From positions 1 to 64,000 of the forward strand of contig CAJYKU010000031.1 of the NCBI GenBank assembly GCA_913775175.1: a stretch of DNA of 64,000 nucleotides, given 5' to 3'. This stretch comes from an uncultured Pantoea sp. (lineage in GTDB: Bacteria > Pseudomonadota > Gammaproteobacteria > Enterobacterales > Enterobacteriaceae). Under the pieces are notes generated by a model that was not told the DNA's origin, did not search any database, and saw nothing but the letters and a program-made list of their open reading frames with translations. Below, one piece after another: positions 1 to 64,000 of the stretch (positions are counted from its first letter, which is position 1; each line of letters opens with the position of its first letter). The position numbers were made by a program, and so were the translations under genes.

Positions 1-72
1 TGCAGCGACCAACACCAGGTCAAAACGGTTACCAATTTTCTCTACTGCGTCCTGAACGGTTACGCGTGCCAT
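1..72 (-). CDS. rpoZ: RNA polymerase omega subunit (5' part only)
   Basis: The reverse strand starts with ATG at 72 and reads [20 protein letters not shown], the N-terminus of RpoZ, then runs off the window edge after 24 codons. Omega helps assemble and stabilise RNA polymerase by holding the beta-prime subunit. It lies 57 bp downstream of gmk on the same strand, the usual enterobacterial gmk-rpoZ-spoT order. Only the first quarter of the protein is visible. Confidence 0.95.
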
Positions 73-129
73 AGGTGTGCTACTCCACAGATGATGAAGA
101 AATGACTGGGCATAATACTGAAACTGACT

Positions 130-807
<678 letters not shown>

Positions 808-930
808 CTAAAGCCGGTCACGCAGCGTTTGCGATTCAGGAGACACAATTCTTTTCTGCGAACGGCCGCAAACTACACAGTAACACGGTGCAAAACGTCT
901 GATTCATAGTGGGTAGCGGTTCCGGATTAG

Positions 931-3294
<2,364 letters not shown>

Positions 3295-3596
3295 TGATCA
3301 CTCCAGCAGTGAGGTGGCAAAGCTAAGGCTTCTGCAGTAAAGAAACCATTGGGATTTTCGCAAATGATAACCGCTGGATTAGTTCAGGTAACGCAAAAGT
3401 ATGCATCGCACTTTTATAAGCGGGGGCAGAGCGACGTGAAATATCGGGGATATGAAAAAATCAGCGTGGCAGAGTAGCCTGAAACCAGAGTGAACAAAGC
3501 CTTTGCTGGCGCGCAGAAAAGAAAAAAGCGTGCTGTTAACCAGCACGCAAATGCATCGGGTTGATGCTCAGAGCCCACCATACAGACTTGTTGTTA
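3295..3596. other. intergenic region upstream of yicG
   Basis: About 300 bp with no coding signal. It should hold the yicG promoter on the minus strand, though I see no clear -35/-10 pair. Its left-hand end carries the hairpin terminator at 3521-3548 that serves the truncated flippase gene coming from the right. Confidence 0.5.
3521..3548 (-). terminator. intrinsic terminator after the flippase fragment
   Basis: A perfect 8-bp stem (GCGTGCTG at 3528-3535, CAGCACGC at 3541-3548) with a 5-base loop is followed, reading the minus strand, by six Ts (plus-strand As 3522-3527). It lies about 50 bp beyond the stop codon of the minus-strand gene at 3597-4241. Its presence suggests the truncated gene still ends at a native transcription stop. 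Confidence 0.65.
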
Positions 3597-4241
3597 TTAT
3601 CTGTTTTCTGAACGCACGTTGGCGAAATCTTTCAGATTAAAATGGTATTCTGGCTGGAACCAGACACGTCCGTAGTAGCAAAACAGCAGCATTCTTACGG
3701 AAACCAGCGCCAGATATCCCCAGATAGCGCACAATACTGATGGCATCAGCCACAGCGTAAACAGTGTTACGACCAGCCCTGCGATAACAGATGCAATTTC
3801 TGTGATTGCAATAGAGGTAAACTGTTTTTCCCGCTGCAGAATGGCACGATAGTGCTGTCCCTGCGGGATAATGATAAATATCACTGACATCATTTCCAGC
3901 ATCAAAGCCAGCTGCGACTGCCCGGCAATATAACTGTAGATATTGATACCGAAAAAAAGAGTTGCAAAGATAAATAAGCCAACAAAAAGGTTTCCCCAGT
4001 AAAGCAGGGAAAGCCCGCGGTTATTAATATCTCTTTTACGAATGATTGCGTTACTAAACCCGCGATCGGCAAGCGTATCAATTGCCAGTAGCAGCAATAT
4101 AGTCACAATCAAAAGATTTAATTCATTTGCCTGCAGGATTTGCGCCAGCAGTGTTAATTGTAAAACACCAATGCCAATAATTTTAACTGAAGAGAGCAGC
4201 GACCATCTGGCGCTGGAGAGATCTCTTTCACGTATAGCCAT
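3597..4241 (-). pseudogene. truncated polysaccharide flippase (Wzx/WzxC type), N-terminal half
   Basis: 214 residues with about six hydrophobic segments and a composition like the MATE/MVF-type exporters that flip lipid-linked sugar repeats (WzxC, AmsL). Residues 8-16 (LSSARWSLL) and the segment DTLADRGFSNAIIRKRDIN (near residue 55) match the N-terminal half of that family, whose members are usually 450-500 residues. The protein stops after FNLKDFANV, just where the second half should begin. I read it as a decayed gene that lost its C-terminal half. The stretch is AT-rich relative to the flanking conserved genes. A short functional membrane protein cannot be excluded but is unlikely. No glycosyltransferase or polymerase gene accompanies it. 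Confidence 0.65.
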
Positions 4242-4313
4242 ATTTGCTCTTTATGGTACATGTACCAACGCAGTTAAGAAGTTTTCCGGCCAGATCTGCT
4301 ACGATCGACACGT

Positions 4314-4580
4314 TTAGTGCATGATGTCCTGGCGTAGCCCTGAGATACCTTTCAGGGATTGCCATTGATAAATAGACTGAAGCAGCTGGTGCTCATAAAA
4401 TAGCGAAATTCCGCTGGTGCTAATTATATTTTTCGTCTGCACGGTATCTCCTCCTGTACGGAGGAAATCCGTGAGATCGTTATAAAATCCCTGTGTATTA
4501 TTATAATTTCCTGCCAGCATCCTCCTGGCAATCTCAATAAATTCTTTTTCAGATAATAAAGGATAAATTGAGCGATCCAT
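4314..4580 (-). CDS. hypothetical protein, 88 aa
   Basis: I do not recognise this protein. It begins MDRSIYPLLSEKEFIEIARR, has no signal peptide or membrane segment, and appears alpha-helical with an Asn/Gly-containing turn (GNYNNTQGFYNDL). That pattern faintly recalls DUF4214-like domains found beside glycan genes, but the resemblance is too weak for a call. It precedes the truncated flippase by 72 bp on the same strand and may be a fragment of the same lost polysaccharide locus. The TTTTCCCTGG side upstream of its start gives a Shine-Dalgarno-like CCAGGGAAAAG on the minus strand, so translation is plausible. Confidence 0.45.
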   Translation of the reverse strand: MDRSIYPLLSEKEFIEIARRMLAGNYNNTQGFYNDLTDFLRTGGDTVQTKNIISTSGISLFYEHQLLQSIYQWQSLKGISGLRQDIMH

Positions 4581-5301
4581 CTTTTCCCTGGTTTTATTAT
4601 TAAGTATTGCTGTGTGTGAATACGTTATACAGTTTTTTATTTGGTTTCACACCATAAGAAAACTCTTATAAATCAACTTTAGAATTTAATGGTTTCATAC
4701 CCTGCATTAAAATAGTTAAACAGTAATGATTCTGACTTATTAATCCTTTCTTAAAGCTCTGCAGATAAAAGTTATTCGCCTGAATAGAAAAGGATAAAAA
4801 TACAATATAATCATGTACTTTTATGCAAGTGGTGCCACGGTTTACCAGGATTTTTCCTTATTGTAATGCTTTAGCTTTGCTGGTGGCAGAGTACAAATAA
4901 GCTGAGAATTGGTGCTAAATAGTTAAGGGTAATTGAGTAAAAAAAATGCAGTTTTTTTGTCAGTTACGCCCGATTATGACTGGAGAGTGACCTTTTGCAT
5001 AACTCACTGATTTGGATGAACAAGAAGACCAGATAATCATTTATACCCGTTACAGACTGCCAGACGCTGTCAGCGCGGCAATAGCGATAACATAGGCGCT
5101 AAAGGCAATGCGCCTGGTGCTATGAACAACTGCTTAGCAATATCAGCACTATTGATAAATTCGCGAAAACAGAGCAGAAGCGTGCAGAGAGGTCTGCCCG
5201 GCAACAAAAAGAGGTGCCCTGAATCAGCTCCCTGATGCAGGCTGGCCAGGAACCTGAGATATAAAACAGCCCGCGCAAGGATGGCGTAATATCAGCGATA
5301 T
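4581..5301. other. AT-rich non-coding stretch
   Basis: About 720 bp without a credible gene. The first 450 bp are markedly AT-rich and should contain the promoter for the minus-strand 88-residue ORF. The last 250 bp are closer to the genome average and may be eroded coding sequence, but no family is recognisable in any frame. I see no JUMPstart or ops element, which would have been expected upstream of an intact polysaccharide cluster. Confidence 0.4.
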
Positions 5302-6444
5302 TCAGGTAAAACAGCCGCGCGCATCAACAGGCTGTTCTTCTGCTGAGCCATCAGCATGGCGCAGAACAAAATGATTCGACTGCGCAACTGTGGCGCAGCT
5401 GTGATTAGGAAAGAGGCGTACCAGAGTGCCAGCTACTGGCGGTGTAGCGCCATACTGTAAAAACCCATGCTCTTCAGAGAGTTTTATTACCTCATACTGA
5501 TTGCCCGATGCATCGACCGCAATGCCAAAACCACTGGCACTGATGCCATGCGGGCCCTTATCTGAGCTTAGCATTTTGGATCCTGCATCAATAATGGCGT
5601 AGTGAGGATTAACGGCAACGATACGCGTCACTACGCTAAGAGCCAGCATATCCGGTGTGCAGAGTCCAAGGCGCCAGGCGGTAAGATCCAGCAGCGCATA
5701 GTTTCCCGGACGGATCTCATCACAGCATGAGGCAATCGGCGCTGCCAGCGCTGTGGGTGTCGCACCGACAGAGATCGGGCAGGGAGAAAATCCGGCCGTC
5801 TGCAGGCGCTGCTGCAGACTCTGCATCAGCGCTGCCTCCTGCTGCGCAATCGTGGCAATTGCTGCTGCATTACCTGCGCCATAAGCGTGACCGGCATGAG
5901 ACACCAGACCAGCAAACGGCAGCTGCAGAACAGCCAGCTGTTGTGCCAGCACCAGTGCAGTGTCAGCATCAGGATCGACACCAATCCGATGCAGTCCGAC
6001 ATCAACCTTAATAGCAATTGCCAGTCTGACATCGGGTTGCTCTATATACGCCTGGTTGATAGCGGCAATGCTCTGCATATTATCAACAATACAGGTAAGT
6101 TTTGCCTGATGGTCAGCGGCCACCTGCAACAGGGCTTTCAGTGCCTCCGCCTCGGTAATCGGATAGGCCAGCAGCAGATCGCGCGCGCCACTAATAATAA
6201 AGGCGATCCCTTCAGCAGGTTTTGACACTGTTATACCGCGCGCACCAAAGCGACGCTGCTGTTCAGCAATCCAGCCGCTTTTATGGGTCTTGACATGGGG
6301 TCTTAAGACAACGCCCGCCTGATCGGCTTTGTGCTGCATCTGCTGCAGATTGCGCTGCAATCGTACAGCATCAATTTCAAGAAAGGGAGTAAGTCGATCA
6401 GCCAGCAGCGGACGCAGCCAGCCCGATGTGTCGTTGGTGTTCAT
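5302..6444 (-). CDS. DSD1-family PLP-dependent enzyme (D-serine dehydratase / D-threonine aldolase-like)
   Basis: About 380 residues from the ATG at 6444; TTG (6492) and GTG (6489) starts further upstream are possible. The N-terminal alanine-racemase-like barrel carries RPHVKTHK, whose first Lys is the expected PLP anchor. The barrel continues through VDVGLHRIGV and SHAGHAYG to a C-terminal domain with NHSCATV. There the His and Cys are the metal ligands typical of eukaryotic-type D-serine dehydratase and D-threonine aldolase. These enzymes deaminate or cleave D-amino acids; the true substrate cannot be read from sequence. The gene follows lpxP closely (54 bp from the lpxP stop to this ATG), so the two may be co-transcribed although they share no obvious pathway. 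Confidence 0.82.
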   Translation of the reverse strand: MNTNDTSGWLRPLLADRLTPFLEIDAVRLQRNLQQMQHKADQAGVVLRPHVKTHKSGWIAEQQRRFGARGITVSKPAEGIAFIISGARDLLLAYPITEAEALKALLQVAADHQAKLTCIVDNMQSIAAINQAYIEQPDVRLAIAIKVDVGLHRIGVDPDADTALVLAQQLAVLQLPFAGLVSHAGHAYGAGNAAAIATIAQQEAALMQSLQQRLQTAGFSPCPISVGATPTALAAPIASCCDEIRPGNYALLDLTAWRLGLCTPDMLALSVVTRIVAVNPHYAIIDAGSKMLSSDKGPHGISASGFGIAVDASGNQYEVIKLSEEHGFLQYGATPPVAGTLVRLFPNHSCATVAQSNHFVLRHADGSAEEQPVDARGCFT

Positions 6445-6498
6445 AGCGATAGTCCACAAGGCAGGATTCCGTTGCGGACTATCATTCACCAACAGGGC

Positions 6499-7422
6499 TC
6501 AGACGTAAAGAGAAGCCTCACCAGGCGGACGCGTTTTGAAGCGACGGTGCAACCACAGATACTGTTCTGGCGCGCGCAGGATCTCTTTTTCAATCACTTT
6601 ATTCATATAGGCCGCGGCCGCAGCTTCATCTTCATGCGGATAGCCTTCCAGCTCTGGCTGAATAATCAGCTGATAACCCAGTTTGTCAGGATTACGAATC
6701 AGCACAATTGTCAGCATTGCCGGGCGAGCGAGGCGTGACAGCACAAAGGTTCCATTCGTAGTTGCCGCTTTTTCAACGGCAAAAAGTGGTGCAAACACAC
6801 TGCCTTTCGGACCGTAATCCTGATCGGGAGCGAACCATACGGCTTCACCCTGCTTTAATGCCTGCACCATGCCGCGCAGGTCGCGTCGATCAATCATCGC
6901 TTTATTTGAGCGCATCCGGCCTTTGGTTTGTGCCCACTCCATCGCCTGATTATTATGCGGACGATACATTGCCATCATCGGCTGACAGAGACCGGTAATA
7001 CGGCCACCCAGCTCCAGTGACATAAAGTGCACGCCGATCACCATTACGCCACGCTGCTGATTTTGCGCCTTTTGCAGATTAGCAATGCCGCTGACCTCAA
7101 ACAGACGACGTACGCGCGCATCTGACCAGAACCAGGCGATACCTGTTTCTGCCAGTGCCATACCGAGCGACTCAAAGTTGCCCGCAATCATGATCTCTTT
7201 CTCTGCTTCATCGATATGCGGAAAGCAGAGTTCAATATTGCGTCGGGTAATACGTTCTCTTCGTTTAAGAAAGTAGCGCGATAATCTGCCAGCTGTCGCG
7301 CCCAGACGAATCAGTAGAGGATAGGGAAGCTGCACCAGCAGCCAGAGTACTGCCAGCCCAAACCAGGTAAACCAGTAGCGGGGGTGCAGCAGGGTGGAAC
7401 GAAATTGTCCGGTCTTCTTCAT
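6499..7422 (-). CDS. lpxP: Kdo2-lipid IVA acyltransferase (palmitoleoyl type)
   Basis: 307 residues from the ATG at 7422, matching the usual LpxP length; AAGG lies upstream at a suitable distance. It is an inner-membrane acyltransferase of the LpxL/LpxM/LpxP family, with a hydrophobic helix near residues 17-38. The catalytic HxxxxE-type motif is HFMSLELG (near residue 132) and FAPDQDYGPKGS lies near 196. The segments AWFW, GVMVIGVHF and YLWLHRRFKTRP resemble LpxP more than LpxL. LpxP replaces laurate with palmitoleate on lipid A at low temperature in E. coli. In E. coli lpxP lies elsewhere, so its position here in the yicG-yicC accessory interval is a difference. Confidence 0.87.
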   Translation of the reverse strand: MKKTGQFRSTLLHPRYWFTWFGLAVLWLLVQLPYPLLIRLGATAGRLSRYFLKRRERITRRNIELCFPHIDEAEKEIMIAGNFESLGMALAETGIAWFWSDARVRRLFEVSGIANLQKAQNQQRGVMVIGVHFMSLELGGRITGLCQPMMAMYRPHNNQAMEWAQTKGRMRSNKAMIDRRDLRGMVQALKQGEAVWFAPDQDYGPKGSVFAPLFAVEKAATTNGTFVLSRLARPAMLTIVLIRNPDKLGYQLIIQPELEGYPHEDEAAAAAYMNKVIEKEILRAPEQYLWLHRRFKTRPPGEASLYV

Positions 7423-8059
7423 AACGCCTTCATAGGTGGAGTGACTGTAACGCGCAAAGAAGTCGGTCCATGGTTCCTGGTGCGGTACAACAGTAGCAAT
7501 TACGACCAGCACTTTAGCAAATAGTGCCTTAGGAATTTTGCTAGCTTTGCAACGCTTAAAGCGCACAACGCGATGAAATTTTGCCTGCTGTGCAGCGTGT
7601 TATTTATAAAAAAACTACTTATCAATATCTTATACAGGCGACAGGATTTTTTTAGCTTGCTGGCGTGTCAGTACGTGTCAATGGCTGACACAGATAGACA
7701 TGATTTACTACAGCGCGTTTACCTTGATAAATGAAAAAAAAGGTCTAAGGCAGTGTTGCTGATGCGATGAAGGTATGCCGCTATTGCATTTATGTACTGC
7801 CTGAAAAGTGCTTATACCCATAATCATTAAGATGTCTGATTTTAAAGACGATAAAGATTAGGCTAACCAGCCTGAAAATAGATCTGACTTCGCACCAGTG
7901 TACCGCCCTGAGACTACTGCATACGAGCAGCAGGGGTGGCCGTGTCTGCGACATAATAAGGTATGTTCTCCTTAGCTGCTGGTGGCCGGGATGCCTCTAT
8001 GATTGCCAAATCTCAACCTATTAACGAAATAACAGTTCGCCGTCACCTTAACGACTGGC
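7423..8059. other. intergenic region upstream of lpxP
   Basis: About 640 bp with no recognisable gene. The part next to lpxP should hold its promoter and leader. A TTGACA-like hexamer is present on the minus strand around 7676-7681, but I cannot pair it convincingly with a -10. Further right the sequence is probably debris of the insertion elements that follow. Confidence 0.35.
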
Positions 8060-8311
8060 TTAAATAATCCGCGCGATGGTATCGTCAACAGGTACACTCT
8101 CTTTAAACATATCAAGCCTGATAAACCAGTCATGATGGCCGTGCAGATACTCACGAATATCAAACCAGCCGCGGCCGTCGGTGATAACAGCACACAGGGT
8201 CCCAAACAGGATATCGAAGAACAGACAGGTGACTTTAGCACTTTGACGAGGGTCGTCAACCTCATGAAAATGCTGCTTAAATGAGTCGATGTATATTTTT
8301 ATTGCTCTCAA
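8060..8311 (-). pseudogene. ISAs1-family (H-repeat-like) transposase, N-terminal remnant
   Basis: The 83-residue frame contains the DDE_Tnp_1-associated N-terminal pattern of ISAs1/H-repeat proteins: DPRQSAKVTCLFFDILFGTL, then DGRGWFDI, then PVDDTIARI. Members are about 370 residues; here the frame stops right after DDTIARII and no DDE catalytic domain follows, so it is an inactive fragment. The first codon is TTG and there is no convincing ribosome site. Together with the IS630 piece on its right it shows repeated insertion and decay in front of the fimbrial operon. Confidence 0.7.
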
Positions 8312-8366
8312 AAAGAGAGCATAAGATCACAACGAAAACAGATCGTCAAACCGATCTGTTATGCTC
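8304..8366. repeat. cluster of nested inverted repeats between two IS remnants
   Basis: Three inverted repeats crowd into about 60 bp. GCTCTC/GAGAGC (8304-8320) has an A-rich loop. GAGCATAA (8317-8324) pairs with TTATGCTC (8359-8366). Inside it, AACAGATCG (8337-8345) pairs with CGATCTGTT (8352-8360). The second and third share two bases, so they are alternative folds. They may be old terminal repeats of the flanking insertion elements or a transcription stop. Confidence 0.45.
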
Positions 8367-8377
8367 AAAAAACGTTC

Positions 8378-8597
8378 GCGATCTCGCCCTGCGTACAGTC
8401 CGAACCTGATTCTGATAGAGTAGCAGTGGAAAGTGATGAATGAAATGGTGAGAAATAATCGCTACTTCACATCTGCCAGTGAGTTACGGTAAGAAAGACA
8501 TAAATTATTTCACGAAACATTACCGGCTCTTGCCGGGGTACTGTCACAACAAACTAACGATACCCTCCAGCTACTGGAAAAGGCACTTTTAAACTAA
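8378..8597 (+). pseudogene. IS630-family transposase, C-terminal remnant
   Basis: The plus strand reads AYSPNLILIE, an in-frame TAG, then QWKVMNEMVRNNRYFTSASE, a second stop, and finally LPALAGVLSQQTNDTLQLL before a terminal TAA at 8595-8597. YSPNLNxIE...WK is the C-terminal DDE-domain signature of IS630-type transposases, where the Glu of IE is the third catalytic acid. Two internal stops and the missing N-terminal two thirds make it inactive. Confidence 0.75.
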
Positions 8598-9076
8598 TCA
8601 TATATATAGTCGTAATACTGCGGCAGGCTTTCTCATGTTACTGATTTTTCTTTTCAGTATATTGGAAATATTATGACAAAACCGACATATACCAATGTTA
8701 ATTTGATGTGACCTCGGCAAACAGCATGGTATCTGTGATCACCAGCCTGGCGATCTCTCTGTTGACCCGCCTGCTCATTATCCACTGCTCACTCTAACGC
8801 TCTAACGTAGATATAACTATGTCATAAGATATTTATTATCCTTATTTTAAAGTGATAAAAGCATGAGAAAAAACATGCGGCAATATCTGTAAGTTCATGT
8901 TTTTTATGAACTAAGTGATATTATAAAAAAATCATTATTATATTCACAAATGTGTATTATATATTATCGGCGGATTTTACGATTAGCTTAAAACTGCTTA
9001 CGCATGGGCAGTATTTATACTTATCAGCATAAATCTATGCGCGACTCTTTAACTTTTTTAAAAAGGATTTTAAATT
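8598..9076. other. AT-rich leader upstream of the fimbrial operon
   Basis: About 480 bp, very AT-rich in the last 250 bp, with no gene. It should carry the fimbrial promoter. Short hairpins are present, for example GTTCAT/ATGAAC at 8893-8911, but there is no inverted-repeat pair or recombinase gene of the kind that flips type 1 fimbrial promoters. The AT-richness would suit H-NS silencing, which is inference. Confidence 0.4.
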
Positions 9077-9628
9077 ATGAATAAATCCGTCATTTCTATG
9101 GGCGTATTACTGGCAACGATTTCTATTTTTCCTCTTCATGCTGCGCCAGGGGGAGCAGGACAAATAGAATTTACGGGCACGATTACCGCGAGCACCTGTG
9201 ATGTGGATATTAACGGACAGGGAGGAAACCCCACTATTAACATGGGGACGATTTCTTCTTCAGTATTTAAACAAGCTGGTGACTTTGCCGGCGCTCACCG
9301 TATTCAGATTGAGCTAACCAATTGTGAAACAGACGTACTTAAAAAGGCGGCGGCACGATTTAGCGGTAGTATCGACAGCATTAACAATAATTTGCTTGCT
9401 CTCAAATCCGGGGGAGCTACAGGATTAGGTATTGAGTTTCTAAATCGTGATGGTTCGACATTGCCTCTGGGCACTAATCCAAATGAGTTTGTTGATATTG
9501 TCGGCACAGCTGGTAGTTCAGATGCTCATGCCACACTGCTTTACTCTGCACGTTATAAGTCAACTGTAACGGCAGTTACTACAGGAGCGGCAAATGCCGT
9601 TGCTGATTACACCATTATTTATAACTAA
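9077..9628 (+). CDS. fimbrial major subunit (chaperone-usher pilin)
   Basis: 183 residues with a Sec signal peptide ending around FPLHA (residue 22). The mature protein has the pilin pattern: a beta-strand start (GQIEFTGTITASTCDV) with the first Cys near residue 40, the second Cys in LTNCETD near residue 76, and a C-terminal beta-zipper strand ending VADYTIIYN with the penultimate Tyr. The subunit is held by the periplasmic chaperone and assembled by donor-strand exchange into the fibre. A good ribosome site (AAGGAT) precedes the ATG. It is first in an operon with chaperone, usher and adhesin; the 55-bp gap after it is short. Confidence 0.9.
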   Translation: MNKSVISMGVLLATISIFPLHAAPGGAGQIEFTGTITASTCDVDINGQGGNPTINMGTISSSVFKQAGDFAGAHRIQIELTNCETDVLKKAAARFSGSIDSINNNLLALKSGGATGLGIEFLNRDGSTLPLGTNPNEFVDIVGTAGSSDAHATLLYSARYKSTVTAVTTGAANAVADYTIIYN

Positions 9629-9683
9629 CTTAACAATATTGTTCCGGGCCATATATCTTAGCCCGGAATATTAAGGACACTTT

Positions 9684-10367
9684 ATGTTAAGACAACGCTA
9701 CCTGATGGTATTGGCTCTGCTCTTGAGCTCCTGTCTGTCACACGCCAGTGTAACCTTGTCAAATACGCGAGTGGTGTACAACGCTAACAGTAAAGAAAGC
9801 AATATCAATGTTACAAACAATGGTATTACGCCTTTTCTGGTACAAAGCTGGATAGAAAATATTGACTCACAGGATTCTCAATCCCCCTTTATCGTAACAC
9901 CTCCGCTTTTTCGCCTGGATTCAGGAAAAAGTAACGCACTGCGTATTATTTATAAAGGTTCCATTTTACCGCAGGATCGTGAGTCACTTTTTTGGCTCAA
10001 TGTAAAGTCGATCCCCTCGTCCGCAAAATCAGATAAAAATAAATTACAAATAGCTGTCAATACCAGAATAAAATTATTTTATCGACCGGTGAATCTGGCG
10101 GATGATATCAGCGACATAAGCAAAAGTGTTGATTGGTCTGTTGCGGGTGACAAACTTATTGTTCATAACAACTCTTCTTACTATGTTTCTTTTTCTGAAG
10201 TAAATATTAATAAAAAAAACATAACGGAGATAAAAATGGTTGCTCCAAAAAGCAGCAAAGAATTTTCTCTCAAAGGTATTGAGGTAAAAAGGAAAGAGCC
10301 TGTTTATTGGAAGTATATTAACGACTATGGTGGGAGTAGCCCATTGATAAAACAAGAAATTGAATAA
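9684..10367 (+). CDS. periplasmic fimbrial chaperone (PapD-like)
   Basis: 227 residues with a signal peptide ending near SHAS (residue 22). Two Ig-like domains follow. The conserved subunit-anchoring residues are visible: Arg in SNTRVVYN near residue 29 and Lys in NTRIKLFYRP near residue 129. The stretch ESLFWLNVKSIP (near 110) is the family signature at the F1-G1 region, whose short loop fits the FGS class. It caps pilin subunits in the periplasm by donating its G1 strand and delivers them to the usher encoded next. The 37-bp gap to the usher start fits co-transcription. Confidence 0.93.
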   Translation: MLRQRYLMVLALLLSSCLSHASVTLSNTRVVYNANSKESNINVTNNGITPFLVQSWIENIDSQDSQSPFIVTPPLFRLDSGKSNALRIIYKGSILPQDRESLFWLNVKSIPSSAKSDKNKLQIAVNTRIKLFYRPVNLADDISDISKSVDWSVAGDKLIVHNNSSYYVSFSEVNINKKNITEIKMVAPKSSKEFSLKGIEVKRKEPVYWKYINDYGGSSPLIKQEIE

Positions 10368-10404
10368 GAAAGTTTTTTAATGGTTCTTTCAAGGATGATT
10401 TTCT

Positions 10405-12897
10405 ATGACCATTTCTCAGGGCATATATCCAGCTCTTTGCTTTTTTTGGCTATTGCCGGGCCAGCTATACGCTGGTGAGTATTTCGATCCTGCATTTCTG
10501 GAAACAGGCAATGCACCACGCACGACTGTGGATCTTTCTTTGTTTGAAAAGAAAGATAGTCAGATACCTGGCGATTATCGTATTGATCTTTTTTTAAATA
10601 ATAAATTTTACGATACCCGTGATGTAACCTTTCGGCTGGAAGTGAACGAACAGAACGAAAATTTTCTGGCTCCCTGCCTGAGTAAACAAATGCTCGTTTC
10701 ACTGGGTGTAAAAACGGCAGCATTTCCTGCGCTGCAAGATGATACTCAAGGCTGCGTGAATCTGGCAGCAATTCCGCATGCTGGCAGCGAATTTGATTTC
10801 AACGAACAGAAGCTAAAACTCTCTATTCCTCAGGCAGCGCTGAAAAATACGGCGCATGGCTATATCGATCCTGCACAGCGGGAGCAGGGCATTTCAGGCC
10901 TTATGCTTAGCTACAACTACAGCGGTGCGAGCTGGAAATCGGGTAACGGCACTGTTGCTGATAGCCACTATCTTAGTCTGCGTCCGGGGCTGAACATTGG
11001 CCCATGGCGACTACGCAACTTCTCTAGCTGGAATAGCAGTCAGGGAAATGCTGGTCGCTGGGAGTCCGTTTATACCTATCTGCAACGTGATATCACGGCT
11101 CTTAATGGCCAGCTCATCCTTGGAGATAGTAATTCCACGTCCGAAGTTTTTGACAGTACCCCTTTTCGTGGAGCTCAGCTTTACTCAGATGAACAAATGC
11201 AGCCTGGCAGCCTGCGAGGCTACGCGCCGGTGATCCGCGGTATTGCCCGAACTAATGCCCAGGTCACTATTATTCAGAATGGATACAGCATCTATCAAAG
11301 TTATGTACCTCCCGGTGAATTTGTTATCAACGATCTCTATCTCGGTAACAGCGGCGAGCTGAAAGTCGTAGTGAAAGAGGCGGATGGTAGCGAACAGATC
11401 TCTCTGGTGCCTTACGCTTCGGTAGCGATTATGCAGCGGGAAGGACAATATAAATATGAGGTTGTTAGTGGCACCTACCGCTCTGGCAGCCACGATGCAA
11501 AGAGTGCTCCTTTTACTCAGGGAAGCCTGATTTATGGTCTTCCGTGGGACACCTCAATATATGGTGGCATGCAGGCCGCCAGTACCTATCAGTCCCTGCT
11601 TTTTGGCGCAGGTAAAAATATGGGTAGCCTTGGTGCATTGTCATTTGATATCACCCAGGCCTGGGCTACCACTAAACAGGCAGAAAAAAAACGCGGGCAG
11701 TCGTTACGTCTTCGCTATAACAAGAATTTGTTATCAACAGGCACCAGTATCGCTATTGCAGGCTACCGCTATTCAACGACCGATTACTATACGCTGGGCG
11801 AAACGTTGAGTAGCTATCATTCACACTACGCTAATCCTGAACGGCGTCGCAGCCGTACAGAGCTGACGATAAATCAAAACCTGGGAAGCGATATCGGCTA
11901 TCTCTCTGCCATGCTGGTTAGTGAGGCATATCATACCAGCAACAAACGTAACACCTCCGCTACGCTAGGCTATGGCAATAGCTGGAAGGGTATTAGCTAT
12001 AGCCTTAATTACAGCCACAACCTGAACGTGATAAAAGCAAATAGCCAGCGCCATTATAACCAGGAGAATTTGTTTAGCCTGAGTATGAGTATACCGCTGG
12101 ATAAATGGCTCTCCTCAACACGCGCCAGTTACGCTTTTTCTGCAGCCGACAAACGCTCATCGGGTCATCGTGTCTCTCTTAGCGGTAGCGCCCTTAAGGA
12201 CAACAATCTTAACTGGAACATACAGCAAAATATTAATCCTGGTACCCAGGCAAACAGTAGCGATGCATCGTTTAGTTACAGTGGCCGTTATGCGCAGGTT
12301 GGTGCCGGCTATGGCTACAGCAAGAATGCAAAACGACTGAACTATAACCTGCAAGGGGGTCTGCTGGTTCATCCGCATGGCATAACACTCACGCCGTCGC
12401 TGGGTGAAACGATCGCTCTGGTTGAAGCCCCTGATGCCGCGGACGTGAGCGTTCGTAATCACACCGGAGTGAGTACTGATTTTCGGGGATATGCTGTCGT
12501 ACCGAATCTTATCCCTTATCAGGAGAACACCATCCAGCTTGGTTCTGACACGCTGCCGGATAATATAGAGCTGGAAAGCAACAGTCATAAAGTTGTGCCA
12601 ACCCGGGGGGCTATCGTTCAGGCTCGTTTTATCACTGCCATAGGTAAACGTCTGCTGATGACGCTTACAGATGTACATGGCAAGCCAATTCCCTTCGGTG
12701 CCGTGGTTACGCAGCACACAACCAGCCGTATCGTTGGCGATAAAGGCATCGTATTTCTTACTGGTATGGAGAACAAGGGCACTTTAGAGGTGAGTTGGGG
12801 TAAAAATCCCCATCAGCGCTGTCAGGTTCACTATCAACTCACTAATCATGAACCCACTGCAGGCGGCATTGTGCAGCTAACACAGATCTGCAAATAG
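10405..12897 (+). CDS. outer-membrane fimbrial usher (FimD/PapC family)
   Basis: 830 residues, the normal usher size. A signal peptide ends near LYAGEYFDP; YFDPAFLE is the typical mature N-terminus that recruits chaperone-subunit complexes. The 24-stranded beta-barrel includes the family block DSTPFRGAQLYSDEQMQPGS (near residue 252), followed by RGIARTNAQVTIIQNG at the plug domain. The C-terminal domains contain DFRGYAVVPNLIPYQEN and a conserved Cys pair near the end (Cys of HQRCQVHY and QICK). The usher orders subunit polymerisation and secretes the fibre. It is intact and most likely functional. Confidence 0.95.
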   Translation: MTISQGIYPALCFFWLLPGQLYAGEYFDPAFLETGNAPRTTVDLSLFEKKDSQIPGDYRIDLFLNNKFYDTRDVTFRLEVNEQNENFLAPCLSKQMLVSLGVKTAAFPALQDDTQGCVNLAAIPHAGSEFDFNEQKLKLSIPQAALKNTAHGYIDPAQREQGISGLMLSYNYSGASWKSGNGTVADSHYLSLRPGLNIGPWRLRNFSSWNSSQGNAGRWESVYTYLQRDITALNGQLILGDSNSTSEVFDSTPFRGAQLYSDEQMQPGSLRGYAPVIRGIARTNAQVTIIQNGYSIYQSYVPPGEFVINDLYLGNSGELKVVVKEADGSEQISLVPYASVAIMQREGQYKYEVVSGTYRSGSHDAKSAPFTQGSLIYGLPWDTSIYGGMQAASTYQSLLFGAGKNMGSLGALSFDITQAWATTKQAEKKRGQSLRLRYNKNLLSTGTSIAIAGYRYSTTDYYTLGETLSSYHSHYANPERRRSRTELTINQNLGSDIGYLSAMLVSEAYHTSNKRNTSATLGYGNSWKGISYSLNYSHNLNVIKANSQRHYNQENLFSLSMSIPLDKWLSSTRASYAFSAADKRSSGHRVSLSGSALKDNNLNWNIQQNINPGTQANSSDASFSYSGRYAQVGAGYGYSKNAKRLNYNLQGGLLVHPHGITLTPSLGETIALVEAPDAADVSVRNHTGVSTDFRGYAVVPNLIPYQENTIQLGSDTLPDNIELESNSHKVVPTRGAIVQARFITAIGKRLLMTLTDVHGKPIPFGAVVTQHTTSRIVGDKGIVFLTGMENKGTLEVSWGKNPHQRCQVHYQLTNHEPTAGGIVQLTQICK

Positions 12898-12923
12898 TCG
12901 TATGTTCATTAAAGGAATCCATA

Positions 12924-13958
12924 ATGACAATTAAAGCGTTATCTGTTTTCCTGGCAGTATGCGGTTTTATGGCACTGCCTGCTTTCGCTGCTGCTGTTTC
13001 AGGTAGCTGCTGGCCGATAGAAAATTCGGCACATCAGTTTCAGATTCAAAAAACCCTGACTGCCGAAAATTCCTCAAATACAGCTCGGGAAACGTGGGAT
13101 AATTTAGGAAACTTCGAGGGCACCTGTTTTTGCAACAATCCCAGCGTTGCGGAAAGTATTTATTTTGTTTTTAAAAGCTCTCGCCTGAGCCAGGGAGGCG
13201 GCACGCGCAGCGGAGACGTTATTTATTATACACTGGATAGTAAGAGAGGCATTGATATTGGTATTAACGTAAAAATCGGTGGACATGTCGGAGAGTATGT
13301 ACCTGTCGATCTGGAAAACACTACAGGGGTAGATAATAAAAACATTACAACCCGGGACTGTGAGGATAACAGCAAAAGTTATCCCTTCGGAACTGGATCC
13401 GAAGGGATTGTCCATTTAAAATTTAATCAAACCCTTTCGGGAACGTTCAATATTATTGCGCAAAACTTAATCACAATCTATGCCAGAAAAAGAACAGGTG
13501 ATTTCGACTATTCTAAACCCTTTGTTACGCTTAGCTTTAATCTGACAGTGAACATTCCGCCAAATTGTCGTATCAATGACGGGGCGGATATCAAAGTGCC
13601 CTTTGGCAATATCTCTGCAGGAGAGTTTAATCCTGAAGCGACCAGTAAGCAGCAAAACGTGCCTCTGAAAGTTACCTGCGATAATCCTGAGGATGTCAGA
13701 AATGTAAGTATCAAGTTTCGCGCCGTTGACTTTAATAAGGAAGGAAATATAAAGACGCAAAACAATCAGGGGCAGCAGCGTCAGGATATGGGAATAAAAA
13801 TATCCCATAACGGTAAAAAAATAGATGCTGCCAGTGCGGCAATCCCTTTACAAGGAGAGGAATTAACTATTACTGCAACGCCTGTAAAGCAGGAAGGGAA
13901 ATTTCCAGAACCTGGAGACTTTAAGGCTACGTCAACGCTGGATTTTGAATTTAATTGA
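12924..13958 (+). CDS. two-domain fimbrial tip adhesin
   Basis: 344 residues with a signal peptide ending near FAAAV (residue 24). An N-terminal domain of about 190 residues with four Cys (SGSCWP, GTCFC, RDCED) is followed by a C-terminal pilin domain beginning PPNCRINDGADIKVPFGNIS (near residue 212) with its partner Cys in VTCDNPED. This is the architecture of tip adhesins such as FimH or MrkD, in which the first domain binds a host or environmental ligand and the second joins the fibre. The lectin half matches no family I can name. The gene lies 26 bp after the usher, last of the four core operon genes. Confidence 0.85.
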   Translation: MTIKALSVFLAVCGFMALPAFAAAVSGSCWPIENSAHQFQIQKTLTAENSSNTARETWDNLGNFEGTCFCNNPSVAESIYFVFKSSRLSQGGGTRSGDVIYYTLDSKRGIDIGINVKIGGHVGEYVPVDLENTTGVDNKNITTRDCEDNSKSYPFGTGSEGIVHLKFNQTLSGTFNIIAQNLITIYARKRTGDFDYSKPFVTLSFNLTVNIPPNCRINDGADIKVPFGNISAGEFNPEATSKQQNVPLKVTCDNPEDVRNVSIKFRAVDFNKEGNIKTQNNQGQQRQDMGIKISHNGKKIDAASAAIPLQGEELTITATPVKQEGKFPEPGDFKATSTLDFEFN

Positions 13959-14063
13959 AGAAATGGCTTAGATCAGAAAAGTAATATCTTATTCTGCTTT
14001 GTCTATTATTGCTGTTATAAATGATTTGGTGTTATTTATTCATAAAATATAGGGAGTTATGAT

Positions 14064-15938
14064 ATGAAAGCGAGAAGCAAAAAACGTATAGTGCTATGCA
14101 TCGCTGCCTTGTTGGGCACAGGCACAGTGGCATCTCAGGTTCAGGCCAATGATATTGAGCCTTATTCTGCACCTTTTTCTGTCAAAGGTGAGAAGAGTAG
14201 AGATTATTTCGGCATGACAATGACCACAATCGGTAAATTTTCTGACAAAGACAGTAAAAATCATGTTGCCGGAGAAGATATCCTGATTACTGCCCCATGG
14301 GGAGATAACTCAAAAGGTATCGCTTACGTTATTTTCGGTACTTCCAACGGCAATACTATGCAGGAAGTCAACAGCGTTGCGGACTTCAATCCGCAAAATG
14401 CCCTTAAAATATTCCATAGTAATAAAGCCAATAAACCTGGCTCAGTGACAACAAAGTGGATGGGCAGCGCGGTACGCAAAATTGGTGATCTTAACGGCGA
14501 TGGATATGATGATTTGGTGATCGCTTCTCACTGGAATGATCAGGTTTATATTATCTGGGGCGGACCGCATCATCGTAGCGGTACACGCCTTTCTAACCAG
14601 ATAGATCTTAATGATATTGATAATGGTAACTCTCGCCTCGGTATTCGCATTCGTACGGTGACAGCTTCAGGCTCGGCCAATACTGGCGGCTGGTTTGGTA
14701 CCTCAATTGGTCCGATTAAGTACAAAAATTCCATTGCTGACGATAATAATAAGATGGTCGATCTCGCTATTGGCGATATTGATGGTACCGGTGGCCGTGG
14801 CGGAGTTGTGATTATCTACGGTAATAAAAAACCAGGTGAGCAGTGGAAGAATATCGATCTTAAACGCGATAGTTTGGGTAACTGGGCCGTTCCGGCTGAG
14901 GTCGGTGCCTATATTCGTCCGCAAATGACCGCTACTAATGGCCCGGAAAAGCCACTTAACTATAACCTCGGTCAGCAAATCAGCGACGTAGGTGATATCA
15001 ATGGCAATGGTTATAGTGATTATCTGATAGTGGATCCAGAATCTGTTAATGAAGGCCGAAAATCTGCTAACAGTGGTACAGATGGTCGTGGTACCGCCTA
15101 TCTGGTATATGGCAGTAGCTTTAACCAGGGAAATCTCGATATTTCCTCGCTTAATGCCGGACAAGCCACTCGCATTCATGGTATGGGTAGAGCCTTTCTG
15201 GGAGGGCAAACGGGGGGATCAGGTTCAATGTCTGGATCTGGCGATTTTAATATTTATCAGGAGTCCAAAAATAATAACGGAACCATTACACCGTTAGGCA
15301 ACTTTCTGAGTAAGCGTTATAACTCTTTTGCTATTAGCGCGCCTGCTGATGTAGGTATTGATGGCAAGCGTTCTGGATTGGTATGGATTATCAAAGGTAA
15401 ATCAGACGGAAGCAAACTAGCACCCTCCCTGTTCCTTGATGCAGCACATACCAGAGTTAACTATAACAAAACCTTTAGCGTAAAAGATGGCTATGCTATC
15501 TACAACGACAGACCTGGTAACAAACTAGCGGGATTTGGCCACAGTATTCTTGGCAATGTCGATCTGAACGGTGATGGCAGAAAGGATTTGGTAATCGGCG
15601 ATCCAAATGCGCTTAATGATAGTGGTATTCAGGTTGGTGCAGTCTATGTGATTCGTGGAGGTAGTTATTTGGATGAATATGCTGATGATGAGGGTATGAT
15701 CAATATCAACGATTTAGTTCGTGCAAAGATCGCTGATGTCTACTGGGGTAAAAATCAGTTTGAAAAATTTGGTGTGTCTGTTGCAGCCGGCAATTTTAAC
15801 GGCTACACGAAGGATAGTCTTGCCATCGGTTCTTATCGTGATAACAGCTACACAGGCAAGGTTATTTTCCGTATGGCGGATTATATCGTCCCGGACTATC
15901 GTGCAGATTCAAAACAGACTGCCATAGCGCCTAAATAG
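14064..15938 (+). CDS. secreted FG-GAP seven-blade beta-propeller protein (integrin-alpha-like)
   Basis: 624 residues. The N-terminus (RSKKRIVLCIAALLGTGTVA, cleavage near QVQA, residue 28) is a Sec signal peptide. I count seven FG-GAP-like blades at about residues 48-92, 131-166, 208-253, 300-350, 380-445 (degenerate), 487-532 and 566-602. Three carry canonical DxNGDG-type calcium loops: DLNGDGYDD (142-150), DINGNGYSD (311-319) and DLNGDGRKD (500-508). Typical strands such as AYVIFG, VYIIWGG, AYLVYG and VYVIRGG close the blades. No membrane anchor, LPXTG or autotransporter domain is present. The gene starts 105 bp after the adhesin with AGGGAG upstream and may be a fifth operon member. A calcium-dependent adhesion or glycan-binding role is inferred from the fold only. 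Confidence 0.82.
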   Translation: MKARSKKRIVLCIAALLGTGTVASQVQANDIEPYSAPFSVKGEKSRDYFGMTMTTIGKFSDKDSKNHVAGEDILITAPWGDNSKGIAYVIFGTSNGNTMQEVNSVADFNPQNALKIFHSNKANKPGSVTTKWMGSAVRKIGDLNGDGYDDLVIASHWNDQVYIIWGGPHHRSGTRLSNQIDLNDIDNGNSRLGIRIRTVTASGSANTGGWFGTSIGPIKYKNSIADDNNKMVDLAIGDIDGTGGRGGVVIIYGNKKPGEQWKNIDLKRDSLGNWAVPAEVGAYIRPQMTATNGPEKPLNYNLGQQISDVGDINGNGYSDYLIVDPESVNEGRKSANSGTDGRGTAYLVYGSSFNQGNLDISSLNAGQATRIHGMGRAFLGGQTGGSGSMSGSGDFNIYQESKNNNGTITPLGNFLSKRYNSFAISAPADVGIDGKRSGLVWIIKGKSDGSKLAPSLFLDAAHTRVNYNKTFSVKDGYAIYNDRPGNKLAGFGHSILGNVDLNGDGRKDLVIGDPNALNDSGIQVGAVYVIRGGSYLDEYADDEGMININDLVRAKIADVYWGKNQFEKFGVSVAAGNFNGYTKDSLAIGSYRDNSYTGKVIFRMADYIVPDYRADSKQTAIAPK

Positions 15939-16130
15939 TATCCTGCTTTCACAGTAAAGTTTGCTGTAGCGACCGGACCGGGCGATAAAAGATACGGCCC
16001 TGGTCGCTGTTACCTGATTCGGTTTTATCTGAATTGGCTGTTATTATTGCTCTGATTAGTATCGGCACACCGAATTTGGATACCTGAACAAAGGTGATAT
16101 CTTCACCTTACAGTCAAAACAGGTGACATT

Positions 16131-16285
16131 ATGACCGGACGTAACAGACGTAATTTTAGTGCAGAGTTTCGCCTCGAAGCTGCCCGGCTTGTACTCGATC
16201 AGCATGGCACCGTTGCCGCGCTATGACAATGTGCGCCGGCAAATCCACGATAGATAAACTTGAAAAAGGAGTGAGGAGGGAAATT
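16131..16285 (+). pseudogene. IS3-family transposase OrfA, N-terminal remnant
   Basis: Starting at an ATG with AGGTGA upstream, the frame reads RRNFSAEFRLEAARLVLDQH, the helix-turn-helix start of IS3-type OrfA proteins. It hits a stop at 16222-16224. The neighbouring frame continues the same protein as CAGKSTIDKLEKGVRRE, so a single frameshift splits it. The sequence then runs directly into an antisense integrase remnant. The rest of the IS is gone. Confidence 0.75.
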
Positions 16286-16985
16286 ACCCATAACGCCAGC
16301 AACGCTTTAAAAGTGATCTCGTTCTGGCGGCTAAATCCCTTTGCGGTACGTATGGCAGCAAACAACCGGATTAATTCATCGCGCGTTAACCATCTGTCGC
16401 GGGTTATCTCTTTGCCGCCTGCTTCTGCCACTTCAAAGGCGGAGCGCGGGTTAATCTCTGGGGCATGGCGTTTAATACCGTAGTCCAGTATACGGCGCGT
16501 CCAGCGTAAGACATCACTGACTATGGCAGACGCTCCGCGCGCGACAGACGATCTTTTGCAGCATATTGTCGATGTGTCGGGGGCGAACGTCCTCTACCTT
16601 AAGGTGGCCTATGTTAGGGTTTATGTCCTTATCGATGCGGCGGTGCAGAATATTCGGGTGTTTTCATCGTCCCGCAATCTGGCACTCGAAATGCTCTGCG
16701 GCTAATTCTGATACCTGGAGCGTGTTTTTCTCCTGCTCTATTTTCTCCAGCGTGTCAGCTTTGCGTTCCTGCTTCTCCCCGGCTATATCAAAGCGCAGGG
16801 CAACCCGGACTAGTAGTTCTTTGGCTGTCTCTCTTGCTTTAGCTAATGACATTTCGCCATAAGAGCCAATTAGCATAACCCGCGACTTGCGGCGAACTGA
16901 TACTGGAAGCGCCACACAGAGACTTTTTCCCCCACCCGGTGACGCAGATAAAGCCCGTTACCGTCTGAGCGCCTCTCAAACCGTT
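16284..16985 (-). pseudogene. frameshifted P4-type tyrosine integrase remnant
   Basis: On the minus strand three frames together spell a P4-like integrase. RFERRSDGNGLYLRHRVGEK (about 16985-16925) is the N-terminal DUF4102-type start. SRVMLIGSYGEMSLAKARET comes next (16890 down). A stretch reading NIGHLKVEDVRPRHIDNMLQ follows. Last is RDRWLTRDELIRLFAAIRTA with FKALLAL at 16284. The catalytic C-terminal half with the R-H-R-Y residues is missing, cut off where the IS3 remnant begins. It is inactive but marks past integration of a genomic island. No tRNA gene is nearby. Confidence 0.75.
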
Positions 16986-17123
16986 CTCCCGCCCTAATCC
17001 ATGCATTCCACTAATTTTTTAAAACATTATCTTGACGCTGACAAATCAGTTGTCTCTGTGCGTTGTCTCATATCTGACGTTAGCGGAGAATATTCTGCAG
17101 CACTCCCCCGCTGATTTTAAAGC

Positions 17124-17144
17124 GAACGGTGCTGAGCACCGTTC
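17124..17144. terminator. possible terminator hairpin at the island edge
   Basis: A perfect 9-bp stem (GAACGGTGC/GCACCGTTC) with a 3-base loop lies between the integrase remnant and the yicC stop codon. A short T run follows on the plus strand and a weaker one on the minus strand, so it could end yicC transcription. The tract from 16986 to 17270 shows nothing else. Confidence 0.4.
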
Positions 17145-17270
17145 TTTATCACCTCGCCAGACCTGCCAGAATATGGTGCTGGTTTATTGGCGCTGATTTT
17201 GTGGGGATCTCTCAGCGCATTTATCGAGCTGTATCGGTTTTGTGCGACTGAGTGCAACAGTAATGCAATG

Positions 17271-18134
17271 TTATTCGATATTCTGAATCTGCTCGCGCAT
17301 CTGCTCAATCAGCACCTTTAACTCAATGGCGGAAGCGGTGATATCCGCATTGATGGATTTCGATGCCAGCGTATTCGACTCGCGATTAAACTCCTGCATC
17401 ATAAAATCAAGCCGACGGCCAACGGCTTCTTTTTTCGTGAGAATGTTATAGGTTTCTTTGACATGTGCATCCAGGCGATCCAGCTCCTCAGCCACATCAA
17501 TGCGCTGCGCCATCATCACCAGTTCCTGCTCCAGGCGATTATTCTCCAGCTGAACTTCCGCCTCTTCCAGTTTGGTAACCAGACGTTCACGCTGCCATTT
17601 CAGTACGGCTGGCATCTGTGTCCGCACCTTGCTGACCTCCTGCGATACGCCAGCCAGGCGCTGTTCAATCAGGCTTTTCAGCGCGTTACCTTCACTTTCG
17701 CGAGCTTCAATAAAGTCAACCAGAGCACCATCCAGCGCCGTCAGCAGCTCTGCATTAATCGCATCGAGATCCTGTTCCTGTGCTGACATCACTCCCGGCC
17801 AGCGCAGAATATCCAGCGGATTAATGGCACCCTCGTCGCTCTGCATCTTCACCCAGTTAGCGGCCTGAACCAGCTGTTTCGCCAGAGATTCATTAAGCTG
17901 CAGTTCACCCTGAGCACCCGCATCGGCATCAAAGCGCAGGTGACACTCAATTTTACCGCGCGTCAGACGATTACGAATGCGCTCGCGGATCACCGGTTCC
18001 AGACTGCGAAACTGCTCTGGCAGGCGAATATATGTTTCCAGATAGCGCTGGTTAACAGAACGAAGTTCCCATGTGGCGCTGCCCCAGCTGCCTTTGGCTT
18101 CGCGACGGGCGTAAGCGGTCATACTGCGGATCAT
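17271..18134 (-). CDS. yicC: YicC family endoribonuclease
   Basis: 287 residues, the family length. It starts MIRSMTAYARREAKGSWGSA, the YicC-like N-terminal signature, and ends with the DUF1732 domain (GRRLDFMMQEFNRESNTLAS, then EQMREQIQNIE). E. coli YicC is a cytoplasmic ring-forming RNase implicated in small RNA turnover. It is divergent from the lipoprotein gene and rph, which is the usual yicC-rph order. It is the first conserved gene on the right side of the accessory region. Confidence 0.93.
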   Translation of the reverse strand: MIRSMTAYARREAKGSWGSATWELRSVNQRYLETYIRLPEQFRSLEPVIRERIRNRLTRGKIECHLRFDADAGAQGELQLNESLAKQLVQAANWVKMQSDEGAINPLDILRWPGVMSAQEQDLDAINAELLTALDGALVDFIEARESEGNALKSLIEQRLAGVSQEVSKVRTQMPAVLKWQRERLVTKLEEAEVQLENNRLEQELVMMAQRIDVAEELDRLDAHVKETYNILTKKEAVGRRLDFMMQEFNRESNTLASKSINADITASAIELKVLIEQMREQIQNIE

Positions 18135-18288
18135 AAGCTTGTACTCTTTCAGGGAATGTTCTGCGGATTATAGCGGCGTGACGCTCAGCAGGATAGGTAT
18201 AGCGAAACAGTGCTATCTTTACAGCAAACGGGTACTTACTGCGTGAATACCTTATCCGGTTAATATGATCTCTGACACAGGGTGTACG

Positions 18289-18687
18289 ATGGTTAAACCT
18301 TTTATCTCTGTGCTGATCTCTCTGGTCTGGCTGACCGGATGTCAGACAGGCGGTGCGCCCCGGCAGCCGATACCCCGGCATCATGCGCCGGAAGCACTGT
18401 GTGGTGCCGGAGAGATGATGATGCAGACAACATTGTGGCTGAGTGCTACTGGCGAACCAGAGTGGCAGCAGTTTCTGCACGATAAGCTGATCTCGCAGTT
18501 TGGCAATGCATTGACGGTTTATAACGCGGCAGGAAAGGATGAGCTGCGGCGGGTTGTGGTACTGCTCTATCAGCCGGACGCCAGATACTCTGCAACTATT
18601 GATCGTCTGCGCAAAACATACCGCGATCGCTTTGGGCTGAAAACCGCCACCCGTATTGATTCGCTGGTCTGTGCGTCAGCGCGCTGA
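18289..18687 (+). CDS. DUF3574-like lipoprotein
   Basis: About 132 residues from the ATG at 18289, chosen because AGGGTG lies just upstream and the next in-frame upstream ATG (18265) would bury the signal. The N-terminus [20 protein letters not shown] is a lipoprotein signal with lipobox LTGC. The body carries the DUF3574 pattern: [20 protein letters not shown], then [12 protein letters not shown] and VVVLLYQPD. The function of the domain is unknown. It lies between yicC and rph, facing rph, and the intergenic gap to rph is only 98 bp. I do not know this gene from the E. coli locus, where rph follows yicC directly. Confidence 0.75.
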
Positions 18688-18785
18688 GCCAGCAGAGAAT
18701 AGTCGTTCCGCCATTTGCAGAGAGGACAGCTGCATCCGAAGTCCGTATAATGCGCAGCCAAACTCAAGCAAGCCGGAGAGAAACC

Positions 18786-19502
18786 ATGCGTCCAGCAGGC
18801 CGTAGCACTTCTGAAGTGCGTCCCGTCACCCTCACTCGTCATTACACCAAACATGCAGAAGGCTCTGTTCTGGTTGAATTTGGCGAAACCAAAGTGCTGT
18901 GCACCGCGACCGTTGAGGAAGGCGTACCCCGTTTTCTTAAAGGCAAAGGTCAGGGCTGGGTTACTGCAGAATATGGCATGCTGCCACGTTCGACACATAG
19001 CCGAATGGCGCGTGAAGCTGCAAAAGGCAAGCAGGGTGGACGTACGCTGGAGATCCAGCGTCTCATTGCCCGCTCATTGCGCGCAGCGGTAGATCTTGCG
19101 GCGCTGGGAGAATACACCATCACGCTGGATTGCGATGTGATTCAGGCAGACGGTGGTACGCGCACGGCTTCCATCACCGGAGCCTGCGTTGCGCTGGCTG
19201 ATGCACTAAATGCACTGGTGACGGCTGGCAAACTGAAAGCCAGTCCGCTAAAAGGCATGGTGGCAGCGATCTCCGTGGGTATTGTTGGCGGCGAAGCACT
19301 CTGCGATCTGGAGTATGTGGAAGATTCTGCTGCTGAAACCGATATGAATGTGGTGATGATGGAAGATGGCCGCATGATTGAGGTACAGGGCACGGCAGAA
19401 GGTGAGCCGTTCAGTCATGAAGAGTTACTGCAGCTGCTGGCGCTGGCGCGAGGCGGCATTGAGCAGTTGATTCAGGCGCAGAAAGCAGCGCTATCTAATT
19501 GA
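18786..19502 (+). CDS. rph: ribonuclease PH
   Basis: 238 residues from the ATG at 18786, the usual RNase PH length; GGAG precedes this start. It is a phosphorolytic 3'-5' exoribonuclease that trims tRNA precursors. The motifs [13 protein letters not shown] at the start, PRSTHSRM near residue 63, [20 protein letters not shown] and [19 protein letters not shown] are all present. The frame is intact to the final residues ALSN, unlike the frameshifted rph-1 allele of E. coli K-12. The stop codon lies 8 nt before the pyrE attenuator, so rph translation can influence pyrE expression. Confidence 0.97.
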
Positions 19503-19509
19503 TATATGA

Positions 19510-19534
19510 AGGCGACCTCAGAGTCGCCTTTTTT
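19510..19534 (+). terminator. pyrE attenuator between rph and pyrE
   Basis: AGGCGAC (19510-19516) pairs with GTCGCCT (19523-19529) around a 6-base loop and is followed by six Ts. It starts 8 nt after the rph stop and 17 nt before pyrE. In E. coli the same arrangement lets ribosomes closely following RNA polymerase at the end of rph prevent termination when UTP is low; the layout here is equivalent. Confidence 0.85.
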
Positions 19535-19550
19535 ATGTAAGGAGTAAGAG

Positions 19551-20192
19551 ATGAAAGCCTGGCAGCGTCAGTTTATCGAATTTGCCCTGAACAAAGGGGT
19601 GCTGAAGTTTGGTGAGTTCACACTGAAGTCAGGGCGTAAAAGCCCCTATTTTTTTAACGCCGGTCTGTTTAACAGCGGGCGCGATTTAGCGCTGCTTGGC
19701 CGTTTCTACGCGCAGGCGCTGGTTGATGGCGGCGTGGATTTTGATCTGCTGTTTGGTCCGGCGTATAAAGGCATTCCGATTGCCACCACGACCGCAGTGG
19801 CACTGGCCGATCATCACGAGCGTGATGTGCCTTACTGCTTTAATCGTAAAGAAGCAAAAGATCACGGAGAGGGTGGCTTGCTGGTCGGCAGTCCACTGCA
19901 GGGCAAAGTCATGCTGGTAGACGATGTGATCACGGCTGGCACGGCGATTCGTGAGTCGATGGATATTATCAGTGCACATCATGCAACGCTGGCAGGCGTA
20001 CTGATTTCGCTTGACCGTCAGGAGCGTGGTCGCGGTGATATTTCAGCAATTCAGGAAGTTGAACGCGATTATCACTGTACCGTGACTGCGATTATTACTC
20101 TGAGCGATTTAATTGATTACCTGGCAGAAAAACCAGAGATGGCCGATCATCTGGCAAAAGTACGGGCATATCGCCGCGAGTATGGTATTTAA
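19551..20192 (+). CDS. pyrE: orotate phosphoribosyltransferase
   Basis: 213 residues, same as E. coli. It joins orotate to PRPP to give OMP in de novo pyrimidine synthesis. The N-terminal [20 protein letters not shown] and [18 protein letters not shown] are typical. The PRPP-binding motif [13 protein letters not shown] lies near residue 122. It is preceded by GGAG and by the attenuator that couples it to rph translation. Confidence 0.97.
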
Positions 20193-20216
20193 TGACTGCC
20201 ACTCTGTAGCGGCAAC

Positions 20217-20249
20217 AGAGAGAGCATGACATATCGTCATACTCTCTCT
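20217..20249. terminator. hairpin between convergent pyrE and slmA
   Basis: AGAGAGAG (20217-20224) pairs with CTCTCTCT (20242-20249), extended by ATGA/TCAT inside with one mismatch. It sits between the pyrE stop and the slmA stop, 5 bp from the latter. The flanking T run is short in both directions, so termination efficiency is uncertain. Confidence 0.5.
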
Positions 20250-20254
20250 TGATT

Positions 20255-20851
20255 TCAGACCAGCTGTGCGGCAATCAGCTGCCAGCGGCTCTCAAAGTCA
20301 GCTGTAGGGCTATAGTGAAACTCTGAACGCACAAAGCGTGACAGCAACCCTTCACAAAAAGCCAGCAGCTGGCTGGCCAGCAGAGCTTCGTCGCCCTGAA
20401 ACCCTGCGCCATCACGCATTTTTTTCTCGCGCATTACCTGTCGCAGCTGCACTTCAATACGCTCAAACAGCTGATTGATTCGCCCCTGCAGGCGATCCTG
20501 TTCAAACATCAGTGCATGACCGGTCAGAATACGTGTCAGCCCCGGATTACGCTCACCAAATCCCAGAATCAGCTGCACAATTAACCGCAGACGCGCAACT
20601 GTCTCTTTTTCATCCTTCAGGATCAGATTGATGCGGGTAATCAGACTGTCTTCAATAAACTCAATCAGGCTGTCAAACATACGCGATTTGCTGGGAAAGT
20701 GGCGATATAGTGCCGCTTCTGATACGCCTACACTGGCTGCCAGCTTGGCGGTAGTGATACGCTGACTGCCATCGCCTGACTCCAGCATCTGCGCCAGCGC
20801 CTGCAAAATCTCCTCGCGACGATTCCGTTTCGCGACTTTTTTCTCTGCCAT
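20255..20851 (-). CDS. slmA: nucleoid occlusion factor SlmA
   Basis: 198 residues, exact family size. It has an N-terminal TetR-type helix-turn-helix ([20 protein letters not shown], residues 39-58) and a helical C-terminal domain. SlmA binds specific chromosomal sites and blocks FtsZ polymerisation over the nucleoid. It follows dut on the minus strand, as in E. coli (coaBC-dut-slmA). Its stop lies close to that of pyrE. Confidence 0.96.
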
Positions 20852-20962
20852 GATGTCCAGAACCCCTGAAACTCATTAAATACAGGCAATACGGGCTTAT
20901 CAGCTACAGGATGCAGCCTGTAGCCGTAAGCGCTTATATGATGCCAGATAGGGAGTAGCGGG

Positions 20963-21421
20963 TTACTGACGGCCAGAGTGACCAAATCCGCCCGCGCCGC
21001 GATCGCTGGTATCGAACTCATTCACCAGGTTAAATTCAGCCTGCACGACCGGTACAAACACCAGCTGTGCCAGACGATCGCCTGGCTGCAGGGTAAAACT
21101 TTCCTGACCGCGATTCCATACCGAGACCATAAGCTGCCCCTGATAATCGGAGTCAATCAGCCCGACCAGATTGCCGAGTACGATACCGTGCTTATGACCC
21201 AGTCCGGAACGCGGCAGGATCACGGCTGCCAGAGCAGGATCAGCAATATGGATAGCAATGCCGGTAGGCACCAGAGTGGTCATGCCTGGGGTAATTTCCA
21301 GCGCATCATCCAGGCAGGCGCGTAAGTCGAGCCCTGCGGAGCCAGAGGTTGCGTAGGCGGGCAGCGGAAGGTCGCTGCCGACGCGCGCATCGAGGATTTT
21401 AACGTCTATTTTTTTCATCAT
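20963..21421 (-). CDS. dut: dUTP diphosphatase
   Basis: 152 residues from the ATG pair at 21421/21418; an upstream TTG (21433) would add four residues. It hydrolyses dUTP to dUMP, keeping uracil out of DNA and feeding thymidylate synthesis. Conserved motifs: [32 protein letters not shown] and the C-terminal [11 protein letters not shown] arm that closes the trimeric active site. It overlaps the 3' end of coaBC by about 23 bp, the usual enterobacterial arrangement implying translational coupling. Confidence 0.96.
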
Positions 21422-22619
21422 AACAGCTGACAATCTCGTCTATTAACTGCTGGCCAAGGAGAAACTTATCGTTGAGCGGTAAGCGTTTTTCTCCCTCCTG
21501 CCAGAAAAGGTGAAGTGCATTGGTATCGCTGTTAAATCCTTGACCGGCCTGCGCAACATCATTGGCACAGATCAGATCCAGATTTTTCCGCTCGCGTTTT
21601 TGCCGTGCGTATTCTTCCACATTCCGGGTTTCAGCAGCAAATCCCACAACATAAGGACGATGTTCAGTAAGCGCTGCGACTCCGGCGACAATATCCGGAT
21701 TTTTCACCAACTGCAGGGTGACATTATCATCATCGCCCTGCTTTTTGATTTTTTCCGTGGCAATGGTAGCGGCACGGTAATCTGCTACAGCGGCGCTGGC
21801 GATAAAAATATCCTGCTGGTGGATATGCGACATCACTGCCGCCTCCATTTCCAGCGCAGTGGTAACGTCGATACGCGTTACACCTGCTGGCACAGGCAGG
21901 GTAACCGGCCCTGAAACCAGCGTGACCTGTGCGCCTCGTTGTGCAGCAGCTGCAGCGATCGCATAGCCCATTTTGCCTGAGCTGTGATTACTGATATAGC
22001 GCACCGGATCCAGCGCTTCACGGGTTGGTCCGGCGGTGATCATAATATTAAGATGTTGCAAATCGTTGACGGGAGTGGCCCACTCCAGCGCATAAGCAAC
22101 AATCGCCAGTGGATCGAGCATACGCCCCGGGCCAACGTCGCCACAGGCCTGGCTGCCGCTGTCTGGCCCCCAAATCAGTACACCGCGCTGCTGCAGGCGT
22201 TGCAGATTCTCCTGCGTCACACTGGCCCGATACATCTGCTGATTCATCGCTGGCACAACGGCCAGCGGGGCATCGCTGGCGAGACAGGCGGTGGTTACCA
22301 GATCGTTAGCCATACCTGTTGTTATACGTGCAATCAGGTCGGCAGAGGCTGGCGCCAGCACAATCAAATCAGCCCACTTTGCCAGCTCAATATGCCCCAT
22401 AGCGGCCTCGGCTGCCGGATCAAGCAGGTCGTCAAACACCGGATTACCCGATACCGCCTGCAGGCTGAGCGGGGTGATAAAAGATTTTGCTGCGGCTGTC
22501 ATCATCACACGCACTTCGGCGCCGCGGTCGCGCAGACGCCGAACCAGTTCAGGTGCTTTATAGGCAGCTATACCGCCGCTGACGCCCAGCAGAATTTTTT
22601 TCCCGGATAATCCCATCAT
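21399..22619 (-). CDS. coaBC: bifunctional phosphopantothenoylcysteine decarboxylase / synthetase
   Basis: 406 residues. The N-terminal CoaC flavoprotein half starts [20 protein letters not shown], has VVPAMNQQM near residue 120 and the decarboxylase Cys in [13 protein letters not shown] near 159. The C-terminal CoaB half has [20 protein letters not shown] near 193 and the Lys pair EKIKKQ near 288. It converts 4'-phosphopantothenate plus cysteine to 4'-phosphopantetheine on the CoA pathway; coaD, the next enzyme, lies at 25 kb. GAGG eight bases before the ATG at 22619 supports this start. Divergent from radC. Confidence 0.96.
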
Positions 22620-22812
22620 GTTATTTGCCTCACCCAGTGCAGAATGCCGCGCGTAGTGACGCAGCAGATAGATGCAACTTTATCACAAAACCTGCTGACG
22701 ACCTTTTCACTGCAGATGCCCTTTGCGAGCCGTCTCCGGAAACAAGTATCACAGGCTGGTATCACCGTGAGCAGAGCAGCATGATAGCGACCAACGAAGA
22801 GGGAGTTGCACC

Positions 22813-23469
22813 ATGAAAGACCTGGCACCACGAGAAAAGCTGGAAAGAGCGGGAGCTGAAGCCCTGAACGATGCCGAGCTGCTGGCAATTTTTTTGCGTA
22901 CCGGAAGCCGGGGTATGCGTGTCGTCAGTCTGGCGCAGTATATGCTCAATCAGTTTGGCTCGCTGTATAACATCCTGTCTGCCAGCGCACAGGAGCTTGC
23001 GCTTATCAAAGGACTGGGCAGTGCAAAAATCACGCAGCTACATGCTGTCGCCGAGCTGGGGCGGCGTTTCTTCGCCAGCCAGCTGGCGCGTGAGAATGTG
23101 ATGGAAAATCCCCAGGTCACGCGTCACTATCTGCAAAGCGTGCTTGCAGATGAAAAACGTGAGATCTTTATGGCGCTGTTTCTCGATAATCAGCATCGGG
23201 TATTACAGGCGCAGAGAATGTTTGCTGGCTCTATTGCCAGCGTCGAAGTGCACCCGCGCGAAATTGTGCGCGAAGCGTTGCGGCTTAATGCTGCTGCGGT
23301 GATTCTGGCGCACAATCATCCCTCCGGGCAGGCGGAACCGAGCCGGGCCGATCGGGAGATTACGACCAAAATCGCCCGGGCCTGTACCCTGCTGAATATT
23401 CGTCTGCTGGACCATCTGGTGATCGGTCATGGCGAGTTCACCTCGTTTGCTGAACGCGGCTGGCTGTAA
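22813..23469 (+). CDS. radC: RadC family protein (JAB/MPN domain)
   Basis: 218 residues, slightly shorter than the 222 of E. coli. An N-terminal UPF0758 helix-hairpin-helix segment ([12 protein letters not shown] near residue 65) precedes a JAMM metal-binding domain with [14 protein letters not shown] (near 169) and the upstream Glu in [11 protein letters not shown]. The ending [10 protein letters not shown] is typical. The metal ligands are intact, so a metalloprotease or nuclease-like role is possible. The true function of RadC is unsettled; the original DNA-repair mutation maps to recG. It lies between coaBC and rpmB as in E. coli. Confidence 0.94.
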
Positions 23470-23539
23470 TTTTATGCATCAATCGGGCAGAAATGCGGCG
23501 TTTTTACCCGATCCAGAGGGATCTTTATCTGTTCGGGAC

Positions 23540-23568
23540 TTGAGCACTTGCGCTGAGCGGCGTATACT
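23540..23568 (+). promoter_or_regulatory. sigma-70 promoter of rpmB-rpmG
   Basis: TTGAGC (23540-23545) and TATACT (23563-23568) are separated by exactly 17 bp, and a GC-rich stretch follows. The predicted leader to rpmB is about 135 nt and includes a GC-rich segment (23600-23670) that may fold. No other gene occupies 23470-23711. Confidence 0.75.
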
Positions 23569-23690
23569 ACGCCACCTTTGAGAATCTCGGGTTTGGCGTT
23601 TGGGCCAGCTTAGCGGGTTCACATGGAACTCGCCTGGCGGGCTAAGGCCTGACGAGGCGGCCAAAACCTAGTTTTTAAAGCTCGAGCTGA

Positions 23691-23948
<258 letters not shown>

Positions 23949-23956
23949 GGAACTGA

Positions 23957-24127
<171 letters not shown>

Positions 24128-24146
24128 TTTTGGTGTTCTTGCGAAA

Positions 24147-24170
24147 AACCCGGCTCAGGCCGGGTTTTTT
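24147..24170 (+). terminator. rpmBG terminator
   Basis: AACCCGGC (24147-24154) pairs with GCCGGGTT (24159-24166) over a TCAG tetraloop, with a run of Ts to 24170. It lies 20 nt after rpmG and before mutM. Confidence 0.88.
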
Positions 24171-24205
24171 GTTTTTGCGCGATGTCAAAACGTTGAGGAG
24201 ATGAG

Positions 24206-25015
24206 ATGCCTGAGTTACCAGAGGTAGAAACCAGCCGACGCGGTATTGAACCCCACCTGGTGGGAGAGACGATTCTGCACGCCATCGTGCGCAATCCGCG
24301 CCTGCGCTGGCCAGTTTCCAGCGAAATTCATGCGCTGAGCGATCAGCCGGTATTAAGCGTACAGCGACGCGCTAAATATCTGCTGCTGGAGCTGCCGCAT
24401 GGCTGGATCATTATTCATCTCGGCATGTCTGGCAGCCTGCGCATTCTGCCGGGTGAGCAGCCTGCGGAGAAGCATGACCATGTTGACCTGGTTATGAGCA
24501 ACGGTAAAGTGCTGCGCTATACCGACCCGCGCCGCTTTGGTGCCTGGCTCTGGAGCAGCGATCTGGCAGGCAGTAGCGTACTTTCACATCTCGGACCTGA
24601 GCCGCTGAGTGATGACTTTACTGGCGCATATCTGCTGGCCAGGTCTCGCGGCAAGCGCACAGCGATTAAGCAGTGGCTGATGGATAATAAAATCGTGGTA
24701 GGCGTAGGCAATATTTACGCCAGCGAGTCGCTGTTCACTGCCGGTATTTTGCCCGATCGCCCGGCGATGAGTCTGAGCGATGCTGAGGCAATGCTGTTGG
24801 TCGATACCATAAAGGCGGTGCTGCTGCGGTCAATAGAGCAGGGTGGCACCACACTGCGCGATTTTTTGCAGACTGACGGCAAGCCGGGCTATTTTGCCCA
24901 GCAGCTACAGGTATATGGTCGTGCAGGTGAGCCGTGCCGCGCGTGCGGTACACCAATCCTCAGCGGCAGGCATGGGCAGCGCAGTACTTTCTGGTGTCCG
25001 CACTGTCAACAATAA
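24206..25015 (+). CDS. mutM: formamidopyrimidine-DNA glycosylase (Fpg)
   Basis: 269 residues. After Met removal the N-terminal Pro of [13 protein letters not shown] is the catalytic nucleophile, with Glu next to it; Lys in [11 protein letters not shown] (near residue 57) completes the active site. The helix-two-turns-helix region contains [18 protein letters not shown], and the C-terminal zinc finger has Cys at CRACG and CPHCQQ. It excises 8-oxoguanine and formamidopyrimidines from oxidised DNA. GAGGAG precedes the ATG. Convergent with coaD with only 6 bp between the stops. Confidence 0.97.
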
Positions 25016-25021
25016 GCGTTG

Positions 25022-26274
<1,253 letters not shown>

Positions 26275-26277
26275 AGA

Positions 26278-27552
26278 TTAGTGTGCTCGCGGCGGCAGGT
26301 AAGGCTCCAGCAGCTGGAGCAGGCGCTGCAGCGCCCCCTGATTCTGATGCAGTACTTCGACAGCGTGGCGGCCATAGTAGCGGCGGTAATCATCATCCTG
26401 TAGCAGATTGGCCACCTCGCGCGCCAGTGCGTCACCATCATTAACAGTGATAAGCCCTTCAGCCTGTTGCAATTTTGCGCAAATATCTTTGAAGTTCCAG
26501 ATATGTGGCCCCATCAGTACCGGAATAGCATGTGCTGCAGGCTCCAGTGGGTTGTGCCCTCCGCGTTCAACCAGACTACCGCCGACGAAAGCGATATCTG
26601 CAATACCATAGAGCAGCATCAGCTCGCCCATGGTGTCGCCAATAACGACCTGTGTCGAGGTGGGTGGCACCGCACCACTACTGCGCAGCGTGAATGTAAA
26701 ACCGCGCTTTTGCGTCAGATGGCAGGCATCTTTAAAACGCTCGGGATGGCGCGGAACCAGAATAAGCAGCAGATTGGGAAACTGCAGCAGCAGCTGACGA
26801 TGCGCATCCAGAATAATCGCCTCTTCACCGTCGTGGGTGCTGGTCGCAATCCAGACCGGACGGCGCGAGGCCCACTGGCGGCGCAGCGTAACAGCTCTGG
26901 CAGCCAGCTCCGGCGTGACAGAGATATCAAATTTCAGACTACCGGTGACAGCCAGATGAGAACGCTTTAGCCCAAGGCTCAGAAAACGCTCACCATCCTC
27001 AGCGTTCTGCGCGGCAATAAGGGTAATACACTGCAGCAGGTTACGCATAAATCCACCCAGCTTTTTATAGCCACGGGCTGAGCGTTCAGAAAGACGGGCG
27101 TTGGCGATAACCAGCGGAATATTACGCTGGTGTAAGATGCGAATAATATTGGGCCATAGCTCAGTTTCCATAATGATCACCAGGCGTGGATCAACGGTAT
27201 CAAGGAAACGATTAATCGCGCCGGGCAGATCATAGGGCAGGTAGACATGATGAACATCTTTGCCAAAAGCAGACTGCGCACGCTCTGAACCTGTGGGGGT
27301 CATGGTGGTGACCGTAATCGGCAGCGCCGGATAGCGATGGCGTAAAGCGCGTACCAGTGGCACTGCCGCCAGCGTCTCGCCTACCGACACGGAATGCAGC
27401 ACAATACCATGTGGTTCAACTTTGCCAGCGCAGTAGCCATACCGCTCTGCCCAGCGTTTGCGATAGGCCGGCGCTTTGCGACCGCGCAGCCACAGGCGCA
27501 ACCAGATGAATGGCTGAATCAAATAGAGCAGGGCGGTATACAGAGTCGTCAT
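26278..27552 (-). CDS. waaA: 3-deoxy-D-manno-octulosonic acid (Kdo) transferase
   Basis: 424 residues, GT30. An N-terminal hydrophobic anchor (LYTALLYLIQPFIWLRLWLR) places it on the inner membrane. Glycos_transf_N follows, with SVGETLAAVPLVRALRHRYP (near residue 55), then the GT-B C-terminal half with ERGGHNPLEPAA (near 317) and MGPHIWNF. It attaches two Kdo residues to lipid IVA, the essential start of the core. The N-terminal Glu of SVGET is the catalytic base. It heads the waaA-waaE-coaD trio and follows wabG by 85 bp. Confidence 0.96.
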   Translation of the reverse strand: MTTLYTALLYLIQPFIWLRLWLRGRKAPAYRKRWAERYGYCAGKVEPHGIVLHSVSVGETLAAVPLVRALRHRYPALPITVTTMTPTGSERAQSAFGKDVHHVYLPYDLPGAINRFLDTVDPRLVIIMETELWPNIIRILHQRNIPLVIANARLSERSARGYKKLGGFMRNLLQCITLIAAQNAEDGERFLSLGLKRSHLAVTGSLKFDISVTPELAARAVTLRRQWASRRPVWIATSTHDGEEAIILDAHRQLLLQFPNLLLILVPRHPERFKDACHLTQKRGFTFTLRSSGAVPPTSTQVVIGDTMGELMLLYGIADIAFVGGSLVERGGHNPLEPAAHAIPVLMGPHIWNFKDICAKLQQAEGLITVNDGDALAREVANLLQDDDYRRYYGRHAVEVLHQNQGALQRLLQLLEPYLPPRAH

Positions 27553-27637
27553 AGTTAGTGTTACGACATATTCGCGTCAAAAAACCGGAGAAAGGCGGCA
27601 TACTACCAGAAATTTACCGCCTGCTCACATCACTTCG

Positions 27638-28771
27638 TCAGCGCTGGCTCAGCACATGCTGATAGAGAGAAGTCAGGGCTGTTGCCAGACGCTCTGGTCC
27701 GTAGGGCTCAACGCGACGTCGTGCTGCGCAGCCCATTGTGTCATCTTCTGATAACGCAGGCACGGCGAGAACCGCCCTGTTCAGGGCAGAAGTGTCCAGT
27801 GCATCACAGACGAATCCCTCCTCTCCGTCACGAACAAACTCAGCACCACCACAGCCTGTACTGGTTATAATCGCCAGTCCGCACGCCATCGCTTCCAGAA
27901 CCACATTTGGAAAAGGATCATAGAGTGTGGGTAACAGCAGCGCATCTGCAGCGTGATAGAGTGGCTGAACATCCTGCTGCACACCCACAAAGCGCATCCG
28001 GTTCAGGCAATTCAGCTGATTCGCAAGCTGCTGATAACGCGACAGCTGTTTATCCTGCCCGACAATGATCAGATAGCGATCGCTCTCTGCGACCGCTTCA
28101 ATAGCTGCCTTTAATCCCTTGCGCTCAAATCCTGAACCTACGTAGATCATTACGCTGGCATTCTGAGGCAGATCAAGCTGATGGCGCGCCGCATGACGCA
28201 GTTCTGCCGTGGCTGGCTGGAAGCGCTTGCTGTCGATAGCATTATGAATAACATGAATTTTGCTGGCATCCAGCGCAAAGTTGCGCAGAATATCCTGCTT
28301 TACCATCTCTGAGTTACATATCACAGCTTTAAGTGACGCGGCATTAAACATATCCGCTTCTGCCTGCAACACATAACGATGATAAGGGCTCAGGGTGGCG
28401 CTCAGACGCTGCCATGGAGAGACAATACGTGCACGCTGCTCCAGCCAGACCCGATGAACACCGTCGCCAGCACGAAAGATATCGCAGCCTGCGATACGCT
28501 CATGACTCTGAACAATATCAAATTGCTGCTGCTCCCAGCAGGCACGTGCTGCACGCGCAAAGCCGCGTTCGCGTGAAATGCGCCCCAGTTTAGCGGGATT
28601 ACAGATATGCAGATGCCAGGCTGGATTGGGTGTGCCCTGCCAGCTGCGGGTAATGATATTCAGATCCAGCTGCTCGCTATCCAGCGCTTCCAGCGCGCGT
28701 GAAATAAAGCGCTCGGCGCCACCATCCGGGCGATACTTCTGGCGAACAATCGCCAGACGTAATTTATTCAT
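27638..28771 (-). CDS. wabG: core galacturonosyltransferase WabG (GT4)
   Basis: 377 residues, GT-B fold. It begins RLAIVRQKYRPDGGAERFIS, the WabG start, and carries the EX7E retaining motif in DPFPNVVLEAMACGLAI (near residue 284). In Klebsiella WabG transfers galacturonic acid to heptose II, providing the negative charge that other cores obtain from phosphate. It overlaps the waaQ stop by 8 bp, so the two are translationally coupled. The name rests on sequence resemblance plus the surrounding waaQ, waaE, wabH and wabN genes; the sugar specificity has not been tested here. Confidence 0.85.
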   Translation of the reverse strand: MNKLRLAIVRQKYRPDGGAERFISRALEALDSEQLDLNIITRSWQGTPNPAWHLHICNPAKLGRISRERGFARAARACWEQQQFDIVQSHERIAGCDIFRAGDGVHRVWLEQRARIVSPWQRLSATLSPYHRYVLQAEADMFNAASLKAVICNSEMVKQDILRNFALDASKIHVIHNAIDSKRFQPATAELRHAARHQLDLPQNASVMIYVGSGFERKGLKAAIEAVAESDRYLIIVGQDKQLSRYQQLANQLNCLNRMRFVGVQQDVQPLYHAADALLLPTLYDPFPNVVLEAMACGLAIITSTGCGGAEFVRDGEEGFVCDALDTSALNRAVLAVPALSEDDTMGCAARRRVEPYGPERLATALTSLYQHVLSQR

Positions 28772-29840
28772 GCAAATAGCTCCTTGCGGCTGTCAGTACC
28801 TCGCTGACCGGAATCGCAGAGAGATAGCGCTGCTCGATGCGGGTATCAATAGAGTCGGGCGCTGGCAGCGGCGCATAATCACCCGCCCAGATCACCCGAT
28901 TATTATTGCCCCACGGACGCCACTGCTGCAGCTTGGTTGGGCCAAACAGCGCCAGACAGGGCGTATCCAGTGCTGCTGCCATATGCATTGGCGCTGAGTC
29001 CACACCAATAAAGAGTCTGGCGGCATCAATGAGCGCCGCCAGCTCTGGCAGTGATAGCTGACCCGCCAGGGAGACCACGCGGGTGGTTGTACAGAGAGAC
29101 TGAATATGCTCGATCATCTTCAGCTCTTTTTTATCTGGCGCTGCCGTCAGCACCAGAGTATGCCCGTCAGCAGCCAGTGCATCGATAAGCTGCGCGACTT
29201 TCTCGTCATCCCAGCATTTAAACTCCCAGCGCGAAGTCGGTTGCAGCACAATAAACGGACCCGTTATCTGCTGCCGGGCCAGCAGCTCTTCTGTTTTCTG
29301 CCGATCTGCGGGACGGAAATGCATTGAGGTGATGGCGTTGCTGACGTTAATACCAAGAGGCGTAATTGCCTGCATATTCTGCTCAACGGTATGCAGTTGC
29401 TGGTGGCGATCGGTGGACACCAGCTGGTTATGAGACCAGCGCCACAGCATATTATCCCGTTTGCGGTAGGCAAATCCGATGCGTACTGGCGCAGCAGAGA
29501 GGCCGGTAATGAGTGCGCTACGCCACTGATCGGCGAGATTTATCACCAGATCATAATGGCAGGCACGAACTGCGGCGATCAACGCCATTTCATGACGGAG
29601 TTTTTGCCAGCCACCCTCTTTTTTCCAGTTGCGATCGATAATATGCAACTGGCGGATAGCAGGATGCGCCTCCAGCATTGGCCGCGTCTCTTTGTAAAGC
29701 AGTACATCGATATATGCATGCGGATACTGTAGGCGCAGCGCGTTAATCACCGGAGTGGTCAGCAACATATCGCCATGATGACGCAGTTTAATCAGCAAAA
29801 TAGATTGTGGTGCGAATCGGGCTGGAATCGGGCTTGCCAT
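28764..29840 (-). CDS. waaQ: LPS heptosyltransferase III WaaQ
   Basis: 358 residues, GT9. The N-terminal ILLIKLRHHGDMLLTTPVIN (near residue 14) and the C-terminal ADP-heptose site GVDSAPMHMAAAL with ALFGPT (near 278-298) are typical of heptosyltransferases. WaaQ adds the side-branch heptose to heptose II. It starts 72 bp after the GT2 gene and overlaps wabG by 8 bp. Assignment as WaaQ rather than another GT9 comes from its position next to wabG and from RPMLEAHPAIRQLHIIDRNW. Confidence 0.9.
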   Translation of the reverse strand: MASPIPARFAPQSILLIKLRHHGDMLLTTPVINALRLQYPHAYIDVLLYKETRPMLEAHPAIRQLHIIDRNWKKEGGWQKLRHEMALIAAVRACHYDLVINLADQWRSALITGLSAAPVRIGFAYRKRDNMLWRWSHNQLVSTDRHQQLHTVEQNMQAITPLGINVSNAITSMHFRPADRQKTEELLARQQITGPFIVLQPTSRWEFKCWDDEKVAQLIDALAADGHTLVLTAAPDKKELKMIEHIQSLCTTTRVVSLAGQLSLPELAALIDAARLFIGVDSAPMHMAAALDTPCLALFGPTKLQQWRPWGNNNRVIWAGDYAPLPAPDSIDTRIEQRYLSAIPVSEVLTAARSYLHE

Positions 29841-29912
29841 ACTTATTGATCTCAGGATTCAGTGAGCCGATTGTAGGGCAAACCCGTTAGGGGTTAAAGC
29901 AAGCAGTGGTGC

Positions 29913-30902
29913 TTATTTCTGACGCCAGCGATAAATACGGCTCAGCCAGAGTAGCAGTTGATAGCGTTGCTGCAGACCACGGGCGTTACGCAGCATACGT
30001 TTATGGGTTTGCGTAGCAAACAACTCGGCAATCATTGTCTGCTTTGCTTCTGCTTCGGGTTCGCGCCGGATAGAGTGGCAAACGCTGAGCGCTTCATGGG
30101 TGATTTGATAATGGAATACCGGATAGATTCTGATGCGATCGCGATATTGCTGATTCAGCGCCTCCAGCATTTGCGCTATTTTCAGATAGTGACGCTGATA
30201 CTCCACATTGCGCTGCCCGGTGCGTTTGCGGTTGCTGATTGATGCATCATGCATGTAGTAACGGTAAAGCATACGGTCGGTATAGCGTACCCGCTCTGCA
30301 TTGAACATAAATTCAGTGGTCCAGGGAATATCCTGGTGATGCAAGCCCGGTTCAAACAGCAGATTACAGCGTTCAATCAGCGCGCGACGATAGATCCCCA
30401 GCCAGACCACATGCATATAGCGGTGCGTTTTCAGCGCACTGTTGAGCCACTCAGGACCGCTCATCACCTGAGTGCTGGTCAGCCGGTCATGCGGTATCAG
30501 CGGTTTAGTTCGCTGGCTCGCCTTGAAATACCACTCGGCGTTGCATTGCGCGGCATCCAGCTGATCGCGCTCTGCCATCTCCACCAGTGTTTGGTACATA
30601 TCCGGCGACATGGTGTCATCGGCGTCCGGAAAACTGACATATTTACCGCATGCGACAGCCAGCCCGGCGTTGCGTGCCCGTGAAACCCCCCCGTTTGCCT
30701 GATGAATAACCCGGATATGTGGATATTGAGCGGCGTAAGCATCAGCCCGCTCCCCGGAGCCATCGACAGAGCCATCATCCACAATGATGATTTCCAGATC
30801 GGTTAGCGTCTGAGCTAGCAAGGATTGAATAAAGCTCTCAAACATTGCACCCGCGTTATACATTGGCGTAATTATTGAGAGCAGAGGATTAGATGCAGGC
30901 AT
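29913..30902 (-). CDS. family 2 glycosyltransferase, LPS core
   Basis: 329 residues, GT2 with a GT-A start LLSIITPMYNAGAMFESFIQ and EIIIVDDGSVDGS, a DxD region in YVSFPDADDTMSPDMY (near residue 92), and RARNAGLAVACGKY just before it. The C-terminal 200 residues are helical and basic. It transfers a sugar from a nucleotide donor in the cytoplasm; the donor and acceptor are unknown. Its place between wabN and waaQ argues for an outer-core residue. The closest named Klebsiella or Serratia core gene cannot be told from sequence alone. Confidence 0.85.
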   Translation of the reverse strand: MPASNPLLSIITPMYNAGAMFESFIQSLLAQTLTDLEIIIVDDGSVDGSGERADAYAAQYPHIRVIHQANGGVSRARNAGLAVACGKYVSFPDADDTMSPDMYQTLVEMAERDQLDAAQCNAEWYFKASQRTKPLIPHDRLTSTQVMSGPEWLNSALKTHRYMHVVWLGIYRRALIERCNLLFEPGLHHQDIPWTTEFMFNAERVRYTDRMLYRYYMHDASISNRKRTGQRNVEYQRHYLKIAQMLEALNQQYRDRIRIYPVFHYQITHEALSVCHSIRREPEAEAKQTMIAELFATQTHKRMLRNARGLQQRYQLLLWLSRIYRWRQK

Positions 30903-31065
30903 AATAATGTATAAAAAACTCAGGATGTGAAAAAGCCTGCAGCGATGTCAGGCGTTTGTATGTCTCTACTTTATAAGCAAGCGAATCAGGCCACTGTTTC
31001 AAAAGATAATTTATTTTTTTCTGACCGTATCAATTTGTATAGTAGTATCAGAACTGAATAGTAAC

Positions 31066-32034
31066 TCAACGGACTGAGCTATTAACAAAATCTGCATGAT
31101 ATTCAGCCAGCGTCTTTCCAGTAAATCGCGGAGACAGCCATTCGAAAAGCGCTTCTAAATCCTCATAAAGCCGCTCTATATCACTTTCGTTTTTAAATGT
31201 AGGGCTGCCATCAGGCATAAACTCAGAACTATGTAGCATAAATTCAGCATAGTTTTGACCTTCAGCCAGTGAGCGTTCTACAACACGTTGCATATCTGCA
31301 AGATTACCGCCTGAAGGCCGCAGCCAGTGAACGGCAGGACTTTTCTGTTTGCCTCGCAGACGATATATGTTCTGTTTGATCTTATTCATAAAAGGCGAAT
31401 ATTTATAATGAATACTCATGGGGATCTCCAGCAGTGTCGAGTCGCCACTGCGTGAGATATCCTGCGGATCAATGAAATAAGGTTTATGCGGGAAATGGGT
31501 GTAGTTGGTGCCACCCTTACCCTGAGGCGCGCCACGGGTATAGGACCAGTTAACGCGAGGCGTAACAGAACAATCAACACGATAGCCTAGCTCAGTCAGA
31601 ATCGCTGCATAACGTTCATCAAAAGCCCAGCGTCCGGCACGGTGACTAAGCATTTTTGTCTGAAATTTTTCCTCAAGCAGATCGGTCATATAACGCACTT
31701 TTTCGCGCAATACTGTGTCAGGATACTCAATCAGGAATGGCTGCCAGCGCCAGTCATCATCTGTCAGTGTGCGCTCAGGTGGGCTGTTCCATGCATGCAG
31801 ATGCATTCCTATCTCACCCTGATTACGAGCAATCACATCGTTGCCGAACTCAACAAATGCGGGATCGCTGGCCATTTCATAATTTGTCAGCCATGTAGGT
31901 TTGAACCCATAGCGCTCGCATAGCGCCTGAAAACGCGGCAAAAAACGGGAGTTTTCAGTGGTAATACTACGATGATTGCGCCAAAGGTTATCGCCTTCAG
32001 TATCAATGGTAATCAGAAATGCGTGCCGGGTCAT
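31066..32034 (-). CDS. wabN: WabN-like polysaccharide deacetylase (core GlcNAc deacetylase)
   Basis: About 322 residues from the ATG at 32034, which has AGG eight bases upstream; an upstream TTG at 32052 is less likely. The NodB-type signature begins with AFLITIDTEGD (catalytic and metal Asp) and continues with GMHLHAWNSPPE (metal His), LSHRAGRW and VDCSVTPRVNWSY. WabN of Klebsiella removes the acetyl group from the GlcNAc that WabH adds to galacturonate, leaving positively charged glucosamine. It is divergent from wabH, its presumed partner. A weak hairpin (30935-30953) lies between it and the GT2 gene. Confidence 0.82.
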   Translation of the reverse strand: MTRHAFLITIDTEGDNLWRNHRSITTENSRFLPRFQALCERYGFKPTWLTNYEMASDPAFVEFGNDVIARNQGEIGMHLHAWNSPPERTLTDDDWRWQPFLIEYPDTVLREKVRYMTDLLEEKFQTKMLSHRAGRWAFDERYAAILTELGYRVDCSVTPRVNWSYTRGAPQGKGGTNYTHFPHKPYFIDPQDISRSGDSTLLEIPMSIHYKYSPFMNKIKQNIYRLRGKQKSPAVHWLRPSGGNLADMQRVVERSLAEGQNYAEFMLHSSEFMPDGSPTFKNESDIERLYEDLEALFEWLSPRFTGKTLAEYHADFVNSSVR

Positions 32035-32200
32035 AAGGACTGCCTGAGGCAAGTAAAACGATAATGTTACGCTGCGCTCTGGCAGGACGCAAAGTAAATT
32101 GAGAATGCGTTGAGCCAGGAAAATTCTGGCAAAGGATGGCTATGTTAGCAGAAGCCTGCGTTATTATGCTGTTGTTGATTCATCTATTTGTGCAGACGGG

Positions 32201-33310
32201 ATGCCAATGTTAGCGAAACGTATATTAATGATTATCGATGGCCTGCCGGGCGGTGGCGCAGAAAAAGTGGTGCTGACACTTATCGCCGGTCTGCTGGCAC
32301 AAGGACATCGTGTTTCACTGTTTTCGTTACGTAAGGTATGTGACTATCCATTGCCACCCGGTGTTCATTATCAGGTCATTGCTGATAATAACCGGAAACC
32401 CTGGCGTAAACTGACAGAACTCAGCCGCCGCGCTCGCTTACTGGATAGCGCGATAAAGCAGGCAGAAGCAGCAGATAGTGATTTTGATCTGGTTGTCTCT
32501 CATCTGCATAAGACCGATCGTATTGTACGGCGTTGTCACTCATTAACTGCGGCAAAAACCTGGTTCTGTCTGCATGGCATGTTTTCAGCCTCTTACCTGG
32601 GTCATCGCAGCGGGTTATCACGGTGGCTGAAAAAGCGGAAAATCCAGCAGGTCTATCAAAAGCGTAATATTATCGCTGTTTCGCCAGCAGTACTGGATGA
32701 TCTGAAAACGGCTTTCGCGGTGACACCGGCGCAGGAGACGGTAATTGGTAATCCATTTGATATGGCAAGCATCCGACAGCAGGCCGCCGAGCATGTCGAC
32801 GTTCCTGATTCCGGCTTTTTGATCCATGTTGGACGTTTTCATGAAACTAAACGCCACGATCGTCTGCTGACCGCCTATGCATTAAGTAATATTAGTATAC
32901 CGCTGGTGCTGCTTGGTCAGGGCTCACCAACCCGTACAGCAGAATTACAGGCAATGGCAAAAGAACTCGGGATTAAAGACCGCGTTATATTTCAGGGGTT
33001 TACTCATAATCCTTACGCCTGGATTAGCCGTGCGTCACTGCTTGTGGTGAGTTCTGATAGTGAAGGGTTTGGGAATGTGCTGGTTGAAGCGCTGCTGTGT
33101 GGCACGCCAGTGGTAAGTACTCGCTGCCCGGGTGGACCAGAGTGGCTGCTTCAGGGGGAGCTTGCACGAGGGCTGGCTGATATGACACCAGAATCGCTGG
33201 CTGAAACTATGTACAACATATGGCACTCTCCGCCAGCATTTAATGTGGCTGATTTTTCCCGGTTTGATACAGCAGCTATCTGTCAGCGCTATTTGTCTCT
33301 GATTAAATAA
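32201..33310 (+). CDS. wabH: WabH-like GT4 glycosyltransferase (core GlcNAc transfer)
   Basis: 369 residues, GT-B retaining fold. It begins RILMIIDGLPGGGAEKVVLT. The C-terminal half has LIHVGRFHETKRHDRLL (near residue 206) and the EX7E motif in SEGFGNVLVEALLCGTPVVS (near 286). In Klebsiella WabH links N-acetylglucosamine to the galacturonic acid placed by WabG. It is separated by 166 bp from wabN on the other strand and converges with tdh at a shared terminator. The function is inferred from resemblance and neighbours. Confidence 0.8.
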   Translation: MPMLAKRILMIIDGLPGGGAEKVVLTLIAGLLAQGHRVSLFSLRKVCDYPLPPGVHYQVIADNNRKPWRKLTELSRRARLLDSAIKQAEAADSDFDLVVSHLHKTDRIVRRCHSLTAAKTWFCLHGMFSASYLGHRSGLSRWLKKRKIQQVYQKRNIIAVSPAVLDDLKTAFAVTPAQETVIGNPFDMASIRQQAAEHVDVPDSGFLIHVGRFHETKRHDRLLTAYALSNISIPLVLLGQGSPTRTAELQAMAKELGIKDRVIFQGFTHNPYAWISRASLLVVSSDSEGFGNVLVEALLCGTPVVSTRCPGGPEWLLQGELARGLADMTPESLAETMYNIWHSPPAFNVADFSRFDTAAICQRYLSLIK

Positions 33311-33338
33311 AGCCGGGGATGAAGATTTCTCCGGCTTT
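33309..33338. terminator. shared terminator between wabH and tdh
   Basis: AAAGCCGG (33309-33316) pairs with CCGGCTTT (33331-33338), with a 14-base partly paired interior. It starts at the wabH stop codon and ends 7 bp before the tdh stop, so it can serve both directions. Confidence 0.6.
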
Positions 33339-33344
33339 CACTGC

Positions 33345-34373
33345 TCAATCCCAGCTCAGCACCACTTTACCAGACCGTCCGGAGCGCATCTCATCAAATC
33401 CCTGTTGAAACGCATCAATATGATAACGATGCGTGATCACCGGGGTAAGATCGAGCCCGGACTGGATCAATGCTGCCATTTTGTACCAGGTTTCAAACAT
33501 TTCCCGGCCATAAATGCCTTTTATAAATAATCCCTTAAAAATGACCTGGTTCCAGTCAATTGACATATTACCAGGTGGAATGCCCAGCAGCGCAATACGT
33601 CCGCCATGATTCATTGCATCCAGCATGGTATGGAATGCAGCGGGTGCTCCCGACATCTCCAGTCCGACATCAAACCCCTCGGTCATCCCCAGCTCATGCA
33701 TGACATCGCGCAGCTTTTCCTGTGCGACATTTACCGCGCGCGTAACGCCTATCGTTCGCGCCAGGTCAAGGCGATACTCATTTACATCAGTGATCACAAC
33801 ATGGCGTGCACCCACATGTTTGCATACTGCGGCAGCCATAATGCCAATCGGACCGGCACCACAGATCAACACATCTTCGCCAACCAGATCAAAAGAGAGG
33901 GCGGTGTGCACCGCATTGCCAAATGGATCAAAAATGGCCGCCAGCTCATCAGAGATATTATCGGGAATTTTAAAGGCGTTGTAAGCCGGGATAACCAGAT
34001 ATTCGGCAAAACATCCCTGGCGATTGACCCCAACCCCGACAGTATTGCGGCACAGATGAGTCCGGCCGGCACGGCAGTTCCGGCAGTGGCCACAGGTGAT
34101 ATGCCCCTCACCAGAGACCCGGTCTCCCGGTGAAAATCCTTTCACCTCCTGACCCATACCCACGACCTCGCCAACATATTCATGCCCGGTGATCATGGGT
34201 ACCGGAATCGTTTTGCGTGACCACTCATCCCAGTTGTAAATATGGATATCCGTGCCACAGATCGCCGTTTTGCGGATTTTAATTAGCAGATCGTTATGGC
34301 CGGGTTCCGGGATCGGCGCATCCTTTATCATCCAGATACCTTCTTCGGCTTTTAACTTGGCAAGCGCTTTCAT
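33345..34373 (-). CDS. tdh: L-threonine 3-dehydrogenase
   Basis: 342 residues, zinc-containing medium-chain dehydrogenase. Catalytic zinc ligands are in [14 protein letters not shown] (Cys near 39) and [10 protein letters not shown] (His-Glu near 65). The structural zinc site is [15 protein letters not shown], and the NAD-binding motif is [10 protein letters not shown] (near 173). It oxidises threonine to 2-amino-3-oxobutyrate, which Kbl cleaves with CoA to glycine and acetyl-CoA. It overlaps kbl by one base (stop and start share ATGA). The pair sits inside the LPS core region, as kbl-tdh does in other enterobacteria next to hldD. Confidence 0.97.
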
Positions 34374-35581
34374 CAGTTTGCCTCCGTGCTGATAACACCC
34401 AGCTGCTGACCCACCCGTATAAAGGCGGCGATTGCCTGTTCCAGCTGCGCCTGGGTATGAGCGGCAGATATCTGCGTACGAATACGCGCCTGCCCCTGCG
34501 GCACGACCGGATAAAAAAAGCCGGTAACGTAAATCCCCTCTTGCTGCAGCAGCGCAGCAAACTGCTGGGCCACTTTTGCTTCGCCCAGCATCACCGGAAT
34601 AATTGCGTGATCGGCTCCGGCGAGCGTAAAGCCAGCGGCACTCATTTTTTCCCGGAAAAACCGGGCATTATCCCAAAGCCGCTGGCGCAGGCCGCTGCCT
34701 TCGTTGAGCAGATCCAGCACCTGGAGCGAAGCTGCAACAATCGCAGGGGCCAGCGAGTTAGAAAAAAGATAAGGGCGCGCGCGCTGCCGCAGCCATTCGA
34801 CGACCTCTTTTCTGGCGGCAACATAGCCACCAGAGGCTCCGCCCAGTGCTTTGCCGAGTGTGCCGGTCAGAATATCGACACGCTGCATAACGTTACAATA
34901 TTCATGTGTGCCGCGCCCGGTAGCACCGACAAAGCCCACAGCATGAGAATCATCGACCATTACCAGCGCATTAAACTCATCAGCCAGATCACAAATTCCC
35001 TGCAAATCAGCGATCACACCATCCATAGAGAAGACGCCGTCAGTGGCAATCAGAATATGACGCGCCTTGTTGTCGCGCGCCTCCTGCAGACGAGCACGCA
35101 GCTCCTGCATGTTGTTATTGGCATAACGATAGCGTCGGGCTTTGCACAACCTGATCCCATCAATAATAGAGGCGTGATTGAGTGCATCAGAAATAATGGC
35201 ATCTTCCGGGCCAAGCAGTGCTTCAAACAGGCCGCCATTGGCGTCAAAGCAGGAGGAGAAGAGAACAGCATCTTCCATACCGAGGAAGTCGGCCAGTTTC
35301 TGCTCCAGTTGCTGGTGGATATCCTGCGTACCACAGATAAAACGCACCGAAGCCATGCCAAAGCCGTGTGAATCCATGCCCTGTTTTGCCGCCTGGATCA
35401 GTGCCGGATGATTAGCCAGCCCAAGATAGTTATTAGCGCAAAAGTTGATGACAGGTGCACTGCTGGCAACATTGATTTCAGCCTGCTGAGCTGACGTAAT
35501 ACTGCGTTCCTGTTTGAACAATCCGTCCTGACGTGTTGTCTCAAGCTGCTGACGGATTTGCGAGTAAAACTGACCGGACAT
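34373..35581 (-). CDS. kbl: glycine C-acetyltransferase (2-amino-3-ketobutyrate CoA ligase)
   Basis: 402 residues, fold-type I PLP enzyme. Key motifs are [14 protein letters not shown] (near residue 46), [12 protein letters not shown] (PLP Asp-His) and the PLP lysine in [16 protein letters not shown] (near 245). It converts 2-amino-3-oxobutyrate and CoA to glycine and acetyl-CoA, channelling the Tdh product. It is divergent from hldD with a 230-bp gap that should carry both promoters; leucine-responsive Lrp control is known in E. coli but no site is evident to me. Confidence 0.97.
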
Positions 35582-35811
35582 GATTCTGCTCCTCAGATCG
35601 CCAACTATCAGAGCATCTTACTGAGCAAATGGCAGAGCGACGACATTTCAGCCAGTTAAATATTCGTTTTGTAGCATAGTTCACGTAGCGGTCAGAGTTT
35701 ATGCAACGTGCTTAACGCATCTGGCTGTCTGTATGAGGCTGAAATGTTATGATGACAGGTATACATGCGTGAAATCTCTTGTTTCACCCTAACTGATTAA
35801 AGGCAAAGCAT

Positions 35812-36744
35812 ATGATTATCGTTACCGGTGGCGCTGGCATGATTGGCAGCAATATTGTAAAGGCGCTTAACGATCGCGGTCATAGTGACATTCTGGTGGT
35901 AGATAACCTGAAAGATGGCACCAAGTTCGTCAATCTGGCAGATTTAGATATTGCAGATTACATGGATAAAGAGGAATTTCTCTCTTACATCATGTCGGGT
36001 GAGGATCTTGGCCCGATTGAAGCTGTTTTCCATGAAGGTGCCTGTTCAGCCACCACTGAGTGGGATGGCAAGTATATGATGGATAACAACTATCAATACT
36101 CAAAAGATCTGCTGCATTTTTGCCTCGAGCGCGAAATCCCGTTTCTTTATGCCTCTTCAGCAGCCACCTATGGCGGTCGCAACGAAAATTTCATTGAAGA
36201 GCGACAATATGAAGAGCCGCTGAATGTGTATGGCTATTCAAAAATGTTGTTTGACCACTATGTGCGTCAGATTCTGCCTGAAGCGGAGTCACCGGTATGC
36301 GGCTTCCGCTACTTTAACGTTTATGGCCCGCGTGAAGGACATAAAGGCAGCATGGCCAGCGTAGCGTTTCATCTGAATACTCAAATCAGCAATGGTGAGA
36401 ATCCAAAACTGTTTGAAGGTAGCGATAGCTTCCGCCGTGACTTTATTCACGTAGATGATGTCGTGGCGGTGAACCTGTGGTGCTGGGAAAATGGTGTATC
36501 GGGTATCTATAACTGCGGCACCGGCCGGGCCGAGTCATTCCAGGAAGTCGCGGATGCGGTGCTGAAGTTTCATCAGAAAGGTCAGATTGAGTACATCCCA
36601 TTCCCGGATAAGCTCAAAGGACGCTATCAGGCATTTACCCAGGCGGATCTCACTAAACTGCGTGAAGCTGGTTTTGATAAGCCGTTCAAAACTGTTGCAC
36701 AGGGCGTAGGTGAGTACATGGCCTGGCTGAATCGTAACGCTTAA
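35812..36744 (+). CDS. hldD: ADP-L-glycero-D-manno-heptose 6-epimerase
   Basis: 310 residues, same as E. coli. Extended SDR with the NADP motif [15 protein letters not shown] at residues 7-21, the active Tyr-Lys in [12 protein letters not shown] (near 140) and [20 protein letters not shown] (near 164). It makes ADP-L-glycero-D-manno-heptose, the donor used by WaaC, WaaF and WaaQ encoded nearby. It is the first gene of the hldD-waaF-waaC operon. AAAGG upstream gives the ribosome site. Confidence 0.98.
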
Positions 36745-36761
36745 GGATACCCGCATCAGCG

Positions 36762-37805
36762 ATGAAAATTCTGGTTATTGGCCCGTCCTGGGTCGGCGAT
36801 ATGATGATGTCGCAAAGTCTCTATCGCACCCTTAAAGCGGCGCATCCTGATGCAGTCATTGATGTTATGGCACCTGCCTGGTGCCGGCCACTACTGTCAC
36901 GTATGCCAGAGGTCAACCAGGCGCTGGCGATGCCACTGGGGCACGGCGCGCTGGCGCTGGGCGAGCGCCGCCGGCTTGGCAGGGCACTTCGTAACAATGG
37001 TTACGATCGCGCTTATGTGTTACCCAATTCATTTAAATCAGCGCTGGTACCGTTTTTTGCTGGCATCAAACGGCGTACAGGCTGGCGCGGTGAGATGCGT
37101 TATGGCGTGCTGAATGACGCCCGCGTACTGAATAAGGCGGCTTTTCCGCTGATGGTCGAGCGTTATGTGGCGCTGGCTTATGATACACCGCCCGCTTCGG
37201 CCCGGCAGTTGCCGCAGCCGCTGTTGTGGCCTCAGCTGCGCGTTGACGAGGAAGAAAAGCATCAGACCGCAGCTCTGTTTGGTCTTTCTGCTGACCGTCC
37301 TGTTATTGGTTTCTGTCCAGGCGCGGAGTTTGGGCCGGCAAAACGCTGGCCGCACTACCACTATGCCGCACTGGCAGAGCAGCTGATTAACGAAGGTTAT
37401 CAGGTGGTGTTATTTGGCTCTGCCAAAGATCGCGAAACCGGCGAAACCATTTTACAGGCGCTGCCAGAATCCCTGCGTGTGTATGGAAAAAATCTGGCGG
37501 GTGACACGCAGCTTGAACAGGCGGTGATCCTGATAGCGCACTGCCGCGCGGTGGTCAGCAATGATTCTGGTTTGATGCATATCGCTGCTGCCCTTAACCG
37601 GCCACTGGTTGCCCTCTATGGTCCCAGCAGTCCCGACTTCACGCCACCGCTCTCGCATCAGGCACGCATCATACGTCTGATTAGCGGCTATCATAAAGTG
37701 CGTAAAGGTGAGGCCGCAGAGGGATATCATCAAAGTCTTATCGATATTGAGCCTGCACGCGTGCATCAGGAGCTAAGCATGCTGTTACAGTCAGTGCAGG
37801 AGTAA
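36762..37805 (+). CDS. waaF: LPS heptosyltransferase II
   Basis: 347 residues, GT9. It starts MKILVIGPSWVGDMMMSQSL, has FCPGAEFGPAKRWPHYHYAA near residue 186 and SNDSGLMHIAAAL with ALYGPSSPDFTPPL near 266-293. It adds the second heptose of the inner core from ADP-heptose at the cytoplasmic face of the inner membrane. Seventeen bases separate it from hldD and two from waaC. Confidence 0.97.
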   Translation: MKILVIGPSWVGDMMMSQSLYRTLKAAHPDAVIDVMAPAWCRPLLSRMPEVNQALAMPLGHGALALGERRRLGRALRNNGYDRAYVLPNSFKSALVPFFAGIKRRTGWRGEMRYGVLNDARVLNKAAFPLMVERYVALAYDTPPASARQLPQPLLWPQLRVDEEEKHQTAALFGLSADRPVIGFCPGAEFGPAKRWPHYHYAALAEQLINEGYQVVLFGSAKDRETGETILQALPESLRVYGKNLAGDTQLEQAVILIAHCRAVVSNDSGLMHIAAALNRPLVALYGPSSPDFTPPLSHQARIIRLISGYHKVRKGEAAEGYHQSLIDIEPARVHQELSMLLQSVQE

Positions 37806-37807
37806 TT

Positions 37808-38773
37808 ATGCACGTTTTAATTGTTAAAACCTCATCCATGGGGGATGTACTTCATACGTTGCCCGCCCTGACCGATGCAATGCAGGCACTGCCGGATATA
37901 CGCTTTGACTGGGTAGTAGAGGAAAACTTCACGCAGATCCCTGGCTGGCATCCGGCAGTAGACAGGGTGCTGCCAGTCGCTATTCGTCGCTGGCGCAAGC
38001 ACTGGTTTGGTAGTCAGCAACGTGAGGAGCGCGTTGCATTCAAGCGCGAACTGCAGTCACGTCAGTATGATCTGATCATTGATGCGCAGGGTCTGATTAA
38101 AAGTGCTGCACTGGTTACGCGTCTGGCACGAGGCACCAAACATGGCCTGGATAGCCGCAGTGCACGTGAGCCATTTGCCAGCTGGTGGTACGATCAGCGG
38201 CATGAGGTTAGTAAACAGCAGCATGCCGTTGAACGGACACGCGAGCTGTTTGCCAAAAGTCTCGGCTATGAGAAACCCACTACTCAGGGTGATTACGCCA
38301 TTGCAGCGCACTTTCTGACAACGCTGCAGGAAAAGCAGAGTCAGCCTTATCTGGTGTTTTTACATGCCACAACCCGGGATAATAAACACTGGCCAGAAAC
38401 ACACTGGCGTGAGCTGATCTCTTTGCTGCAACCATCAGGTCTGGAGCTCCGATTGCCATGGGGTGCTGAGCATGAGCATCAGCGCGCACAGCGCCTGGCT
38501 GAAGGCTTCTCCCATGTAACTGTTTTACCGAGGCTCTCGCTGGAGCAGGTGGCACAGCAGCTGGCTGGCGCGTGCGCCGTGGTATCAGTAGATACCGGCC
38601 TCAGCCATCTGACGGCGGCACTGGATCGGCCTAATATCACGCTATTCGGCCCTACCGATCCGGGACTTATCGGCGGTTATGGCAAAAATCAGAATGAGCT
38701 GATTAGTCAGGATGGTACCATGCAAACTATCACTGCCTCTCAGGTTGAGGAAAAGTTGCAGGAGATATTTTAA
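37808..38773 (+). CDS. waaC: LPS heptosyltransferase I
   Basis: 321 residues, GT9. It starts MHVLIVKTSSMGDVLHTLPA, with the catalytic Asp of MGDVLHT, and has HATTRDNKHWPETHWRELI near residue 185 and VSVDTGLSHLTAALDRPNIT near 259. It attaches the first heptose to Kdo2-lipid A. It follows waaF by 2 bp, and the next gene starts at the base after its stop codon, so the low-GC genes behind it appear grafted onto this operon. Confidence 0.97.
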   Translation: MHVLIVKTSSMGDVLHTLPALTDAMQALPDIRFDWVVEENFTQIPGWHPAVDRVLPVAIRRWRKHWFGSQQREERVAFKRELQSRQYDLIIDAQGLIKSAALVTRLARGTKHGLDSRSAREPFASWWYDQRHEVSKQQHAVERTRELFAKSLGYEKPTTQGDYAIAAHFLTTLQEKQSQPYLVFLHATTRDNKHWPETHWRELISLLQPSGLELRLPWGAEHEHQRAQRLAEGFSHVTVLPRLSLEQVAQQLAGACAVVSVDTGLSHLTAALDRPNITLFGPTDPGLIGGYGKNQNELISQDGTMQTITASQVEEKLQEIF

Positions 38774-39682
38774 ATGCGGGCCTTATTCAAACAGCTTTAT
38801 CGTTATACACATTGCAGAGCGCTCAGGCATAACGAGAACTTTTGGCCGCACCTTGCTATAAAACGTGCCCCTGAGGGGCACGTTGAAAGATTTGTATGGA
38901 AAAGAAAAAAAATCAATATAAAGCCATTAAGTGTATCCTCATCTAACGCAGGTTGCGATTTCACAATTGTAGCGACGGGACCATCCATAAAAGAGTTAGA
39001 TTTTTCTGGATTGCAGAAAACAGTGTTTATAGGCGTTAATGGTGCCTACGTATTAAGTGATGTAGTAAAGTTTAGCTATTACATTATAGTAGACAGAGAT
39101 TTTATAAAAGAAAGGGTAGATATTGTTGAGAAAATCATAAGCGATAGAGAGTTAGAGCTTTTTATAACAGCTCATTGCTTAAATGATGTACTTAACAGGT
39201 TGGGGATGCATAATCTCTTGTGCAAAATATCTATAATTGAAGACGTCAGCTATAGGATTTATGAGGAAAAGGTTTCTCCCGAACACTACGCGACTGTATA
39301 TGGCCAGCAGAAAGAGTTAACAATATACGCATCAGAATATCAGTCTGGTTTTTCGTGGGATATCAGAAAAGGAATTTTTGATGCAGGAACTGTAGCCTAC
39401 TGGGCTCTACAGATATCAGTATTTCTTGGAGCTAAAAGAATATTTTTAGCTGGCGTGGATATGAATAATTTTTCTGCGCCCAGGTTTTATGAAAACAATG
39501 AAAATAAGCAGCCAAGCTTTTTAGAGGAGAATTTTTCAAAACTAATAGAGCCTGCTTTTTATAATGCAAGCAAGGATCTCGAAAAAAAAGGTGTAAAAGT
39601 TTATAACCTGTCTCTTAATAGTGGGTTGAGCGAAACTATTTTTGAAAAGGCAACTCCAGATGAAATTTTTAAGAAAGGCTGA
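38774..39682 (+). CDS. DUF115-like Rossmann protein, putative core glycosyltransferase
   Basis: 302 residues, AT-rich with many ATA and AGA codons, unlike waaC before it. Residues 63-75 (FTIVATGPSIKEL) and FIGVNGAYVLSD near 85 form a nucleotide-binding pattern seen in DUF115 proteins and, more distantly, in GT42 sialyltransferases. YIIVDRDF follows, and GAKRIFLAGVDMNNF near 227 is the second conserved block. No signal peptide or membrane segment. Its position between waaC and waaL suggests that it adds an outer-core sugar or modifies the core. The family resemblance is by eye and the substrate is unknown. It overlaps waaL by 23 bp. Confidence 0.6.
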   Translation: MRALFKQLYRYTHCRALRHNENFWPHLAIKRAPEGHVERFVWKRKKINIKPLSVSSSNAGCDFTIVATGPSIKELDFSGLQKTVFIGVNGAYVLSDVVKFSYYIIVDRDFIKERVDIVEKIISDRELELFITAHCLNDVLNRLGMHNLLCKISIIEDVSYRIYEEKVSPEHYATVYGQQKELTIYASEYQSGFSWDIRKGIFDAGTVAYWALQISVFLGAKRIFLAGVDMNNFSAPRFYENNENKQPSFLEENFSKLIEPAFYNASKDLEKKGVKVYNLSLNSGLSETIFEKATPDEIFKKG

Positions 39683-40823
39683 TACCTGGAAAGAAATATC
39701 TTCCATAAGCTTTATGCTTTTTCTGTTCCTGCTTGTTATTTTTACCGGCATAGGAAAAGCAAAAGTTTTTTTTTACGTCGCTGTAATTACTATGATAGTG
39801 TTTGCTGTTATTAATAAAGGCAAAATTATCAATGCATCATTTATTGTTACACCCACGTTTCTTATAATAACCGCATTTCTCTTATATTATAGTATTACCA
39901 ATCTGTGGTCTGATGAACCCTTAAATATCTTTTCCACTATCAAGCATTCATTCTATTTGCTTTTTTTTATCTATATGGTTGATTACTGTATAGCAAGATA
40001 CGGCAGGATAAAAGTACACAGCGCGATATTTTTGGGTTGCTTTGTATTACTGTCACTAACTCTATATCTGGTAGATAAACAAAATATCTTTGTTTACCGA
40101 TTAGGAGGGGGGTTCTTTGCCGCACCATCAAATGTTATTGATTTGGGTGGTTATTTTGCAATCGGGATATTTAGCGGGCTTATAATCGCGCGCGAGTCAG
40201 GACGATACTGGATTTATCTTCCCTGTGCATTACTGTTTATTGGGTTAATGTTAACGCAAAGCCGTGGTCCTTTATTATCGCTGATTATTGCGCTGGCTCT
40301 GGCACTGGCCAATTACCGCAATTTTCAACTAAAAAAGATTATGTATGCTCTGATAGCTTTGCTGGCAATTGGTATTTTCTTTATGCTGACAAGCTATGGT
40401 AACGAGTTTGCGGCTCGTTTGCTCTCCTCTTACAACCAAAGCTTCATTCGTTTTGGTATCTGGGAGCATGCTATAAAAGAAACGATGATCAAGCCCTTCT
40501 TCGGCTGGGGATTCGAGCAGGAAATAAAATTTATTAATAGTATTGGCGATCCTGTGACGACCACGCATAGCCTTTATGTTGGATCATTTTTGAAAGGCGG
40601 GGCGGTAGGTATCTGTTTTCTGGCTGCGCTTATTGTAAGTGCGCTTATACACGCCTATAGAAAATTTAAATCTGGTCTGGGCCTTGAAAGCGCAGTCTGG
40701 ATTTTTTCATTGCTGTTTTATACTACCCAGGGCATGTTTGTTGTTGGCGGACCAGCAGAAATGTGGGTTCTTTTCTGGCTGCCATTGGCGCTGGTTGTCT
40801 CCAGATCTAAAACGGCTATTTAA
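39660..40823 (+). CDS. waaL: O-antigen ligase
   Basis: About 387 residues from the ATG at 39660 (AAGG upstream); an upstream TTG at 39642 is possible. It is an integral membrane protein with about ten to twelve hydrophobic segments and a large periplasmic loop. LMLTQSRGPLLSLIIALALA (near residue 200) and the Wzy_C-type region with FFGWGFEQEIKFIN and THSLYVGSFLKGG (near 280-310, His of TTTHS) are the expected ligase signatures. It joins undecaprenyl-linked O antigen to lipid A-core on the periplasmic side. The gene is AT-rich and variable, as waaL usually is. Confidence 0.85.
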   Translation: MKFLRKADTWKEISSISFMLFLFLLVIFTGIGKAKVFFYVAVITMIVFAVINKGKIINASFIVTPTFLIITAFLLYYSITNLWSDEPLNIFSTIKHSFYLLFFIYMVDYCIARYGRIKVHSAIFLGCFVLLSLTLYLVDKQNIFVYRLGGGFFAAPSNVIDLGGYFAIGIFSGLIIARESGRYWIYLPCALLFIGLMLTQSRGPLLSLIIALALALANYRNFQLKKIMYALIALLAIGIFFMLTSYGNEFAARLLSSYNQSFIRFGIWEHAIKETMIKPFFGWGFEQEIKFINSIGDPVTTTHSLYVGSFLKGGAVGICFLAALIVSALIHAYRKFKSGLGLESAVWIFSLLFYTTQGMFVVGGPAEMWVLFWLPLALVVSRSKTAI

Positions 40824-40829
40824 GACCAT

Positions 40830-40867
40830 AGCGACCACATAACCTCTGTGGTCGCTAATCTCTTTTT
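40830..40867 (+). terminator. terminator after waaL
   Basis: A perfect 10-bp stem (AGCGACCACA at 40830-40839, TGTGGTCGCT at 40847-40856) with a 7-base loop is followed by a T-rich stretch to 40867. It begins 7 nt after the waaL stop and lies just before the stop of the convergent GT9 gene. Confidence 0.7.
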
Positions 40868-40869
40868 CA

Positions 40870-41934
40870 TCAAAAAATTGCGTTATAAACCTGTTCTACG
40901 CTTATTTTTTTCATTGGGAAAAGCGCATCGTCGTTTTTAGCAGGCTCAATACGAATTGTTTTATGCAAATGCGGATCCTGATAAGGCCCGGTATAGTCGG
41001 GATTAGCATCTACATATAAGCTAACAGTCGGCGTTCCGGCGGTAACGGCAATGTGCAACGGTCCGGTATCGCCAGTAACCAGACATTTAAGCGAGCTGAT
41101 AAGTTCGATAAGATCCTGAAGATCGGTTTTTCCAATATAAGAAGTGATATTAGAGTGTATTTCTGCCGGCAACAGTGCAAAAAACCTGCTTTCAAGAGCG
41201 TGATCTTTTGGCGAACCGGTTAAAACAATTTTGGTCAGCGGATGGTCTTGAAAGATCTTTTCAGCCAGAGCAGCAAAGTGTTCCACAGGCCAGCATCGCT
41301 TATCTTCTGAGGCACCCATCTGAAATCCAATAATATCTTCTTTTACAGAGCGGGCTTCTTTCTTTATGACAACAGGAAACTGCATTCTGATATCTTTATC
41401 AGAGCAGCCCAGAGCGCTTATCAAATCTAATTTTCGCTGAATAATATGACCCTCATAAGCTTCGGAGTGTAAATCAAGCCATTTATTTAACAGCGGAGAG
41501 TCAAAGCGAAAGTTATCTCTTATGATGTACCTGGCACCGCCGAAACGAGCGCAAAGGGTGTCATAACCATGACGCGAGTGTAGTAAAAATGCAGCCTGCG
41601 GCTGAAATTTGCGTAGCTCATGTATCAACTTTGGTGCACGTGCGATTTTATTGTCCCACACAGCTATCTGGTCAAACCATGCGCTTCCCTGAACTAACTT
41701 AAGATTTTTCTGGCTTGAAACAAGCATAACTTTTGCGTCCGGATAACGCTGCTTAAGCGCACGAATAGCTGGCGTATTAAAGAGGAAATCACCGAGGGCT
41801 GTCGTAGAAAAAATAACAATCCGTTTAAATTCGCTTTCTTTACTTAATGGCTGTTTTTTTCTGTCAATCTGACTGAGTTTTGCATGCAGCCACAGAATGC
41901 AATTGATAGTTCTTATTTTCCATATTTTTTTCAT
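40870..41934 (-). CDS. family 9 glycosyltransferase (additional heptosyltransferase)
   Basis: About 354 residues from the ATG at 41934; AGGA lies 11 bases before it, while a GTG at 41943 is too close to that site. The GT9 pattern is clear: RIVIFSTTALGDFLFNTPAI near residue 38, GFQMGASEDKRCWPVEHFAA near 208 and VTGDTGPLHIAVTAGTPTVS near 285. It is the fourth GT9 in the window after WaaF, WaaC and WaaQ, so it probably adds an outer-core heptose or related sugar. It is alone on its strand between waaL and yibQ. Codon use is AT-leaning like waaL. No specific name is justified. Confidence 0.85.
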   Translation of the reverse strand: MKKIWKIRTINCILWLHAKLSQIDRKKQPLSKESEFKRIVIFSTTALGDFLFNTPAIRALKQRYPDAKVMLVSSQKNLKLVQGSAWFDQIAVWDNKIARAPKLIHELRKFQPQAAFLLHSRHGYDTLCARFGGARYIIRDNFRFDSPLLNKWLDLHSEAYEGHIIQRKLDLISALGCSDKDIRMQFPVVIKKEARSVKEDIIGFQMGASEDKRCWPVEHFAALAEKIFQDHPLTKIVLTGSPKDHALESRFFALLPAEIHSNITSYIGKTDLQDLIELISSLKCLVTGDTGPLHIAVTAGTPTVSLYVDANPDYTGPYQDPHLHKTIRIEPAKNDDALFPMKKISVEQVYNAIF

Positions 41935-42044
41935 CGCACACACTATCCTGTAGCTTCAATTAAGATTACTAAAACTTGAGTGATTATATATGAAAAATAT
42001 CGTCCTCTTAAGAGGACGATATAAATGATTTGTAAACTGGCAGT

Positions 42045-42947
42045 TTAAAATAGTTTTTTTAACTGCTGCGTAAACGGACTGTTCTTCAGAGTGTTTATGA
42101 CTATCTCCACAACCCGCATCTGCGGCACTGGCGCAGCGCTGACTTTACAAATGCCGGGCGCACGGAAATGCGCGACAGGCGCGGTGATCGGGGAAGGGGC
42201 TGCAGATTGGGTTCTTTGGTGCAGAGGCTCATTCAGTAAGCTGCCCGGCGTAACCAGCGTAATATCGGCAGGCAGAGAGGGCAGCATCTGTTGTAAAACG
42301 CGTACCGTAGTGGGATGTGGATGGCCAATCGCTATTGCGTAGCCGTCACGCTGTGCCAGCTTAACCGCGCGCGTAAACTGCTGCCGCACCGCAGCTTCGT
42401 TTTGATTGTCATCCAGAAACACGCGCCGCTTAACGACTCTGACCTGGGTTCCGCGGGCAGCAGCCACGGCCTGACTATTGCCTATCGTCATGCTGTCGAG
42501 AAAATAGTAGTTGTAGTGATTAAGAACCTGCATCACTTTCTGCATACCGGGCAGGCTGGAGGTCATTTTGCTGCCCATATGATTGTTCAGACCAACCGCA
42601 TAAGGCACGTTAGCGCTGGCCTCGTGAATAATCCGGGCAATCTCCGCGCTGCTCATCTCTGGTGTAAGGGTATCTTTTTCCAGCGGCTGCCTGCTCAGCG
42701 GAGCCATGGGCAGATGAATCAATACCTCATGTCCAAGCTGATGAGCTTTAGTCGCCATTGCCCGGGCATGAGGCGCGTTTGGCAGTACGGCAACTGAGAT
42801 TGCCGCAGGCATCGCCAGAACTTTGTTCTCTTCGGTTGGGCGATAACCAAAATCGTCGATAACAATAGCCAGTTTTGCCGCGTGTGTTGCGATAGAAAAA
42901 ACGCTACCGCATAGCAAAAGAGTTAGTTTTCGGGATAAAAACAGCAC
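42045..42947 (-). CDS. yibQ: YibQ, divergent polysaccharide deacetylase family protein
   Basis: 300 residues with a signal peptide ending near ATHAA (residue 23). The start is GTG at 42947, immediately after the envC stop codon. The mature part begins KLAIVIDDFGYRP and contains VLIHLPMAPLS, GLNNHMGSKMT, FLDSMT and YAIAIGHPHPTTV, the DUF610/YibQ pattern related to NodB deacetylases. It is periplasmic and paired with envC in enterobacteria; its substrate is not established. The C-terminal 70 residues (after NEPLHQRTQS) are Pro/Ala-rich and extend beyond the catalytic core. Confidence 0.9.
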   Translation of the reverse strand: MLFLSRKLTLLLCGSVFSIATHAAKLAIVIDDFGYRPTEENKVLAMPAAISVAVLPNAPHARAMATKAHQLGHEVLIHLPMAPLSRQPLEKDTLTPEMSSAEIARIIHEASANVPYAVGLNNHMGSKMTSSLPGMQKVMQVLNHYNYYFLDSMTIGNSQAVAAARGTQVRVVKRRVFLDDNQNEAAVRQQFTRAVKLAQRDGYAIAIGHPHPTTVRVLQQMLPSLPADITLVTPGSLLNEPLHQRTQSAAPSPITAPVAHFRAPGICKVSAAPVPQMRVVEIVINTLKNSPFTQQLKKLF

Positions 42948-44249
42948 TTATCTTCCTAACCACGGTTGTGGATTAACAGCCTTACCCTGACGGCGAATTT
43001 CAAAATAGAGCGATGCTGTGCCCCGACCACCACTGGTTCCTACCAGCGCTACAGGTTGTCCGGCTTTGACCTGTGAGCCAACACTGACCAGCGCACTCTG
43101 GTTATAGCCATACAGACTCATATCGCCTTTGCCATGTTCCAGTACCACCACTAATCCATATCCCTGCAGCCAGTCAGCCATTAATACCCGGCCATCAGCG
43201 ATCGCCTTAACCTCGGTGCCTTCTGGTGCATCGATAACCAATCCTTTCCAGCGTAGTTCACCCTGCATCGATTCACCGAAACGATGTTCGATTCTGCCAT
43301 GTACTGGCCAGATGGCACGACCATCAGGCCGGCCCAGGCCGCCGGTACGCGCCATCAGCTCACGCTCGCTTTGGGTTGGTGCATAGCTGGATCCTTTGGC
43401 TTTGGCCTGCGCCTGACGCTGACGAACTTTCTCCGCTTCACGTGCTTCACGCTCTGCCCGCTGTCGCGCTTCGCGCTCTGCACGGGCGATTTTATCCTGC
43501 AGTCGACTTTCGTTCTGCCGCATCTCAACCAGGTCAGCCTGATCCTTCTCCAGAGCGCTCTCAAGTGCTGACAATGTCTTTTTGCGCGCAGCGCTGGCGC
43601 TTTCAAGTTTACTTTGCTGGGTTTGCTGCTGAGTCAGCAGCGTTTTTTGCTGCTGCTGCCGGGTTTGCAGCGTTATACGCTGCTCTGCCAGCTGCTGCTG
43701 TGTCTGACGCAGCTCATCGATGTTTTTCTGCCGGGCGGCATTGAGGTAACCAAAATAGGCCAGTATGCGTTCGCTACGCTGCGCTTCCGCACCTCCCATC
43801 AGCAGTTGCAGGCCATTGTGCTGACCCTGCCGAAAGGCGGCATCAAGTTGCCCTGCCAGCAATGTTTCCTGCTGTGCCTGCTGTTTTTCCAGACGGGAAA
43901 TTGAAGCGGTTAGCTGTGCGACCTCTTTATTCAGCGCACTCAGACTGTTGCGCGTCTCGCGTAGCTGGCGACTGGCCTGAGCGATGATTTTTTCCTGACT
44001 TTCCAGCTGATCAAGCAGTTTACTGCGCTCAACTTTCTGTGCTTTAACACTTTTTTCTTTTTCAGCAATACTCTGCTGGATGGTTTTTAGCTGGGCTTTA
44101 TTGTCATCCGCAGCGTTACCCAGAGCGGGCAGCAAAAAAAGTCCCGCACAGAGCAGGCGTAGAGAGTGTCTGGACCAGCTTACTAGCAACGGAGATGCCG
44201 GGCCGTTGTGGTGGGTCACAGTGGGTACAACAGGCGCTTTTCCCTTCAT
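42948..44249 (-). CDS. envC: murein hydrolase activator EnvC
   Basis: 433 residues. The signal sequence is long, with its hydrophobic core SLRLLCAGLFLLPALGNA ending near residue 47. A long Gln-rich coiled coil (about 50-280) recruits FtsEX. The C-terminal LytM domain is degenerate: LEHGKGDMSLYGYNQSALVS replaces the catalytic HxH site, as in E. coli EnvC, which activates AmiA and AmiB instead of cutting peptidoglycan itself. The yibQ start follows directly. In E. coli gpmM lies upstream of envC; here yibN is the next gene, on the other strand, 250 bp away. Confidence 0.95.
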   Translation of the reverse strand: MKGKAPVVPTVTHHNGPASPLLVSWSRHSLRLLCAGLFLLPALGNAADDNKAQLKTIQQSIAEKEKSVKAQKVERSKLLDQLESQEKIIAQASRQLRETRNSLSALNKEVAQLTASISRLEKQQAQQETLLAGQLDAAFRQGQHNGLQLLMGGAEAQRSERILAYFGYLNAARQKNIDELRQTQQQLAEQRITLQTRQQQQKTLLTQQQTQQSKLESASAARKKTLSALESALEKDQADLVEMRQNESRLQDKIARAEREARQRAEREAREAEKVRQRQAQAKAKGSSYAPTQSERELMARTGGLGRPDGRAIWPVHGRIEHRFGESMQGELRWKGLVIDAPEGTEVKAIADGRVLMADWLQGYGLVVVLEHGKGDMSLYGYNQSALVSVGSQVKAGQPVALVGTSGGRGTASLYFEIRRQGKAVNPQPWLGR

Positions 44250-44498
44250 AGTTAATAATTATTCCACGATGAACAGCCGCTTACCAGTAATCCCGGCCAG
44301 GTTTTAGATTACGAAACATGTCGCTATAAAGCTTAGCGTGATAAACATTGTCTGAATTTTGCGATTAGAACATTTTTTTTGGAAAATGACGCACAAATCG
44401 TATCTCTGCCCGCATCGTGACTGTACATGCAAAGTGGCGCAGGTATACTCAGAAGCCTTGTTTTAGCTTATAAGCCCGGTCTGGAGTCGTTACCCCTC

Positions 44499-44930
44499 AT
44501 GCAAGAAATTATGCAGTTTGCAAGCAATCACCCCATCCTTAGTCTGGCATGGGTTGTTTTACTTATTCTGGTGATTGTAACCACCGTTAAAGGAATGTTC
44601 TCTAAAGTAAAAACAATCAGCCGTGGCGAAGCAACTCATCTGATTAATAAAGAGAACGCGGTGGTAGTAGACGTGCGTTCGCGCGACGATTATCGCAAGG
44701 GGCACATTTCCGGGGCCGTTAATGTTGCTGCAGCAGATATCAAAAAAGGCAGCTTCGCTGAGCTGGAAAAGCACAAGTCTCAACCCATAATTGTGGTATG
44801 TGCCACCGGTCAGAGTGCTGGCGACTCAGCTGCAACGCTGAGCGCAGCAGGCTTTGAAAATGTCGCTGTCCTGAAAGATGGTGTAAGCGGCTGGAGTGGC
44901 GAAAACCTGCCGCTGGTTCGCGGCAAATAA
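44499..44930 (+). CDS. yibN: YibN, membrane-anchored rhodanese-like protein
   Basis: 143 residues from the ATG at 44499 with GGAG upstream, the same length as E. coli YibN. An N-terminal membrane helix ([20 protein letters not shown]) precedes a rhodanese domain beginning [20 protein letters not shown]. The active-site loop reads [13 protein letters not shown] with a Cys in the nucleophile position, so sulfurtransferase activity is possible. It is first in the conserved yibN-grxC-secB-gpsA group, 17 bp before grxC. Confidence 0.93.
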
Positions 44931-44947
44931 TCATCTGAGGTATCCGC

Positions 44948-45202
44948 ATGGCTAATATTGAAATCTATACCAAAGTTACCTGCCCTTACTGCCACCGGGC
45001 AAAAGCGCTGCTCGATCAAAAAGGCGTTTCTTATCAGGAGATCCCTATCGATGGGGACGCGATGAAACGTGAAGAGATGATCAAGCGCAGCGGTCGTACC
45101 ACGGTGCCCCAGGTTTTCATTGACGCTCAGCACATCGGCGGCTGTGACGATCTCTTTGCGCTGGATGGGCGTCAGGGACTTGATCCTCTACTCCAGGCTT
45201 AA
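44948..45202 (+). CDS. grxC: glutaredoxin 3
   Basis: 84 residues. The thioredoxin-fold dithiol site CPYCHRA is at residues 12-18, with TTVPQVFIDAQHIGGCDDLF giving the cis-Pro and glutathione-binding GG. It reduces disulfides, for example ribonucleotide reductase, with glutathione in the cytosol. It stands between yibN and secB in the usual order. Confidence 0.97.
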   Translation: MANIEIYTKVTCPYCHRAKALLDQKGVSYQEIPIDGDAMKREEMIKRSGRTTVPQVFIDAQHIGGCDDLFALDGRQGLDPLLQA

Positions 45203-45242
45203 TTTTTTCGAACAGATAATAATCACTTAAGGACCCAGTACT

Positions 45243-45707
45243 ATGTCTGACCAAAGCACTAACGAAATGCAGTTCCAGATTCAACGCGTTTACACTAAAG
45301 ATGTTTCATTTGAAGCGCCAAACGCGCCGCAGGTTTTCCAGAAAGAGTGGGAGCCGGAAGTGAAACTGGATCTGGATACCGCCTCTTCTCAGCTGGCTGA
45401 TGAAGTCTATGAAGTGGTGTTGCGCGTGACAGTAACCGCTACCGTAGGCGAAGAGACGGCGTTTCTGTGTGAAGTGCAGCAGGCGGGCATCTTTACCATC
45501 AGCGGCATCGACGGCACGCAGATGGCACATTGCCTCGGCGCATACTGCCCAAATATTCTGTTCCCGTATGCACGCGAGTGCGTTACCAGCCTGGTTTCAC
45601 GTGGTACTTTCCCGCAGCTCAATCTGGCGCCGGTCAACTTTGATGCACTGTTTATGAACTATCTGCAGCAGCAAGGTGAAGGCGAAGCGCCACGTCAGGA
45701 TGCCTGA
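45243..45707 (+). CDS. secB: protein export chaperone SecB
   Basis: 154 residues. It starts after a short polar tail with [20 protein letters not shown], and contains [16 protein letters not shown] and [17 protein letters not shown], all SecB hallmarks. The tetramer keeps preproteins unfolded and hands them to SecA. The TGA stop overlaps the gpsA ATG (ATGA type overlap), so the genes are translationally coupled. The SecB requirement of outer-membrane proteins links it to ushers such as the one at 10-13 kb. Confidence 0.97.
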
Positions 45708-46726
45708 TGACAACACATAACGCGTCTATTAGCGTACTCGGTGCCGGCTCGTACGGCACCGCTCTTGCTATCACTCTGGCCCGCAATGGTCATCCGGTTC
45801 TGTTATGGGGCCATAACCCCCAAAGTGTTGCCCGATTGCAAGCCGATCGCTGCAATGCGGCATTTCTGCCTGACGTCTCATTTCCCGATAATCTCATTGC
45901 TGAAGCAGACCTGGCGCGGGTTGTTGCTGCCAGCCGCGATCTGCTGGTGGTGGTGCCGAGTCATGTTTTTGGCGATGTGCTGTTGCAGCTTAAACCGCAC
46001 CTGCGCCCGGATTCGCGTATTGTCTGGGCCACTAAAGGTCTTGAGAAAGAGACGGGGCGCCTGCTGCAGGATGTTGCGCGCGAGATCCTTGGTGATGCTA
46101 TTCCGCTGGCGGTAATTTCGGGACCGACGTTTGCGAAAGAGCTGGCAGCTGGTTTGCCTACGGCTATTGCTCTGGCGGCTACAGATACGCAGTTCGCAGA
46201 AGATCTGCAGCAAAAGCTGCACTGTGGCAAAAGTTTCCGTGTTTACAGCAATCCCGATTTTATTGGGGTGCAGCTGGGTGGTGCGGTGAAAAACGTTATC
46301 GCTATTGGTGCTGGTATTTCAGACGGTATCGGTTTTGGTGCAAATGCCCGTACAGCGCTGATTACACGTGGTCTGGCAGAGATGAGTCGTCTGGGCGCTG
46401 CGCTGGGTGCTGATCCGGTGACGTTTATGGGAATGGCAGGTCTGGGCGATCTGGTGCTCACCTGTACCGACAATCAGTCGCGTAATCGCCGTTTTGGCAT
46501 GATGCTGGGACAGGGAGAGAACGTTACTGAAGCACAACGCATTATCGGACAAGTTGTAGAAGGATATAGAAACACCAAAGAAGTCAAAGCATTAGCTGCT
46601 CGCTTAGGTGTTGAAATGCCAATAACTGAACAGATTTATCAGGTGCTGTATTGCGAAAAAACGGCGCGGGAGGCAGCATTGAGCTTACTGGGCCGTACAC
46701 GGAAAGACGAAAACAGCCAGAGCTAA
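45707..46726 (+). CDS. gpsA: glycerol-3-phosphate dehydrogenase [NAD(P)+]
   Basis: 339 residues. The dinucleotide motif [18 protein letters not shown] is at residues 12-29. [20 protein letters not shown] (near 142) and the catalytic Lys in [14 protein letters not shown] (near 190) follow. It reduces dihydroxyacetone phosphate to sn-glycerol-3-phosphate for phospholipid synthesis. It overlaps secB by one base and ends before a terminator that separates it from cysE. Confidence 0.97.
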
Positions 46727-46754
46727 AGCAGGATGCTTAAGCCACCTAACCTGT

Positions 46755-46776
46755 AGCGCCTCTCTGGCGCTTTTTT
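46755..46776 (+). terminator. terminator between gpsA and cysE
   Basis: AGCGCC (46755-46760) pairs with GGCGCT (46766-46771) over a 5-base loop, with Ts to 46776. cysE starts 17 nt later, so read-through rather than a new promoter may supply some cysE transcription. Confidence 0.8.
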
Positions 46777-46793
46777 ATCGGGAGCATATAGCA

Positions 46794-47609
46794 ATGTCGT
46801 CTGAAGAGTTAGAACTGGTCTGGAACCATATTAAAGCGGAAGCGCGGGCGCTGGCTGACTGCGAACCGATGCTGGCCAGCTTTTATCATGCGACCTTGCT
46901 GAAACATGAGAACCTTGGCAGTGCGCTCAGTTATATGCTGGCAAACAAGCTGGCAAATCCGATTATGCCAGCCATTGCCGTACGCGAAATTGTCGAAGAG
47001 GCGTATCGTCAGGATCCTGAAATGATTGTGTCAGCCGCGTATGATATACAGGCTGTTCGCCAGCGCGATCCGGCAGTGGATAAATATTCCACGCCGCTGC
47101 TCTATCTCAAAGGTTTTCATGCTCTGCAGGCGTACCGCATCGGCCACTGGCTCTGGAAAGAGGGGCGTCGCGCGCTGGCCGTTTACCTGCAGAACGAAAT
47201 CTCTGTTTCATTTGCTGTTGATATCCATCCGGCAGCCCGAATCGGACGCGGGATCATGCTGGATCACGCAACCGGCATTGTGATCGGCGAAACCGCTGTG
47301 GTGGAGAACGATGTGTCAATTCTCCAGTCTGTTACGCTGGGTGGTACCGGTAAAACCAGCGGCGACCGTCATCCGAAAATCCGCGAAGGCGTAATGATTG
47401 GCGCTGGCGCTAAAATTCTTGGCAATATCGACGTCGGTCGTGGCGCAAAAATTGGCGCTGGCTCTGTGGTACTGCAGCCTGTCCCGCCCCACACCACTGC
47501 GGCTGGTGTGCCGGCACGTATCGTTGGCAAACCCACCAGCGACAAGCCTTCAATGGATATGGATCAACATTTTACCGGTACCGGCTTTGAGTATGGAGAC
47601 GGTATTTAA
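46794..47609 (+). CDS. cysE: serine O-acetyltransferase
   Basis: 271 residues, close to the 273 of E. coli. An alpha-helical N-terminal domain precedes the left-handed beta-helix with hexapeptide repeats; [20 protein letters not shown] and [17 protein letters not shown] are visible. The catalytic Asp-His lie in LDHATG (near residue 158). It acetylates serine to O-acetylserine, the first step of cysteine synthesis, and is feedback-inhibited by cysteine. Its last 4 bases overlap the convergent trmL stop. Confidence 0.97.
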
Positions 47610-48079
47610 GCTTTGATAAGTGCGCCAGCATAATCGAGCTGGCGCCACGCTTCATACACCACCACTGACACCGCGTTCGACAGATTCATACTCCGGCTTT
47701 CAGCCCGCATCGGAATGCGAATTTTCTGTCCGGCGGGCAAGGCATCAAGGATCTCAGCAGGCAGACCCCGACTCTCAGGACCAAACAGCAGATAATCTCC
47801 GGCCTGATAAGCGACTGCGCTGTGGGCTGGCGTGCCTTTGGTTGTCAACGCAAACAGGCGTGACGGTGCTTCAGTGCCGAGAAAATCACGATAGCTGGCA
47901 TGCTTTTTCAGTGCCGTATACTCATGATAATCAAGCCCGGCGCGCCGCAGCCGTTTGTCATCCCATGCAAAGCCGAGTGGCTCGATCAGATGCAGCTGAA
48001 AGCCAGTATTGGCACAGAGACGGATAATGTTGCCGGTATTGGGTGGAATTTCAGGTTCGAATAAAACAATGTTTAGCAT
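47606..48079 (-). CDS. trmL: tRNA (cytidine/uridine-2'-O-)-methyltransferase TrmL
   Basis: 157 residues from the ATG at 48079, the E. coli length. SPOUT fold: [19 protein letters not shown] at the start, [15 protein letters not shown] (near 100) and [19 protein letters not shown] at the C-terminal knot. It methylates the wobble ribose at position 34 of tRNA-Leu isoacceptors. It lies between cysE and cpxA; in E. coli the cpx genes are elsewhere, so this junction reflects a different gene order. Confidence 0.95.
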
Positions 48080-48114
48080 ATGGCCCCCGCAATCAGGGGC
48101 CAGAGCATAGCAAA

Positions 48115-49491
48115 TTACGGACGGGCAGAGTATAGCGGCAGCCATAGCGTCAGACGCAGGCCGCCAAGCGGACTATCATCAGCCTTGACCCAGCCGCGAT
48201 GCTGCTGGATAGCGGTTTCAACAATTGCCAGTCCCAGTCCGGTGCCGCCTGATTCACGATCGCGCGCTTCGTCAGTACGGTAGAACGGGCGGAAAATCTG
48301 TTCGCGATCTTCTGCACTTACGCCTGGGCCATCATCATCAACGTGAATAGTGATGCCCTGAATATCTACTGAAAAGCTGACGCTGATATGGGTATGTGAA
48401 TAACGCAGGGCATTACGCACAATATTTTCCAGCGCACTCTCCAGTGCATGGGGATTACCATATAGCGGCCATGGGCCAGGCGGGTAGGGTACATCCATGG
48501 TTTTACCCATCTGCTCCGCTTCAAAACGCGCATCTTCCAGTACGCCATTCCAGAGCTGATTAGCTTTCATGGCTTCACTGACCAGCGCATTGTTGTGCTG
48601 CGTGCGTGACAGAACCAGCAGATCCTGGATCATACCGTCAAGACGCAGTGCTTCGGTTTCAATACGTTGCAGCTCCTTGCCTTCACCATGACGCCGTCGC
48701 AACAGCGCAGTTGCCAGCTGAAGCCGGGTCAATGGCGTGCGCAACTCATGGCTGATATCTGACAGCAGACGCTGCTGCGCCGTCATCATACGTTCCAGCG
48801 CACTCACCATCTGGTTAAAGCTTGAACCTGCAGCAAGAAACTCCTGCGGCCCCGATTCCAGCTCGGGATGCTGTCGCAGATTGCCGCTGGCAACTTCATC
48901 TGCGGCATACTTCAGCTTGCGTGCCGGGCGTGCCAGGCTCCACGCCAGCCAGAGCAGTAGTGGCGAGCTGATCAGCATGGTAACAATCAGCAGCAGGAGC
49001 GGACGGTCAAATAGCAGATTGACGAAGTCAAGTTGTGAGCTGGTTGCCGGGCGGATCAGATAGAGCTGATAGTTATCTTCGCCGTCACGCACGGCGAAAG
49101 GCCCGACCATCTCAACGCGGCCATATTTTTTCTTCTGCGGGTGGTCGGCGTTGTCAGACTGACCAATAAAGTTGCGTATCACCTGCATTTCATTGTGCTG
49201 TGCGCCAATGACCCGGCCCTCGCTGGTAACCAGCAGCAAACGCTGGCCTGGCGGCGCCCATTTATCAATAGCGCGAAACAGCCGACGCCACCACATCAGA
49301 TCGTTGGGTGGGTCCTGTGATAGCTCCGCTTCGACATGCTGTTCAATCATGGTGCCCTGGCGCTGTTCGCTCTCCATCAGAGAGGTCATCTGGCGTGAAT
49401 CGAGCTTGGGCACCATCAGAACCAGCATCAACACCAGCGCCAGCGTGAGCCAGAAAATGGCGAAGATGCGGGTTGTCAGGCTGCCTATCAT
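48115..49491 (-). CDS. cpxA: envelope stress sensor histidine kinase CpxA
   Basis: 458 residues. A first membrane helix ([20 protein letters not shown]), a periplasmic sensor domain (about 30-160), and a second helix ([20 protein letters not shown]) lead into HAMP. The phospho-accepting His is in [20 protein letters not shown] (near residue 248), followed by ATP-binding boxes [26 protein letters not shown] and [14 protein letters not shown]. It senses misfolded envelope proteins, is held off by CpxP, and phosphorylates CpxR. Its start overlaps the cpxR stop by 4 bases. Confidence 0.97.
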
Positions 49492-50189
49492 GAAGCGGAC
49501 ACCATCAGATAGCCGCGTCCACGCAGCGTTTTAAACCATGGATGCCCGTCGCGACGTTCCGGCAATTTCCGTCGCAGATTGGAGATATGCATATCGATAG
49601 CGCGGTCAAACGGTGTCAGACGTTTGCCCAGCACTTCCTGACTAAGGTGCTCACGCGAAACCACCTGTCCCTGATGCTGCGCCAGCAGATAGAGCAGGGT
49701 AAATTCGGTGCCAGTAAGATCCAGAGTCTGGTTATCAAAGCTCGCCTCCTGCCGTCCCGGATTCAGGCGCAGGCAGTCCACTTCCAGATTAGGTGAGCTG
49801 GTATCATGCTGCTGCTGTTGCTGCTCACTCCAGTGAGAGCGGCGCAGAATGGCCCGGATACGTGCCACCAGCTCGCGATCGTCAAAGGGTTTAGGCAGGT
49901 AATCATCGGCACCGAGCTCAAGCCCCAGCACGCGATCCAGGTTATGCGCTCGTGCTGACAGCATAATCACAGGAGTCTGATACTGCTGGCGCAGCTCTTT
50001 CAGCGTATCGATACCGTTTTTCTTCGGCATCATTACATCCAGCAACAGGAGATCAATCGAGCTGTCCAGCAGGCCAAGCGCCTGTTCACCATCGCTGGCG
50101 ACAATGACATCGAACCCTTCCATGTCCAGTAATTCTTTAAGCAGCGAAGTGACTTCGCGGTCGTCATCTACCAACAGGATTTTATTCAT
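49488..50189 (-). CDS. cpxR: envelope stress response regulator CpxR
   Basis: 233 residues from the ATG at 50189. Receiver domain: KILLVDDDREVTSLLKELL, phospho-Asp in LLLLDVMMPKKNG (near residue 51), Lys in YLPKPFDDREL. The C-terminal OmpR-type winged helix contains LTGTEFTLLYLLAQHQGQVV and DMHISNLRRKL. A Gln-rich linker (SEQQQQQHD) joins the two halves. It binds GTAAA-N5-GTAAA sites; one lies upstream of its own gene and of divergent cpxP. Confidence 0.98.
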   Translation of the reverse strand: MNKILLVDDDREVTSLLKELLDMEGFDVIVASDGEQALGLLDSSIDLLLLDVMMPKKNGIDTLKELRQQYQTPVIMLSARAHNLDRVLGLELGADDYLPKPFDDRELVARIRAILRRSHWSEQQQQQHDTSSPNLEVDCLRLNPGRQEASFDNQTLDLTGTEFTLLYLLAQHQGQVVSREHLSQEVLGKRLTPFDRAIDMHISNLRRKLPERRDGHPWFKTLRGRGYLMVSAS

Positions 50190-50243
50190 TTTTATTGCCC
50201 TCCGCAGGCAAAATACCGTGTTCCTACACTGGCAATCCAACGC

Positions 50244-50258
50244 TTTACGTAGTTTTAC
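50244..50258 (-). promoter_or_regulatory. CpxR box in the cpxRA-cpxP divergent region
   Basis: The plus strand reads TTTAC at 50244-50248 and TTTAC at 50254-50258, which is a perfect GTAAA-N5-GTAAA on the minus strand. It lies 55 bp before the cpxR start and 80 bp before the cpxP start, placed to activate both. This is the known autoregulatory arrangement in E. coli. Confidence 0.88.
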
Positions 50259-50338
50259 ACCCCCTGACGGTTGTTTGCAGCTGTAACCGTAAACTGAGTC
50301 TCGTTGAATCGCAAAACAGAGCAAACTGGGAGTAAACG

Positions 50339-50851
50339 ATGCGTAACTTAACCGTCGTCATCATTGCCTCAGCGATGGTTCTCAGTCACGCCAGCGCAGC
50401 TGCAGCAGAGACGACGACGATTGACGAGATGCATCAAAATAGCGGCCTGACGACAGGCATTATGACGCAAAATCTGCAAAGTCACATGTTCGATGGCATT
50501 GAATTAACCGAGCAGCAACGGCAACAGATGCGGGATTTGATGCAGCAAACACGCCATGAACGTCCGATGTTAAGCGTTCAGGATGTTGAAACCATGCACG
50601 ACCTTGTGACTGCCGACAAATTTAATGAGCCAGCTATACGCGAGCTGGCTGAAAAACAGGCCCGTGCACAGGCTGATCTTCAGGTTGAGATGGCCCGGGT
50701 TCGTAATCAGATGTATCACCTGTTGACGCCAGCGCAGCAGGCTGCACTGAAGAAGAATTACGAACGGCGATTGAACGATGTACGCCGGCTCTCAGGAGCA
50801 CACTCCTTATCAGAATTGCAGGCAGTAAAGAGTACCAGCAGTAACCAGTAA
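50339..50851 (+). CDS. cpxP: periplasmic Cpx inhibitor / chaperone CpxP
   Basis: 170 residues with a signal peptide ending near SAAAAE (residue 23). The two LTxxQ motifs that define the family are LTEQQRQQM (near residue 55) and LTPAQQAAL (near 125), in an all-helical fold. CpxP dampens CpxA and delivers misfolded pilins to DegP. It is divergent from cpxRA under the CpxR box. Its 3' UTR encodes the CpxQ sRNA. Confidence 0.93.
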   Translation: MRNLTVVIIASAMVLSHASAAAAETTTIDEMHQNSGLTTGIMTQNLQSHMFDGIELTEQQRQQMRDLMQQTRHERPMLSVQDVETMHDLVTADKFNEPAIRELAEKQARAQADLQVEMARVRNQMYHLLTPAQQAALKKNYERRLNDVRRLSGAHSLSELQAVKSTSSNQ

Positions 50852-50864
50852 CATAGTATCCCTG

Positions 50865-50922
50865 TTTTCCTTGCCATAGACACCATCCCTGTCTTCCCCG
50901 CCTACCCAGGCGGGTTTTTTTT
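50865..50922 (+). ncRNA. cpxQ: CpxQ, 3'UTR-derived Hfq-binding sRNA of cpxP
   Basis: Fourteen bases after the cpxP stop the sequence reads TTTTCCTTGCCATAGACACC, then ATCCCTGTCTTCC, the conserved 5' and seed segment of CpxQ in E. coli and Salmonella. A terminator with an 8-T tail ends it. In those species RNase E releases it from cpxP mRNA and it represses membrane-protein mRNAs, fimA and cpxP-regulon-related targets with Hfq. The hairpin bases differ from E. coli while the single-stranded seed is kept, the pattern expected of a conserved sRNA. The 5' end is inferred. Confidence 0.85.
50897..50922 (+). terminator. cpxP/CpxQ terminator
   Basis: CCCGCCT (50897-50903) pairs with AGGCGGG (50908-50914) over a 4-base loop and is followed by eight Ts, a typical Hfq-binding sRNA tail. 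Confidence 0.92.
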
Positions 50923-51033
50923 GCCCGCAGGTTTCCACGCGTACAGAATTCACAGTCGCGGACGCTGCACTGCTATGCTAATGATAAACTTTAACATTAG
51001 CGGCCAGATTGCGACCGTTTGATGAGGCGAAGC

Positions 51034-51936
51034 ATGAATTCTGATTACGCAAAACTGGTAAAACGTGCGGCGCTGGCCGCCACCTCCCTGGCACTGCTGT
51101 TGCTGCTGGTAAAGATAGTTGCCTGGTGGTATACCGGCTCGGTAAGCGTGCTGGCTGCGCTGGTAGATTCTCTGGTGGATATCGCCGCCTCGTTAACTAA
51201 TTTGCTGGTGGTGCGTTATGCACTACAACCTGCTGACGACGATCACACTTTTGGGCATGGCAAAGCGGAATCGCTGGCGGCACTGGCGCAAAGCATGTTT
51301 ATCTCGGGCTCAGCCCTGTTTTTATTTCTGACCGGTATACAGCATCTGGCCAGACCAGAAACGTTGCATGCGCCACTGGTGGGCATTGTCGTGACGATCG
51401 TTGCACTTTTCTCGACGCTGGTGCTGGTGGCGTTTCAGCGCTGGGTGGTGCGACACACCCGTAGTCAGGCGATTCGCGCCGATATGCTGCATTATCAGTC
51501 CGATATCGTTATGAACGGTGCCATTCTGGTGGCGCTGATTTTGAGCAGCTACGGTTTTGCGCGCGCGGATGCACTGTTTGCGCTGGGTATTGGCGTATAC
51601 ATTCTCTACAACGCACTGCGTATGGGGTATGAAGCAGTGCAATCGTTGCTGGATCGGGCGTTGCCAGAGCAGGAGAAGCAGCAGATCATTGCACTGGTTA
51701 CCGAATGGCCTGGCGTGTCCGGAGCACACGCGCTGCGCACCCGACAGTCTGGCCCGACGCGTTTTATTCAGCTGCATCTGGAAATGCAGGATACGCTGCC
51801 GCTGGTACAGGCTCATCATATCGCGGACCAGATTGAACAGGCATTGCGTCAGAAGTTTCCCGGCTCAGATGTCATTATTCACCAGGATCCCTGTTCAGTT
51901 GTACCAGAGCATCAGCAAGGTTTTTTCCGCTATTAG
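51034..51936 (+). CDS. fieF: ferrous-iron/zinc efflux pump FieF
   Basis: 300 residues from the ATG at 51034 (GAGGCGAAGC upstream), same as E. coli. Cation diffusion facilitator with six membrane helices; the metal site Asp pair is in [16 protein letters not shown] (near residue 45) and the His-Asp pair in [16 protein letters not shown] (near 153). The cytoplasmic domain ([30 protein letters not shown]) binds zinc at the dimer interface. It exports Fe2+ and Zn2+ by proton antiport. It sits between cpxP and pfkA as in E. coli. Confidence 0.96.
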
Positions 51937-52042
51937 TTTTTTAATTACATATAGTTGTGTGCTAATAACGACAAAAAGCACATCACCCGGCAAAATTTTA
52001 GCGAAAACTTGTCTGACCTGAATCAATTCAGCACTGAGCCTT

Positions 52043-52051
52043 TGATATACT
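52043..52051 (+). promoter_or_regulatory. extended -10 promoter of pfkA
   Basis: TGA-TATACT (TG at 52043-52044, hexamer 52046-52051) is an extended -10 element about 90 bp before pfkA. The -35 region is weak, which is common with extended -10 promoters. Confidence 0.5.
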
Positions 52052-52143
52052 ATCTGCAACTATTAAGCCCCGCGTTCGGGAGCAGGAATGACCCGGTCGA
52101 TCGGCAGGAATAATCCTTAGTTTTGAACAATCCAGAGGTTGTC

Positions 52144-53106
52144 ATGATTAAAAAAATCGGAGTACTGACCAGTGGCGGCGACGCCCCAGGCATGAACGCA
52201 GCCATTCGCGGAGTTGTCCGTTCCGCACTGAGTGAAGGCCTGGAAGTTTTTGGTATCTATGACGGCTATCTGGGGCTGTACGAAGATCGCATGATCAATC
52301 TCGACCGCTACAGCGTTTCTGACATGATTAACCGCGGCGGCACATTTCTTGGCTCCGCCCGCTTTCCTGAATTCCGCAATGAAGAGGTTCGTCAGGTCGC
52401 CATTGAAAATATGAAAAAGCGCGGTATCGACGCGCTGGTTGTTATTGGCGGCGATGGTTCATATATGGGTGCAAAGCGCCTGACCGAAATGGGTTTTCCC
52501 TGCATCGGTCTGCCAGGTACGATCGATAACGACGTTGCCGGTACTGATTACACTATTGGTTACTTTACTGCACTGGAAACCGTGGTTGAAGCGATTGACC
52601 GCCTGCGCGACACATCTTCTTCGCACCAGCGTATCTCAATTGTTGAGGTTATGGGGCGCTATTGTGGCGATTTGACCCTGGCTGCCGCGATTGCGGGTGG
52701 CTGTGAATTTATCGTACTGCCGGAAATTCCTTATACCCGCGAAGAGCTGGTGGAAGAAATTAAAGCGGGTATTGCCAAAGGCAAAAAACATGCAATTGTT
52801 GCCATCACTGAGCACATCTGTGATATCGACGATCTGGCGCGCTTTATTGAAGCAGAGACTAAGCGCGAAACCCGCGCAACGGTATTAGGTCATATTCAGC
52901 GGGGTGGTGCACCTTGTGCTTACGACCGTATTCTGGCGTCGCGGATGGGCGCCTACTCGATCGAGCTGCTGCTGCAGGGCTACGGTGGCCGCTGCGTAGG
53001 TATTCAAAATGAGAAAATGGTGCATCACGATATCATTGACGCCATTGAGAATATGAAGCGTCCGTTTAAACGCGACTGGCTTGATACGGCGAAAAAACTC
53101 TATTAA
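52144..53106 (+). CDS. pfkA: 6-phosphofructokinase I
   Basis: 320 residues from the ATG at 52144; an upstream in-frame TTG is rejected because the family length and GAGG (52134-52137) fit this ATG. Motifs: [18 protein letters not shown] (ATP), [11 protein letters not shown], the catalytic Asp in [13 protein letters not shown] (near 127) and [17 protein letters not shown] (near 169). It phosphorylates fructose-6-phosphate, activated by ADP and inhibited by PEP in E. coli. Monocistronic, ended by a hairpin. Confidence 0.98.
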
Positions 53107-53117
53107 TCAGTCTGAAA

Positions 53118-53141
53118 AAGGCGCGAACTGCTTCGCGCCTT
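53118..53141. terminator. terminator hairpin after pfkA
   Basis: A perfect 10-bp stem (AAGGCGCGAA/TTCGCGCCTT) over a CTGC loop lies 12 nt after the pfkA stop. The T run on the plus strand is only two bases, so efficiency is uncertain. Confidence 0.6.
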
Positions 53142-53249
53142 CTGCGCTTGCCTATATTCTTCCTGGTTATAACCGCTTATTTTTAATTCTTTAATTCACT
53201 GGTTGCTTTATGTCACTCTTGCAGCATAAATCATGCGGGAGAGCAGGCA

Positions 53250-54239
53250 ATGAATAAGTGGAGCATTGGAATAACTTTATTACTGGCATCTTCCGGGGTG
53301 CTGGCAAAGGATTATCAGCTACTGAATGTTTCATACGATCCCACCCGCGAGCTGTATGAACAATACAATAAAGCCTTTAGCGCGCACTATAAGCAGGAAA
53401 CCGGCGATAATGTCGTGATCCGTCAGTCACATGGCGGTTCGGGTAAACAGGCGACTTCAGTGATAAATGGTATCCGCGCGGATGTGGTCACGCTGGCGCT
53501 GCAATCCGACGTGGATGCGATTGCTGAACGTGGCCGTATTGATAAAAACTGGATTAAACGTCTGCCGGATAACTCCGCGCCCTATACCTCCACCATAGTA
53601 TTCCTGGTGCGCAAAGGTAACCCTAAAAACATTCACGACTGGCCCGATCTGATTAAGCCCGGTGTTTCAGTGATCACGCCAAATCCGAAAACCTCTGGCG
53701 GTGCCCGCTGGAACTATCTGGCTGCATGGGGCTGGGCGCTGGATCAGAATCAGGGCGACCAGGCTAAAGCGCTGGCATATGTTAAAGCACTGTTCAAAAA
53801 CGTTGAGGTACAGGATTCCGGTGCACGTGGTGCCACAAACACCTTTGTCGAGCGTGGCATTGGCGATGTGCTGATTGCGTGGGAAAACGAAGCCTATCTT
53901 GCAGTGGATAAACTGGGCAAAGATAAGTTTGAAATCGTTACGCCGGGAGAATCGATCCTGGCAGAACCCACGGTCTCAGTCGTGGATAAAGTGGTAGATG
54001 CTCAGGGCACGCGTAACGTTGCTGAAGCCTATCTGAAATATCTCTATTCACCAGAAGGCCAGACCATCGCTGCACAAAACTTCTATCGTCCACGTGATGC
54101 CGAAGTGGCGAAAAAATTTGCCAGCACTTTTGCTCCGGTAAAACTGTTTACCGTCGATGAAAAATTTGGTGGCTGGGCTAAAGCGCAGCATGACCACTTC
54201 GCTGATGGTGGTACTTACGACCAGGTGATGAAGCCGTAA
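53250..54239 (+). CDS. sbp: periplasmic sulfate-binding protein
   Basis: 329 residues with a signal peptide ending near GVLAKD (residue 19). The mature start [20 protein letters not shown], the sulfate-loop [20 protein letters not shown] and the segment [20 protein letters not shown] are diagnostic. It captures sulfate for the CysTWA ABC importer, which is not in this window. In E. coli it is induced during sulfur limitation through CysB. No CysB site can be named with confidence in the 140-bp upstream gap. Confidence 0.97.
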
Positions 54240-54257
54240 CGGCTCATATCATCTGAT

Positions 54258-54286
54258 AAAACGGCTGGCCTGGTGCTGGCCGTTTT
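54258..54286 (+). terminator. terminator after sbp
   Basis: AAAACGGC (54258-54265) pairs with GCCGTTTT (54279-54286), with a further GGCC/GGCC-rich interior. It lies 19 nt after the sbp stop. Confidence 0.6.
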
Positions 54287-54367
54287 GCATTCTGGATAAT
54301 AACATCTGGCAATTAAATACAAATCCTTATTAAAATTGTGTCTTTAGCTCAAGCTGAGGCATAGACC

Positions 54368-55132
54368 ATGCAAGGACGTAAAGGTGTTTTAACGCTGCTG
54401 GTACTGAGTCTGGCAATAGTGATAGCTGTACTAAGCGCTGCCGCATTTTACTACTACCGGAATGGCGAGGTACTCTGGCAAATTGTCAGCGAAAAATGTG
54501 TTCCTGACATGCGTCAGCATGGCGACCCCGCTCCCTGTCAGGACGTCAATCTCAGACAGGGTTATGTCGTTTTCAACGATATCAAAGGCCCGCTGCACTC
54601 TCTGTTACTACCCACAGCAAAAATAACCGGTATGGAGAGTTCGGCTCTGCTTGATCCCGCTACCCCGAATCTGTTTTTCGCCGCCTGGCAGTGGCGTACC
54701 CGGCTAATCGCGCAGAATAAACCGGTAAGCGATCGTGCTTTTGCACTGGCTATCAATGCACAGTATGGGCGCTCACAGAACCAGTTACATATACATATCT
54801 CTTGCCTGCGACCAGAAGTACGGCAGCAGCTGGATACTGAGGCTGCTGAGTTGAATGAGACCTGGCAAAGCCTGACGCTGCATGGTCATCGCTATCTGGT
54901 GCGCGCGCTTTCTGCGGCACAACTGGCGCAGCAGAGCGCATTTATACGTCTGGCAACTGAAGTACCGGGGGCGCGTAATAATATGGGACAGTACGGTCTG
55001 GCGCTGGCTGCATTGCCTGATGGACGCCTGGCACTGATGGCGCTGCGGCGTAACTGGCTAATGCTGAATGGGGGATCAGCCGGCGAGTTGCAGGATTATA
55101 CGTGTCAGCTGCTGAGTTCGCAGAAAGCTTAA
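54368..55132 (+). CDS. cdh: CDP-diacylglycerol pyrophosphatase
   Basis: 254 residues with an N-terminal membrane anchor (GVLTLLVLSLAIVIAVLSAA). The HIT-superfamily catalytic motif is QLHIHISCL (near residue 138), and VNLRQGYVVFNDIKGPLHSL (near 60) is a family block. It hydrolyses CDP-diacylglycerol to CMP and phosphatidate at the inner membrane. Convergent with tpiA across a bidirectional terminator. Confidence 0.94.
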   Translation: MQGRKGVLTLLVLSLAIVIAVLSAAAFYYYRNGEVLWQIVSEKCVPDMRQHGDPAPCQDVNLRQGYVVFNDIKGPLHSLLLPTAKITGMESSALLDPATPNLFFAAWQWRTRLIAQNKPVSDRAFALAINAQYGRSQNQLHIHISCLRPEVRQQLDTEAAELNETWQSLTLHGHRYLVRALSAAQLAQQSAFIRLATEVPGARNNMGQYGLALAALPDGRLALMALRRNWLMLNGGSAGELQDYTCQLLSSQKA

Positions 55133-55226
55133 ATCAAAGATAGTTAAGCCTGCGCCCGGAAAACAGCTTGTGTACTCCATCCGGGATTAACCGGCAACGA
55201 CGCTGACAGAGCGTTGCTCAGGCAAT

Positions 55227-55264
55227 AAAAAAGGCGACCCGCATTAACCTGCTGATCGCCTTTT
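55227..55264. terminator. bidirectional terminator between cdh and tpiA
   Basis: AAAAGGCGA (55229-55237) pairs with TCGCCTTTT (55256-55264); an A run on the left and a T run on the right give poly-U tails in both directions. The tpiA stop lies about 15 bp to the right. Confidence 0.78.
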
Positions 55265-55278
55265 GTGCAGCGTTAATA

Positions 55279-56046
55279 TCAGCCTTTTTTCGCGGCCGCC
55301 GCAGCGTTAACAATGACAGCAAACGCATCTGCTTTCAGCGATGCGCCACCGACCAGCGCACCGTCAATGTCGGGCTGGGTAAAAAGTTCAGCGGCGTTTT
55401 TATCATTTACTGAGCCGCCATACTGGATAATAACCTGTTGCGCGACAGCGGCATCTTTTTTCGCGATATGATCGCGAATGAATTTATGTACTGCCTGGGC
55501 CTGATCTGGCGTGGCTGATTTGCCAGTGCCGATTGCCCAGACGGGCTCATAAGCGATAACAGCATCGTTAAATGCAGCAGCGCCCTGGCTCTCCAGAACG
55601 GCATCCAGCTGACGTGCGCACACTTCTTCTGTTTTTCCGGCTTCATTTTCTGCTTCAGTTTCACCGATGCAGAGTACAGGCACCAGACCCGCCTCTTTCA
55701 GCACGGCAAACTTCTTAGCAATAAACTCGTCGCTCTCTTTATGATAGGTGCGACGTTCTGAGTGACCGATAATAATGTATTTCGCGCCGATATCTTTAAG
55801 CATCTCTGCGGAGGTTTCACCGGTAAATGCACCAGAGAGGTTAACGTCGACATTCTGTGCACCCAGCGCGATGCTGCTGTCGGCAATCGCATCTTTCGCC
55901 TGCGCAAGATAGATGGCTGGTGGCGCAATCGCCACACCACAACCCTCTACGCCTGAGAGCGCCTGACGCAGTCCCTCAATCAGATCGGTGGTCATCTGCT
56001 TGTTGCCGTTCAGTTTCCAGTTACCCATAACCAGTGGATGTCGCAT
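55279..56046 (-). CDS. tpiA: triosephosphate isomerase
   Basis: 255 residues from the ATG at 56046 (GGAGGAA upstream on the minus strand). Active-site Lys in [11 protein letters not shown] (residue 11 or so), His in [14 protein letters not shown] (near 96) and the catalytic Glu in [20 protein letters not shown] (near 167, followed by the flexible loop). It interconverts dihydroxyacetone phosphate and glyceraldehyde-3-phosphate. It lies close to pfkA, glpK and glpX, which share its metabolites. Confidence 0.98.
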
Positions 56047-56166
56047 TCGTTCCTCCGCATTACGCGATTCATGAAATAGCGCTGCCAGCGGGCAGCGATG
56101 TTTGCCAGACAGTATAGAGATCAAACGCGTCGCTGGCTTTGACTTTCGTTAGTTTCGCCGCAGAGA

Positions 56167-56754
56167 TCAGGGAGCAGGCAGCGTCAGTTTGATGGGCTCA
56201 ACAGCAAAGGTCAGGCCCTTATCACCGTTATCAGCAACGACAAAGCGCAGTGCACCTTCAGTATGCGCAGAGTAGCGTACACCTTTACCAGCACTGAGTA
56301 GCGTATCCAGCTTCTGCCGACCCTCTGCAGCCGATAGCCCCGGAACAAAATAGCGAAGCAGGGCGGTCATATAATCCATCGCCTGCTGCTGAGCTGCTTT
56401 CATCTCCGGGCCTGGCACCGGCAGCCAGGTAATCTGCAGGGTTTTGATTTTTCCGGTACCCTGCTCCAGCGCGCTGGAGGAGTAGAGCGTCTCACTGATC
56501 TTACTGGCTGCCCGTGTCAGATGACTTTTCTCATCGCGATTATCGATAGCCCGATACTCCAGCAGCGGCAGATCCGGATTGGCCGCATTATATTTTTCGC
56601 GGAATTGTGCAATCGTCATATCAAAGGTGGGGGCGCCCGCCAGCAGATAGGGCGCGACTGGCAGATGTGCACTGCGACTGGATGGCGTATCCTCCGCCCA
56701 GGCGGAAGATATCAGCGCGAAGCTGAGCAGCAGCGCGCCTGTCAGATTCTTCAT
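56167..56754 (-). CDS. yiiQ: YiiQ, periplasmic DUF1454 protein
   Basis: 195 residues with a signal peptide ending SSAWAE (residue 21). The mature protein begins after a Ser/Pro-rich stretch with LPVAPYLLAGAPTFDMTIAQ and has ASKISETLYSSSALEQGTGK, both typical of YiiQ. The function is unknown. It lies between tpiA and fpr as in E. coli; E. coli yiiR, which follows there, is absent. Confidence 0.9.
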   Translation of the reverse strand: MKNLTGALLLSFALISSAWAEDTPSSRSAHLPVAPYLLAGAPTFDMTIAQFREKYNAANPDLPLLEYRAIDNRDEKSHLTRAASKISETLYSSSALEQGTGKIKTLQITWLPVPGPEMKAAQQQAMDYMTALLRYFVPGLSAAEGRQKLDTLLSAGKGVRYSAHTEGALRFVVADNGDKGLTFAVEPIKLTLPAP

Positions 56755-56857
56755 TTTATCGGCCCTGAATCATTCACTTATGGCACGATTAGAACGGTTT
56801 TTACGGTTGAAAGTCAAAGCTACAGGGTGAAAAACCGGCTTATGCTCTGCGCCATGC

Positions 56858-57604
56858 TCACCAGTAGTGCTCGCTGGTCATATGACCAGGTTTGCGTTTG
56901 AAATGTTTGCGCATTTCACGGCTCTCTTTCAGCAACTGCTGCGTATCCCTGACCATCTGCGGATTACCACATAGCATGACATGGCTGCTCTCAGCATCCA
57001 GCGACAAACCGACCGCGCGCTCCAGCGCACCGCTCTCAATCAGGTCTGGTATCCGGCCATGCAGAGAATCGGCGCTGTTATCCCGACTGACTACCGTCTG
57101 GATATACAGTTTGCCGGCGTAACGCTGCTGGAGTGTTTGCATCATCGGCAGAAAGCTGAGGTCGCGGGAGTAGCGTGCGGCGTGTATCAGCACAATATTT
57201 TCAAAGCGTTCCAGTCCCTCGCCCTGCTGTAAAATAGAGAGATAGGGCCCGATTGCGGTACCGGTTGCCAGCATCCATAACGTTCGGCAGTCCGGGATCT
57301 CATCAAGTATAAAGAACCCCGATGCCTCTTTGGTTACCATAACGTTGTCGCCTGGCTGTAGCGCCTGCAGACGTGGGCTCAGCTTGCCCTCAGGCACTGT
57401 GACCAGATAGAACTCCAGCAGCGGATCATCGGGTGCGTTGACATAAGAGTAAGCTCGCTGTACTCGCTCACCATCAATTTCCAGCCCCAGTTTGGCAAAT
57501 TGCCCGGCGCTAAAGCGCTCAATCGGCGCTGTGACGCGCAGGCTGAACAGAGAATCAGTCCAGCTTTTCACCTCTTTTACTTCTGCATTCAGCCACTCAG
57601 CCAT
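56858..57604 (-). CDS. fpr: ferredoxin/flavodoxin-NADP+ reductase
   Basis: 248 residues from the ATG at 57604, the E. coli length. FAD motif RAYSYVNAPDDPLLEFYLV (RxYS, near residue 50), NADPH site LATGTAIGPYLSIL (near 111), VMLCGNPQMV (near 217) and the C-terminal aromatic residue in HYW that stacks on FAD. It passes electrons from NADPH to flavodoxin or ferredoxin and is part of the SoxRS response in E. coli. Confidence 0.96.
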   Translation of the reverse strand: MAEWLNAEVKEVKSWTDSLFSLRVTAPIERFSAGQFAKLGLEIDGERVQRAYSYVNAPDDPLLEFYLVTVPEGKLSPRLQALQPGDNVMVTKEASGFFILDEIPDCRTLWMLATGTAIGPYLSILQQGEGLERFENIVLIHAARYSRDLSFLPMMQTLQQRYAGKLYIQTVVSRDNSADSLHGRIPDLIESGALERAVGLSLDAESSHVMLCGNPQMVRDTQQLLKESREMRKHFKRKPGHMTSEHYW

Positions 57605-57896
57605 ATATGCTCCTGTCGGTTTCTCCCGGATATCTCTATCTTTACCAGTCCGAATAACGCTTGTCAGCCGGTCGCTGGTAAAAGCGCTCATTGCGACAAA
57701 CTGGCCGCACGGAACGTCACTTGTAGCGGTCTCTTTACAGCCTGGTACAGAAGGTTGACGAGTGACAACCTGGCTTCCTGATGCACTCCTCTCGATTTAT
57801 GGTGAAATTTTGATATTTTTGCCGCCACCTCCGGCAGGCAGCTGCATGTGTTCTGCCGGCTCGTTCTTTTTCAGGCAGATAGTTTGTTCCATGTTG

Positions 57897-59087
57897 ATGA
57901 ATAACACTCAGAATCGTTTTTTGCTCTTTATGCTGATCGTGCTGGTGGCCGTCGGACAGATGGCACAAACCATCTACGTACCAGCAATGGCGGATATGGC
58001 TGATGCGCTGAACGTGCGCAGCGGCGCAATGCAGCAGGTCATGGCGGCTTACCTGATCACTTACGGTGGATCGCAGCTGATCTATGGACCTCTCTCTGAC
58101 ACGGTTGGTCGCCGCCCGGTGATCCTTGCTGGCATGACTATTTTTGCCTGCGGCGCAACGCTGGCACTCTGCGCCTCAACACTGCAAATGCTGGTATCAG
58201 GCAGTGCTATTCAGGGGCTGGGAACGGGTGTTGCTGGCGTGATGGCGCGTACGATGCCACGCGATCTCTATGCAGGTACTGCGCTGCGTCAGGCAAACAG
58301 TCTGCTTAATATGGGCATTCTGGTCAGCCCGCTGCTGGCACCTGTTATAGGTGCGCTGCTTACCCGCTTTATTAGCTGGCATGCCTGCTTTGCCTTTCTG
58401 CTGCTGCTCTGTGTAAGCGTTACAGCAGCGATGGCGCGCTGGTTGCCAGAAACCCGTCCTGCTGAGACACCGGTAACACCGTTTCTGCGCCGCTACGTTA
58501 CGCTGCTGAGTGACGCAAATTTTGTGCGTTATCTGCTGCTGCTGGTAGGCGCGCTGGCAGGTATTGCGGTGTTTGAAGCAAGCTGTGGCGTGCTGCTGGG
58601 TGGCGTACTCAGGCTGGATAGCCTGACTGTGAGTATTCTGTTTATTCTGCCTATCCCGGCCGCATTTTTTGGTGCGTGGTTTGCGGGCCGCGAGCAGAAA
58701 TCCTGGCATACTCTGATGTGGTATGGGGTGAACAGCTGCCTGCTGGCAGGCCTGCTGATGTGGATCCCCGGCTGGTTTGGCGTAATGAATATCTGGACAC
58801 TGCTGATACCCGCTGCGCTGTTTTTCTTTGGTGCCGGAATGCTGTTTCCCCTGGCGACGTCTGGCGCAATGGAGCCTTATGCCTGGCTGGCTGGTAGTGC
58901 CGGTGCGCTAATTGGTGGTGTGCAGAATCTTGGCTCAGGTGTCGTTGCCTGGCTCTCTGCACTGCTACCACAACACGATCAGTTCAGCCTTGGTCTGCTG
59001 ATGTTTGTGACATCGCTGGTGATGCTGCTGTGCTGGTGGCCGCTTTCGCGTCATCCCGAAAGCGGCAGAGAGACCGTTACAGGATAA
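57897..59087 (+). CDS. emrD: multidrug efflux MFS transporter EmrD
   Basis: 396 residues from the ATG at 57897; an ATG two codons upstream (57891) is equally possible. Twelve membrane helices; MFS motif A is GPLSDTVGRRPVILAGM, and GVMARTMPRDLYAGTALRQA with NMGILVSPLLAPVIGALL are EmrD blocks. E. coli EmrD exports amphipathic compounds and arabinose by proton antiport. It sits between fpr and glpX, whereas in E. coli it lies elsewhere. Its last 11 bp overlap the convergent glpX end. Confidence 0.93.
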   Translation: MNNTQNRFLLFMLIVLVAVGQMAQTIYVPAMADMADALNVRSGAMQQVMAAYLITYGGSQLIYGPLSDTVGRRPVILAGMTIFACGATLALCASTLQMLVSGSAIQGLGTGVAGVMARTMPRDLYAGTALRQANSLLNMGILVSPLLAPVIGALLTRFISWHACFAFLLLLCVSVTAAMARWLPETRPAETPVTPFLRRYVTLLSDANFVRYLLLLVGALAGIAVFEASCGVLLGGVLRLDSLTVSILFILPIPAAFFGAWFAGREQKSWHTLMWYGVNSCLLAGLLMWIPGWFGVMNIWTLLIPAALFFFGAGMLFPLATSGAMEPYAWLAGSAGALIGGVQNLGSGVVAWLSALLPQHDQFSLGLLMFVTSLVMLLCWWPLSRHPESGRETVTG

Positions 59088-60087
59088 ACGGATGCAGCGC
59101 TGCATCCTTACGATCAAGATAGTGGATAGAGTGGATGCGACGAATGGTGCGCGACTTACCGCGCACCAGCAGCGTTTCGCTGGTGGCCATATTGCCGCTG
59201 CACGTAATGCCTTTTAGCAGATCACCGGAGGTGATACCGGTTGCTGCAAAGATAACGTTGTCATTGCGTGCCATCTCCGCCAGCGTTAATACTCTGTTGG
59301 CTTCAATGCCCATTTCCGCGCAGCGCAGCAGCTCCTGCTCTCCCAGTCGCTGGTTCTCCGGGGTATTTTCCCTGACCTGGTGGCGTGGCAACAGGCGAGC
59401 CTGCATATCGCCATCCATGGCACGGATCACCGCAGCTGAAACCACCCCTTCGGGCGCACCGCCAATACCATACAGCACATCGACTTCGCTATCCGGCATA
59501 CAGGTCAGAATTGAGGCCGCCACATCGCCATCTGGAAAGGCAAAAACACGAACACCCAGCGCCTGAAGCTGCGCGATTGTCGCATCGTGGCGCGGTTTTG
59601 CCAGAATGGATACTGTCAGATGGCTTAACGGCTTACCCAGGGCACTGGCAATATTTCGCAGATTGGTCTCCAGCGGCAGTGCAAGATCGATCGCACCGCG
59701 TGCTCCGGGCCCGACAATCAGTTTTTCCATGTACATATCAGGTGCGTGCAGAAAGCTACCTCTGTCGCCCACGGCCAGGACAGCCAGTGCATTGGCCTGG
59801 CCCATAGCGGTCATCCGTGTGCCTTCAATGGGATCGACAGCGATATCTACAGCATCGCCGCGGCCGCTGCCAACCTGCTCACCGATGTAAAGCATTGGCG
59901 CTTCGTCAATTTCGCCCTCGCCAATCACGATACGACCATCAATATCGATGGTATTAAGCATAATGCGCATAGCATTGACGGCCGCGCCATCAGCCGCGTT
60001 TTTATCGCCGCGACCTAACCAGCGATAGCCAGCCAGCGCGGCAGCTTCAGTGACGCGGGAAAATTCAATTGCGAGTTCACGTTTCAT
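59077..60087 (-). CDS. glpX: class II fructose-1,6-bisphosphatase
   Basis: 336 residues from the ATG at 60087. Li+-sensitive phosphatase fold: GRIVIGEGEIDEAPMLYIGE (metal Glu, near residue 54) and AVDPIEGTRMTAMGQ (metal Asp, near 84), then YGIGGAPEGVVSAAVI (near 186). It hydrolyses fructose-1,6-bisphosphate in gluconeogenesis, useful when growing on glycerol. It is the last gene of glpFKX, 99 bp after glpK with an intervening hairpin. Confidence 0.97.
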   Translation of the reverse strand: MKRELAIEFSRVTEAAALAGYRWLGRGDKNAADGAAVNAMRIMLNTIDIDGRIVIGEGEIDEAPMLYIGEQVGSGRGDAVDIAVDPIEGTRMTAMGQANALAVLAVGDRGSFLHAPDMYMEKLIVGPGARGAIDLALPLETNLRNIASALGKPLSHLTVSILAKPRHDATIAQLQALGVRVFAFPDGDVAASILTCMPDSEVDVLYGIGGAPEGVVSAAVIRAMDGDMQARLLPRHQVRENTPENQRLGEQELLRCAEMGIEANRVLTLAEMARNDNVIFAATGITSGDLLKGITCSGNMATSETLLVRGKSRTIRRIHSIHYLDRKDAALHPFIL

Positions 60088-60153
60088 GGGCCTGCACCTG
60101 ATAACAAAACAGGCAAAAAGTGTAACACAGAGGTAACAACAGGAGAGGGGGAA

Positions 60154-60177
60154 AACCCGCGGCATAAACCGCGGGTT
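60154..60177 (-). terminator. hairpin between glpK and glpX
   Basis: A perfect 9-bp stem (AACCCGCGG/CCGCGGGTT) with a 6-base loop starts 9 nt after the glpK stop. The minus-strand T run is four bases, so it may be a partial terminator or mRNA stabiliser that lowers glpX relative to glpFK. Confidence 0.55.
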
Positions 60178-60186
60178 AAAGGGAAC

Positions 60187-61698
60187 TTACTGCTCTTCTT
60201 CCCAGGCTTTGGCGCGGGATACTGCTTTCTGCCAGCCTGCATAACGCAGGTTGCGCTCTGTGGTTTCAATACCGGGACGGAATTCGCGCTCCACGACTGC
60301 TTTAGCTCGCACCTCTTCCAGATCGCTCCAGAAGCCCACAGCCAGACCTGCCAGATAGGCTGCACCCAGCGCGGTGACTTCGCGCACTTCTGGTCGCTCC
60401 ACGCGGGTTCCAAGAATATCGGACTGGAACTGCATCAGGAAGTTGTTCGCCACCGCACCACCATCCACACGCAGCGATTGCAGGCGGGTACCCGCATCAT
60501 TCTGCATCGCTTCCAGTACATCACGCGTCTGATAGGCGATAGACTCCAGGGTGGCACGGATAATGTGATTGGCATTTGCGCCACGAGTCAGACCAAAGAT
60601 TGCGCCGCGAGCATAGGGATCCCAGTAGGGAGCACCGAGGCCAGTAAAGGCCGGCACCATATAGACCCCGTTGGTATCCTTCACTTTCAACGCAAAATAT
60701 TCAGAGTCGCTGGCATCGCTGATCAGCTTCATCTCATCGCGCAGCCACTGGATCGATGCGCCACCGATGAACACAGCACCTTCCAGTGCATAATTCACTT
60801 CACCGCGCGGACCACAGGCAATCGTGGTCAGCAGACCGTGTGTGGAGGTTACCGCTTCGCGGCCGGTATTCATCAGCATAAAGCAGCCGGTGCCGTAGGT
60901 GTTTTTTGCCATACCCGGCTGAACGCAAAGCTGACCATAGAGTGCAGCCTGCTGATCGCCAGCGATACCTGCGATAGGAATACGCGTACCGCCTTTACCA
61001 CCGATGTTAGTCTGACCATAAACTTCAGACGAGCCTTTTACCTCAGGCAGCATTTCGCGTGGAATGTCGAGGATCTCCAGCATGCGCTCATCCCACTCCA
61101 GCTTGTGGATGTTGTACATCATGGTACGCGAGGCATTGGTGTGATCGGTGACATGCACGCGACCCTGAGTCATTTTCCAGATTAGCCAGGTATCTACGGT
61201 GCCAAACAGGAGTTCACCGCGTTTAGCCCGCGCGCGCGCGCCCTCTACATGGTCAAGGATCCACTTCACCTTTGTGCCGGAGAAGTAAGGGTTAATCACC
61301 AGGCCGGTGGTGTGCTGGATATACTCTTCCAGCCCCTCTTTTTTCAGTTTATTACAGTAGTCTGCGGTACGCGGATCCTGCCAGACGATAGCGTTATAGA
61401 CTGGCTTACCGGTTTCTTTATCCCAGACAATGGCGGTTTCGCGCTGATTGGTGATACCGATAGCAGCGATCTGATCGGAGCTGATATCTGCATGTGCCAG
61501 GACTTCAACCAGCGTAGAGCTTTGCGATGCCCAGATATCCATCGGGTCATGCTCAACCCAACCCGCCTTTGGATAGATCTGAGTAAACTCACGCTGTGAG
61601 ACGGCGACGATGTTGGCGTCATGATCAAGAACTACCGCACGTGAACTGGTTGTTCCCTGATCGAGAGCGACAATATATTTTTTATCTGTCGGAGTCAT
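60187..61698 (-). CDS. glpK: glycerol kinase
   Basis: 503 residues, FGGY family. It starts [20 protein letters not shown]; the FGGY signatures and ATP site [15 protein letters not shown] (near residue 242) and [19 protein letters not shown] follow. It phosphorylates incoming glycerol to glycerol-3-phosphate and is the target of inhibition by FBP and EIIA-Glc in E. coli. It follows glpF by 29 bp. Confidence 0.98.
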
Positions 61699-61727
61699 AA
61701 TAATTTCCTGATGATAGAGAATGAAGC

Positions 61728-62576
61728 TTACGCTTTACGCTGCTCAGCGTGCGTTGCAGGTTTTTCAGTTTTGCTGGTTTCTGCGAGAGCGACCGGCAGA
61801 TGACGACCAATCAGAGCACGATAACCGAACGCTCCAAGGCATGCACCTGCCAGCGGCCCAAATACAGGCACCAGGAAGTAAGGAATATTTTTACCACCGC
61901 TAAAAGCGACATCGCCCCAGCCTGCCAGGAAGGCAAACAGTTTTGGACCAAAATCACGTGCCGGATTAAGCGCAAAGCCAGTCAGCGGGCCCATCGCACC
62001 ACCAATAATTGCCACCAGCAGACCAATCAGCAGCGGCCCCATCGGACCACGTGGTACGCCGTTGCCATCATCAGTCAGCGCCATGATCAGCGCCATGAGA
62101 ACGGCAGTGATCACGATTTCAACCAGGAAAGCATGGCCAACGGTGATGTGTGGATTAGGATAAGTAGAGAAGATACCGGCCAGATCCAGACTCTCTACGC
62201 TGCCGCGTACCATCTGATGACTGGCTTCGTAGTCAATAAAGAGGTTGTAGTAGAGGCCATAGACCAGCGCGGCGGCGCAGAACGCGCCTGCTACCTGCGC
62301 CAGAATATAGGGAATAACTTTGCGTCCTTCAAAGTTGGCAAACAGGCAGAGCGCAACGGTAACAGCGGGGTTGAGATGCGCACCGGAGACGCCGGCACTC
62401 ATATAGACGGCCATTGAAACAGCCAGGCCCCAGATAATACAAATCTCCCACTGACCAAACGCAGCGCCAGCCAGCTTGAGCGCAGCGACACATCCTGCGC
62501 CGAAAAAGATAATCAAACCAGTACCGAGGAACTCGGCAATACATTGACCTTTGAGTGTGTTTGTAGTCTGGCTCAT
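61728..62576 (-). CDS. glpF: glycerol uptake facilitator (aquaglyceroporin)
   Basis: 282 residues with six membrane helices and the two NPA-type half-helices [14 protein letters not shown] (near residue 66) and [18 protein letters not shown] (near 201), with the Arg of the selectivity filter. It lets glycerol diffuse across the inner membrane, after which GlpK traps it. First gene of glpFKX; GlpR- and CRP-like sites lie upstream. Confidence 0.98.
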
Positions 62577-62662
62577 AATGAAATTCCTGAAGCGAGGTTA
62601 AATGTTGTCAGTTTTGTTCTCAGTCCCTGAGGTCGCCCAGTGTTAATGTAGGGTTAACGTGA

Positions 62663-62682
62663 ATTTATCGTTATCGAGCATA
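62663..62682 (-). promoter_or_regulatory. GlpR operator-like site 1
   Basis: On the minus strand the site reads TATGCTCGATAACGATAAAT, close to the palindromic GlpR consensus WATGTTCGWTAWCGAACATW, with the TCGATAACGA core intact. It lies 87-106 bp before the glpF start. Confidence 0.7.
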
Positions 62683-62701
62683 AACGAGAAATAGCGAACT
62701 T
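62680..62701 (-). promoter_or_regulatory. GlpR operator-like site 2
   Basis: The minus strand reads AAGTTCGCTATTTCTCGTTTAT, a second, weaker copy directly adjoining site 1 and overlapping its end by 3 bp. Tandem operators are typical of glpFK in E. coli. Confidence 0.55.
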
Positions 62702-62707
62702 GAAATC

Positions 62708-62723
62708 TGTGTACTCTGTCATA
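62708..62723 (-). promoter_or_regulatory. CRP-like site upstream of glpF
   Basis: The minus strand reads TATGACAGAGTACACA, matching TGTGA-N6-TCACA at 8 of 10 half-site positions. Its place just upstream of the GlpR-like sites fits catabolite activation of glpFKX. Confidence 0.5.
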
Positions 62724-62983
62724 AAAATGCGCGTTTTCGCGTGTTTTGCGACGGTTTAACCTCTTATCAGCCGGCATTTGACGTATATCGCATTTGCTCT
62801 ACGGGCGAGGGGTTGCTTTTTAAGCATTCACTGAAAAGTGTTGCAGAGTGACAGCCAACGCCCTGTGCTGCTGGACTTGCCGGGTTTGGCTACTTACAAT
62901 CGGGAACATATGGCTGTGTATACGCTTATTCAGGTACCTGCAGCTTCATCAACGCCTTGCGAGTTTTAGGAGAGGTCAGAACG

Positions 62984-63223
62984 ATGTCATTTGAAGTATT
63001 TGAGAAACTGGAAGCGAAAGTTCAGCAGGCGATTGATACTATCACGCTGCTGCAGATGGAAATTGAAGAGCTGAAAGAGCAGAACTCGACGCTGAAAAAC
63101 GAAGTGAGCCAGGCGTCCGGTAACCAGGATGCGCTGGCACGTGAAAATCAGCATCTTAAAGAAGAGCAGCATGTCTGGCAGGAACGTCTGCGGGCACTGC
63201 TGGGAAAAATGGAAGAGGTTTAA
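62984..63223 (+). CDS. zapB: cell division protein ZapB
   Basis: 79 residues from the ATG at 62984 with GGAGAGG upstream. It starts [20 protein letters not shown] and is an uninterrupted coiled coil, Glu- and Gln-rich, ending LLGKMEEV. ZapB binds ZapA and MatP and stabilises the Z ring. It is followed by a strong terminator. Confidence 0.97.
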
Positions 63224-63242
63224 GCGTAACAGCTTAAACCTG

Positions 63243-63265
63243 CGGGTGCTCAGGCACCCGTTTTT
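63243..63265 (+). terminator. zapB terminator
   Basis: CGGGTGC (63243-63249) pairs with GCACCCG (63254-63260) over TCAG and is followed by five Ts; it sits 19 nt after zapB and just before the rraA stop. Confidence 0.88.
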
Positions 63266-63274
63266 ACAAGCAGC

Positions 63275-63760
63275 TTACTCAAGATCGAGGGCATTTTCCG
63301 ACAAAATAATGCCGGTATTATCCGCATAGAGATGGTCGCCAGAGAAAAAGGTTACGCCGCCAAAGTTGACGCGTACATCGCTTTCGCCAATACCTTCTCC
63401 TGCTGCTCCCGCCGGAATCGCGGCAATCGCCTGAATGCCAATCTCCAGCTCCTCCAGCTCGTCCACCTGGCGAACTGAACCATAAATGACCAGACCTTCC
63501 CACTCATTTTGCGCTGCCAGACGCGCCAGCTGAGCATCGACCAGTGCACGGCGTACCGAACCACCGCCATCCACCAGCAGTACACGACCGCGCCCGTTCT
63601 CTTCAAGCAGGTCATAGAGCAGGCCATTATCTTCAAAACATTTTACTGTGGTAATTTGACCACCGAATGAGGTTCGTCCACCGAAATTGGAAAAAAGTGG
63701 TTCAACTACATTCACTTCTTCATGGTAGATGTCACAGAGTTCAGATGTATCATATTTCAT
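63275..63760 (-). CDS. rraA: regulator of ribonuclease E activity A
   Basis: 161 residues from the ATG at 63760. It begins [20 protein letters not shown] and has [20 protein letters not shown] (near residue 61) and [12 protein letters not shown] (near 90), the RraA trimer signature. It binds RNase E and inhibits mRNA decay. In E. coli menA precedes rraA; here hslU does, 156 bp away. Confidence 0.97.
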
Positions 63761-63866
63761 AAGGATGCCGTCTGTTTGCCACAGGAAAAATAAGTATATC
63801 GCTATCTGAGGATTGTTGGCAAAATCATCTCCGGCTAAAAAGCAGCACGGCATCAATATCCTGCGC

Positions 63867-63895
63867 AAAAAAATGCCCGGCACAGTGGCCGGGCA
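63867..63895 (-). terminator. hslVU terminator
   Basis: TGCCCGGC (63874-63881) pairs with GCCGGGCA (63888-63895) over a 6-base loop; on the minus strand seven Ts follow (plus-strand As 63867-63873). It lies 21 nt after the hslU stop. Confidence 0.85.
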
Positions 63896-63916
63896 GCAGA
63901 AACAGAGCGTGTGCTG

Positions 63917-64000
63917 TTACAGAATAAAGCGGCTGAGATCTTCGTCCGCTACCAGCACATCCAGGTGTTTACCTACGTACTCAGCATCAATGGTGATGGA
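63917..64000 (-). CDS. hslU: HslU ATPase subunit of HslUV protease (3' end only)
   Basis: The last 27 codons on the minus strand read SITIDAEYVGKHLDVLVADE then DLSRFIL and stop, the conserved C-terminal tail of HslU that inserts into HslV to activate it. The remainder lies beyond the window. Confidence 0.95.
   Translation of the reverse strand, partial: SITIDAEYVGKHLDVLVADEDLSRFIL

Follow-up and report, generated by a model that had tools for sequence, protein, structure and literature searches.

A chaperone-usher fimbrial operon of a rare usher clade with a Sec-leader FG-GAP propeller protein as its fifth gene

In the window, the whole stretch of 64,000 nucleotides that was analysed here, positions 9077 to 13958 form a minimal chaperone-usher operon encoding a major pilin, a chaperone, an usher and a two-domain tip adhesin, followed by the gene of a 624-residue protein (Table 1). 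All five open reading frames were found on the + strand at the coordinates given by an earlier note on this DNA. With a PapD-type chaperone, a PapC-type usher and PF00419 subunit(s), the locus has what characterizes a chaperone-usher fimbria, and the Pfam matches of the first four frames, each at its expected place, bore out the claim of a complete fimbrial operon. The PF00419 pilin domain of the adhesin occupies residues 204 to 343 of 344 (Pfam). As the note had also stated, the fifth gene follows the adhesin gene by 105 bp on the same strand. The note had named a strong separate promoter and terminator between 13958 and 14064 as speaking against its idea; the gap contained neither a promoter-like nor a terminator-like site, and its folding was no better than that of shuffled sequences (z 0.01). 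Upstream of the operon, we detected no convincing invertible phase-variation switch, only one 15-nt imperfect inverted pair. The cassette has a high AT content, and integrase-like and transposase-like remnants adjoin it.

Table 1. Features of the five-gene operon and its 3' end in the window
Feature	Position	Strand	Basis or remark
Major fimbrial subunit, FimA/PF00419 type, 183 aa	9077..9628	+	Pfam/NCBIfam
Periplasmic PapD-type chaperone, 227 aa	9684..10367	+	Pfam PapD_N, PapD_C
Outer-membrane usher, 830 aa	10405..12897	+	Pfam PapC_N/Usher/PapC_C; in propeller-carrying usher clade
Two-domain tip adhesin, 344 aa, fast-evolving N-terminal head, weakly LpfD-like	12924..13958	+	
Adhesin-propeller gap, 105 nt	13959..14063	+	Without terminator-like or promoter-like site inside
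Secreted FG-GAP propeller, 624 aa, seven blades by sequence	14064..15938	+	Orthologues L002, L118, L119, L035, L036
Hairpins 3' of propeller, possible transcript end, weak in window	15969..16037	+	

The Sec signal peptide claimed for the 624-residue protein was recognizable by inspection as a Sec-type leader of ∼28 residues, with a basic MKARSKKR, a hydrophobic stretch and QVQA at residues 25 to 28. Pfam matched PF01839 (FG-GAP) at 46.1 bits (cut-off, 22.1) and found no other domain above cut-off, neither PF00419 nor another pilin domain; in the orthologues L035 and L036, PF01839 scored 104.8 and 44.8 bits, respectively. Seven "phi-G" blade starts were picked by eye (residues 49-50, 133-134, 211-212, 302-303, 411-412, 491-492 and 569-570), and their glycine was invariant at six of the seven positions in four diverged orthologues. 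Profile self-comparison (best E 3e-11) gave internal repeat offsets of ∼84, 169, 253, 355 and 442 residues, and the repeat period of ∼85 residues fits seven blades. At the sequence level, PF01839, blade starts and internal repeats together agreed with the seven FG-GAP-like blades described previously and fit a predicted seven-bladed propeller fold; AlphaFold2, run on a two-row alignment (window and L002), returned a pLDDT of 29 and a pTM of 0.23. Two of the three DxNGDG loops that had been reported are strict (at 142 and 500); at the third, at 311, the window has DINGNG where the Lelliottia orthologue, which is 81% identical, has DINGDG. Three strict loops occur in the L002 protein and fewer in that of L036. 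The propeller is probably calcium stabilized. Its best solved-structure relatives by sequence were integrin alpha chains, with matches spanning one or two FG-GAP blades. An N-terminal extension usable as a donor strand was practically absent on sequence inspection; together with the absence of a pilin domain, this makes it unlikely that the usher polymerizes the protein as it does pilins.

Besides the window, carriers of the operon were Lelliottia L002, two loci of the same genus (L118 and L119), and L035 and L036 from two other genera. The neighbourhoods of six stand-alone orthologues, that of the window included, were read, and in every one the propeller gene was the fifth gene of the same operon and also its last, and the L035 and L036 adhesins resembled that of the window in having two domains with a C-terminal pilin domain. 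The six operons lie at four chromosomal sites, one of which is shared by L002, L118 and L119. Among the genomes searched, there was no full-length stand-alone orthologue outside the operon. Only 3 of the 61 genomes from L002's genus, and 1 of the 61 from the window's own genus, had the stand-alone gene, a rarity that marks it as dispensable for these groups. Neither the 1.5 kb upstream nor the 1.3 kb downstream of the window operon had a blastn match at E 0.01 in the flanks of L002, L035 or L036; the part shared by the window and L002 therefore runs from the ATG of the major subunit to the end of the propeller gene. No propeller matches were obtained in plasmids, phages, E. coli genomes or viral contigs; one genome-contig scan used six short peptides, which reach close relatives only. 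Across operons, the adhesin-propeller gap measured 105 to 291 nt, with nonoverlapping genes, and no coding-strand terminator-like site lay between the two genes in the four operons scanned. Terminator-like sites were seen 3' of the propeller stop codon in L002, L035 and L036, at near chance frequency in L002 and L036.

A tree of 24 ushers was built from those of four carriers and of 20 related operons without a propeller gene. The ushers of the four propeller operons formed one clade (support, 96/98). No propeller match was present in the 20 comparison operons searched stop to stop, which had been selected after short flanks had already shown the propeller to be absent. Unlike the usher tree, the adhesin tree did not recover four-way monophyly of the carriers: the window, Lelliottia and G472 adhesins formed a clade (100/99), whereas the G645 adhesin was placed elsewhere on a long branch. 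Leave-one-out adhesin profiles likewise recovered the G472 adhesin above ordinary relatives but not the G645 adhesin. The profile gap separating three strong adhesin matches from the rest was discarded as independent evidence, since it is partly a product of the model's training sequences. The functional linkage with the fimbria that the earlier note had inferred was well supported by the shared operon in six of six cases, the monophyly of the ushers and the terminator-free adhesin-propeller gaps, and the propeller very probably belongs to the same adhesion system as the fimbria.

Between the window and L002, the propeller was the most conserved of the five products (80.7% identity, compared with 79.3% for the usher, 74.9% for the major subunit, 70.0% for the chaperone and 56.1% for the adhesin). 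Among L002, L118 and L119, propellers were 95.4 to 95.9% identical with a dN/dS of 0.044 to 0.057, which in each of the three pairs was the minimum among the five genes. The adhesin heads of these loci were only 53 to 66% identical and had been exchanged; the adhesin pilin domain was 72 to 74% identical between L002 and its sisters and 93% between the sisters L118 and L119. Among sister loci, strong purifying selection thus acts on the propeller, and the head of the tip adhesin is replaced. When the window or L002 was compared with L035 or L036, identities were 48 to 63% for the usher, 43 to 56% for the chaperone and 43 to 50% for the propeller, which at this distance is therefore not the most conserved product. 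A constant propeller beside a changing tip suggests a genuine functional component of the adhesion system, whose target differs from that of the tip and stays constant. High conservation is also expected of a periplasmic assembly factor.

The nearest other relatives were domains near the C terminus of giant repeat adhesins, found in eight congeners and one other genus. The eight congener domains were 31 to 35% identical to the window protein, and the best profile match to a giant adhesin (E 1e-80) was in the other genus. Seven of the nine domains matched the propeller profile only from about position 134 to 177 of 599 onward, and two matched it nearly whole; the homologous domain lay 139 to 182 residues from the C terminus. 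Ig-like repeats were present in all three giant proteins scanned for domains, and type I secretion genes adjoin; these adhesins are probably type I secreted. The propeller hence has the appearance of an adhesion module that two secretion systems employ. That homologues might be scattered without a fimbrial neighbour, the other objection foreseen by the note, applied to the domains fused in giant adhesins and not to full-length stand-alone proteins; the giant adhesins carrying the fused homologues are themselves probable adhesion proteins. In the class-level sample, 29 of 369 genomes, own genome counted, had matches, which outside the own genome were partial FG-GAP matches only (best, 46 bits; frames of 159 to 8,401 aa), and shorter unrelated FG-GAP proteins also exist in that sample. 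Two order-level matches (G006 and G072), proteins of ∼2,390 aa with scattered FG-GAP matches, were left out of all counts.

Our best reading, to which we give about an even chance, is that the fifth gene of the operon encodes a dedicated Sec-exported seven-blade propeller, not a pilin, that serves as a companion binding a constant ligand. The operon would make a thin fibre with a variable tip lectin that deals with a changing receptor, and the propeller, located outside the cytoplasm, would provide a second, constant binding module for an unchanging ligand. By analogy to Vibrio Bap1/RbmC, the likeliest ligand may be the cell's own matrix polysaccharide or a common surface glycan; alternatively, the constant ligand could be the fibre itself. 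As a result, fibre-bearing cells would be glued into a matrix or onto surfaces. Action outside the cell rather than in the periplasm is probable, while binding of an unchanging glycan or matrix component is proposed only tentatively as the specific mechanism. Type II secretion, which is reportedly the route of Vibrio Bap1, was not supported as an export route common to all carriers: the secretin GspD passed its cut-off in only two of four, a count that includes a genome of 75% completeness (G000), and its best score in the 100% complete genome G645 was 174 bits (cut-off, 351).

With a Sec-type leader as the only visible export signal and no common outer-membrane route found (GspD in two of four carriers), the protein might instead stay in the periplasm and serve the tip adhesin or the usher-chaperone complex as a folding, holding or quality-control factor, and its conservation is indeed nearer to that of usher and chaperone than to that of the adhesin. 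We nevertheless consider such an accessory role unlikely: the closest relatives form part of giant adhesins that are probably type I secreted, 20 related operons with the same gene set do without a propeller, the gene is last in six of six operons and thus away from the chaperone gene, and the adhesin head is replaced without a matching change in the propeller. Equally improbable in our estimate is a non-pilin fibre part that docks on the pilus, for instance on the adhesin pilin domain or the shaft, is released together with it and makes the fibre two-headed. Co-occurrence with one usher clade and the position directly after the adhesin gene would suit such a part. The C-terminal end of giant adhesins points outwards, and there too the homologous domain lies 139 to 182 residues from the C terminus; moreover, type IV pili have a propeller-bearing pilus protein, PilC (PMC4257694). 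Against docking, the propeller lacks a pilin domain and has next to no N-terminal extension with which donor strands could be exchanged, and the adhesin pilin domain differs between L002 and its sisters but the propeller does not. We also know of no usher that passes a folded 60-kDa non-pilin, which counts further against a place in the fibre. A related, similarly doubtful proposal is a hybrid fibre, in which the propeller would be exported with and mounted on the fimbria as a constant second head beside the rapidly exchanged tip lectin, and would share its origin with the heads of giant adhesins secreted by the type I route.

Joint function does not follow from co-inheritance alone, and an AT-rich cassette beside integrase-like and transposase-like remnants, with a gap of 105 to 291 nt between nonoverlapping genes, is what an unrelated adhesin gene travelling on the same mobile element would also show. 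Such hitch-hiking is quite improbable given that the pair was kept at four sites even as identity fell to 48% for the usher and 40 to 43% for the propeller, and that terminator-like sites follow the propeller and not the adhesin in L002, L035 and L036, albeit near chance in L002 and L036. Farthest from the data is the earlier suggestion of mimicry of host or plant matrix proteins by a released integrin-like decoy. Integrin alpha chains are the best solved-structure matches by sequence, but these cover one or two generic FG-GAP blades, and Pfam matched no integrin domain besides FG-GAP; the close family consists of bacterial adhesin domains, and a dN/dS of ∼0.05, the lowest of the five genes, gives no sign of diversification. 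We regard mimicry as extremely improbable and favour the dedicated companion propeller.

Chaperone-usher operons are generally taken to consist of genes for pilins, for the chaperone and usher that serve them, and for regulators. Among the matches listed from open-licence full texts, judged by title and abstract opening, there was no published description of an operon such as the one found here, in which a rare usher clade has a large secreted non-pilin propeller as a fixed fifth gene. The tighter constraint on the propeller than on the tip adhesin points to a division of labour in which the receptor head is exchangeable and a second binding module stays constant. With a related propeller on giant adhesins of the same genus, a single binding module seems to serve two secretion systems that are unrelated to each other.

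Among known systems, Lpf/Stg-type fimbriae of enterobacteria (LpfABCD and relatives) have the same order of major subunit, chaperone, usher and adhesin and a two-domain adhesin. LpfD was the best NCBIfam match of the window adhesin, at 75.8 bits against a cut-off of 412, and the window usher fell below the cut-off of every NCBIfam family listed; the Lpf/Stg-type relatives (20 related operons) lack the propeller gene, whereas the ushers of propeller operons stand in their own clade. PilC/PilY1, which is located at the tip of the type IV pilus, is likewise a beta-propeller protein working with a pilus but belongs to a different pilus system. A table in PMC4257694 names the beta-propeller domain of PilC. 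In Vibrio cholerae Bap1/RbmC, the propeller is the conserved part and binds exopolysaccharide (PMC10102183 and PMC3161981), which is VPS (PMC10102183). Bap1/RbmC resemble the window protein as signal-sequence proteins built on an FG-GAP propeller. They also have beta-prism and EF-hand domains, neither of which Pfam matched in the window protein, and the window propeller, unlike theirs, is encoded in a fimbrial operon and has seven blades by sequence; Bap1 was absent from the PDB sequence search with the window propeller, which returned integrin chains only. Integrin alpha chains share FG-GAP blades with calcium loops, but the window protein is bacterial and free-standing, and Pfam matched no further extracellular domain or anchor in it. 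The SiiE/BapA-like giant adhesins share with the window protein a homologous FG-GAP domain near their C-terminal end. Neither the Ig-like repeat array of this class nor its type I secretion end was found in the window protein: in the giant adhesins, the domain is fused behind many Ig-like repeats, whereas in the window it stands alone as a protein of its own and has a Sec-type leader.

The five-gene operon that carries the 624-residue FG-GAP propeller protein is a new form of chaperone-usher operon. Its reading frames, all on the plus strand, had exactly the coordinates assigned to them in an earlier note. Every fimbrial gene scored below the cut-offs of the NCBIfam families listed (best match of the adhesin, LpfD, 75.8 bits versus a cut-off of 412; best match of the usher, 750.8 versus 995), which places the operon, judged by sequence, in an unnamed chaperone-usher type.

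Features of the propeller operon in the window and in related loci
Feature	Locus	Position	Strand	Basis
FimA-type subunit	window	9077-9628	+	ORF; Pfam
PapD chaperone	window	9684-10367	+	ORF; Pfam
Full usher	window	10405-12897	+	ORF; Pfam
Two-domain adhesin	window	12924-13958	+	ORF; Pfam
FG-GAP protein (propeller), 624 aa	window	14064-15938	+	ORF; Pfam
Exchanged tip adhesin head, one site	L002	8849-9480		sister-genome comparison
Same	L118	6742-7370		sister-genome comparison
Same	L119	6957-7590		sister-genome comparison
Terminator-like site after propeller stop	L002	11851-11876	coding	consensus match; stretch much more stably folded than its shuffles (z -5.64)
Same	L035	3299-3285	coding	consensus match
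Same	L036	2805-2790	coding	consensus match

The linkage of fimbria and propeller proposed in the earlier note was supported well beyond adjacency: all six stand-alone orthologues whose surroundings were read lay in the operon, across four sites (flanking genes at sites other than the window's assessed by eye). A genome_contigs scan of 84,980 species, which with six peptides as query reaches close relatives only, returned one relative, in Lelliottia nimipressuralis (locus L002), as fifth gene of the same operon type. A two-row profile matched 4 of 392 sampled family genomes: the window's own, two with a stand-alone propeller (G472 and G645, loci L035 and L036), again as fifth gene of operons typed with Pfam, and G469, in which the domain is part of a fusion. 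The propeller occurred in 3 of 61 genomes of the L002 genus, L002's own (G810) included, and loci L118 and L119 carried it at the L002 site in the same operon. It was further present in one of six genomes of the G645 genus and in the single genome of the G472 genus (1/1). In the window's own genus, 1 of 61 genomes had the stand-alone form and eight more the fused form.

A profile of the adhesin head, the N-terminal domain of the tip adhesin, matched 79 of 392 family genomes, these 392 being apparently the ones used in the propeller search. The three genomes with a stand-alone propeller gave the three strongest matches, and the same three had also trained the profile. No propeller match was found in the fetched flanks (about 1 to 1.5 kb) of 36 other adhesin relatives (27 from this search, nine from another), versus 3/3 propeller loci. 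Twenty of the 36, picked after their short flanks had shown no propeller close by, were taken in larger stretches, 18 running at least 2.3 kb beyond the adhesin and two ending at contig ends (492 and 723 bases); these comparison operons had no propeller match at E 1e-3, nor, read stop to stop, at E 1. In a tree of their ushers and those of four propeller operons, the four formed one clade (support 96/98), present in 98% of 200 bootstrap trees; closer ushers than those sampled could exist. In the adhesin tree, only three of the four propeller-operon adhesins grouped together.

In blastn at E 0.01, the DNA on either side of the window's cassette (1.5 kb upstream, 1.3 kb downstream) matched none of the corresponding flanks in L002, L035 and L036, and the cassette is richer in AT than the DNA around it. 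Past the operon lie part of an integrase arm domain on the minus strand (PF13356, 29.2 bits versus a cut-off of 27) and a transposase-like N-terminal fragment (PF01527, weak, below cut-off). Together, these findings fit five genes that move as one cassette. The two remnants, decayed mobile DNA at 16131-16915 between operon and yicC, suggest that an island once lay here. An imperfect 15-nt inverted pair (8422-8436 and 8775-8789, 338 nt apart, perfect 9-bp core), some 290 nt before the start of the major subunit, has a size that recalls an invertible fimbrial switch; such short pairs can arise by chance. A MOP-flippase-like ORF of 214 residues (3597-4241), between ligB and an lpxP-like gene, aligns with no more than the first 207 of 492 model positions and is probably a truncated gene. 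Divergent from the G472 operon, a 287-residue ORF (L035 11751-12614) resembled a winged-helix membrane regulator by eye and had no NCBIfam match at 1e-5.

A separate promoter and terminator between 13958 and 14064, which the earlier note had set against a linkage, did not appear: the consensus scan found no terminator-like or promoter-like site inside the 105-nt adhesin-propeller gap, which folds as its shuffles do (z 0.01). One promoter-like match begins at the propeller's ATG; across the region, such matches do not exceed the shuffle mean in number. In L002, L035 and L036 the coding strand is free of terminator-like sites between adhesin and propeller, and each locus has one after the propeller stop; the window's hairpins 3' of the propeller are weaker. 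These consensus matches were compared with shuffled-sequence counts, which they about equaled in L002 (7 versus 8.9), slightly exceeded in L036 (12 versus 8.3) and exceeded in L035 (18 versus 10.6) and the window (14 versus 7.1).

Between window and L002, with dS above 1 throughout, amino acid identity was 80.7% for the propeller, 79.3% for the usher, 74.9% for the major subunit, 70.0% for the chaperone and 56.1% for the adhesin. In five wider pairs the usher (48-63%) exceeded the propeller (40-50%), the chaperone (43-56%) equaled or exceeded it, and the adhesin reached 25-34%. Among L002, L118 and L119 (dS 0.2-0.6 outside the adhesin), the propeller was 95.4-95.9% identical, its dN/dS (0.044-0.057) staying below that of the four other genes in every pair. 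Their adhesin heads shared 53.4, 55.2 and 65.8% of residues at dS values greater than 1 or saturated, the pattern that head exchange by recombination should leave; the other four genes were 86-96% identical. The propeller, conserved while the head was exchanged, thus does not change along with it, and its putative binding target may have stayed unchanged.

The propeller begins with a basic-hydrophobic Sec-type leader, read from sequence, with QVQA ending at residue 28. Seven blade starts, chosen by eye, and internal repeats at about 84, 169, 253, 355 and 442 residues in profile self-alignment would correspond to a seven-blade ring. Of the three DxNGDG calcium loops described earlier, two are strict and the third is DINGNG. 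Its identity as a pilin, as an integrin or, on domain content, as Bap1 was rejected.

Eight congeners matched the propeller (31-35% identity), all within frames of 1,123-2,393 residues. These, with L037 of G469 from another genus, are giant repeat adhesins (L013-L020, L037) with an FG-GAP propeller-like domain close to the C-terminus. Domain scans covered three of the nine: L013, L014 and L037 combine Big_13 and Big_6 repeats with FG-GAP (Pfam), L013 and L014 have Ca-tandemer repeats (NCBIfam), and the match of L013 to BapA-related SiiEA stays under the family cut-off (81.8 versus 425 bits). Beside L013 lie a type I ABC transporter (TIGR03375, 852.5 bits) and an HlyD-type adaptor, both over cut-off, and a TolC-type protein under cut-off. 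The same ABC-type ORF adjoins eight of nine loci by eye (profile scan for L013's alone), L019 stopping at a contig end. The domain covers nearly all of the 599-position profile in L013 (36-583) and L037 (39-578) and begins at position 134-177 in the other seven. In all nine it ends 139-182 residues ahead of the C-terminus, the end that in such adhesins points away from the cell; the propeller module is therefore probably at home outside the cell.

The suggestion that the propeller mimics host or plant matrix proteins was not supported. The propeller's PDB matches were integrin alpha chains only, and the alignments shown span one or two blades. A companion module that binds matrix or glycan is favored by analogy with Bap1/RbmC, and export is its weak point: among four carriers, a type II secretin was over cut-off in G810 and G472 only, with none in G645 (complete genome) or in the window's own genome (G000, 75% complete). 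A periplasmic helper is possible, as is a propeller docked on the fibre.

The conserved propeller of Vibrio cholerae Bap1/RbmC binds exopolysaccharide directly and other domains bind surfaces (PMC10102183; domains described in PMC3161981, summary in PMC10903470). That split is found here too, spread over two proteins, the constant propeller and the adhesin with its exchangeable head. The companion propeller may thus bind matrix or glycan. PilC of type IV pili, whose propeller is named in PMC4257694, offers a precedent for a propeller that works with a pilus.
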